A DNA stretch of 35,865 bases from Planctomycetota bacterium (GCA_020425515.1 JAGQRI010000066.1:5417-41281), one strand, 5' to 3'; counted from the first letter of the stretch, positions 1-35,865 are shown. Translations and numbers: made by a program. The notes: generated by a model from the letters alone, not told the origin.

Positions 1-453
1 AACATGCAGATCGGCCAGCACGCGCGCCTGAGCGTCGAGAACGGCTACTTCGGCAGCTACCTGCACAGCGACGGCAAGCTGGGCGTGGTGGTGAAGATCG
101 AAGGCAGCGACGGCGGCAGCGATGCCGAGAAGACGCTCGCCAAGGACATCGCCATGCACGTGGCCGCCACCAACCCGCTCGGGCTGGTGAAAGAAGACGT
201 CCCGGCCGACGTGATCGCGAAGGAGAAGGAAATCGCGCTCGAGCAGGCCAAGCAGAGCGGCAAGCCCGAGAACATCCAGGAGAAGATCGCCGAGGGCAAG
301 GTGAACGCGTTCTTCAAGGAGCACACTCTGCTCGCCCAGCCGTTCGTCAAGGACAGCGCGGTGAACGTCGAGCAGCACGTGGCCAATGTAGGCAAGGAAG
401 CCGGCAAGACCCTCAAGCTGACCCAGTACGCCCGCATCAAGGTCGGCGAGTAA
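1..453 (+). CDS. tsf: Elongation factor Ts, C-terminal part (5' end outside window)
   Basis: Translation elongation factor Ts recycles EF-Tu by displacing GDP in the cytoplasm. The reading frame is open from base 1, so the N-terminal UBA-like domain that inserts into EF-Tu lies outside the window. The visible 150 residues match the EF-Ts core: an N-terminal stretch around GYFGSYLHSDGKLGVVVKIE, the HVAATNPLGL segment, the helical insert around EKEIALEQAKQSGKPENI, and a C-terminal stretch with LLAQPFVKDSAVNVEQ, all typical of the dimerisation subdomains. The Met at base 4 is internal, not a start. A strong intrinsic terminator follows at once. In most bacteria rpsB lies directly upstream; that cannot be seen here. 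Identification is by recognised family sequence and is firm. Confidence 0.95.
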   Translation, partial: NMQIGQHARLSVENGYFGSYLHSDGKLGVVVKIEGSDGGSDAEKTLAKDIAMHVAATNPLGLVKEDVPADVIAKEKEIALEQAKQSGKPENIQEKIAEGKVNAFFKEHTLLAQPFVKDSAVNVEQHVANVGKEAGKTLKLTQYARIKVGE

Positions 454-470
454 GACGGACTGAACTTGAC

Positions 471-502
471 GAGCCCCGCCAGGTGCGGGGCTCGTTTCGT
501 TT
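471..502 (+). terminator. Intrinsic terminator after tsf
   Basis: A perfect 9-bp stem (471-479 with 485-493, GAGCCCCGC/GCGGGGCTC) has a 5-base loop and is followed by GTTTCGTTT. It lies 17 bases after the tsf stop codon and suits Rho-independent termination of that transcript. Confidence 0.85.
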
Positions 503-520
503 AAGCGGGGCAAGAGGGGA

Positions 521-610
521 GGCGAAAAAGGGTCAGGCTCCCGAAGGGTGCCTGACCCTTTTTCGCCGTTAAACCGCCAGAAATGGGGCCTTAAAAAGTA
601 GCCTGACCCC
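521..610. repeat. REP-like repeat cluster with GGGTCAGGC/GCCTGACCC arms
   Basis: An 18-bp perfect inverted repeat (521-538 with 550-567) frames an 11-base loop. About 40 bases later the CCTGACCCCTTT word recurs (597-608) in the form AGTAGCCTGACCCC. A degenerate copy of the same word pair lies at 13186-13210 in another intergenic gap. Repeated palindromic words confined to gaps between genes suggest a REP- or MITE-like dispersed element. This copy also sits at the 3' end of the minus-strand gene at 612-1151 and could act as its transcription end. Confidence 0.6.
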
Positions 611-611
611 T

Positions 612-1151
612 TTATTGCCCTGCCTGGGACTTTGCGAGTCTGGAACTCAGGTAGGCCATCCCAAACAGACTCAGCCCGGAGATGATGCCGCCGAATGCCG
701 CGCCGAAACACTGCATACCGACGCGGTTCAGGTTGTACTCGTGCTCGTCAATCTCTTCGACGATGGTCCCGTGGTTGTGTGTGTAGTAACGGCCGTCCTT
801 CTTCATGACCGAGCTCAGGTGCCCCTGGGTGGTCAGCACGATTACGAGCAACACGCCGAACGCAACCGACGTGGCTATCGCGCTGACCTGCGCAAGCTCA
901 AAGTTCGAGCGCTTCCTGAATGTGACCGCCACTACTCCGCCACTAAGCAGGCCTACCAGCGGCGGCAGAATCGCAACGGGAATGCTGGTGAACATTGCGG
1001 CGTGCAGGTTGGCCGCCGGGTCTTCCGTGTATATCCACAACCCGCTGATGCAGACGTGCCCGCAGAATACGACCAGGCCGACAAATACCCAGACCCACGG
1101 ATACATACGGATCGTGGCAGGCTCATGTTTTGCCGGCTTCGGCTCGTCCAT
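612..1151 (-). CDS. Four-span membrane protein of unknown function
   Basis: I do not recognise a family. The 179-residue product has a short charged N-terminus and then four hydrophobic stretches: about residues 18-40 (WVWVFVGLVVFCGHVCISGL), 53-77, 88-106 and 147-168. Between spans 3 and 4 is a hydrophilic loop of roughly 40 residues rich in His, Tyr and acidic residues (YYTHNHGTIVEEIDEHEYN). An inner-membrane location is likely. It starts 13 bases after the stop of the lipoprotein gene at 1165-1698 on the same strand, with AGGAC a few bases before the ATG, so the two probably share an operon. Function is unknown. Confidence 0.75.
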   Translation of the reverse strand: MDEPKPAKHEPATIRMYPWVWVFVGLVVFCGHVCISGLWIYTEDPAANLHAAMFTSIPVAILPPLVGLLSGGVVAVTFRKRSNFELAQVSAIATSVAFGVLLVIVLTTQGHLSSVMKKDGRYYTHNHGTIVEEIDEHEYNLNRVGMQCFGAAFGGIISGLSLFGMAYLSSRLAKSQAGQ

Positions 1152-1164
1152 GCTGACCGTCCTG

Positions 1165-1698
1165 CTATCCGTTTTCGAGCACGTCGGCGATCTGGCGGGC
1201 GAGGTTGAGTATCGCGAACTTCAACCGCCCCTCGGCGACCGCGCTCTCGAACCCGCTGTTGGCGCCGGTGCCCTCGAGCTTGGCGTCATACAGCAGCTTG
1301 CCGTCCTGGTCCGTCACGGTGATGTGCGCGCGGGCGAAGCCGTTGCCGCCGAAGCCGGAAAAGCCGCCCTTGTCCATCTCATACACCGTGCACTCGACTA
1401 CCGCGCCGTCCGCTTCTTCCTTGCTGTCGACGAACTCGAGCGTCTTGTAGCACTCGGTGCGCAGCTCTTCGCGGAAGTCCACTTTCCAGAGGTCCACCCA
1501 GGCCTTCCATTCGTCGGGGTCGATTTCCCACGCGACGGGCGGCTTGAAGTCCACCTTGAGCGGTACCACGGTGTAGGCGCCGGTGTTCTGCAGGGCCGTG
1601 GTGTTCTGCTCTTTCATCTCGATGATGTTCTGCGACGAGCAGCCGCTGAAAGCGAACAGCGCCAGAAGGCACAGCGTGCAGGCAAGCCGGGTGCGCAT
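1165..1698 (-). CDS. Lipoprotein, DUF4410-like
   Basis: The 177-residue product begins with a signal peptide ending in a lipobox (FSGC, Cys about residue 20), so it should be lipid-anchored in the envelope. The C-terminal half has the layout of small DUF4410-type lipoproteins: a Gly-rich turn (GGFSGFGGNGFARAHITV), a DxDGKLLYDAKLEGTG strand pair, then an Ala-rich amphipathic helix ending FAILNLARQIADVLENG. Assignment to that family is tentative. A good ribosome site (AGGAG) precedes the ATG. It is divergent from mqnA and lies just upstream of the four-span membrane protein gene, with which it probably forms a two-gene unit. Biological role is unknown. Confidence 0.75.
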   Translation of the reverse strand: MRTRLACTLCLLALFAFSGCSSQNIIEMKEQNTTALQNTGAYTVVPLKVDFKPPVAWEIDPDEWKAWVDLWKVDFREELRTECYKTLEFVDSKEEADGAVVECTVYEMDKGGFSGFGGNGFARAHITVTDQDGKLLYDAKLEGTGANSGFESAVAEGRLKFAILNLARQIADVLENG

Positions 1699-1799
1699 GG
1701 GTTTCTCCTGTTGATGTGCATCGATACTAGCAGGCGGCGACCCTCGCTTGAACCCGTGCCGAGCGGCGTTATGTTTCGGCGGGGCACGGAAGGGTGAAC

Positions 1800-2606
1800 G
1801 TGAAAAAGCAGCGTATCGGCGTGGTGTCTTACCTCAATGCAGTGCCGCTCTGGTACAGCCTCCAGAACCAGACCGACATCGAAGTCGTGCCCGACGCACC
1901 GGCCCATCTGTGCAGGATGATGGATGCGGGCAGGCTCGACGTCGGGCTGCTGCCGGTGGTGGAAACACTGCGCCACGAAAGCTGGACGTTCTTCCGCGAC
2001 CTCGGTGTCGCCGCCGACGGCATCGTCGACAGCGTCGGGCTGTTCACGCGCGTTGAGCTGCCCCAGGTGAAGACGGTCGCTCTGACCAGCGCCAGCCGCA
2101 CCAGCGTGGCGCTGACGAAGATCCTGTTGAAAGAGGCCGGGGCGACGCCGAAGTACGTTGACGCCGACCTGACCGCCGACGACCTGCACGACCGCAGCGA
2201 AGACGCCGTGCTGCTGATCGGCGACCAGTGCCTGCGCGCGCGCAACCTCGACACGGATCGTGTTTTCGTGGACCTCGCGGCCGAGTGGAAAATCCTGACC
2301 GGGCTGCCGTTCATCTTCGCCGTCTGGACAGGCCCTAGGTCGCAACTGACCGAGAGCCTGCACAAGCGCCTGCAGGAGGCCTATCGCGAAAGCCGCGCAC
2401 TGAGTTTCGACCTGGTGCGGTACGCCGGCATGGACACCGGCTGGAGCGAGGCCGACCTGAGCCGCTACCTCGAAGAAGTCATCATCCACGAACCAAACGA
2501 AGAGTGTTTCAAAGGGCTGCTCGAATTCGCCCGCCGTGCCGCGGAACTGGACCTGGTGCCCAAACACGCCGTAGACAAGGTGCTGGACGTGCTGGGGAAG
2601 AGGTAG
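1800..2606 (+). CDS. mqnA: Chorismate dehydratase MqnA (futalosine pathway)
   Basis: MqnA removes water from chorismate to give 3-[(1-carboxyvinyl)oxy]benzoate, the first step of the futalosine route to menaquinone. Family hallmarks are GVVSYLNAVPL near the N-terminus, LDVGLLPVVE about 45 residues later, and the central VALTSASRTSVAL segment of the periplasmic-binding-protein-like fold; about 268 residues is normal. I place the start at the GTG at 1800 because GGAAGG (1788-1793) stands six bases before it. A GTG at 1794 is in frame but abuts that site. The gene is followed by two small genes and then mqnC on the same strand, which supports the pathway call. The later genes mqnB, mqnD and mqnE are not in this window. 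Confidence 0.92.
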   Translation: MKKQRIGVVSYLNAVPLWYSLQNQTDIEVVPDAPAHLCRMMDAGRLDVGLLPVVETLRHESWTFFRDLGVAADGIVDSVGLFTRVELPQVKTVALTSASRTSVALTKILLKEAGATPKYVDADLTADDLHDRSEDAVLLIGDQCLRARNLDTDRVFVDLAAEWKILTGLPFIFAVWTGPRSQLTESLHKRLQEAYRESRALSFDLVRYAGMDTGWSEADLSRYLEEVIIHEPNEECFKGLLEFARRAAELDLVPKHAVDKVLDVLGKR

Positions 2607-2608
2607 CG

Positions 2609-2965
2609 ATGCCGCTTACTGTTGTCTCGACCGTGTGCTGCGAGAACGTCACAGGCAGTTGGCCTTGCACGCTGGAGCGAGTCCGCTTTCGCTGGCCGAG
2701 CCCACCGGAAGAGTTCTGCGTATGGGTGCTGGTGCAGAACTTGTCGGGGAAACCGTTTTCCACGCGATTTGAAATGACCCGCGTATCCGATCTGGCGTAC
2801 AGCAGCGAAGACGAGTTGATCCTCAAAGGCAATACGCGGGTGGAGCGCTTTGCTCGGTTCAAAGGTACGGACCTGGAGCCGAAGACGTATCGCGTCAGTA
2901 TCGTGCTCAATGATGTTGTGGCAGGCAATTTTGTGGTAGACTTAGGTTCAAAGGAGTTGCCATGA
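2609..2965 (+). CDS. Small hypothetical protein between mqnA and mqnC
   Basis: The product has 118 residues and I do not recognise it with certainty. It appears all-beta: an N-terminal CENVTG, a strand-turn pattern LERVRFRWPSPPEEFCVWV, and a C-terminal TYRVSIVLNDVVAGNFVVDL that reads like the last strands of an immunoglobulin- or C2-like sandwich. There is no signal peptide or membrane span, so it is probably cytoplasmic. The ATG at 2609 is two bases after the mqnA stop and is preceded by GGGGAAGAGG, hence this start rather than the longer upstream frame inside mqnA. Its stop overlaps the next start (ATGA). The tight packing suggests co-transcription with mqnA. Confidence 0.75.
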   Translation: MPLTVVSTVCCENVTGSWPCTLERVRFRWPSPPEEFCVWVLVQNLSGKPFSTRFEMTRVSDLAYSSEDELILKGNTRVERFARFKGTDLEPKTYRVSIVLNDVVAGNFVVDLGSKELP

Positions 2966-3111
2966 CTGAAAACTCCAGTGACACCAAGACGCCGAAGATC
3001 GTGCGCGTGACCGTTGGCGGTGTGAACTTCAAGTCGGACGGTTCCGTTGAGATCGTCGAAGAGCACGACGTGAAGGTGAACACACGCCCCGCCGGCAACG
3101 AAGATGAATAG
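2962..3111 (+). CDS. 49-residue protein between mqnA and mqnC
   Basis: A short frame starts with ATG overlapping the previous stop (ATGA) and has a strong AAGGAG at 2951-2956. The product is acidic and has no transmembrane segment. It contains a beta-hairpin-like core (IVRVTVGGVNFKSDGSVEIV) and a polar tail ending NEDE. I know no family for it. The ribosome site, the translational coupling and the intrinsic terminator 20 bases downstream support it as a real gene. It closes a three-gene unit mqnA - 118 aa - 49 aa. Confidence 0.7.
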   Translation: MTENSSDTKTPKIVRVTVGGVNFKSDGSVEIVEEHDVKVNTRPAGNEDE

Positions 3112-3130
3112 GACAGTCGAACTGACCAGC

Positions 3131-3162
3131 GCCCGTCGCTTTTCGCGGCGGGCTTTGTTTTT
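3131..3162 (+). terminator. Intrinsic terminator after the mqnA unit
   Basis: A 9-bp stem with one G-T wobble (3131-3139 with 3145-3153) has a loop of T and C and is followed by TTTGTTTTTA. It ends the mqnA unit and lies directly upstream of the mqnC start, so mqnC needs its own promoter. Confidence 0.8.
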
Positions 3163-3167
3163 ATAGT
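3162..3167 (+). promoter_or_regulatory. -10 box (TATAGT) for leaderless mqnC mRNA
   Basis: TATAGT ends exactly six bases before the mqnC ATG at 3174, and no Shine-Dalgarno sequence is present. Transcription would begin at or next to the A of the start codon. There is no clear -35 box; the expected position lies in the preceding terminator. The same spacing recurs before five other genes in the window. Confidence 0.5.
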
Positions 3168-3173
3168 CCCGGC

Positions 3174-4340
<1,167 letters not shown>

Positions 4341-4453
4341 AACTGCGGGGTCGCGCGGAGGGCGGTTCTTCCCTCAGGGAAAACGCTGTTGCAGTTCTTC
4401 GCGGGCTTCGACAACCTTCGCTTCTTCGCGTGGAAGTAGTTTGAGGAGCAACC

Positions 4454-4948
4454 ATGTCTGACAAGCTGGAACAGTCGAAGAAGGACGGGCCGCACGCGCT
4501 GCTGGCTTCGATGGTGGGGGATTGGGAAGGCGTCGCCAAAACCTGGTTCGAGCCGGGCAAGATCGGCGACGAATCGCCGGTCAAGGGCACGACGCGTCTG
4601 GTCGCGCAGGGCAACTTCCTGCTGCACGAGTACGGGGGCACGCTGATGGGCGGGGCCATGCAAGGCTGCGCGATCATCGGCCACTATCTCGGGGGCAAGC
4701 GCTGGCAGGTGGCGTGGGTGAACAACTTCCACAACGGTACGCGCATCATGGTGTCGGAGGGGAAGGAGGGCGAATCGCCGGACAAGCCGAACGTGCTGGG
4801 CAGCTACCCCGCGCCGGAAGGCCCCGACTGGGGCTGGCGCACGACGCTCGAGATGCGCGGCAAGGACAACCTGGTCGTCACGCACTACAACATCACGCCC
4901 GACGGCGATGAGAGCCCCGCCGTCGAGTTCGACTACAAGCGGAAGTAG
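4454..4948 (+). CDS. DUF1579-like protein
   Basis: The 164-residue product has the pattern of the DUF1579 family: an N-terminal VGDWEGVAKTWFEPG turn, a strand reporting TTRLVAQGNFLLHEYGG, then YLGGKRWQVAWVNNFHNGTR and a closing NLVVTHYNITPDGDESPAVE segment. Members are small calycin-like beta-barrels of unknown function. There is no signal peptide, so it is likely cytoplasmic. GAGGAG lies about seven bases before the ATG. It stands alone between mqnC and the AbrB pair and is followed by a short GC hairpin. Confidence 0.8.
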   Translation: MSDKLEQSKKDGPHALLASMVGDWEGVAKTWFEPGKIGDESPVKGTTRLVAQGNFLLHEYGGTLMGGAMQGCAIIGHYLGGKRWQVAWVNNFHNGTRIMVSEGKEGESPDKPNVLGSYPAPEGPDWGWRTTLEMRGKDNLVVTHYNITPDGDESPAVEFDYKRK

Positions 4949-4968
4949 GGGCGACGCTTGCGTCGCCC
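4949..4968. other. GC hairpin between convergent genes
   Basis: An 8-bp perfect stem (4949-4956 with 4961-4968) with loop CTTG stands directly after the DUF1579-like gene. There is no T-tract on either strand, so it may protect mRNA ends or pause transcription instead of terminating it. It is shared by the convergent AbrB genes. Confidence 0.35.
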
Positions 4969-5010
4969 GCGAGTCACAACAGAACACTGAAGCGCTGAAT
5001 CTGGGAGTTT

Positions 5011-5166
5011 CTATCGGCGGGGCGCGATCCGGATGCCGCCGTTTTCGTAGGTGACTTCCACTTCGTCGCCCACTTTCAAACCCAAACGGGCGAGTACTTC
5101 TGCGTTCAGCTCGATGAGGCCGTCATTTCCGTCCTGTTCAATCGGGACGATCCACTGATCCGCCAT
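5011..5166 (-). CDS. AbrB/SpoVT-type small DNA-binding protein
   Basis: This 51-residue frame has the SpoVT-AbrB swapped-hairpin signature: an aliphatic start (QWIVPIEQDGNDGLIEL), then LARLGLKVGDEVEVTYENGG and a short strand IRIAPRR. Such proteins dimerise and bind DNA; many are antitoxins. The ATG at 5166 is two bases after the stop of the neighbouring AbrB-like gene, which suggests co-translation. No ribosome site of its own is evident. No PIN, MazF or other toxin gene lies next to it. Length is typical of stand-alone AbrB antitoxins. Confidence 0.65.
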   Translation of the reverse strand: MADQWIVPIEQDGNDGLIELNAEVLARLGLKVGDEVEVTYENGGIRIAPRR

Positions 5167-5168
5167 GG

Positions 5169-5342
5169 TTAGCTTTCGCGCGTACGCAGGATGAGGCTGG
5201 TGTCGCTGACGACGATTTCGACTTCGTCGCTGGCGCGGGCGAGAATGAGATCCAGCAACGCGTCGTCGATCGGCAGGAAATATTCGTCGCCGACCCGCGT
5301 GATTTTTGCTGATGCCATGGCTTCCATGTCGTCCTCAACCAT
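5169..5342 (-). CDS. Second AbrB-like small protein
   Basis: The product is about 57 residues. The core AKITRVGDEYFLPIDDALL followed by ASDEVEIVVSDTSLILRTR is the AbrB/MazE pattern of strand, helix and LxxGDxVE-like turn, here varied to ASDEVE. It lies directly upstream of the other AbrB gene, two bases apart. The start is uncertain: ATG at 5342 is used here, but ATGs at 5327 (with GAGGA just upstream) and 5318 are also possible, and the last gives the MASAKITRVGDE start seen in relatives. It may pair with the downstream gene as a heterodimer or be a diverged duplicate. Confidence 0.6.
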   Translation of the reverse strand: MVEDDMEAMASAKITRVGDEYFLPIDDALLDLILARASDEVEIVVSDTSLILRTRES

Positions 5343-5478
5343 GAAACGCCGAACCCCCTTCAAAGGTTTCCATCAATCCTGCTCTGTTGAGTAGTACCAC
5401 TCGGCGCCAAATCCTTTCACGGGGCCTTTTGGGCGTTCTGTCACTGCTGTGCGCTTGCCGTGGGATTGCGCGACCGGT

Positions 5479-5484
5479 TACTCT
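5479..5484 (+). promoter_or_regulatory. -10 box (TACTCT) for leaderless ROK kinase mRNA
   Basis: TACTCT ends six bases before the ATG at 5491. A TTGCCG at 5455-5460 lies 18 bases upstream as a possible -35 box. No Shine-Dalgarno site is present. Confidence 0.45.
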
Positions 5485-5490
5485 TTACCC

Positions 5491-6414
5491 ATGCGCATCG
5501 GAATCGACTGGGGCGGGACTTCAATCAAAGCGGCCATCGTGGACGGCGCGAACCTGCGCGGCTTCACTCGCGTCAACACGCGCATCGACGCCGGCCCCGA
5601 AGTTGTGCTGGATGACATCGCCCGCCTGGTGAAAGTGCTGGGCGCGAAACCGGCGGGCGTCGGGCTGGCCATCCCCGGCGAAGTGCGCGACGACGGGCGC
5701 TGCTGGCGCCTTCCCAACGTGCCCGGCTTCGAAGACGTCAACATCGCCGCCGAGTTGCATGAACGCATCGGCTGCCCCGTCGGCGTCGAAAACGACGCCA
5801 TCGCCGCCGCACTGGCCGAGCGGCTGTACGGCTGGGGCAACACCTACCGCAGCTTCCTTTTAGTCACGCTTGGCACCGGCATCGGCGGCGGGCTGGTGCT
5901 GGACGGCGAAGTCCGCCGCGGGCGTGCCGGCTTCAGCGGCGAGATCGGCCACGTCATGATCGACAGCAGCGAAGACGCCTGGCCCTGCGGCTGCGGCCGA
6001 ACAGGCTGCATGGAGGCGTACGCGGGCACGGCCGGCCTGCTGCGCCGCTACGCGATCAAGGGCGGGCGCGCGGGCAGCATCAAGCAGATCGCCGACGCCG
6101 ACGACGAAGGCAGCGAGGAAGTCTGGAAGCAGTTGGGCAACGCGCTCGGTACAGGGCTGGCGTGCATCAACAACGTGCTGGACCTCGACGCGGTGATCTT
6201 CACCGGCGGTGTCGCCAACAGTTTCGCGCGCGTCGAACCGCACCTGCGCGAAGCCCTGAAGGCCCGCGCGTTCGCACCACCGCTTGCGGAAATCCCGTTC
6301 GAGATCAGCAAGCTCGGCGAGCATGCCGGCGTCATCGGCGCCGCGCATTTACCGACCGAACGCGCCCCCAGCGACTCAGGCCGCCTGTTCCCCGCGCCGC
6401 CGTTGCCGCGCTAG
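5491..6414 (+). CDS. ROK-family sugar kinase (glucokinase-like)
   Basis: ROK kinases phosphorylate sugars such as glucose or N-acetyl-hexosamines with ATP in the cytoplasm. Seen here: the phosphate-binding DWGGTSIK at residues 6-13, the catalytic Asp of VENDAIAAA (D102), GTGIGGG at 128-134, and the zinc site of H154 with C166, C168 and C173 (CGCGRTGC). Length 307 is normal. The start at 5491 gives an N-terminus beginning directly with MRIGIDWGG; upstream in-frame codons are not preceded by a ribosome site. Substrate cannot be read from sequence; glucose is the default guess. No sugar transporter or regulator lies nearby. Confidence 0.9.
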   Translation: MRIGIDWGGTSIKAAIVDGANLRGFTRVNTRIDAGPEVVLDDIARLVKVLGAKPAGVGLAIPGEVRDDGRCWRLPNVPGFEDVNIAAELHERIGCPVGVENDAIAAALAERLYGWGNTYRSFLLVTLGTGIGGGLVLDGEVRRGRAGFSGEIGHVMIDSSEDAWPCGCGRTGCMEAYAGTAGLLRRYAIKGGRAGSIKQIADADDEGSEEVWKQLGNALGTGLACINNVLDLDAVIFTGGVANSFARVEPHLREALKARAFAPPLAEIPFEISKLGEHAGVIGAAHLPTERAPSDSGRLFPAPPLPR

Positions 6415-6496
6415 ATTTCGGAAATTGCAAGCCGTCAGACCCGCGGTATGGCAGCATTGTGTCAGCGATCCCCGCCAACGGCCCCTGAGATCAACC

Positions 6497-9190
6497 ATGT
6501 CGAAACCGCGCTGGATCGCGTGCGCGCTGGTGCTTCTGCTGGCGGCGTGCGCCACCGTGCCGAATGAGGGCTCGCCGGTAGGCGCGAGCCTGTGGGACTA
6601 TTCGTGCCGCATTACGCTGATCGATGACGTCGGGCTGCCAGATCACCGGATAAGCGAGCTCGAACTCAACATCATGGACGGCGGCAGGAAGACACTGCAC
6701 GCGGCGTGGCGCTCCAACACGAACGTCGTGGAGGGCAAGCTCCGCCGCCCCGCGACGGCGGACGACCTGCACGGCGAGCTGTTCGTGTACGTCGACGTGC
6801 CGGGCGGGCAGATCGTGCTGCAGCGGCTGATCGATTTCGGCACGCCCGAAGTCTCCGCCGACGGCGTACTGCAACTCAAGGCCGAGATTCACGCCTCCGA
6901 CATCAGCCCGCGGGCCCAGCTCGTGCGCGGGCGAGTGCTTGCCGCGGGCGAGCCCCTGGGGAATGCATCGGTCCTGCTTGACCCGCCGCGCCCGGGCGGC
7001 AACACGAAAAAAGTGTACGCCCGCACGGACGGCGAAGGCCTGTTCATCGCGATGTTCGAGAAGGGCGCTTCCGTGGAGTTCTATGGCGTACGAAGTCCGT
7101 ACAACGAGTTCGCCGTGATACCTCGGCGACCCTGGCGAATTGCCGTCGGCGCGGATGGCGGCGAATGCGAGTTCGATTGGTTCGAGACCTCGGCAAAACC
7201 GGAAGGTGAACACTTCAGCCTCGGCGACTGCACCTGCCCCGGCGGACTGCTGACCGTGGCCGGCACAGCGCGCGACTGCATCGTCACCGTCCAGTCGGGC
7301 ACAATCCAGCGCGAGGCGTTCCACTTGCCGGCGACGTTTCTCGTGCCGCCGGGGCGTTACAGCGTGGCGGTTGAATCCGGGGGCGACTACCCGGGCGAGC
7401 CCTACGTGTACCGGCACTGCATCCAGGACGTGCGCGGCGGCGAAGCCGTGACCGCGCAGCCCGCGCAGGTCGATACGGGCGAGTTGCGTGTCCGCCTGCA
7501 GACACCGGACGGCGAACCCCCGCGCGGCGTGATGTTGCAGGGCCGCTTGCCGGTGGAATCCGGAGTTGCCTCGCTGCCGATGCACCCGGAGGGGCTGTGG
7601 CTGACGGCGACGGGCGACGGGTACGAATCGGCGGAGATGTTCGTACCGCCGGTGCTGGATGAAGTGCTGCTGACCCTCGAGCCCAAACGCATCCCGGCGG
7701 CGGTCGTGAAACCGATCGTCAAAAAAGACGGGCGCTTCCAACTCACGGGCTGGGACATCCTCGCCGTACATGAAAGCGGCGATTACGTCTGGTACTCGTC
7801 CCAATCGCGCTCGTTGCTTGAGCTGCAAGCCGCGGGCAAGTGGAAGCTGTACCTGCTCGGCGGCGAGAGTTTTGGGTATCCCGGCGGGTTGATGGCCGAG
7901 CCCGCGGTGGTGGACACAGCGGACCCGGAAACCTTGCAGCCGAAATTTCACCTCAAGCCGGCGCCAACGGATGCCGCGTCGTGGTGGAATACGACGGGAT
8001 TCCGTTGCGCGGGCGCGGACGTCGGGTTGGACGGCGTCAGGACCCGCACCGCGATCGACTCCCCGGTCAACTGGCGCCCGGGCGAAATCAGCCAGCCATT
8101 CCCCACAGCGCTGATTGACGGCGACCACGACATCCCGCTTGAGTTCACCGACGACTACTACCAGCCCTGGCAGGCCGAGCTGCCCCCGCGCGTTCACCTC
8201 AAGCTGACAGGCTTCGTGCCGGATTACCTGAACGTGTTCGTGTACCTGCGCTCGCTTGAGCCCGGCTCGCAGGGGCGGTGCAGCTCGCGTATTCGCGGCG
8301 GCGAAGCAAACCTGTGGCTGCCGCCGGGGCCGGCCGAGCTGACCGTCGAGGGCGGCGGGACGTTTTTCCGGCAGCGGGTTGAAATCAGCACGGATGCGGT
8401 CCTGCAGGTCGAACACGAGATGCACTGGGCGACCGTTGAATTCGACGTCGGCTGGGACGAAAGCGTCCCGGACGAACTGCGCATCGAGCACACCGATTGG
8501 AGCATCGAATCCGTCGATGACGAAAACGTTCGCCTGGAAATATTTCCCGACGCGGACTGGGGCCACGGCAAGTACCTGCTGCCACTCGGGCGCTACCGGG
8601 CACGCTGCCTCAGCGCGCGTTTCGCCGGGGAACGCGAGTTCGAGCTGGGGGAGGGCGAGGGCACGCGCATCCGCCTGGGCGACGTCACCCTGCGCCGGCG
8701 TGCCGACGTGACGCTGGCGATGCCGGCCGCGATCGGGCTCGGCGCACATCACGGCTGCTTTACTATCGACGGCGTCGACTTCGCCTGGTGCTTCACGGAC
8801 AAGGGATTGCAGTTGAAGGACGTGCCGGTTGATTCAGTCGGGCGTCTCAGCGGCTGGTTCCAGACGGGCGGGCGGTCGTGGTGGCTGGAGCCGCTGGCGG
8901 TGTCGGGCGAATCGTCGGACGTCCTGCCCGCCGACTGGCGCCCGGGCTGCTGGGGCAACCCGCGCTGGAGCGACATCCGGGGCGACCCGCGCATCCGCCT
9001 GCATGAGGGCATGGCGTGGCTGCGGCCGAACACGCGCGCACTGCCGACCGGCGACTTCGAGGCCGGTTTCCGCGTGCTCGACCATGACGACGTCGTGTCG
9101 CTGCATATCGCGGACGACGCGGTGCTGGCGCCGATCCCCGATGAGCTGCTGAAGGAACTGCAACGCCGCCGCCTGCTGCGCAACAGGTGA
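6497..9190 (+). CDS. Large exported lipoprotein, carboxypeptidase-regulatory-like repeats
   Basis: The 897-residue product has a lipoprotein signal (LLLAAC, Cys 18). After that it is almost entirely beta-rich and acidic, with modules resembling Cna-B or carboxypeptidase-regulatory domains, for example LVRGRVLAAGEPLGNASVLL followed by a TDGEGLF turn near residue 180. A GYPGGL motif near residue 460 and its surroundings reappear in the large protein at 10128-13181, so the two are paralogues. No catalytic motif is seen. I place the start at the ATG at 6497 because it opens the signal peptide. It probably sits on the cell surface or in the periplasm. Function is unknown. Confidence 0.8.
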   Translation: MSKPRWIACALVLLLAACATVPNEGSPVGASLWDYSCRITLIDDVGLPDHRISELELNIMDGGRKTLHAAWRSNTNVVEGKLRRPATADDLHGELFVYVDVPGGQIVLQRLIDFGTPEVSADGVLQLKAEIHASDISPRAQLVRGRVLAAGEPLGNASVLLDPPRPGGNTKKVYARTDGEGLFIAMFEKGASVEFYGVRSPYNEFAVIPRRPWRIAVGADGGECEFDWFETSAKPEGEHFSLGDCTCPGGLLTVAGTARDCIVTVQSGTIQREAFHLPATFLVPPGRYSVAVESGGDYPGEPYVYRHCIQDVRGGEAVTAQPAQVDTGELRVRLQTPDGEPPRGVMLQGRLPVESGVASLPMHPEGLWLTATGDGYESAEMFVPPVLDEVLLTLEPKRIPAAVVKPIVKKDGRFQLTGWDILAVHESGDYVWYSSQSRSLLELQAAGKWKLYLLGGESFGYPGGLMAEPAVVDTADPETLQPKFHLKPAPTDAASWWNTTGFRCAGADVGLDGVRTRTAIDSPVNWRPGEISQPFPTALIDGDHDIPLEFTDDYYQPWQAELPPRVHLKLTGFVPDYLNVFVYLRSLEPGSQGRCSSRIRGGEANLWLPPGPAELTVEGGGTFFRQRVEISTDAVLQVEHEMHWATVEFDVGWDESVPDELRIEHTDWSIESVDDENVRLEIFPDADWGHGKYLLPLGRYRARCLSARFAGEREFELGEGEGTRIRLGDVTLRRRADVTLAMPAAIGLGAHHGCFTIDGVDFAWCFTDKGLQLKDVPVDSVGRLSGWFQTGGRSWWLEPLAVSGESSDVLPADWRPGCWGNPRWSDIRGDPRIRLHEGMAWLRPNTRALPTGDFEAGFRVLDHDDVVSLHIADDAVLAPIPDELLKELQRRRLLRNR

Positions 9191-9231
9191 CGCCCCGTTG
9201 CGCGGATTCGGTTTGCGGCGACACTGTCCGC

Positions 9232-10062
9232 ATGCGCTGGATCGGGCTGCTTATTCTGTTGTTGACGGGTCAAGTGCTGTGCGCCGGTGCGTTGGATGAT
9301 CGGCTGACGCTTGAGGTCCGGGCCGACTACGCCCTGCACTTCGAGGGCTTCACGAAAGTGCGCGAGCACGACCAGCCCGGCGAGCACCTGGACCTCGGCA
9401 ACGACCTCGGCGTGCGGCGCTGGTTCAGTTTCGGCTTCGAGTCGAGCTGGCGCTTCGACGGCCATAACGCGATCCGCAGCGCCTTCACTTGGAACCAGTT
9501 CCGCGGCGGCAAGACTTTCGACCACGACGTCTGGCACGACGGCGCGCTGTTCGCGGCCGGCACGCGCATCGACTTCGCGCCCACGCGCTGGTGGCGGGCC
9601 GAGTTGTACTACGAGTTCACCCCCTGGCGTTCCGACTGGGGCGGACTGGCGTTGCTGGCGGGCGTCAGCATTGACGACTTGAACGTGTTCCTGAAACCGA
9701 ACAAGCTGCGCCTGAGCACCAAGCAGGAATATCACGAGGACTTCGGCGCCCAGCGCACGCCTCTGCCGGCCTTCGGCGCAAGGCTGACACTGACCCCGGC
9801 CGACGGGCTGCGTGTAGAGTTCGAAGCACGCGGTACGTACATGCGCAACCTGGCCACGTGGTACTTCGAGGGCGGGCGAATCTATCACTCGCAGACGAAC
9901 CTGGATGCAGGCATCGCGATCAGCTACCGCGTAAGGGAAGTCAGCTTCGGCGCGGCGCTGAAGTACCGTGTCTTCCGCATCGAGGACACCAGTCGCGAAG
10001 ACGGCAACGAATTCGCCATCCACGGCACCCAGGCTGAGCTGTTCATCCGCGTAACGCTGTAG
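9232..10062 (+). CDS. Probable outer-membrane beta-barrel protein
   Basis: The 276-residue product starts with a cleavable signal peptide (MRWIGLLILLLTGQVLCAGA). The rest alternates polar and aromatic or aliphatic residues in strands such as RLTLEVRADYALHFEGF, WFSFGFESSWRF, WWRAELYYEF and GLRVEFEARGTYM, and ends ELFIRVTL. This is the look of an outer-membrane barrel of roughly 12 strands. I know no closer family. The ATG at 9232 is chosen because it opens the signal peptide; it lies 41 bases after the stop of the large lipoprotein. Its place between two large exported paralogues suggests a shared envelope role. Confidence 0.7.
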   Translation: MRWIGLLILLLTGQVLCAGALDDRLTLEVRADYALHFEGFTKVREHDQPGEHLDLGNDLGVRRWFSFGFESSWRFDGHNAIRSAFTWNQFRGGKTFDHDVWHDGALFAAGTRIDFAPTRWWRAELYYEFTPWRSDWGGLALLAGVSIDDLNVFLKPNKLRLSTKQEYHEDFGAQRTPLPAFGARLTLTPADGLRVEFEARGTYMRNLATWYFEGGRIYHSQTNLDAGIAISYRVREVSFGAALKYRVFRIEDTSREDGNEFAIHGTQAELFIRVTL

Positions 10063-10127
10063 AATCCTGTGACTGGCCGGGTGTTTGCGATAGAATTACG
10101 GTCCCGAACTACCCCGTCGGCAGACCC

Positions 10128-13100
10128 ATGCGCCGCGTCGCTGCCCCAGTTTTGTTGCTGCTCGTTGCCGCAGTCGCCGCGGTTGTCTGGTTCGCCTTAT
10201 CGCCGTCCCACGTGTTCGCACCACCTGTCACGCCGACCGACGATGGTTCGGCGGCCAACGGCAGTCTGCCGGCACCCCGCAACACTTCACGCAAGCCGGG
10301 AGATTCTGCGGATGAGGCCCCAGACGAATCCGGACCGCCTTCTGAAGGCGCTAAGGTAGATACGCCGGTCGAGTGGCGCATTCACTTGAAGGTCGAGCTC
10401 GAAAACTCGCTCAGTTTGCCGGGACTGCGCTGTACGCAATCCAGATTCAGCCTGTGCTATGGAGATGACGTCACCGCTGCGTTCGATAGTGATGTCGGTG
10501 CGCTCGAACCGACGGACGGATGGAAGTGGGAAGACGACGCCCCTCCGGACGACGACTACCTGGCGCACGCGTGGAATATAAACCTGCACCTGACGCTGGC
10601 GTGGGCCGGGGGCGACGCGCACCTTAACCGCCAGTATGACGGCTTGGTTTCCGAGCCGGGCCCGGCTCACACGCTCACCTTCCGTCTCAAAGTCACCACG
10701 ACCGAACTGGCCGACGACTACCTGGTGATTCGCGGGCGGCTCGTGCATTCGTCAGGGCGGGAGCTGGATAGGGCGTCGATCAATTTCATTCCGCCCATGC
10801 AGTGGATCGAAGACAAGTCCGGTGTGACGGGCGACAACGGTGAATTCGCCTTTCGCCTGAGGGCTGGGCACTTTGGTGTAACGATCTGGTCCGACGAGGC
10901 AGACAGGCGTCCCGTTTTCGACCCGCACGACGAAGCAGACTATGAACTTCTCGCTGCGTTGACCTGGGCGCTGAGTGTTTACGACGAGAGCCCTGACCCC
11001 GACTGCATCAAGGGATTGAAGGCGAAGCGCGAAGGGAAGGTGTTCGATTTCGGCGACATCGAAATCGGCGGCGCCATTCTGTTCGTGGACTACGACCAGC
11101 CGAAGCAAGGTGACTCCGTCGCATTCCACGTCGACAGCGGAGACTTCAGCGAATCTGCGCATGGTGAGGTGAAAAGCCTGCCCTTCCGTCTCCTGATGCC
11201 TGCCGGCGTCTACGCGTGGAAAGCCGAGGCGGAGTGGTGGGTGGTTGAAGATCAGTCGCCGGTCGCCCGCGGTACCTTTGACGCAGACGAAGGCGGTGTG
11301 GTCCGGTTGAAGCTGAAACGTCCTGAAATTCGCTTCGTCGAGTTGCTGATCGAGGATGCAAACGGCCCGGTGGACGGTGCCACGCTGGATATGAACGGGC
11401 TGAGGACGAGATTCGGCGAGGGGCGGTCTAGTGGCGTACACGTAATTGGTACGCCATACCGCCTGCTGCGCAATTGGCTGGGGGAACCGACGTTCAGGTT
11501 CTCGTCCCTGCAAGACCTTGGCCCCGCGGACGTGCAGATCCGGGAGGATGTGGACACCCTGACCATTAAGCTGGATGGCGGGACAAAGGGGCTTCTGGGC
11601 TTTGTTCCGCGCATCGATCGTTCCGGCATCCGTGACCTCTCGCCGAAACTCACGCCTGCGTATTTTTGCCGCCACGAGGACGGGCATGCCGGCTGGTTCA
11701 ACTCCGGGCGGGACAGCGGCTACATAGGTCGAATCGGCGCCGCGATTCTGCTGGATGCTCCCGGCCGCTGGGAGGTCAGCGTCTACGGCGGCCTGAAGTG
11801 GGGCTATCCGGGAGGGCTGATCAGCGGCCCGGTCAGCGTGGTGGTCAGGGACCGCGAATTCGTGGACCTGGACTTTCCCAAGCCCGTGCCGCCGCCATGG
11901 AAGCAAGCGCGGGCCGTGAGGATCACGATTACCTGCGGCGGAGAGCCCTTCGACGGATTCATGCCGAAGGTACTGCTGCACAACGGGCAAATCGCAAACC
12001 AGCTTCTGCTTACGGTATACAAGGGAGACTATTGCGTGGCAGGGCCTGTTGCCGTTGTCTTCGGCAACCAGCAGCTACCGTTGGAGCAGAGTCTCGACAC
12101 GCCGGGCCTATTAGAGTTCACGGCCGATTTGCCTCCTTCATTGCTGGTGAAAGCGCCGGAAGGCAAGGGTTGGCCGGATAGGCAACGCTTGTGCGTGCTA
12201 GTCACCGGCGCCGCCGGCTGGCAGTTGGAGCGGGGCTTACGTGGCGCGGAACTCGCTGACGGCGTTTTGTGCGGAGCACCGCCAGGGCCGGCCACCGTGA
12301 AACTGATTGCGGGCGGCACGCGGTACTACGATGGCTTTGAGCTTGCGAACGCGGAAGTGCACGTCGCCGCCGACAAGACGACCCAGGTGGATCTGAAACC
12401 CGCCTGTGGGGAAGTCACTTTCCGCCTCACAAATCAGGATGGCAGTCCCCGGGACGGCGACGCCACGGGTTGGCGTGTCCTCCAGCTTTCGACGGGTAAA
12501 TGGATCTGGGTGGACACGGACACGACCTCGACGGTTCTGCTTCCATTGGGTTCGTTTCGGGCGTTGATTGCGCATGACGGCTGGTACGCACACGTTGACT
12601 TTGAAGTTACGGGGACCGCGCAAACCGTCGACCTGAAGATGCCGGACGCCGTGGACGCAGGCCGGGTGTGTGTCAGCCTGCCGCCGGATTTCCAGCCCGG
12701 CGAATACTGCCGGTGCTGGTACGCGCCTTGTGACGCCGTCGCCGTGGCAGAGCCTCTGCGAATGCAACGCGCCGAAGGCGAGGGCTACACGGGATGGCCG
12801 TGGGATCAGGTCACCGGGCGGCAGGTGAAGGAAGGCATGCTGCTGAGCGACCTGCCGGTCGGCGTTGAGTTGTGTTTGTGTGTCTGGAACGAGACGCGCT
12901 TTGCCTGGGTGTCTTCGTTCACGATCAGCGGCGACGAGTTGCAGACGATCACGCCCCAGTGGCGGACGTGGCGAACGCTGGACAGCGAATGGATCAAGGC
13001 CGGCCCGTTGACGTGGCGACTCGATGACAGCGGCGCCCGGTTCACCAGCAAGACGCGCCTTCCGGTTGGGCGTCCCGAACTCGAACTCAAAGACGGCGCC

Positions 13101-13181
13101 ACACGTGAAGTCGAAGTTAGCGAGGGGGCGACACCGATGCTGCTGCCCCCCGGCCTGGCCGCGGAACTGAAACCAGGGTAG
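10128..13181 (+). CDS. Very large exported protein, paralogue of 6497-9190
   Basis: The 1017-residue product opens with a hydrophobic segment (residues 5-25) that could be an uncleaved anchor or a signal peptide, followed by a Pro/Ser-rich linker to about residue 75. The remainder is beta-rich, with the same modules as the lipoprotein upstream: YLVIRGRLVHSSGRELDRAS with a following GDNGEFAF turn, and WEVSVYGGLKWGYPGGL with a trailing strand, matching the other protein's YLLGGESFGYPGGL. There are no visible enzymatic motifs. The Cys content is notable for an exported protein. It lies downstream of the barrel gene; transcription stops in a repeat-rich gap. Likely surface or periplasmic; role unknown. 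Confidence 0.8.
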   Translation: MRRVAAPVLLLLVAAVAAVVWFALSPSHVFAPPVTPTDDGSAANGSLPAPRNTSRKPGDSADEAPDESGPPSEGAKVDTPVEWRIHLKVELENSLSLPGLRCTQSRFSLCYGDDVTAAFDSDVGALEPTDGWKWEDDAPPDDDYLAHAWNINLHLTLAWAGGDAHLNRQYDGLVSEPGPAHTLTFRLKVTTTELADDYLVIRGRLVHSSGRELDRASINFIPPMQWIEDKSGVTGDNGEFAFRLRAGHFGVTIWSDEADRRPVFDPHDEADYELLAALTWALSVYDESPDPDCIKGLKAKREGKVFDFGDIEIGGAILFVDYDQPKQGDSVAFHVDSGDFSESAHGEVKSLPFRLLMPAGVYAWKAEAEWWVVEDQSPVARGTFDADEGGVVRLKLKRPEIRFVELLIEDANGPVDGATLDMNGLRTRFGEGRSSGVHVIGTPYRLLRNWLGEPTFRFSSLQDLGPADVQIREDVDTLTIKLDGGTKGLLGFVPRIDRSGIRDLSPKLTPAYFCRHEDGHAGWFNSGRDSGYIGRIGAAILLDAPGRWEVSVYGGLKWGYPGGLISGPVSVVVRDREFVDLDFPKPVPPPWKQARAVRITITCGGEPFDGFMPKVLLHNGQIANQLLLTVYKGDYCVAGPVAVVFGNQQLPLEQSLDTPGLLEFTADLPPSLLVKAPEGKGWPDRQRLCVLVTGAAGWQLERGLRGAELADGVLCGAPPGPATVKLIAGGTRYYDGFELANAEVHVAADKTTQVDLKPACGEVTFRLTNQDGSPRDGDATGWRVLQLSTGKWIWVDTDTTSTVLLPLGSFRALIAHDGWYAHVDFEVTGTAQTVDLKMPDAVDAGRVCVSLPPDFQPGEYCRCWYAPCDAVAVAEPLRMQRAEGEGYTGWPWDQVTGRQVKEGMLLSDLPVGVELCLCVWNETRFAWVSSFTISGDELQTITPQWRTWRTLDSEWIKAGPLTWRLDDSGARFTSKTRLPVGRPELELKDGATREVEVSEGATPMLLPPGLAAELKPG

Positions 13182-13185
13182 GGAA

Positions 13186-13210
13186 AAGGGGGCAGGCTCC
13201 CTGACCCCTT
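13186..13210. repeat. Degenerate GGGTCAGGC/CTGACCCC hairpin
   Basis: AAGGGGGCAG pairs with CTGACCCCTT across the loop GCTCC (10-bp stem, one mismatch). It is a shorter relative of the repeat at 521-610, again directly after a gene end. Confidence 0.55.
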
Positions 13211-13213
13211 GGT

Positions 13214-13314
13214 GTGTTGTGGCCGTCCCGGCTGCATGGCAACCGGGGCGTCCGCGCCCGGTTGAGGCCCAGGCGAGACGCCTGGGCCTGATGCAGGCAG
13301 GATGCCCACAACAC
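13214..13314. repeat. Multi-arm palindromic intergenic element
   Basis: The outer arms (13214-13237 and 13291-13314) pair over 24 bases with a few mismatches, including a perfect 9-bp GTGTTGTGG/CCACAACAC end. Within it is an 11-bp perfect hairpin (13265-13275 with 13279-13289, loop AGA). It fills the gap between two convergent genes. Its size and nested symmetry fit a REP/MITE-type element; it may also stop transcription from both sides. Confidence 0.6.
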
Positions 13315-13336
13315 GCAGGCCAAAAGCGACTTCCAG

Positions 13337-14584
13337 TTACTTCCCGAGCTTGTTGAGCTTTACGCAGAACTGTTCCCAGCCCTGCTTCAGGCTTTCGCGG
13401 TTCTGCTGGTCGTCGTTGTTGGGGTCGAACTTGCTGTGCGTGATCTTCACGTTCACGCCGCCCTCGACCTCTTTGAACTCCACCAGCACGTGCAGCGTGG
13501 GCGCGTCTTCCGGGTCGAACTGCCACTTCCAGGTGAAGCCGAGCTTCTGCTTGGGCTCCAGGGTTTCGATCTTGCCCTGCATCTGCCAGAGGATTTCGCC
13601 ATCCTCATTGCGCCAGGTGGCCTCGTACTTTTCACCGACTTTCCCGCCTACCTCGGCCTCCTGCGGCCACCACTTGGCGAGCCCTTCGCTGGTCGCCCAG
13701 TAGTCCCACATCGCGTCCAGCGTGAAGCCGTCGAAGTCGGCCGTGAGCACGAGCTTGGTTTTATCGTCCGGCTCGAGTTGGGTCAGGAACGGCGGCGCGG
13801 GTTTGAACAGTTCCTTCGTGCTTTCGCGGTGCAGTTTCATCAGGTTGTTGGTGCCCCAGTCCACCTGCACGATTTCGCGCGCGGCGTTCACCCAGATCGG
13901 CAGGTCCGGGCCGTCGTCGCCGCGGCTGAGCGTGTACTTCCAGGCCTTGACGGTGCCCTCGGGCAGCTCGACCTCTTCCTGCTCGCCGCAACTGATGGTC
14001 ATTTCGGAGGCTTCCTTCAGCCCCTGCGCCTCGTTGTATTCGGTGCGTGTGATGCTCGTGCCCTGCTTCTGCTGCATGGCGGCAGCGAGGATGAAGCCCA
14101 TGCCGGTGACGGCGTCGTCTTTCACCTCGACGCGCAGGTCGTCCACGCCGAACTTGCCGACCATCACGTTGCCCGCGCGGGCGCCCAGGACGCGCTGCCC
14201 GCCCGAGGACATTTCGCTGAAGGTCATCCGCCAGTCTTTGTCGAAGCTGAGCTTGCGTTCTTCTTCGTACTTCCAGCCTTCGCCGCTGATGTGCAGCTCC
14301 CAGTCGCAGTGGACGCCTTCCTGTTTCGTGTCGCGCAGGCTGAGGCGCGCATAGCCCTCGGTGCTGCCGTCGGGCAGGTACATGCCGTACCAGTACTCGC
14401 CGAGCTTCATGCGCGCTAGGTTGGGGCGGGGGCTGGGAATCGGTACTTCAACGGATGCTTCGGGTTCTTGGTTCGGAGTGTCATCGTACGGCTCAATCAC
14501 GACCTGATGGACTCGGCTCGTCGAACAGGCAGACACGATGAGGCAGATGCTGAACAGCGTGGCAGGTCCGTACAGAAGTCGCAT
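13337..14584 (-). CDS. Lipoprotein with C-terminal AHSA1/SRPBCC domain
   Basis: The 415-residue product has a lipobox ending at Cys 20 (CLIVSAC). Residues about 55-275 form a beta-rich region of no known family, with GEYWYGMYLPDGSTEGYARL and YTLSRGDDGPDLPIWVN. Residues about 285-415 match the AHSA1 branch of the SRPBCC fold: FDGFTLDAMWDYWATSEGLA, WWPQEAEVGGKVG, a helix-grip hydrophobic pocket and the final GWEQFCVKLNKLGK helix. AHSA1-type domains are usually free-standing in the cytoplasm; here one is tethered to the envelope. GGAG precedes the ATG. It faces the large exported gene across a repeat-filled gap. The ligand is unknown. Confidence 0.8.
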   Translation of the reverse strand: MRLLYGPATLFSICLIVSACSTSRVHQVVIEPYDDTPNQEPEASVEVPIPSPRPNLARMKLGEYWYGMYLPDGSTEGYARLSLRDTKQEGVHCDWELHISGEGWKYEEERKLSFDKDWRMTFSEMSSGGQRVLGARAGNVMVGKFGVDDLRVEVKDDAVTGMGFILAAAMQQKQGTSITRTEYNEAQGLKEASEMTISCGEQEEVELPEGTVKAWKYTLSRGDDGPDLPIWVNAAREIVQVDWGTNNLMKLHRESTKELFKPAPPFLTQLEPDDKTKLVLTADFDGFTLDAMWDYWATSEGLAKWWPQEAEVGGKVGEKYEATWRNEDGEILWQMQGKIETLEPKQKLGFTWKWQFDPEDAPTLHVLVEFKEVEGGVNVKITHSKFDPNNDDQQNRESLKQGWEQFCVKLNKLGK

Positions 14585-14659
14585 CGGGCTCTCCGTAGTT
14601 TTGAATTCGGATGCTGATACTACGAATGAGCCGCCGCCTGTGGGCGGGGAAAGCGCGAA

Positions 14660-15709
14660 TCAGAAGCCCTGGAAGACCTGGTATTCCTCGTGCTCGCCGG
14701 CGTCCACGGTGACCTCAGAGGCCGGTCGGCGTGGTGTGTGCCGGGCCTCTCGGGTCGGTTTGCCGAGGCGCAGCAGGATCTGCGGGAAGCGTACGCCGAC
14801 GTGCTTGGCCAAATCGGCGCGCAGGCGGTCGATCTCGATCGGCTGGTTCAGGAAGCTGGCGCTCAGCCCCTCGCGGGTGGCGACCAGCAGCAACTGCGCC
14901 AGCGCCTCGCCGGTGCGGACCCAGTCCGTGTGATGGTCCTTGTTGGTGCCGATGATGCACAGCGCGGGCGAGTGCTCGGCCAGTTCGCGATCCCGGGCGG
15001 CCTGGCCTTCGCCGACGTCGAAAGTGCGAATCGCGATCGGCGCCGCCAGCGAGGCGAACTCGTTCATCCCCTGCGTGAAGCCGGGCATGCCGTCGCGGCT
15101 GCGGCTGCGGTTGTGGTGCAGCCAGGATGCCAGCTCGCGGCGGTAGGTCTTGCTGGCCATCTGCTGCACGTCGGCCTCGGCGATGCGGTCGGCCAGCGCG
15201 TGGCGCGAGGTATCGTCGTGGTAGGCGCGCAGGGTGACGCGGTGGGTGGCGCAGACTTCGGCGAGTGCGGCCATCTGCTCGTCGCTGACGCTGCCCTCGA
15301 CGTAGGGGAAGCGGTTGGTGACGCGTCGCGGCAGGTACTCGAACAGTTCGCTGAGCGCCTGTTGCGGCGGGGCGTCCTCGTCGAAGTAGAGATTGGCCAG
15401 CAGGTCGGAGCCGTCTTCCGGGTTGCGGTAGACCTTCACGGGCACATTGAAATGTGCCGCCGCGACGCGCATATACATCAGCGCGCAGCCGCACGAGATG
15501 CTGAGTTCGCGGTCGTGGGGGTCGACGACGGGGAGCGCGCGGGTGCGGTCGGCGTGGATGGCGACGTGGTTGTCGTGGCGGATGAACAGCCACGGCTGCG
15601 AGTTGTGCGACGACGGCGCGAGCACGCCCCAGTTGATCAGGAAATCCAGTTGCTCGACGGGCCTGCCGTCGGCGGGGAAGTCGGATTCAGCGGGCAGCTT
15701 CAGCTTCAT
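14660..15709 (-). CDS. Acg-like nitroreductase-family protein
   Basis: The 349-residue product has the two-lobed layout of Acg-type nitroreductases, a branch of FMN-binding flavoproteins. Seen: APSSHNSQPW at residues 31-40, a typical FMN-phosphate region; SISCGCALMYMRVAA; and the second lobe with WVRTGEALAQLLLVATREGL and the closing PQILLRLGKP. The exact reaction is unknown; some Acg members are thought to sequester FMN instead of reducing a substrate. Its ATG is the base next to the clpS stop, so it is translated with clpS. This joins a flavoprotein to the ClpS cluster. Confidence 0.85.
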   Translation of the reverse strand: MKLKLPAESDFPADGRPVEQLDFLINWGVLAPSSHNSQPWLFIRHDNHVAIHADRTRALPVVDPHDRELSISCGCALMYMRVAAAHFNVPVKVYRNPEDGSDLLANLYFDEDAPPQQALSELFEYLPRRVTNRFPYVEGSVSDEQMAALAEVCATHRVTLRAYHDDTSRHALADRIAEADVQQMASKTYRRELASWLHHNRSRSRDGMPGFTQGMNEFASLAAPIAIRTFDVGEGQAARDRELAEHSPALCIIGTNKDHHTDWVRTGEALAQLLLVATREGLSASFLNQPIEIDRLRADLAKHVGVRFPQILLRLGKPTREARHTPRRPASEVTVDAGEHEEYQVFQGF

Positions 15710-16027
15710 CTATTCGTCCGGTTCGATGGTGACGACGAGCGGGAACTTCTGCGTGCGCGCCGATGACGTTACCTGGTCTTTCTTCAACTCGGCCACTTCC
15801 TGCGGGTAGACCCCGGCGATGCCCTGGCCTGTGTTGTGGACCTCGAGCATGACCTTCTTGGCCTGGTCGATGTCGTGGGCGAAGAAGCGCATCAGGACCC
15901 AGACGACGAAATCCATGGTGGTCTTGGGGTCGTTGTGGAGGATGACCTTCCACATCGGCGCGCGCTTCTTCTTCGTGTCGGCGTCGGTGTCGATCTTCGG
16001 TTTCGGCAGTGTCGTAGTGTCCGGCAT
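15710..16027 (-). CDS. clpS: ATP-dependent Clp protease adaptor ClpS
   Basis: ClpS binds proteins with a bulky hydrophobic N-terminal residue and hands them to ClpA (or ClpC) for degradation by ClpP. The 105 residues comprise a polar N-terminal tail of about 24 residues, needed in known ClpS for delivery, and a canonical core: WKVILHNDPKTTMDFVVWVL with N32-D33-P34, and LEVHNTG with H64 at the position that contacts the substrate amino group. The second Asp of the common NDD motif is Pro, as in several lineages. The ATG follows a TAAAAT box by six bases with no ribosome site. It is followed directly by the nitroreductase gene. No clpA or clpP is present here. Confidence 0.95.
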   Translation of the reverse strand: MPDTTTLPKPKIDTDADTKKKRAPMWKVILHNDPKTTMDFVVWVLMRFFAHDIDQAKKVMLEVHNTGQGIAGVYPQEVAELKKDQVTSSARTQKFPLVVTIEPDE

Positions 16028-16033
16028 GCCGCG

Positions 16034-16039
16034 ATTTTA
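16034..16039 (-). promoter_or_regulatory. -10 box (TAAAAT) for leaderless clpS mRNA
   Basis: On the minus strand TAAAAT ends six bases before the clpS ATG. A TTGGTG lies 19 bases further upstream (16059-16064). There is no Shine-Dalgarno site. The box gives clpS and the nitroreductase gene a promoter of their own. Confidence 0.5.
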
Positions 16040-16064
16040 GCACAAGCCTCGCGCCAATCACCAA

Positions 16065-16093
16065 GGGGACTGTCCCGGCACGGGACTGTCCCC
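16065..16093. repeat. Paired GGGACTGTCCC palindromes upstream of clpS
   Basis: Two copies of the 11-base palindrome GGGAC-T-GTCCC lie 16 bases apart centre to centre, and together they also form a larger imperfect dyad. They abut the candidate -35 box of clpS. They may be an operator or a REP-like element. GGGACAGTCCC words often occur as dispersed repeats in bacteria with REP transposases. Confidence 0.55.
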
Positions 16094-16148
16094 GCAGTCG
16101 GCGATCAAAAACAATTGCGTCGAAACCGCGAAGAACCGCCTGCCGGTC

Positions 16149-16958
16149 TTACTTCGCGGCCCTTTGCGGTCCTTCGCGGTTTGTCTTTTCGAGGTCGATT
16201 ACCGCGATGCGCAGCGGTTGGCCTTGCCGTACCAGGAAGCCCTCTGTTTTTTCGTACAGCGCCTGCGCTTGCGACCGGTCGTGGAAGCGTCTTGCGATGG
16301 CGCTGCCGTGCAGGTGGGTCATCTGCATGACGGCCGCCGCCACCTCCGGGCTGAGTTTCATGCACTGGTTCAGGACCATGTGGACGAACTCGAAGGTGCT
16401 GGTGTCGTCGTTGTAGAAGGCGACGGCCCAGCGCCCGTCGCCGACTTCGTGGGCGTTGGCGGCGACCACGTCCCGCGCGCGGGCGTACAGGTCGAGTTCG
16501 TAGAACACCACGTCGGGCAACGGGTTGATGTAGTAGGGGTCAGTCTCAACGAATCCGAAAGACTCGTACAGCTTGCGCGCGGCCTTCATGCTGCCGAGCG
16601 TATCCAGCAGCACGCGCATGTAGCGCTGGTTGTTGGCGAACTGGAGCGCCTCCGAGACGAGCGCCGAGGCAAGCCCCCGGCCGCGGTGCTCCGGTTTGAC
16701 GTACATGCGTTTCAGCTCGCAGGCGGCGTCTCCCAACCGGCGCAGGGCGATGCAGGCGGCCGGTGCGTTGTCGAGTTCGGCAAGCAGGATGCAGCCGCTG
16801 GGCGCGGAGTAGCAGCCGGGCAGATCGATCAGTTCGTCTTCGAAACCCTGGAAGCCGAGGTCGATGCCAATCTCCTCGGCGTAGGCACGAAACAGCGCGC
16901 GCACGTCATCCATGCGGCGCAACTGGTTGGCGACGTCGATGATGCGGCAGTCGTCCAT
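16149..16958 (-). CDS. GNAT acyltransferase fused to a ClpS domain (fusion A)
   Basis: The 269-residue protein has two parts. Residues 1-157 are a full GNAT domain with the CoA-pyrophosphate loop HRGRGLAS (91-98), a preceding ELKRMYVKPE strand and a C-terminal KLYESFGFVETD. Residues 175-258 match ClpS: WAVAFYNDDTSTFEFVHMVL with N183-D184-D185, then QMTHLHGSA with H215 at the substrate-reading His position, and a closing GQPLRIAVI. The core N-degron pocket is thus kept. Such a fusion suggests an enzyme that docks on protein N-termini or on the Clp machine. A TAGACT box six bases before the ATG suggests its own leaderless transcript. It lies 29 bases after fusion B and upstream of clpS. Confidence 0.85.
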   Translation of the reverse strand: MDDCRIIDVANQLRRMDDVRALFRAYAEEIGIDLGFQGFEDELIDLPGCYSAPSGCILLAELDNAPAACIALRRLGDAACELKRMYVKPEHRGRGLASALVSEALQFANNQRYMRVLLDTLGSMKAARKLYESFGFVETDPYYINPLPDVVFYELDLYARARDVVAANAHEVGDGRWAVAFYNDDTSTFEFVHMVLNQCMKLSPEVAAAVMQMTHLHGSAIARRFHDRSQAQALYEKTEGFLVRQGQPLRIAVIDLEKTNREGPQRAAK

Positions 16959-16964
16959 GGCGCG

Positions 16965-16970
16965 AGTCTA
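16965..16970 (-). promoter_or_regulatory. -10 box (TAGACT) for leaderless GNAT-ClpS fusion A
   Basis: On the minus strand TAGACT ends six bases before the ATG at 16958. I see no convincing -35 box and no ribosome site. Confidence 0.4.
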
Positions 16971-16987
16971 CCTTCATCCGCGTGTCT

Positions 16988-17737
16988 TCAGCGCTTTTCG
17001 ACGACGGCCTTCAACGGGAAGTCTCCCATACGCGCGAGCGCTGCAATGCGTTTGGCGACCCCGTTGGCACCGCTCTGTGTGCGGCAGTACCGGATAACCG
17101 CGCTTCCGGCGTTGTGGACCACGATGGCGTGTTCGCACGCAACAACCTCGGTAATATCCAGCACACGCGCGAGACACTGACAGACGAAAGGGAACGTTGT
17201 GGTGTCGTCATCCAGCAGGCGGACAACCCACGGGCCGCTGCCGCGAGGTTCGCCGTTTCGCTTCAAGCTGCCTGTCGCGCGCTCAAGCTGGTTCGCGTGA
17301 AACGCAAGGTGGTCGCCGGCGCCACCGGGCAGGTAGGGAGCGACCGGGTGGAACCCGATACTCTCGAGCACCGGCTGCGCCCGCTGCTGCGCGCCGGGCA
17401 CGAGCAGGTAGACATCCGCCCGGGCCGACGCACTCAGGCAAGCATACTGCACAAGCTCCTTGCCCAGGCCGTTTTCCCGGTAGCGGGGGGCGACGTAAGG
17501 CCCGATCAGCTCTGCACGGTTGTCGAAATTGCGGTGCCCGATCATGTACCCGCCGGCGGTCGGTTCGCAGTACACAAGCAACGTCAGGTCGTCAGGCGGC
17601 AGGTCCCTGAATTCGAGGGCAAGTGTCGCGACGTGTGACCGGAGGGCGCCGTCGGGCAGCTCGTCCAGCCAGCGGGTAAAGAGTTCCGTGGCATAGCGAG
17701 CCGCCCGAGGAGAGTCGGATGTGGCCTGGAGCTGCAT
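16988..17737 (-). CDS. Second GNAT-ClpS fusion, diverged (fusion B)
   Basis: The 249-residue product has the same order as fusion A. Residues about 45-150 are a reduced GNAT domain: IGPYVAPRYRENGLGKELV holds the R-E-N-G-L-G acyl-CoA loop (87-92), and VLESIGFHPV the last helix-strand. Residues 169-249 are ClpS-like: WVVRLLDDDTTTFPFV with D176-D177-D178 replacing NDD, and IVVHNAGSA with H208 kept, ending GDFPLKAVVEK. Overall identity to fusion A looks low, so the duplication is old or the fusions arose separately. The ATG at 17737 shares one base with the stop of the ClpS-like gene, so translation is coupled. The longer upstream frame is rejected because it runs through that gene. Confidence 0.8.
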   Translation of the reverse strand: MQLQATSDSPRAARYATELFTRWLDELPDGALRSHVATLALEFRDLPPDDLTLLVYCEPTAGGYMIGHRNFDNRAELIGPYVAPRYRENGLGKELVQYACLSASARADVYLLVPGAQQRAQPVLESIGFHPVAPYLPGGAGDHLAFHANQLERATGSLKRNGEPRGSGPWVVRLLDDDTTTFPFVCQCLARVLDITEVVACEHAIVVHNAGSAVIRYCRTQSGANGVAKRIAALARMGDFPLKAVVEKR

Positions 17738-18075
17738 CAGACGATCTGCTGGCCTTCGATTTCTATCTTGAACGGGTAGCCCGATTCCTCGGCGGCTTCG
17801 ACCACCCGGCGCCGGGCGATCTCGGCGGGGATGGCCGGCAGCTCGGCGACCACGGCCTTGCCCTCGTCGCGGATGCTGTCCACCAGCGCCTTGGCCGTCA
17901 ACTCGTCGTAGCCGAAGTAGTTTTCCAGCGCGAACATGACGAAATCGACCGGCGTTTTGTCGTCGTCGAAAAACCACACCTTCACCTTCGCCGCGATCAT
18001 CGTGCTTTCTTCGCGGGTGTGGTCGGTTTCCTCGGCCGGCTCAAAGTCCGAGTCGGAAGGGGTATCGTCAGGCAT
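17737..18075 (-). CDS. ClpS-like protein lacking the substrate-reading histidine
   Basis: The 112-residue product has a 28-residue acidic tail and then a ClpS core: KVKVWFFDDDKTPVDFVMFAL (D37-D39 at the NDD place), YFGYDELTAKALVDSI, and the GKAVV and GYPFKIEIEG strands. At the position of the conserved His that contacts the substrate amino group it has Arg (R69 in SIRDEGKAV). It begins MPD like the clpS gene downstream. I place the start at 18075 because a TATACT box lies six bases before this ATG; an upstream ATG at 18102 is less likely. It heads the minus-strand cluster and is coupled to fusion B. It may bind other ends or another protein. Confidence 0.85.
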   Translation of the reverse strand: MPDDTPSDSDFEPAEETDHTREESTMIAAKVKVWFFDDDKTPVDFVMFALENYFGYDELTAKALVDSIRDEGKAVVAELPAIPAEIARRRVVEAAEESGYPFKIEIEGQQIV

Positions 18076-18081
18076 GACCTG

Positions 18082-18113
18082 AGTATAGCGTGCGCGCGTC
18101 ATGGATTTGTCAA
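18082..18113 (-). promoter_or_regulatory. Promoter of the ClpS cluster (TTGACA / TATACT)
   Basis: On the minus strand a perfect TTGACA (18113-18108) and TATACT (18087-18082) are separated by 20 bases, longer than the usual 17. The -10 box is six bases before the ATG at 18075, so the mRNA would be leaderless. Confidence 0.5.
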
Positions 18114-18144
18114 CAACCGCGATAAAACCTTTCGGGGTCACGCG

Positions 18145-19392
18145 ATGCGCATCCTGATTTACCCCATGGGCAGCTTCGGCGACGTGCACCCGTTCATCGG
18201 CGTCGGCAAGGCTTTGCAGGCCCGCGGGCACGAAGTGTTCATCATCACCAGCGGTTACTTTGAAGACCTTGTAAAGCGCGCCGGCATCGAGTTTCGCGGC
18301 ATCGGCACCGCCGAAGATTTCGAGCGCGTCCAGGACGACCCGGACCTCTGGCACCCCACCAAGGCCTTCGGGACGCTGGTCGAAAAAGCGCTGAACGTTT
18401 CCTACGGCCCGATCCTCGACTACGCGCGCGAGCTGAACAAACCGGGCGAGACGGTGATGCTGGCGGGCTCATTGGCGTTCGGCACGCGCAACGCCCGCGA
18501 GCTGCTGGATATCCCGCTGGCGACCGTGCACCTTGCGCCGTCGCTGTTCATCAGCAGTTACCGCATGCCGCTGATGCACGGCGCGCCGATCCCGCAGTGG
18601 GCGCCGCGCTTCCTGAAACGTTTCCAGTGGTGGGCGGGCAATCGGGTTGCGGACGGGCACATCCTGCCGGAGCTGAACCGCTTCCGACGCGAGCACGGGC
18701 TGAAACCGGTGCGCCGCGTGATTCTGGACTGGTGGCATTCGCCGGACCGCGTGATCGGGCTGTTCCCCGAATGGTTCGGCCCGCCGCAGCCGGATTGGCC
18801 GCCGCAGACGCGCCTGACGGGCTTCCCAATGTTCGACGAGCAAGGCATGCACGAGCTGCCGCCCGAGCTGGAGGAATTCCTGCAGGCCGGCGACCCGCCC
18901 GTGGTGTTCACGCCCGGCAGCGCCATGGCCCACGGGCACGAGTTCTTCGCGGAGGGGGTGAAGGCGCTGGAGTTGACGGGACGGCGCGGGCTGCTGCTTT
19001 CGCGCTTCCCGGAGACGATCCCGGGCAGCCTGCCGGACAGCGTGAAGCACTTCAAATACGTGCCGTTCAGTGACGTGCTGCCGCGCTCGGCGGCGCTGGT
19101 TTACCACGGCGGCGTCGGCACCTGCGCGCAGGCCTTGCGGGCGGGCATCCCGCACTTCATCCAGCACATGGCGCACGACCAGCTCGACAACCTTTCGAGG
19201 GTGCGCGATCTCGGCGTCGGCGATGGTTTGGCGCCGAAGCAATTCAAGGCACGGCGCATTGCAAAGGTGCTTGACGATCTGCTCGGAAATCCAGCCGTGA
19301 TATCGCGCGCCCGTGAGCTGGCCGAAAGCTTTGACACCGAACTATGGATGCACCGGACCTGCGAGCTGGTGGAAGCGCTGGGAAATAAATGA
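18145..19392 (+). CDS. GT1-family glycosyltransferase (UGT-like)
   Basis: The 415-residue protein has the GT-B layout of UDP-glycosyltransferases related to MurG and macrolide or flavonoid transferases. The N-terminus has ILIYPMGSFGDVHPFIGVGK, and the C-terminal nucleotide-sugar site is HGGVGTCAQALRAG (H321 onward) followed by PHFIQHMAHDQ. It probably moves a sugar onto a lipid or small hydrophobic acceptor; the acceptor cannot be told. The ATG at 18145 opens the conserved first strand; a long in-frame extension upstream is antisense to the ClpS-like gene. The gene is divergent from the ClpS cluster and ends in a strong hairpin that includes its stop codon. Confidence 0.88.
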   Translation: MRILIYPMGSFGDVHPFIGVGKALQARGHEVFIITSGYFEDLVKRAGIEFRGIGTAEDFERVQDDPDLWHPTKAFGTLVEKALNVSYGPILDYARELNKPGETVMLAGSLAFGTRNARELLDIPLATVHLAPSLFISSYRMPLMHGAPIPQWAPRFLKRFQWWAGNRVADGHILPELNRFRREHGLKPVRRVILDWWHSPDRVIGLFPEWFGPPQPDWPPQTRLTGFPMFDEQGMHELPPELEEFLQAGDPPVVFTPGSAMAHGHEFFAEGVKALELTGRRGLLLSRFPETIPGSLPDSVKHFKYVPFSDVLPRSAALVYHGGVGTCAQALRAGIPHFIQHMAHDQLDNLSRVRDLGVGDGLAPKQFKARRIAKVLDDLLGNPAVISRARELAESFDTELWMHRTCELVEALGNK

Positions 19393-19419
19393 GGGGCGCG
19401 GCACTTTGCCGCGCCCCTC
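19391..19419 (+). terminator. Strong GC hairpin at glycosyltransferase gene end
   Basis: A 12-bp perfect stem (19391-19402 with 19408-19419, loop ACTTT) begins within the stop codon. There is no T-run after it. A second perfect 10-bp hairpin (19420-19429 with 19440-19449) follows directly. Together they may halt transcription or protect the mRNA end. Confidence 0.5.
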
Positions 19420-19540
19420 GTGCAATCTCGGGGGCGAGTGAGATTGCACCTGTCCGCCTGAAGCCCAGGTGCGCATCAGCGGGCGTTCTTCTCCTGCCAA
19501 CCGAACGAAACTGCCCGTCGCATTCATCCCGAATCAGGCG

Positions 19541-19578
19541 AAAAACAAACGGCGCCGGGACGATTCCCGGCGCCGTTT
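19541..19578 (-). terminator. Intrinsic terminator of the dienelactone hydrolase gene
   Basis: A 14-bp perfect stem (19547-19560 with 19565-19578) has a 4-base loop. Read on the minus strand it is followed by GTTTTTCG. It lies 20 bases after the hydrolase stop codon. Confidence 0.85.
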
Positions 19579-19598
19579 GGGGCAGGTGAAAAATCCGC

Positions 19599-20432
19599 CT
19601 ATTCGAAGATCTCCCAGAAGAAATCCTTCATGCGCTCCCATGAGCGTACGTCGGCTTCGGCGTTGTAGGCGACGCCGCGGCTGGGGTCGTTGCCGGCCTT
19701 GGGGTTGGTGAAGGCGTGCACGGTGTGCCCGTACAGGTCGATCTCGTAATCGACGCCGGCGTCTTTCAGTTCCTTGTTCAGCGCGACGACGGACTCGAAG
19801 TTGTCGTCCGCGCCGTGCAGCACCAGCACCTTGCCCTTGATGTTCTTCGCATCCGCGGGGGTGTCGGTGCCGAGCCCGCCGTGGAAGCTGACGAAGCCCT
19901 TCAGGTTGGCGCCGCTGCGGGCCAGCTCCAGCACGCAGGTGCCGCCGAAGCAGTAGCCGATGCAGGCGACCTGGTCCTTGTCGGCCATGTCGCTTTTGAG
20001 CGCTTCGTCCATGCCGGCCTTGAGGCGCGTGCGCAGCGCTGCCGGGTTCGACTTCCATGAGCCCGCGGCCTTGCCGGCCTCGGCAGCGTTCTGGGGGCGG
20101 ACGTCCTTGCCGTAGGTATCCACGCTGAAGGCGAGAATCCCCAGGCTGGCAAGTTCACGGGCGCGCTGTTCATCGAAGGCGCCGCGGCCCATCCAGTCGT
20201 GCATGATCAGGACCACGGGGCGGGTGCCCTCCTGGTTGGCGTCCCAGGCCATGAAGCCTTCGCACTCGGTGTCGCCGTCCTTGTAGGTGACGGTCTTGGT
20301 CTGGATGTCGGGGAAGTATTCCTTCACTTCGCCGGCGTCCTGGGCGACCGCGGTGTCATTGAGCTGCAGCGCGGTGATGACAGCCGCGAGCACCAGTGCC
20401 GCGGCGATGCTGACGGACAGGATCGTTTTCAT
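19599..20432 (-). CDS. Secreted dienelactone-hydrolase-family protein
   Basis: The 277-residue product has a signal peptide (residues about 1-30, ending TAVA) and then an alpha/beta-hydrolase of the dienelactone hydrolase family. The catalytic triad is visible: C161 in IGYCFGGT, Asp at 209 or 210 in LHGADDNF, and H239 in GHTVHAFT. The early oxyanion strand is VVLIMHDWMG. Family members cleave dienelactones or other esters; most such exported homologues have no proven substrate. GAGGAG precedes the ATG. It stands alone with its own terminator and is divergent from the Fe-S protein gene. Confidence 0.9.
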   Translation of the reverse strand: MKTILSVSIAAALVLAAVITALQLNDTAVAQDAGEVKEYFPDIQTKTVTYKDGDTECEGFMAWDANQEGTRPVVLIMHDWMGRGAFDEQRARELASLGILAFSVDTYGKDVRPQNAAEAGKAAGSWKSNPAALRTRLKAGMDEALKSDMADKDQVACIGYCFGGTCVLELARSGANLKGFVSFHGGLGTDTPADAKNIKGKVLVLHGADDNFESVVALNKELKDAGVDYEIDLYGHTVHAFTNPKAGNDPSRGVAYNAEADVRSWERMKDFFWEIFE

Positions 20433-20545
20433 GTTCTCTCCTCGGTTTCAGATGGCAGGGATTCCAGCAAGCCAACACAAAGGAAGCGAGAGAGATTCCG
20501 GAAAGATGCGCGCCGGCTGATGTTGGTGTCCCGGGCGACTTGCGC

Positions 20546-20551
20546 TAGTCT
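20546..20551 (+). promoter_or_regulatory. -10 box (TAGTCT) for leaderless Fe-S protein mRNA
   Basis: TAGTCT ends six bases before the ATG at 20558, and TTGGTG (20523-20528) lies 17 bases upstream, an ideal distance. No ribosome site is present. Confidence 0.5.
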
Positions 20552-20557
20552 GGCAGC

Positions 20558-21202
20558 ATGGCCGACGAATACCGCAAGTACACCGGCGCCGACATCGACG
20601 TCGAGTTCAGCCTCAAGCGCTGTATCCACTCTGCCGAGTGCGTGCGCGGAGCCCCCAAGGTGTTCAACCCGCGCCAGAAACCGTGGATCCAGGCCGACAA
20701 CGCCGACGCCGATACCATAGCCGAAGTGGTGCAGCGTTGCCCGACGGGCGCGTTGCGCTTCGTGCGCAAGGGTGGCGGCGACGCGGAACAGCCCGACCCC
20801 GAGCCGACCATCAAGGTCGTGAAGGACGGGCCGCTGTACCTGCGCGGTGCGATCGAGATGGAACTCGGCGAGACGCTCGAGCAGGCGATGCGCGTCGCCC
20901 TGTGCCGCTGCGGACACAGCGCCAACAAGCCGTTCTGCGACGGCAGCCACGGCAGGTGCGGCTTCAAGGACGACTCGCAGCCCGGCACCGGCGACTTCAA
21001 GGACATCGAGGGCAAACCCGGGCTGAGCGTCAGCTTCATCGAAAACGGGCCGATCCAGGTGCGCGGAGGCGCGACGGTCATTGACGTGGAAGACACCGCC
21101 GTGTTGCGCGACGACGAATGCTACCTGTGCCGCTGCGGCGGCAGCGCGAACAAGCCGTTCTGCGACGGCAGCCATGCGCGGGTCGGCTTCAGGGATTCCT
21201 GA
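20558..21202 (+). CDS. Fe-S protein: divergent ferredoxin domain plus two CDGSH domains
   Basis: The 214-residue protein has three iron-sulfur parts. Residues about 1-70 resemble the Fer4_19 divergent ferredoxin-like domain (C22, C28, and C61 in RCPTGAL). Two CDGSH motifs of the mitoNEET type follow, each CRCGxSANKPFCDGSH: C116, C118, C127, H131 and C191, C193, C202, H206. Each CDGSH site should hold a redox-active and labile [2Fe-2S] cluster ligated by three Cys and one His. There is no signal peptide. Its stop overlaps the start of the next gene (TGATG). Role likely electron transfer or Fe-S delivery; the partner is unknown. Confidence 0.92.
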   Translation: MADEYRKYTGADIDVEFSLKRCIHSAECVRGAPKVFNPRQKPWIQADNADADTIAEVVQRCPTGALRFVRKGGGDAEQPDPEPTIKVVKDGPLYLRGAIEMELGETLEQAMRVALCRCGHSANKPFCDGSHGRCGFKDDSQPGTGDFKDIEGKPGLSVSFIENGPIQVRGGATVIDVEDTAVLRDDECYLCRCGGSANKPFCDGSHARVGFRDS

Positions 21203-22032
21203 TGGAGTGGGTTGCGCTCGGAATTGCATTGCTGGTTGTGCTGCTTGTGGGGCTGGGGCACATCGGCTACCGCAAGCACATGCAGCAACTGAAGCAATGG
21301 GCGCGCATGCTGGCTGAGCAGCCGCCCGTGGACCCGCACGCGAAACTCGACGATCTGCCCGACGCCGCCCGGCGACTGCTGAAACACGCGATCGGCGACG
21401 ACGCAAAACCGGCGCGCGCCGTCAGCTTCAAGCTGGTGGGGGAGATTCGCCCGGCCAGGGACGGCGCCTGGCTGCCCTGCACGGCCTGGCAGACGTTGCG
21501 CATCCCGGGCGGGTTCACCTGGCGCTGCAAGGTGCAGGGCGGGTTGATGCGCCTCAGCGGCGGCGACCACTACTTCGCGGAGACCGGGGGCGTGCACTTC
21601 TGGCTGCTGGGCGTGTTTCACGCGGTGAAGAGCAAAGGCAAGGACCTCGCGAAAAGCGGCGCGCACCGGGCGATGCTGGAGGCGCTCTGGTTCCCGCCGG
21701 CGCTGCTGCCCGGTGAAAACGTCGAGTGGCTGGAAGGCGACGAAAACACCGCCAGGGCGAAACTGAAACTCGACGGATTCGAGCTGGAAGTCGAATACAA
21801 GGTCGATGCAGACGGGCGCGTCGTCAGTGTCAAGGCCGACCGCTGGGGCGACCAGAACGAGAAACACGAATGGATGCCGACCCCGTTCGGCGCCGAATTC
21901 AGCGAGGAGCGCACCGTGCAGGGCTACACGGTCCCCACGAAGTACCGAGCCGGCTGGCACTACGGCACGGAACAGTGGTCCGAAGGCGAATTCTACCGGG
22001 CCGAGCTGAAAGACGTGCGATTCATCAGTTGA
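21202..22032 (+). CDS. DUF6920 (DUF6544)-like protein with N-terminal membrane span
   Basis: The 276-residue product has one hydrophobic segment at residues about 3-22 and then a soluble domain. The domain has the run GDHYFAETGGVHFWLLG, the helix LEALWFPPALLP, and near the end RWGD, PFGAEF, GYTVPTKYRAGWHYGT and EFYRAELKDVRF, all characteristic of this family of unknown function. The ATG at 21202 shares a base with the stop of the Fe-S gene, so the two are translationally coupled. That pairing suggests a shared pathway, perhaps at the membrane face. The stop codon is next to the left end of a REP transposase unit. Confidence 0.82.
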   Translation: MEWVALGIALLVVLLVGLGHIGYRKHMQQLKQWARMLAEQPPVDPHAKLDDLPDAARRLLKHAIGDDAKPARAVSFKLVGEIRPARDGAWLPCTAWQTLRIPGGFTWRCKVQGGLMRLSGGDHYFAETGGVHFWLLGVFHAVKSKGKDLAKSGAHRAMLEALWFPPALLPGENVEWLEGDENTARAKLKLDGFELEVEYKVDADGRVVSVKADRWGDQNEKHEWMPTPFGAEFSEERTVQGYTVPTKYRAGWHYGTEQWSEGEFYRAELKDVRFIS

Positions 22033-22033
22033 A

Positions 22034-22075
22034 CAAGAACCCCGGCCGAAAGGCCGGGGTCACCGCGAAGCGGTG
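22034..22075 (+). repeat. Left REP end of transposase unit
   Basis: A hairpin ACCCCGGCC-GAAA-GGCCGGGGT (22039-22060) is followed directly by CACCGC-GAA-GCGGTG (22061-22075). Two adjoining hairpins are the form expected of a REP recognised by its transposase. It may also terminate the gene upstream. Confidence 0.85.
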
Positions 22076-22098
22076 AACGAGATCGGGGAAGACTAACC

Positions 22099-22584
22099 TT
22101 GGAATACAATCATCCAATAGCCTTCCTGCTGACGGTCGTAACCTACGGCGCCTGGCTGCATGGGGATGAGCGTGGATCGGTTAAGCACGGCGAACCAGCC
22201 AAGTTCCTCCCACCAGATGAGTTGCTGAAACAACACAATGCGTCGAACCTAAAGCATCCGTCCGCAACTCTAAATGCACGCCAGCGCGGGATCGTAAGGC
22301 GCAACATCGAGAGCTATTGCGATTACAAGAAGTGGTTCGTCAGCGCGGTCAACGTGCGAACGAACCACTTTCACGTAGTCGTCGCTGCAGTAGAGAAACC
22401 CGAGAAGATGCTCAACGGCATCAAAGCTGCGGTAACTCGCAAGTTGCGCGAAGCAGATGAATTTGTCGGGCGTCCTGTGTGGGCTGTGCGAGGCAGCAAG
22501 CGTCGGCTGTATACACGGAAATCTCTCGACCTTGCCATCGACTACGTGGTGAACCGGCAGGGGGATCCGCTGCCCGAAGAGTAG
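22099..22584 (+). CDS. REP-associated tyrosine transposase (Y1/HUH family)
   Basis: This 161-residue single-strand transposase acts on REP hairpins. It has the HUH metal site H90-F91-H92 (TNHFHVVV) and the helix with MLNGIKAAVTRKL, followed by RPVWAVRGSKR and YVVNRQGDP, usual in this group. The nucleophilic Tyr is not certain; Y138 and Y149 are candidates. It starts at a TTG (22099) about nine bases after GGGGA; a longer frame is absent. Codon use is less GC-biased than its neighbours, with many A-rich codons near the N-terminus, which fits recent arrival. It is intact and probably active or recently so. Confidence 0.85.
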   Translation: MEYNHPIAFLLTVVTYGAWLHGDERGSVKHGEPAKFLPPDELLKQHNASNLKHPSATLNARQRGIVRRNIESYCDYKKWFVSAVNVRTNHFHVVVAAVEKPEKMLNGIKAAVTRKLREADEFVGRPVWAVRGSKRRLYTRKSLDLAIDYVVNRQGDPLPEE

Positions 22585-22609
22585 ATGCTGGTTTCGGGTG
22601 ATACGAATC

Positions 22610-22651
22610 CACCGCTGCGCGGTGACCCCGGCCTTTCGGCCGGGGTTCCTG
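22610..22651 (-). repeat. Right REP end of transposase unit
   Basis: The reverse complement of the left end with two base changes: one in the small loop (TGC for TTC) and one in the outer flank. It stands 13 bases after the acyl-CoA dehydrogenase stop on the minus strand and may act as that gene's transcription end. Confidence 0.85.
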
Positions 22652-22664
22652 CTGCTTCTCCGTG

Positions 22665-23819
22665 TTACTTCATCTCCCAGCGGCTGATTGTGAGGCGCTG
22701 GATTTCTGATGTGCCCTCTACGATCGTCATCAGTCTGGCCGCGCGGAAGAACTCCTCGACGCGGTATTCGCGCATGTAGCCGTAGCCGCCGTGGATCTGG
22801 ATTGCCGCGCTGGTTACGCGCTCGGCCATTTCGCTCGCGAACAGCTTCGCCTGCGCCGCCATCGAGATGAACCGGGGGTCGCTCAGTCCGTACTGCTCCT
22901 TCAGCCAGACGGCCTGCCAGACGAGCCCCTTGGCGGCGTTGAGCTCGGTAATCATGTCCGCGAGCTTGAAACCGATGCCCTGGAATTCCCAGATCTTCTG
23001 GCCGAACTGCTCGCGCTCGCCGGCGAAGCGCTTGGCACGCGTGTATGCGGCCTCCGCCAGCCCGAGGCACTGGGTGGCGACGCTGCAGCGTCCGGTGTTG
23101 AGCGTCACCAGCGCGACCTTGAAACCGGCGCCCTCTTCACCGAGCAGGTTCTCGGCCGGCACTTCACAGTCCTCGAAAATCAGCTCGGTCGTCGGGCTGG
23201 CGTGCACGCCCATCTTGTCCTCGACCGTCCCGACCTTGAACGGGCTGACGGCCTTGTCCACGAGGAACGCGCTGATCAGCGGGCGCCCGTCGTCTTTCTT
23301 GCCGGTTACGGCCCAGACGATCAGGTACTCCGCGACCGCGCCGTTGGTGATGTAGAGCTTGGTGCCGTTCAGCACCCACTTGTCGCCCTTCTTTTCGGCG
23401 GTCGTGCGCATGCCGGCGGGGTCGCTGCCGGCGCCCGGTTCGGTCAGCGCGAACGAGCCGAGTTTTTCGCCGCTCGCCAGCGGAGGCAGCCACTGCTTCT
23501 TCTGCTCGTCGGTCGCGAAGTTCATGATCGGCAGCGCGACCAGGCTGTTCTGCGCGCCGAGCGTCATGCTCAGGCTGATGCTGGTCTTGGCGATCTCGCC
23601 CTCGACAAGCAGGTACGCCAGGTAGTCCGCGCCGACGCCGCCGTATTCCTCGGGGATCACCAGCCCCATGAACCCGAGCTCGGCCATCTTCTTCGTGAGC
23701 TCCATCGGGAAGTCGTGGCTGGCCTCGAGCTGGATGGCCACCGGCTCGACCTCGGTCTTGCAGAAGTCCGCGGCGGCCTGCTGAAACATCGTCTGTTCTT
23801 CGGTGAGGGCAAAATCCAT
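22665..23819 (-). CDS. Acyl-CoA dehydrogenase
   Basis: The enzyme oxidises acyl-CoA to trans-2-enoyl-CoA with FAD and passes electrons to ETF. The 384 residues show the full family: ALTEPGAGSDPAG for substrate and FAD contacts, KLYITNG, the GFKVALVTLNTGR segment, REQFGQKIWEFQGI, QIHGGYGYM, and the catalytic Glu in VEGTSEIQR (E368), the site used by short-chain and butyryl-CoA type enzymes. Chain preference is likely short to medium, an inference from that residue position. AAGGA precedes the ATG. It is monocistronic; no ETF or enoyl-CoA hydratase gene is adjacent. Its 3' end meets the REP unit. Confidence 0.95.
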   Translation of the reverse strand: MDFALTEEQTMFQQAAADFCKTEVEPVAIQLEASHDFPMELTKKMAELGFMGLVIPEEYGGVGADYLAYLLVEGEIAKTSISLSMTLGAQNSLVALPIMNFATDEQKKQWLPPLASGEKLGSFALTEPGAGSDPAGMRTTAEKKGDKWVLNGTKLYITNGAVAEYLIVWAVTGKKDDGRPLISAFLVDKAVSPFKVGTVEDKMGVHASPTTELIFEDCEVPAENLLGEEGAGFKVALVTLNTGRCSVATQCLGLAEAAYTRAKRFAGEREQFGQKIWEFQGIGFKLADMITELNAAKGLVWQAVWLKEQYGLSDPRFISMAAQAKLFASEMAERVTSAAIQIHGGYGYMREYRVEEFFRAARLMTIVEGTSEIQRLTISRWEMK

Positions 23820-23911
23820 GGCGGTCCTTGGTTGGGTAATCAGCAGGTTTTAGGGCAAGCCCGCAGCGGGGCAACCGACTGCCGCTGAAAACGTCAAAAG
23901 CGCGGTTTGAA

Positions 23912-23939
23912 TTGACGTGACGATACGGTGACTTATGCT
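23912..23939 (+). promoter_or_regulatory. Sigma70-like promoter upstream of 23996-24928
   Basis: TTGACG (23912-23917) and TATGCT (23934-23939) are 16 bases apart. Transcription would start near 23946, giving a leader of about 50 bases with a ribosome site. Confidence 0.5.
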
Positions 23940-23951
23940 CATTTGCACATG

Positions 23952-23976
23952 GGTCCGGGTTTGCCGGGCCGTTTTT
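23952..23976 (+). terminator. Terminator-like hairpin in the 5' leader
   Basis: A 7-bp stem with one G-U wobble (23952-23958 with 23964-23970) is followed by GTTTTTG, just inside the predicted leader. It looks like a small intrinsic terminator and could act as an attenuator. Confidence 0.45.
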
Positions 23977-23995
23977 GTCGAGACAGGGGAAGCAC

Positions 23996-24928
23996 ATGAA
24001 ACGGATGCTGTTTACGGGTGCGCTGGCGCTCGTGCTTGGCCTGGGCCTGATTTCGCCCGTGACCGCGGACAAGACGGAAAGCAAGGGTGAGGCCGCGCCA
24101 GTGGCAGACAAAGTCCCCGCGCCGACCGAATTCAAGATCAACGACGGCAAGCTCGAGGGGCACAAGCGCCCCAATGACGTGCTGGTGAAGGCCATCAAGG
24201 CCGCCAAGGCCGGCGAAGCGGACACGCTCAAAGTCTGCTTCAATCCCAACAACCGCGACGGTCTCGACCAGGCGTCGTGGGGCGAAAAGGACGGCGACAA
24301 CGAACTCACCAACCTGCAGGCCATGACCCGCGTGCTGAAGAGCTATCCGGATGCCGGCGGGCTCGAGATGAAGCAGGGCAAGGACGGCAACTACGCGACG
24401 GTCGCGGTCAAGAACGGCGACGCGGTCAACCTCGTGCAGGTGCAGCGCCTCAAGAAGTGGGAAGATGAAGAAGGCAACGAAAGCTGGTACCTCACCAGCT
24501 ACATGGCTTCCAGCTACCGCATCGACTACAACGCCCCCGGGCTCAAGGAAATCCGCGACGCCATCGACAGCGGCGACATCGAGAAGATGAAGGAACACCT
24601 GGATATCTGGCAGACCCCGGCGCTGGACCTGATCACCGGCGTCGAGGAAGGCGTCGACGGCTACGCGCTGCTGATGAAGCGTTTCCAGAAGATCGGCAAG
24701 ACCGCCGAGAAGCCGATCATCCTCAAGCGCAACGGCATGTCGTCGCTCGCCTACTGGTTCCACAGTGAAACCGCGGACACCTTCCTGGTGCTGCAGTTCA
24801 ATGAACAGACCGACTGGAACACCAACAAGAAGTACACCAACGTCACCATCAGCATTTCCGACACCGCGGAGTTCCAGAAGGACCCGCTCGGCTACTTCAA
24901 GTCGTGGGTGGGCGACTGGAGCTACTAG
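23996..24928 (+). CDS. Secreted protein of unknown function
   Basis: The 310-residue product begins MKRMLF with a clear signal peptide ending near VTADK, then a charged linker rich in Lys, Glu and Pro. The body is mixed alpha/beta, with LKKWEDEEGNESWYLTSYMA, an acidic helix region around DAIDSGDIEKMKEHL and a final YFKSWVGDWSY. I do not recognise a domain. GGGGAAG before the ATG at 23996 decides this start over an in-frame ATG 21 bases upstream. It stands alone, with its own promoter and a strong terminator. Likely periplasmic or released. Confidence 0.8.
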   Translation: MKRMLFTGALALVLGLGLISPVTADKTESKGEAAPVADKVPAPTEFKINDGKLEGHKRPNDVLVKAIKAAKAGEADTLKVCFNPNNRDGLDQASWGEKDGDNELTNLQAMTRVLKSYPDAGGLEMKQGKDGNYATVAVKNGDAVNLVQVQRLKKWEDEEGNESWYLTSYMASSYRIDYNAPGLKEIRDAIDSGDIEKMKEHLDIWQTPALDLITGVEEGVDGYALLMKRFQKIGKTAEKPIILKRNGMSSLAYWFHSETADTFLVLQFNEQTDWNTNKKYTNVTISISDTAEFQKDPLGYFKSWVGDWSY

Positions 24929-24946
24929 GCCTGAACGCAATCAAAG

Positions 24947-24976
24947 AAGAGCCCGCCTTCCGGCGGGCTCTTTTCA
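24947..24976. terminator. Bidirectional terminator
   Basis: An 11-bp perfect stem (24947-24957 with 24962-24972) has T-rich sequence after it on the plus strand (CTCTTTTC) and TTCTTTG on the minus strand. It separates two convergent genes. Confidence 0.85.
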
Positions 24977-26002
24977 TTCCGGTTTGCGCGGCGCCGGCAG
25001 TTTCGGTTTTCCGGGCAGGGCCTTCGTGGCGGGTGTTTTGCGCTCGGGCAACTCGGGCGTCTTGGGTTTCTTGACCTTGGGTGCGATCACGATGCCGAGC
25101 AGGGCAAACAGCCAGCCGCCGCCGAGCGTCCACGCGCCCGGCCCCAGCGCCGCGATCGTGTCCGACGTGTTGATGTTGGGGATCGCGAACGCGGAAAGCT
25201 GCTCGCGGAACACGACGTAGATTGCGCCGAGTGCGAGCGCGGGCGACAGCATCGCCAGGATGCGCAGCCACCAGTGGCTCTTTCCCTTCCCGGCGCAACG
25301 CAACTCGTCGACGATCCCGTACAGCGCCAGCACCGGCACCAGGTACAGCGCGAACAGCGTCAGGGCCGAGTCCGGGTTGCCGTGGATGCCGGTCACCAGC
25401 GGCTGGTCGGCGTAGACGCCCGCCTGCACCATCGCCGCCGCCAGTTTGCCGCCGCTGAGGGGCAGCGTGAAGGCGGCAATCGCCTCGTCGAAGTCGGGCA
25501 GCCCCGGGTTGAACAGCGGCAGGAAGAACCCGACGATCATCGCCAGCGTGCCCAGCAGGAAGATAAAGTTCAGCCCGCGTTTTTTCGGCGCGTCGGGAAT
25601 GCTGCGTGTGCCGGGCGCCTTCGCGCCGCCTGGCAGCGATGGCGGCGGCTTCAGCCCCGTGGGTAGCTTCGCGCCCGGCAGCTTGCCCTTGGGCGGGGCC
25701 GGTGCGGCTTCAGCCTTCGGTTGCGGCTTTGCGCGCGGCGGCGGCTTGTCGCGCAGCTTGACGGTTTCGGAGTGTACCTGGTTCTGTTTCCGGGCCGGGC
25801 GGTCGGCGGGCAGGATCTTGGTCGAGCTCGCGCGGCGCTTGGGGCGCTGCACCTCGCGGGTGTCGTCGGCGAACGAAAGCCCGGAAAGGTCCGGCACCGT
25901 CATCGGTTCGCCGCAGACCTTGCACTTCACCCGTTTGCCGACATTGGAATCGGCAACGCGGTAGCCCTTGAGGCAGTGGGGGCAATTGAATTCGATCGGC
26001 AT
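24974..26002 (-). CDS. Zinc-ribbon and four-span membrane protein (paralogue 1)
   Basis: The 342-residue product begins with a zinc ribbon (CPHC at residues 8-11 and CKVC at 27-30) that resembles MJ0042-type fingers. A long Pro/Lys/Ala-rich disordered linker follows (about 45-140) and then four hydrophobic spans beginning with FIFLLGTLAMIVGFFLPLF. The segment LYLVPVLALYGIVDEL and the motif KSHWWLRIL recur in two neighbours, at 26052-27068 and 27619-28389, so the three are duplicates. The ribbon is probably cytoplasmic. No ligand is known. It is last in a minus-strand run of four genes. Confidence 0.82.
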   Translation of the reverse strand: MPIEFNCPHCLKGYRVADSNVGKRVKCKVCGEPMTVPDLSGLSFADDTREVQRPKRRASSTKILPADRPARKQNQVHSETVKLRDKPPPRAKPQPKAEAAPAPPKGKLPGAKLPTGLKPPPSLPGGAKAPGTRSIPDAPKKRGLNFIFLLGTLAMIVGFFLPLFNPGLPDFDEAIAAFTLPLSGGKLAAAMVQAGVYADQPLVTGIHGNPDSALTLFALYLVPVLALYGIVDELRCAGKGKSHWWLRILAMLSPALALGAIYVVFREQLSAFAIPNINTSDTIAALGPGAWTLGGGWLFALLGIVIAPKVKKPKTPELPERKTPATKALPGKPKLPAPRKPE

Positions 26003-26051
26003 GGTGTGAACCGGCTTCCATTATCCAGATTCCGCCGGTTTTTGCCATCGA

Positions 26052-27068
26052 TCAGGCGGGAGGTTGTCCGGGCCTTGGCACAGGTCGATTAATGCCTGGT
26101 TTGCCGGGAAGACGCGGGTTCCCCTGCCGTCGCGGGCCGGCTGCGGGGCGCGCGGGCAATGCGGGCTTGAGCCCGGGCTGGCGGGGCGCTGACGGCGGTC
26201 GCGGGCCACCCCTGAACTCGCGCGACCAGTCGTCCAGCTCGGGTTTTGGCGAGGTAAAAATGCTGACGAAAGATACGACGGCGCCAAGGCAAACGACCCA
26301 GAATCCGATCCCCACGACGTCGAGACTGCCGCCCGAGCCCGAGCTGGAGCTGGAACCGGACGAGCCCGGCCCGCCAAAAAGTTCAGCCACGTGCGCAAAA
26401 GCCACGATGATTACGATAAACGCAATCACAGGGGAGAGAGTGTTCAGGATCCGCAGCCACCAGCGGTTTTGCCCTTTCTTCGATGAAGTCAGTTCGTCGG
26501 CCAAGGTCAGCAGCGCCAGGATTGGTATCAGCAGCAGCGCATACAGCGAGCGAAAGCCGGCGATGATCGCATCCAATTCGGCCAGTTCACGGTCAATCTT
26601 GTCTTCCGGCATGCTTCGCGACCGCATTTGGGATGCGGCCTGGCTGCGGGCTTCACTGAGTTTACTGTTCAACACAAAGGGCAGCTCAAAGCCCGAGATA
26701 TAGCTGCCGAACTCTTCCTTCACCGAGGCGGGTGTATAGTCGGGCCAGGATATCCAGGGCAGGATCATCCCGACTATCGACATGAATGCCGAAATCAGCA
26801 GCACTACGTTCAGCTTCCTATGGAGCGGCTTGCCCGATACCGGCGCCTGCGCGCCGTAAGGACGGGCATTGGAGGCCGGCCGCGTCGGTGCGGCGGCAGG
26901 TTCAGTGCTGGCCATTGGGTGCGCCGGCACACCTGGCTGCGGCCCGACTTTTTGACCCGGTACGGTGATGCGCGCGCCGCAGCCCTTGCACATCGTGCGC
27001 TTGCCCGCGTGTGCATCCGCCACGTTGTAGTGGTAGCCGCATTCAGGGCAGTTGAATTCGATGGGCAT
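26052..27068 (-). CDS. Zinc-ribbon and four-span membrane protein (paralogue 2)
   Basis: The 338-residue product has the same plan as its neighbours: MPIEFNCPECGYHYNVADAH with a second CKGC pair, a short linker, span 1 (VVLLISAFMSIVGMILPW), a loop with ELPFVLN, then LYALLLIPILALLTLADEL and KGQNRWWLRILNTLSP, and two further spans. It differs by a Pro/Arg-rich tail of about 65 residues after the last span. It begins 70 bases after bcp and lies 49 bases before paralogue 1. Function unknown; the conserved loop and RWWLR motif suggest a shared structural core. Confidence 0.82.
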   Translation of the reverse strand: MPIEFNCPECGYHYNVADAHAGKRTMCKGCGARITVPGQKVGPQPGVPAHPMASTEPAAAPTRPASNARPYGAQAPVSGKPLHRKLNVVLLISAFMSIVGMILPWISWPDYTPASVKEEFGSYISGFELPFVLNSKLSEARSQAASQMRSRSMPEDKIDRELAELDAIIAGFRSLYALLLIPILALLTLADELTSSKKGQNRWWLRILNTLSPVIAFIVIIVAFAHVAELFGGPGSSGSSSSSGSGGSLDVVGIGFWVVCLGAVVSFVSIFTSPKPELDDWSREFRGGPRPPSAPRQPGLKPALPARPAAGPRRQGNPRLPGKPGINRPVPRPGQPPA

Positions 27069-27138
27069 GATATTTCCCGTTTTGCAGAAACGGGATTATC
27101 GCGACCGAAGCTGCGAATCGCAACCGCGGAGGCGCGGG

Positions 27139-27603
27139 CTATTTCAGCTCGTTCAGCGCTTCGAGCACCTTGTCGGCGTGCCCGTCGACGCGCACTTTGG
27201 ACCAGATCTTCGCGAGCTTGCCGTTCGGGGCGATCAGGTAGGTGCTGCGGATGATCCCCTGTACGGTGCGCCCGTACATCTTCTTTTCGCCGTAGCAGCC
27301 GTACTTGGTGGTGACGGCCTTGTCTTCGTCGCTGAGCAGCGGAATCTTCAGTTTGTGCTTCTGCTCGAATTTCTTCTGGGCTTCGACTTTGTCCGGGCTG
27401 ATGCCCAGCACCACGGCGCCGGATTTCTCGAATTTCTTCACCAGTCCCGTGAAGGCGATCGCTTCCTTGGTGCAGCCGCTGGTGTTGGCCCGCGGGTAGG
27501 CGAACAGCACCACCCACTTGCCCTTATAGTCGGACAGCTTGTGCTTGTTGCCGTCCTGGTCAGCCAGGTTGAATGCCGGGGCTTTGTCGCCTTCCTTCAG
27601 CAC
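27139..27603 (-). CDS. bcp: Thiol peroxidase of the Bcp/PrxQ family
   Basis: Peroxiredoxins of this type reduce H2O2 and organic hydroperoxides. The 154 residues show the peroxidatic motif YPRANTSGCTKEA with C44, and KWVVLFAYP before it. The resolving Cys usually five residues later is absent (Ile at 49); another Cys lies at 103, so the enzyme may work as a 1-Cys type or use C103. It starts at GTG with GGAG about ten bases upstream. It sits between two zinc-ribbon membrane genes, 15 bases after one and 70 before the next, and is probably co-transcribed with them. Confidence 0.93.
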   Translation of the reverse strand: MLKEGDKAPAFNLADQDGNKHKLSDYKGKWVVLFAYPRANTSGCTKEAIAFTGLVKKFEKSGAVVLGISPDKVEAQKKFEQKHKLKIPLLSDEDKAVTTKYGCYGEKKMYGRTVQGIIRSTYLIAPNGKLAKIWSKVRVDGHADKVLEALNELK

Positions 27604-27618
27604 GTGTGACTCCGTTTT

Positions 27619-28389
27619 TTAGGTTCGCAGGTCGGTATTATAGCGCAGACGAAAGAAGAAAACGCTGACTAGTGCAAGAACCGAGCCGCATGCGGATACG
27701 AGGATTCCGATCCCGCCTGCGACAGGTTCAGACGGTCCGGGGCTCTTCCTGGCATATGGCGCGTCGGGAATTGTCTGAAACATTACGTAGATAAGGACGA
27801 AGGCAACTGGCAGGCTGAATGCAAAGGCCACCCGCAACCACCACCTATTCTTCGCATTCCTGGCCGAGACGATATCTTCGACCAGTAGTAGCAAGGCGAG
27901 GAAGGGGATCAGATACAAAACATACAAGGACCTGAAAGCCCGTACGGCAGCCAGCATCGGTTCCTCCGGGACCGCATCCCGAGTCAGCCTTCGCTTCTCA
28001 TTAGCTTCTTTGAACTCCTTCGCGCGCTGGTCAATCAATTCGTTGAGTTTGAACGGAACGGTAAACCCGGTCAGTTCGTAGCTGGACTGATCTGCCCGTA
28101 TGTCTTGCGGCACGCTGAGCCAGGGCAGGAAGTACCCGACGAAGGTCAACGCGATGGCCAACACAAACACATAGTTCACACGTCGCGGAAAGGCCCAGCG
28201 TTCCCGGGTCAGTCGATAAGGCTTTCTTTGGTCGGTTTCGGCCGGACTTGATTCGTCGGCTATCACCTCGTCGATGTCGGGTACAGGCACTTCCTCGCCG
28301 CATGACTGACATCGTACGGTGCAACCGGCTTGAGTCTTCTCGACACTCTGCTCGGCTTCACAGTGAGGGCAAGTGAACGTTATGGCCAT
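27619..28389 (-). CDS. Zinc-ribbon and four-span membrane protein (paralogue 3)
   Basis: The 256-residue product is the shortest of the three paralogues. It has CPHC (residues 7-10) and CQSC (27-30), a short acidic linker, a first span with VLAIALTFVGYFLPWLS, the loop with GFTVPFKLNELI, then LYVLYLIPFLALLLLVEDI, the motif KNRWWLRVAF, and two last spans. It lacks the long low-complexity linkers of the others. AGGA lies about five bases before the ATG. It heads the four-gene run and is divergent from lepB. Confidence 0.82.
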   Translation of the reverse strand: MAITFTCPHCEAEQSVEKTQAGCTVRCQSCGEEVPVPDIDEVIADESSPAETDQRKPYRLTRERWAFPRRVNYVFVLAIALTFVGYFLPWLSVPQDIRADQSSYELTGFTVPFKLNELIDQRAKEFKEANEKRRLTRDAVPEEPMLAAVRAFRSLYVLYLIPFLALLLLVEDIVSARNAKNRWWLRVAFAFSLPVAFVLIYVMFQTIPDAPYARKSPGPSEPVAGGIGILVSACGSVLALVSVFFFRLRYNTDLRT

Positions 28390-28504
28390 ATCATTCCTGA
28401 AACTCAGGTTTGCCGATGTTGTTAGTTTGGAAAGGCAATTCGGTCAATGAGTTCCCTTCTTGCCGCTGCACCGGCAACCAACTAGCTTGCAGGCGGTAGA
28501 AGCA

Positions 28505-30529
28505 ATGACTGACACCCACATCAAGGCCGCGCCCGCCAAGGGCTACGCGAAACTGAAACCGGAGCTGCGCCGGCGAATTGCTGATGCGTCCGCGCTGGTT
28601 GCGTTCATCGCGACCGTGGCTGCTCTGTTCAGCGGCGCGAAACTGGAGGGCGTGTGGCTGCGCCTGCCGCTGCTGGGGGCGCTCGTGCTGCTGATCCCGG
28701 GCGCCTGGTTCGTGCACCGCAAGCTGGCGCAGAAGACCTCGCCGATCCTCGCGGGCGGCGTGGGCGTGGCGCTCGCCGGCGTCGGGTTGCTGGCGGCGGC
28801 GCTGCTCAAGGCGAGCGGCTGGACCGCCCTGGCCGGTCTGCTGGCGATCTTCGCGGCGTGGGCCTTGCGCGGCGCCGTGGACCGCGCCGTGATCCGCGGG
28901 CGCGACATCAAGACCGGCGACGTCGGCTTCGCAAGCTGGCTGTTCTCGCAGACCGAGAGCCTGGCCGCAGCGCTGGTGCTGGTGCTGCTGGTCTGGCACT
29001 TCGGGCTGGAGGCGTTCCGCATCCCGTCCGGCTCGATGGCGCCGACGCTGCTCGGCGACCCCGTGACCGGCGACCGCGTGCTGGTCGACAAGTTCGTCTA
29101 CGACTACCGCAACCCCGAGCGCTGGGAGCCGGTGGTCTTCCGCTACCCCCTGCGCCGCACCGACCCGTACGTAAAGCGCTGCATCGCCCTGCCCGGCGAG
29201 CAGGTGCTGATCGCGGAAGGCGACGTCTACGTGCGCAAGGTCGGCAGCGGCAAGATCGAGCTGCTGCGCAAGACGCCGGCCGCGCGCGAAGTGCTGTGGC
29301 TGCCGCTCGTGACCGAGCTGGAAAGCAACACACAGTGGGTGAAGAACTTCAAGCGCGACGGCGACGTGGATTACAAGGACGGAGTGATCACCCTGCGCAA
29401 GCGCGCGTCGGCGATCTTTCCGCGCGGCGAGACTGACGAGGAACCGGGCGACGTCACGGACCACGACGCCAGCTTCGGCGCAACCGAGACGCCCAAGAAC
29501 CGCTACAACCAGCACATCGTAGGCGACCTGCGCATCCGCGCCGAGGTCACGCTGGACGACAACGGCGAGTGCTCCATCACGCTGGTGCGCGATGAGGACA
29601 GCTACACGCTTGAACTGCGCCCCGCGGCCGGCGGCTGCAAGTTGGTGCACAGCGCCGGCGAAGACGTCTTCGAGCCGATGGCGACCGACGACATCAGCGC
29701 CATCGAGATGGGCGCGGGCAGCGCGCGCGAGGTCTGGTTTTCGCTGGCCGACGGCGTGCTGCGCGTGAGCATCGACGGCGAACTGAAGACCGAGGTCGAA
29801 GTCGGCACGCCGTTGCTTGACCAGCTGATTGCGCGCGACAAACAGAAAACGATCGACCTGGCCGGTACCGAAGCATTGGCGCTGGCCCGCGCGGAACCGG
29901 CCGGCGGCAGGCACGGGCGTATCGAGCTGCGCTCGGGCGAAGAGAGCGGCGCGGAGGTGCACGTGCTCGGCATTGAGCGCGACATCTACTACATCGGGCG
30001 GACGCTCGAGGATGAGCAGGGCGAGACCGAGCTGCCGTTCCAGGTCAGCATGGCCGACGACCAGTACTTTGTGCTGGGCGACAACTCGCCGGGCAGCGCC
30101 GACTGCCGTTTCTGGACGCGCATCACCCTGTTCATGAAAGACGGCACACAGGTCACCGGCAGCATGGACCAGCCGGCCAACCCGGAACTCGTGGGGCTGC
30201 TGGCGAAGGCGGGCGATGAAAATGAAATGTTCAGCGCCTATCACCTGCTGTTCCGGCTGGCGCACTTCACCCCCATTGAGCGCGGCGACACCCCCGGCGA
30301 CGACGGCAGCATCATCAAGAAAGTCGAAAAGCTGCTGAACGAAGCAGCGACCAAGCAGGGGCGCGCCGCGGTCGACTTCAACATTGACGGCGGCGGCCAC
30401 GTGCGCGTCACGCTGTCCGAGATCGACCGCATCCAGGTGCAATCCGAGCCCTTCGTCGAGCGCAAGCTGTTTGTAGGTCGCCCTTTCGCGGTCTTCCTGT
30501 CCCCGCGCGGCATGAAACTGATTGACTGA
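28505..30529 (+). CDS. lepB: Giant signal peptidase I
   Basis: Signal peptidase I cleaves Sec and Tat signal peptides at the outer face of the inner membrane. Catalytic Ser 177 lies in IPSGSMAPTL and the Lys base K224 in YVKRCIALPGE; the third motif GDNSPGSADCRFW begins near 525. At 674 residues it is more than twice the E. coli enzyme in length. The N-terminus has several hydrophobic spans before the Ser (typical enzymes have one or two). Between Lys and GDNS about 300 residues are inserted, with strands recalling a jelly-roll. A tail of about 135 residues follows the GDNSP box. The start at 28505 is chosen over an upstream in-frame ATG because that region is polar leader sequence. Large inserts are known in planctomycete enzymes. 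Confidence 0.92.
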   Translation: MTDTHIKAAPAKGYAKLKPELRRRIADASALVAFIATVAALFSGAKLEGVWLRLPLLGALVLLIPGAWFVHRKLAQKTSPILAGGVGVALAGVGLLAAALLKASGWTALAGLLAIFAAWALRGAVDRAVIRGRDIKTGDVGFASWLFSQTESLAAALVLVLLVWHFGLEAFRIPSGSMAPTLLGDPVTGDRVLVDKFVYDYRNPERWEPVVFRYPLRRTDPYVKRCIALPGEQVLIAEGDVYVRKVGSGKIELLRKTPAAREVLWLPLVTELESNTQWVKNFKRDGDVDYKDGVITLRKRASAIFPRGETDEEPGDVTDHDASFGATETPKNRYNQHIVGDLRIRAEVTLDDNGECSITLVRDEDSYTLELRPAAGGCKLVHSAGEDVFEPMATDDISAIEMGAGSAREVWFSLADGVLRVSIDGELKTEVEVGTPLLDQLIARDKQKTIDLAGTEALALARAEPAGGRHGRIELRSGEESGAEVHVLGIERDIYYIGRTLEDEQGETELPFQVSMADDQYFVLGDNSPGSADCRFWTRITLFMKDGTQVTGSMDQPANPELVGLLAKAGDENEMFSAYHLLFRLAHFTPIERGDTPGDDGSIIKKVEKLLNEAATKQGRAAVDFNIDGGGHVRVTLSEIDRIQVQSEPFVERKLFVGRPFAVFLSPRGMKLID

Positions 30530-30721
30530 CGCACTCGCGTCGACTTTGCCCCTTCGTGTGAAGGAAATTTTTAATCACGAAAGCACCAACGCACGGAAAG
30601 CATGGCTGGTTTGGCGCTTTCGTGTTTTCGTGGTTCATGCCAACGGCCCCCAACCCCGGGCTTGCTTTGGGCGTTGAATAGGTCAACATGGGCTTTCCCT
30701 GATCGATCCCCGGACTTGACG

Positions 30722-32332
30722 ATGATGCGATTTGCAGTGCTTGCGGCCGTGTGCCTGTTTGGAACTTTCCTTTCCGCCCAGAGCGTCGCCGGCGGTTTCG
30801 CCCTCGATACCGTCGTGAACCCGGTTACCAACGGGCGCGCGATGGCCTTCGCGCCGGACGGCCGGCTGTTCTATGTCGAGAACGACACCGGCAACATCAT
30901 GATCGTGAACAACCCGACCAGCGGGTCCAGCACGCCGGTGCTGTTCGCGACTCTGCCGAGCTTCCTGCCGCCCAGCGGCAATGACCTGGGGCTGCACGGC
31001 ATCGCGATCCACCCGAACTTCCCGTCCAGCGGCACCAGCAACACCGACCGCTACATCTACGTCTGCTACTCGACCGGCACCGCCGGCGCGCCGAACCTCG
31101 AGGTCCAGCGCTACCAGGAAAACGGTTCCAACCCCGGCACGCCGCTCTCAAGCGTACCGACGCCGATCGTGGCGGCCGTGTCGATGGGGGCGAGCGGCAA
31201 CAACTTCGGCGGGCGCATCGCGTTTGACGCGGCCGGGCAGCTTTATGTCAGTGTCGGCGACGGCGGCTCGGCAATCGCGCTTTCGGGCGGCTTTGCCCAG
31301 GACACCGCCGACCGCCGCGGCAAGATCCTGCGCTACAACGACGACGGCAGCATCCCGCTCAGCAACCCGATTTCCAGCAACGCCATGTACGCGCTGGGGT
31401 TTCGCAACCCGCGCGGGCTGGCGGTCAACCCGAACACCGGCGACCTGTTCGGCGTCGACACCGGCAACCCCTCCAGTTCCGGCAACGACGAGCTGAACGT
31501 GATCCTCAGCAACGGCAACTATGGCTGGGACACCAGCGGCAACAGCGGCACCCAGAGCGTCAGCGGCTACAACGACCCGGCCTGGGACATCACCTCGACC
31601 TTCGACCCGTCCTGCGTCGCGTTTTACCCGACTTCCGGCACGGCCTTCCCTGCCGTCGGCTACCGCGGCGGCGTGGCGTACATCGGCAGCGAGGCTTCCG
31701 CGGGCAGCATCGCGCGCGTGGTGCTGACCGGCGGCAGCGAGCGCAACGGCATCGTCCAGTGGACGTTCGCGAACGGTTTCAGCGCCGGCGTGCGCGACCT
31801 GCAGTTCGGGCCCGACGGCAACCTGTACGTGATGACCGACGGCGTGCTCTATCGAATTCGCTACACGGGCAACACCAGCAACGATCCGGTCGCCAACGCG
31901 GGCATCGACCAGACGGTCGACGAGAACACCCTGGTGACGCTCGACGCCAGCGGCAGCAGCGACCCGGATGTCGGCACCATACTGCGCTACACCTGGAAGC
32001 AGGTCGGCGGCTCGGTGCTGGTGACCATCAACAACCCGACGACCGCCATGCCGACGTTCACCGCGCCTTCCGTGACGTTCACGCAGGGTTTCACTTTCGA
32101 GGTAATCGTCGAGGACGGCACCGGCGGCGTCAGCGACGACTTCGTGCTGGTGACCGTGAACAACACCGGCAATCCCGGCGACGACACCGGCCCGACCGGC
32201 TTCTCGCCCCCAGGCGAAGGCGGCTGCAGCACGGGCGACACAAGCGCGTGGTGGTGGGCGGTACTGGCGGGTATCGCGTGCCTGCTGGTCGCGGCGCGAC
32301 ACAAGCGTTCCGCGCGCCGCAATGATCAATAG
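30722..32332 (+). CDS. Exported glucose/sorbosone dehydrogenase-like protein with PKD domain and sorting tail
   Basis: The 536-residue product has a signal peptide (to about residue 22). Residues about 25-385 form a six-bladed propeller of the GSDH family: MAFAPDGRLFYVEN, LHGIAIHPNFP, GGRIAFDAAGQLYVSVGDGG, RGKILRYNDDGSI and FRNPRGLAVNPNTGDLFG. Family members oxidise sugars with PQQ, though many homologues are uncharacterised. A PKD-like domain follows (DQTVDENTLVTLDASGSSDP). The end is a Gly/Pro linker, GGCSTG, a hydrophobic span with WWWAVLAGIACLLVAA and an Arg/Lys cluster, as in GlyGly/MYXO-CTERM type sorting tails. No ribosome site is evident before the ATG pair at 30722. Confidence 0.85.
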   Translation: MMRFAVLAAVCLFGTFLSAQSVAGGFALDTVVNPVTNGRAMAFAPDGRLFYVENDTGNIMIVNNPTSGSSTPVLFATLPSFLPPSGNDLGLHGIAIHPNFPSSGTSNTDRYIYVCYSTGTAGAPNLEVQRYQENGSNPGTPLSSVPTPIVAAVSMGASGNNFGGRIAFDAAGQLYVSVGDGGSAIALSGGFAQDTADRRGKILRYNDDGSIPLSNPISSNAMYALGFRNPRGLAVNPNTGDLFGVDTGNPSSSGNDELNVILSNGNYGWDTSGNSGTQSVSGYNDPAWDITSTFDPSCVAFYPTSGTAFPAVGYRGGVAYIGSEASAGSIARVVLTGGSERNGIVQWTFANGFSAGVRDLQFGPDGNLYVMTDGVLYRIRYTGNTSNDPVANAGIDQTVDENTLVTLDASGSSDPDVGTILRYTWKQVGGSVLVTINNPTTAMPTFTAPSVTFTQGFTFEVIVEDGTGGVSDDFVLVTVNNTGNPGDDTGPTGFSPPGEGGCSTGDTSAWWWAVLAGIACLLVAARHKRSARRNDQ

Positions 32333-32411
32333 TCAGTGTTCAATGCACAGCCACACGCAAATGCGACTGATTGACCATTGAGAATTGATCATTGGAGCGA
32401 AGCGACCGGCC

Positions 32412-33176
32412 TTACTTCCCCAGCAGCAGACGGTCGGCGAGCATGGTGGGCAACTGCTTGATTTCGCGCAGCTTGTTCGCCGTGGCCTGGTAGTCGTACT
32501 CGACGCGGCGGAACTGCAGGTTGCTGCCGTTCAGCACGACGTAGCACGCGCGCGTATCGTGATCGCGCGGCTGGCCGACGCTGCCGATGTTCACCAGCAA
32601 TTTCCGGAAGCGGCGCAAATCCAGCTCGCCGTTGTTGAGGTTCTTCGGGTGGCCGTACTTGCCGGTTTCGCTGTAGATGCCGGGGATGTGGCTGTGCCCG
32701 CAGAAACAGAAGCGGTCGAACTTGGCGAACATGCTGCGGATCTTCGCCTGGTCGAGGCTGTCTTTCGGGAACACGTACTCGTGCGTCGGCTTGCGCGGGC
32801 TGCCGTGTACGAACAGCAGGTCGCCCTGCTTGTGCTCGCGCTTCTTGGCCATGGCGTCGAGGAAGTTCCAGTACTTGTGGCGCTTTTCCTTCGGCAGGTC
32901 CGGGCTGTTCAACTGCTCGCGCGTCCACTCGACGCTGCGCATGGCGCGCTCGTTGAAGTCCTCGGCCACGAGCATCAGCGCTTCCTCGTGGTTGCCGAGG
33001 ATCGTGAGGTCGAATCGCTCCATGGCGATGTCGAGAACTTCACAGGGGTTTGGGCCGTAGTCGACGAGGTCGCCGAGGCAATAGATTTTCTCGCACCCGA
33101 GGCTGTCGATGTCTTCCAGGACGGCGGTCAGCGCTTCGATGTTCGCATGGATGTCCGAAACCAAGGCGATGCGCAC
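32412..33176 (-). CDS. Calcineurin-like metallophosphatase
   Basis: The 254-residue enzyme has the full metallophosphatase signature: D8 and H10 (VSDIHAN), GDLVDYG at 35-41, GNHE at 61-64, then FVHGSP and GHSH with the late metal ligands. This class hydrolyses phosphomono- or diesters with two metal ions; the YfcE/MPP-like length and the NIGSVGQPRD segment place it among bacterial cytoplasmic members of unknown substrate. A GTG at 33176 is chosen because GGAAAGG stands seven bases upstream; a TTG two codons earlier is too close. It is separate from the pseudopilin run. Confidence 0.88.
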   Translation of the reverse strand: MRIALVSDIHANIEALTAVLEDIDSLGCEKIYCLGDLVDYGPNPCEVLDIAMERFDLTILGNHEEALMLVAEDFNERAMRSVEWTREQLNSPDLPKEKRHKYWNFLDAMAKKREHKQGDLLFVHGSPRKPTHEYVFPKDSLDQAKIRSMFAKFDRFCFCGHSHIPGIYSETGKYGHPKNLNNGELDLRRFRKLLVNIGSVGQPRDHDTRACYVVLNGSNLQFRRVEYDYQATANKLREIKQLPTMLADRLLLGK

Positions 33177-33301
33177 TGCCAAACCTTTCCAAACCCGCCT
33201 GCCCTAGCGGGTCGACACGAAGCCCCTCGACCGCAGAAGTGCCTATATTCAGCGATTTTACGACGGATCGCAAGAGGCAAGCTTGGACCGGCGGTCATAG
33301 C

Positions 33302-33336
33302 CCAAAAAGCAGGCCCGGGGAGAGTCTCCCCGGGCC
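33302..33336 (-). terminator. Intrinsic terminator of the pseudopilin operon
   Basis: An 11-bp perfect stem (33312-33322 with 33326-33336, loop AGT). On the minus strand it is followed by TGCTTTTTGGG. It lies 17 bases after the last pseudopilin stop. Confidence 0.85.
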
Positions 33337-33353
33337 GTCACATCGAGGCGAAA

Positions 33354-34394
33354 TCAGCGCGTCAGGATCGACATGTCGGTGTCGTCCAGGCGGTACATCG
33401 GCCCGGAGACCGGCAACTGCACCGCCCGCGAGAACGAGCGGTAAGTGCCCGAGCCCGACTTCTCGTCGAAGCGCTCGAAGTTGCGGTCAACCATCAGCAG
33501 GTCGATCAGCACTACGCTGGGGTAATTCCAGCGCGCCGAGGTGAAGTCGCGGTCCTTGCCGGTGCGGGTCTGCCAGATGCCGCCGAACTCGACGCGGTTT
33601 TCGCGAATCGGGGTCTGCAGCAGGATGGCGGTGCCGCCGACGTTGGTCGGCTTCGGGCGCGGGCCACTTGAGCCCTTGATGTACATCCAGTCGGCGTTGG
33701 GCACGCCTTCCTTGCACTCGGGCATGATGTCGCGGTTGAAGGCGTTGTTGCGGTCGCCAAGCTGGAAGGCCGCCTGGTCGTCGGCGTACATGCGCACGCC
33801 GTAGACGAAGCTGGCAAGCTCATCCTCATGCGGCTCGAGCGGCCTCGGCTTCTTGCCTTTACCGATCGCGACCAGCTCGGCGTTGCTGCGCTGCGGGATG
33901 ATGCGGCGCACCAGGTAGGCGCCTTCCTGTGCTTCGCCGTCGATCGGCATGCGCTTGCGCAGGTAGTAGGCAACGTAGGCCGTGCCGGTGACGTACTTCT
34001 TCTCGTTCTTGTCGTACCACGTGTTGCGTCCGGTGAAGGACAGGAACTCGTGGATGTTGAGCGACTGCGAATCCTGCGGCTCGGTCCAGTCGTCGAGTTG
34101 CGAGTAGGACTTGGAGTTGCGCACCAGTTCCGGGTCGGCGAGCTGGTTGGGCATCAGGGTGCGGCAGTTGAGCGTGTGGTAATCCTCGTAGCCGGTCTCG
34201 AGGCGCATCAGGTCCTGTTCCATCATGTCCAGCGAGGCGCGGGCCTGGCTGTACACGTCGACGCGCTTGGCGGCGCGCAGGTACATGTACTGCGCGTTCG
34301 TGAACATCGAGCGCAGCATCAGCATGATGATCAGCATCAGGGTGATGGCGATCATCAACTCGAGCAACGTGAAGCCGCGACGAAGGTTTCTCAT
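33354..34394 (-). CDS. Type II secretion-like pseudopilin, GspJ-like
   Basis: The 346-residue product has a prepilin leader (MRNLRRG/FTLLELMIAI) with the cleavage Gly 7 and Glu at +5, and a hydrophobic N-terminal helix LMLIIMLMLRSMF. The globular part is long, about 300 residues, with no closer family seen, though position and size suggest a GspJ-type minor pseudopilin. GGAGAG lies before the ATG. It is third in a row of pseudopilin genes (38 bases after the one before) and is followed by the terminator. A prepilin peptidase would be needed and is not in the window. Confidence 0.88.
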   Translation of the reverse strand: MRNLRRGFTLLELMIAITLMLIIMLMLRSMFTNAQYMYLRAAKRVDVYSQARASLDMMEQDLMRLETGYEDYHTLNCRTLMPNQLADPELVRNSKSYSQLDDWTEPQDSQSLNIHEFLSFTGRNTWYDKNEKKYVTGTAYVAYYLRKRMPIDGEAQEGAYLVRRIIPQRSNAELVAIGKGKKPRPLEPHEDELASFVYGVRMYADDQAAFQLGDRNNAFNRDIMPECKEGVPNADWMYIKGSSGPRPKPTNVGGTAILLQTPIRENRVEFGGIWQTRTGKDRDFTSARWNYPSVVLIDLLMVDRNFERFDEKSGSGTYRSFSRAVQLPVSGPMYRLDDTDMSILTR

Positions 34395-34432
34395 GGTTCT
34401 CTCCAGACTCCCGCGTTATCCGCGGGCGGCCC

Positions 34433-35209
34433 CTATTGTGCTGCGTTGACGTAGAAGTCCCATTCGAAGTAGGGGTCGTTCTTGATGTTGTCGGTGAAGT
34501 CGAAACCCTTGTAAATCCGCACGTGCACGACGTAGAGGTCTTCCAGGGGCTGCTTCGCGCCGCTGCCCGCGGCGTCGTCCACGCTGGCGCGCTGCACGCT
34601 GCGGCGGATCGAGACGTCGAACTGGTAGAACATGCGGTCGTCCGGGTCGAGCCCGTCGAGAGCGCCGGCCTGGCGCAGCTTGTCAGGCAGGAAGCCGAAG
34701 ACCTTGGGGTCGCCGTCTTCGTTCTGGAAAGTCGCCTTGCTGCCGCTTGCGGTCAGCGCGTCGCGCGGGATTACCGTGAGCTGCTGGTTGGGGTCGAAGT
34801 AGTTCATCGAGCCCGCGTCGAAACGCTGCTTCGGCAGGCGGAAGAACAGCGTCTGTTCCACGCCGTTTTCGCCGAAACCTTGCGGGACGATGTTTTTGTC
34901 GTAGCCGCCGCCGCCTTCGTACTGGTCGCGGTAGCGGTCCGGGTTGAAGTTGACCTGCGTGCCCGGGTAGTAGAAGGCGTAGACGTTGTTCTCATCGCCG
35001 ATGCTGTGCGGGCGCGAAAGCGACTGCGTCATCAGCGAGCGCACGTTGCGGGTGATTTCCGCGGCGCGGGTGTAGTCCATTGCCTGGCGCGAAAGCCGCA
35101 CGTTGGTGATGAACAGGGCCATGATCGCCGTGCCGCCCAGCGCGAAAATCGCCAGTGCGACCAGGATCTCGGTCAGCGTGAAGCCCCTGCGTTTCGTTCT
35201 CATGTACAT
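34433..35209 (-). CDS. Type IV pilin-like/pseudopilin protein
   Basis: The 258-residue product has a prepilin leader (MYMRTKRRG/FTLTEILVALAIF) with Glu at +5 of the mature part and a following hydrophobic helix. A second ATG two codons in (35203) is possible. The globular part is about 230 residues and contains a Gly/Tyr-rich patch (EGGGGYDKN) and an acidic, Asp-rich end. GspI-like order is suggested by its place between GspH- and GspJ-like genes. It is 31 bases after the previous gene. Role: assembly of a pseudopilus for secretion or pilus priming. Confidence 0.86.
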   Translation of the reverse strand: MYMRTKRRGFTLTEILVALAIFALGGTAIMALFITNVRLSRQAMDYTRAAEITRNVRSLMTQSLSRPHSIGDENNVYAFYYPGTQVNFNPDRYRDQYEGGGGYDKNIVPQGFGENGVEQTLFFRLPKQRFDAGSMNYFDPNQQLTVIPRDALTASGSKATFQNEDGDPKVFGFLPDKLRQAGALDGLDPDDRMFYQFDVSIRRSVQRASVDDAAGSGAKQPLEDLYVVHVRIYKGFDFTDNIKNDPYFEWDFYVNAAQ

Positions 35210-35240
35210 GGCCTGTCCTTCCTGTGCTGCCTGGCGGGTT

Positions 35241-35865
35241 TTACTGCTCGCCGGTTTCTTCGCGCGTCATCACGACCGAGCGCTTCACCGCGCCCGTGGC
35301 CGAGTTGAAGTCGAGGTAAACGAAACGGTCGCCGTCCGTGAGCACCAGGTCGGTCTTCAGTGACTTGGTTTCGTTCGTGTCCAGCACGTAGCCGGGCTTG
35401 TCTTCGGGGATGATCAGGCGCCCGTCTTCGAGCACCACGATCTTGTACAGCCCTGAGAAGCGGCTGTTGGCCGCGTCGGGCAGGTAGGTGTTGGGGCCGC
35501 GCGGGGCGCGTTCCTTCCAGCTCGGGGCGAAGTCGACGCTGCCGCCGATCTGCCCCTCGAAGTCGAGCTGCTTGACGTAGTTGACCGTCTGCTCGTCCGG
35601 GCCGAGGTCTTCGTCGATGCGGAAGACCACCATGCCGGGGCCGGCCGAGAGCGGGACCGCCCCGCCTTCGTTCAGGACGGTGGGTTCCTCGTAGAAGACG
35701 ATGGCGTGCTTCTGGCGGGTGTTCATGGCTTCGCTGCGGGCAAAGGCGACGAAGCCGCCGATGTTGTTGCCCGACATGCTCAGCCCGCGTCCCTTCATGA
35801 AGCCCAGCATCACCGGCACCATCACGGTGACCAGCAGCGAGATGATCGCGATAACGACCAGCAGC
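35241..35865 (-). CDS. GspH-like pseudopilin, N-terminal leader outside window
   Basis: The frame is open to the last base. The visible start LLVVIAIISLLVTVMVPVML is the hydrophobic helix of a prepilin, so the FTLxE leader lies just beyond the edge. The remaining part of about 190 residues has the SGNNIGGFVAFARSEAMNTR segment typical of the GspH/FimT region after the helix. The gene is the first visible of three pseudopilin genes on the minus strand, with 31 bases to the next. No ATPase, secretin or prepilin peptidase is seen here. Confidence 0.88.
   Translation of the reverse strand, partial: LLVVIAIISLLVTVMVPVMLGFMKGRGLSMSGNNIGGFVAFARSEAMNTRQKHAIVFYEEPTVLNEGGAVPLSAGPGMVVFRIDEDLGPDEQTVNYVKQLDFEGQIGGSVDFAPSWKERAPRGPNTYLPDAANSRFSGLYKIVVLEDGRLIIPEDKPGYVLDTNETKSLKTDLVLTDGDRFVYLDFNSATGAVKRSVVMTREETGEQ

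Follow-up and report, generated by a model that had tools for sequence, protein, structure and literature searches.

The described proteins closest to those considered here are the ClpS adaptors of ClpAP/ClpCP, as in E. coli and Caulobacter (PF02617), and the GNAT N-acetyltransferases (PF00583; RimI, the polyamine acetyltransferase DpA and PaiA by fold). Also to be compared is Aat (PF03588), an enzyme of the N-degron pathway; L/F transferases such as this have a GNAT-like fold. In ClpS, the amino group and first amide of the substrate are contacted by N34, D35, T38, M40 and H66 (PMC8346999), and PMC12493166 describes Lys84 as a chaperone-binding residue and, for E. coli ClpS, a free N-terminal extension that enters the ClpA channel. 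A divergent second ClpS besides a canonical one is described for Agrobacterium, cyanobacteria and Leptospira (ClpS1/ClpS2), and the available parts of those accounts report no fusion (PMC12493166, PMC7966870). ClpS-fold domains attached to other proteins are represented by the L7/L12-ClpS insertions of conflict systems; these are L12/ClpS-type domains carried by vWA proteins or by HTH proteins of the membrane, and the accessible portions of PMC7159879 and PMC12419801 mention no GNAT partner.

The locus that we describe resembles each of these systems and departs from each. Like the two-adaptor bacteria it encodes a divergent ClpS2 besides a canonical ClpS1, but here the two genes are neighbors with GNAT-ClpS fusions between them. 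A ClpS domain by profile is common to all four proteins, with the fold supported by models in the fusions, and D35 and H66 are found in the fusions as well, whereas ClpS2 is without His66 and the fused domains, placed behind a GNAT, are without Lys84 and a free N-terminal extension. The GNAT halves of fusions A and B have the acetyl-CoA P-loop of PF00583 proteins, and that of B in its model also their fold, but they are fused to ClpS, and neither fusion has a sequence match to Aat, which is encoded elsewhere in the same genome.

Within the stretch of DNA that was analyzed (35,865 nucleotides, hereafter the window), the minus strand between 15710 and 18075 encodes four PF02617 domains, each of which exceeds the Pfam curated cut-off (43-106 bits versus 23), and the order of transcription is ClpS2, fusion A, fusion B, ClpS1. 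Both fusions carry the GNAT domain N-terminal to ClpS in a single open frame. Together with the gene that follows ClpS1, the genes are:

17737..18075, minus strand: ClpS2, a divergent ClpS of 112 aa (PF02617, 3e-11; alignment; family survey)
16988..17737, minus strand: fusion A, a GNAT-ClpS protein of 249 aa (PF00583, 2.5e-8, residues 43-129; PF02617, 1.3e-12, residues 169-244)
16149..16958, minus strand: fusion B, a GNAT-ClpS protein of 269 aa (PF00583, 4e-19, residues 47-136; PF02617, 3e-12, residues 176-251)
15710..16027, minus strand: ClpS1, a canonical ClpS of 105 aa (PF02617, 7e-31, 106.3 bits; alignment; closest solved structures)
14660..15709, minus strand: Acg-family FMN-binding oxidoreductase (NF047509, 3.6e-88, above its cut-off; synteny)

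An earlier note on this DNA had placed four ClpS-fold genes here and read the domain order of both fusions as GNAT then ClpS, and in this it was right. Its labels for the stand-alone genes, however, need to be exchanged: the gene that it called ClpS-like (15710-16027) is the canonical one, and the gene that it called an ordinary ClpS (17737-18075) is divergent and without His66.

The fusion reading frames contain no internal stop, and their third-position GC is 0.72-0.87 across both halves. The neighboring genes (GT28, DLH, the Acg-type oxidoreductase and AHSA1) are syntenic in sister genomes, so the locus is not an assembly chimera, and the syntenic locus together with scores above curated cut-offs for all domains rules out chance or artefact. 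No further ClpS domains were found in the source genome, a MAG that is ~80% complete, and no structured RNA was found in the cluster region.

We surveyed the family, a small one of uncultured bacteria, in 16 genomes from six genera. The site of a 16S probe of Planctomycetes type (PLA46) is present with one mismatch in the source genome and in most of its relatives, so that the lineage may be planctomycete-like. ClpS1, whose nearest solved structures are the Caulobacter and E. coli ClpS proteins, is found in all 16, and every one of these sequences keeps the pocket residues N34, D35, T38, M40, M62 and H66 as well as E79 and K84 in the alignment; judged by its sequence, ClpS1 is an ordinary, canonical ClpS adaptor. 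In ClpS2 of the cluster, position 34 is Asp, and the places of His66 and Lys84 are taken by Arg and Ala, respectively. Across the family ClpS2 has D34 and D35, and His66 in none of 15 sequences (Arg in 9, Ala in 5, Thr in 1), while position 84 is Lys in two and Arg in one, all three from genus g6, and another residue in most. When ClpS1, ClpS2 and the fused domains are aligned, E79 and K84 are both present in ClpS1 only. The loss of His66 does not prove that ClpS2 has lost binding, because human UBR1 has Asp at the equivalent position (PMC8346999) and His66 is thus not a strict requirement.

Are the fused ClpS domains still adaptors? Five such domains occur in the family, with pairwise identities of only 23-42%, and the polar pocket residues that are invariant among them are Asp35 and His66, each present in 5/5; position 34 is Asn or Asp in all five, and the gatekeeper M40 is replaced by Phe, Val or Thr. 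The side that faces the chaperone has fared differently: K84 is replaced by a hydrophobic residue (V, L, I or M) in 5/5 and E79 is retained in 2/5, with the alignment at 79-84 less sure owing to a one-residue insertion near position 79. The loss of this ClpA-contact residue makes delivery to Clp by the fusions themselves doubtful, although Lys84 loss alone is no proof of lost docking, since Leptospira ClpS1 is likewise without it (PMC12493166). On these residues we class the fusions as ClpS-fold proteins and not as Clp adaptors. It has to be weighed, nevertheless, whether they use a different surface to bring ClpC substrates that have been acetylated or processed at the N-terminus, coupling modification with degradation. 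The physical linkage to canonical ClpS1 and the presence of ClpC in the family would suit such a role; we nonetheless think it quite unlikely, as Lys84 is gone from all fusions and Glu79 from most, and the GNAT occupies the place of the free extension that in E. coli ClpS enters the ClpA channel (PMC12493166).

The GNAT halves are in unequal condition. Against a PF00583 cut-off of 20.7 bits, fusion B scores 69.5 and fusion A 34.6. Fusion B keeps both the P-loop (RGRGLA) and the usual Tyr, and its ClpS half keeps Asn34, Asp35, Met62 and His66; fusion A keeps a P-loop (RENGLG) and has Leu in place of the Tyr. The latter residue, the Tyr of the LYExxGF motif, is the general acid in GNATs; it is present in fusion B and in the free GNATs, and A-type GNATs have Leu there. 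Among the other family members, the fusion of genome G011 has RGRYIG where the P-loop consensus R/Q-x-x-G-x-G/A is expected, and the N-terminal part of the G009 fusion gave no GNAT match by Pfam or hhalign. With the Tyr lost from the A-type proteins and the G009 GNAT unrecognisable, not all members can have a catalytic role. Between the fusion B GNAT and free GNATs dN/dS is ~0.29-0.45, compared with 0.28 between two free GNATs (G003 versus G004), and by this measure the fusion B GNAT, intact in sequence, is under purifying selection like the free ones.

Structure prediction agrees with the profile searches. The AlphaFold model of fusion B (mean pLDDT 87.7) supports both halves: the first adopts a GNAT fold, and the second has the expected ClpS elements (pLDDT 87-97). 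For fusion A the ClpS half is modeled at pLDDT ~90-98 and superposes at 1.1 Å over 80 columns on 3o2b/2wa8, E. coli ClpS with a Phe peptide, and its GNAT half is poorly modeled. The placement of GNAT relative to ClpS is uncertain in both models (pTM 0.60 for fusion B, 0.49 for fusion A). The C-terminal parts, whose identity the earlier note had left to profile search and structure prediction, are therefore ClpS-like in both fusions, and the histidine that it had named as reading the substrate amino group is His66, kept in both in the alignment.

Which GNATs are these? They are not RimI, as fusion B scores 34.4 bits and fusion A 16 against TIGR01575, far under its cut-off of 86.4. Nor are they L/F transferases: neither fusion matched PF03588 or other aminoacyl-transferase families. 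The suggestion of the earlier note that the GNAT halves tag protein ends for Clp, in the manner of L/F- or Arg-transferases, is unsupported. That they transfer amino acids, with the ClpS half reading the product, is recommended by the GNAT-like fold of L/F transferases, but we regard it as very improbable given the missing family match, a separate Aat in 15/16 genomes and the resemblance of the GNAT halves, with their R-x-x-G-x-G/A P-loop, to acetyl-CoA-dependent GNATs.

ClpS2 adjoins ClpS1 in the same orientation in 14 of the 16 family genomes, the exceptions being G008, with the two genes on different contigs, and G007, where they lie apart. In eight of the 14 nothing intervenes between the two. 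The other six have a free GNAT alone (G002 and G004), a free GNAT together with a fusion (G003), a single fusion (G009 and G011) or, in the source genome (G000), two fusions. ClpS-bearing fusions are thus present in 4/16 genomes, and in each of the four the A-type fusion gene starts before ClpS2 has ended (TGATG in G000 and G003, an ATG overlap in G009, 8 nt in G011). This common position and overlap suggest one ancestral gene and several losses.

In the tree all five ClpS domains of the fusions group together, to the exclusion of ClpS1 and ClpS2 (support 100/99); we take this as indicative, since the alignment has 78 columns, the branches are long and the bootstrap had not converged. The GNAT halves of A and B belong to separate groups: the fusion A GNATs of G000 and G003 pair together, and the fusion B GNAT is placed with free GNATs from many different bacteria and shares 57-59% identity with the free GNAT that three sister genomes have at the same site. 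A single fused-ClpS clade with unlike GNAT groups means that this type of ClpS was joined to a second GNAT, and the simplest history that the sequences allow would be that the ClpS domain, fused first in the A lineage, was joined again to the neighboring free GNAT in the source genome. The reverse history, in which an older fusion B lost its ClpS in the sister genomes, is an alternative, while recent copying of the ClpS domain from A into B is unsupported (29% identity).

Could these genes be a near-neutral by-product, in which duplicates of ClpS became joined to GNATs by chance and now drift with no function of their own? Their patchy occurrence (4/16 genomes), fast divergence (39% identity between the fusion A proteins of G000 and G003, compared with 83% for ClpS1) and the eroded GNAT of G009 all speak for such an origin. 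Yet five genes have kept stop-free open frames with a coding pattern, Asp35 and His66 are invariant, gene position and the ClpS2 overlap are common to all four genomes, and a second GNAT partner was taken up in fusion B; two unlike GNATs with the same type of ClpS argue that the pairing is useful. We therefore consider drift an unlikely explanation.

The arrangement of start signals separates the two fusions. Fusion A begins within the stop of ClpS2 (TGATG) and is probably translationally coupled to it, and -10-like hexamers precede the other three genes:

18082..18087, minus strand: TATACT, a -10-like hexamer lying 6 nt upstream of the ClpS2 ATG, a leaderless-type start
16965..16970, minus strand: TAGACT, a -10-like hexamer lying 6 nt upstream of the fusion B ATG
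16034..16039, minus strand: TAAAAT, a -10-like hexamer lying 6 nt upstream of the ClpS1 ATG

Across the family, TANNNT ending 5-8 nt before the ATG was found for ClpS2 in 8/8 genes checked, for ClpS1 in 9/14 entries and for free GNAT/fusion B genes in 4/5, relative to a background of 1.7% at this spacing among all ATGs of the same loci. This placement fits leaderless mRNAs. Fusion A genes are without the hexamer and would thus be made from the ClpS2 message, with fusion B and ClpS1 having starts of their own. The Acg oxidoreductase gene begins immediately behind the ClpS1 stop (TAGATG) and is likely co-transcribed with it, and the likely transcription units, as read from these signals, are ClpS2-fusion A, fusion B, and ClpS1-Acg oxidoreductase.

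The fusion appears confined to this family in our searches. Outside the family, a profile of the five fusions matched no protein over its full length, whether in 392 genomes of the same phylum or in 398 and 366 genomes of a second and third phylum, searches in which mostly 6-7 candidates were scored per genome, so that a rare fusion could escape, and in which a strict E-value limit applied to the second and third phylum. In a survey of 199 related genomes, cases of two ClpS genes do occur elsewhere in the phylum, with no adjacent pair outside the family among the matches listed. A scan of genome contigs with fusion B returned free GNATs only. Fusion A was not matched by any plasmid, viral contigs gave stand-alone ClpS only with the fusion profile and nothing with the ClpS1 query, and a viral structure library searched with fusion B had only GNAT among the matches listed; on these searches we reject a mobile or phage origin. 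PADLOC-DB had no match at E <= 0.01, and identity with a known anti-phage defence protein is rejected on this. The earlier note knew of no described GNAT-ClpS fusion, and we likewise found none in the mainly open-access literature covered; its proposal that the same fusion be sought in other genomes is answered by the fusions of G003, G009 and G011, and beyond the family by the absence of full-length matches just given.

A separate Aat is encoded in 15/16 family genomes, including the source genome (G000:C291). The Clp_N-bearing proteins of the family, named by reading ORF N-termini and neighbors, are ClpC-type (start MFEQFTERARKVLGLARQEAQ), ClpB-type and ClpV-like beside type VI secretion genes, with no obvious ClpA seen among them. 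A normal N-degron route from Aat through ClpS1 to ClpC is therefore likely present in the family.

What, then, could the fusions contribute? They likely act on, or compete for, the protein ends that ClpS reads, and our preferred reading, which we hold tentatively, is that they are modules which bind N-termini, either tethered to acyltransferases or descended from them, and which modulate the ClpS1/ClpC N-degron pathway, a biochemical function that we infer. The locus would then reflect a multiplication of ClpS, the N-degron adaptor, within this lineage. ClpS1, from what is known of its family, would hand destabilising N-termini, including the products of Aat, to ClpC. The fused ClpS subfamily, with its alpha-amine-binding residues kept and one ClpA/ClpC docking residue lost, would bind free protein N-termini and hold them beside the GNAT. 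The main difficulty is that the ClpS pocket buries the alpha-amine, so that a held N-terminus could not be acetylated; fusion B may instead acetylate the terminus once it has been let go, or else a lysine close by, thereby hiding or removing the protein from ClpS1 and acting as its antagonist. Fusion A-type proteins, their GNAT wearing down, would be mainly binding or decoy modules, probably coupled to the pocket-altered ClpS2, and both fusion A and ClpS2 would compete for protein ends where fusion B brings them to its GNAT, tuning in either case which proteins ClpS1 can pass to ClpC. Against this reading are the occurrence of fusions in 4/16 genomes, the unrecognisable GNAT of G009 and the lost Tyr of the A-type proteins.

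The strongest rival takes the binding role further: the fused ClpS would be a decoy or anti-adaptor that sequesters N-degron proteins, or mimics ClpS1 without delivery, and the GNAT a scaffold or acetyl-CoA sensor. We think this possible, if less probable than the reading above. All fusions, and most ClpS2 proteins, have lost the Lys84 contact, His66 stays in the fusions while the A-type Tyr and the recognisability of the G009 GNAT are lost, and fusion A overlaps the end of ClpS2; for the A lineage, with its worn GNAT, a decoy is favoured. It does not readily accommodate fusion B, whose GNAT retains the Tyr as well as the P-loop and, as in the free GNATs, is subject to purifying selection. Somewhat improbable in our estimation is a bacterial N-degron "eraser", in which a GNAT guided by its own N-recognin acetylates destabilising N-termini and spares them from ClpS1-ClpC. 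The coupling of modification with recognition, which the earlier note had put forward, survives in part: the alpha-amine contacts (Asn/Asp34, Asp35, His66) are kept and the fusion B GNAT is intact, but it cannot mean catalysis in every member. Of the two outcomes proposed there, masking of protein ends, or competition for them, appears from these residues to fit better than delivery to Clp by the fusions.

If one chain does combine a domain that binds protein N-termini with an acetyltransferase, the link between the two would become directly testable. The family, moreover, provides a natural series, comprising a canonical adaptor, an adaptor without His66, an adaptor without Lys84, and fused and unfused GNATs, which lets the function of the pocket be separated from docking to the chaperone.

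Directly after the stop codon of ClpS1, the canonical adaptor of the cluster, starts a gene for an Acg-family FMN-binding oxidoreductase, and the four sister genomes G002-G005 share this synteny.

Window 14660-15709: Acg-family FMN-binding oxidoreductase

The region upstream of ClpS1 carries two GGGACAGTCCC palindromes (window 16066-16092), which, together with a Y1-transposase-like ORF downstream in the window, possibly constitute a REP-type pair.

Window 22099-22584: Y1-transposase-like ORF (PF01797, E 4e-4, just under the cut-off)

In G002 and G003, a segment of ~150 nt, whose outer inverted arms match (GTGACATGGCCGTC...GGCCGTGTCAC), lies 5' of the unfused (free) GNAT gene; it is absent from the genome of the window and from G004, and could be a small mobile element.

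L102, about 6050-6220: inverted-arm segment before free GNAT
L103, about 6050-6220: the same

Genome G007 (contig C41) encodes a 181-aa protein with an N-terminal divergent ClpS domain, in which Gly occupies the position of His66, followed by a C-terminal extension of ~80 residues.

L108, 4514-5059: 181-aa ClpS-domain protein

Stand-alone ClpS proteins with intact pocket residues were also found on IMG/VR viral contigs (L165-L169), in agreement with the phage ClpS already published (PMC7824862). A ClpV-like ATPase adjoins VgrG-like and TssF-like ORFs in G003 (C15, L179) and G002 (C1, L180), probably representing a type VI secretion locus in the ClpS-cluster family.

In the window and its equivalents in L101-L119, -10-like hexamers lie 5-8 nt 5' of start codons of both stand-alone ClpS genes (ClpS1 and ClpS2), of fusion B and of the free GNAT gene.

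18082-18087, minus strand: hexamer before ClpS2
16965-16970, minus strand: hexamer before fusion B
16034-16039, minus strand: hexamer before ClpS1

The proximity of these hexamers to the starts suggests that leaderless transcripts are common in the family.
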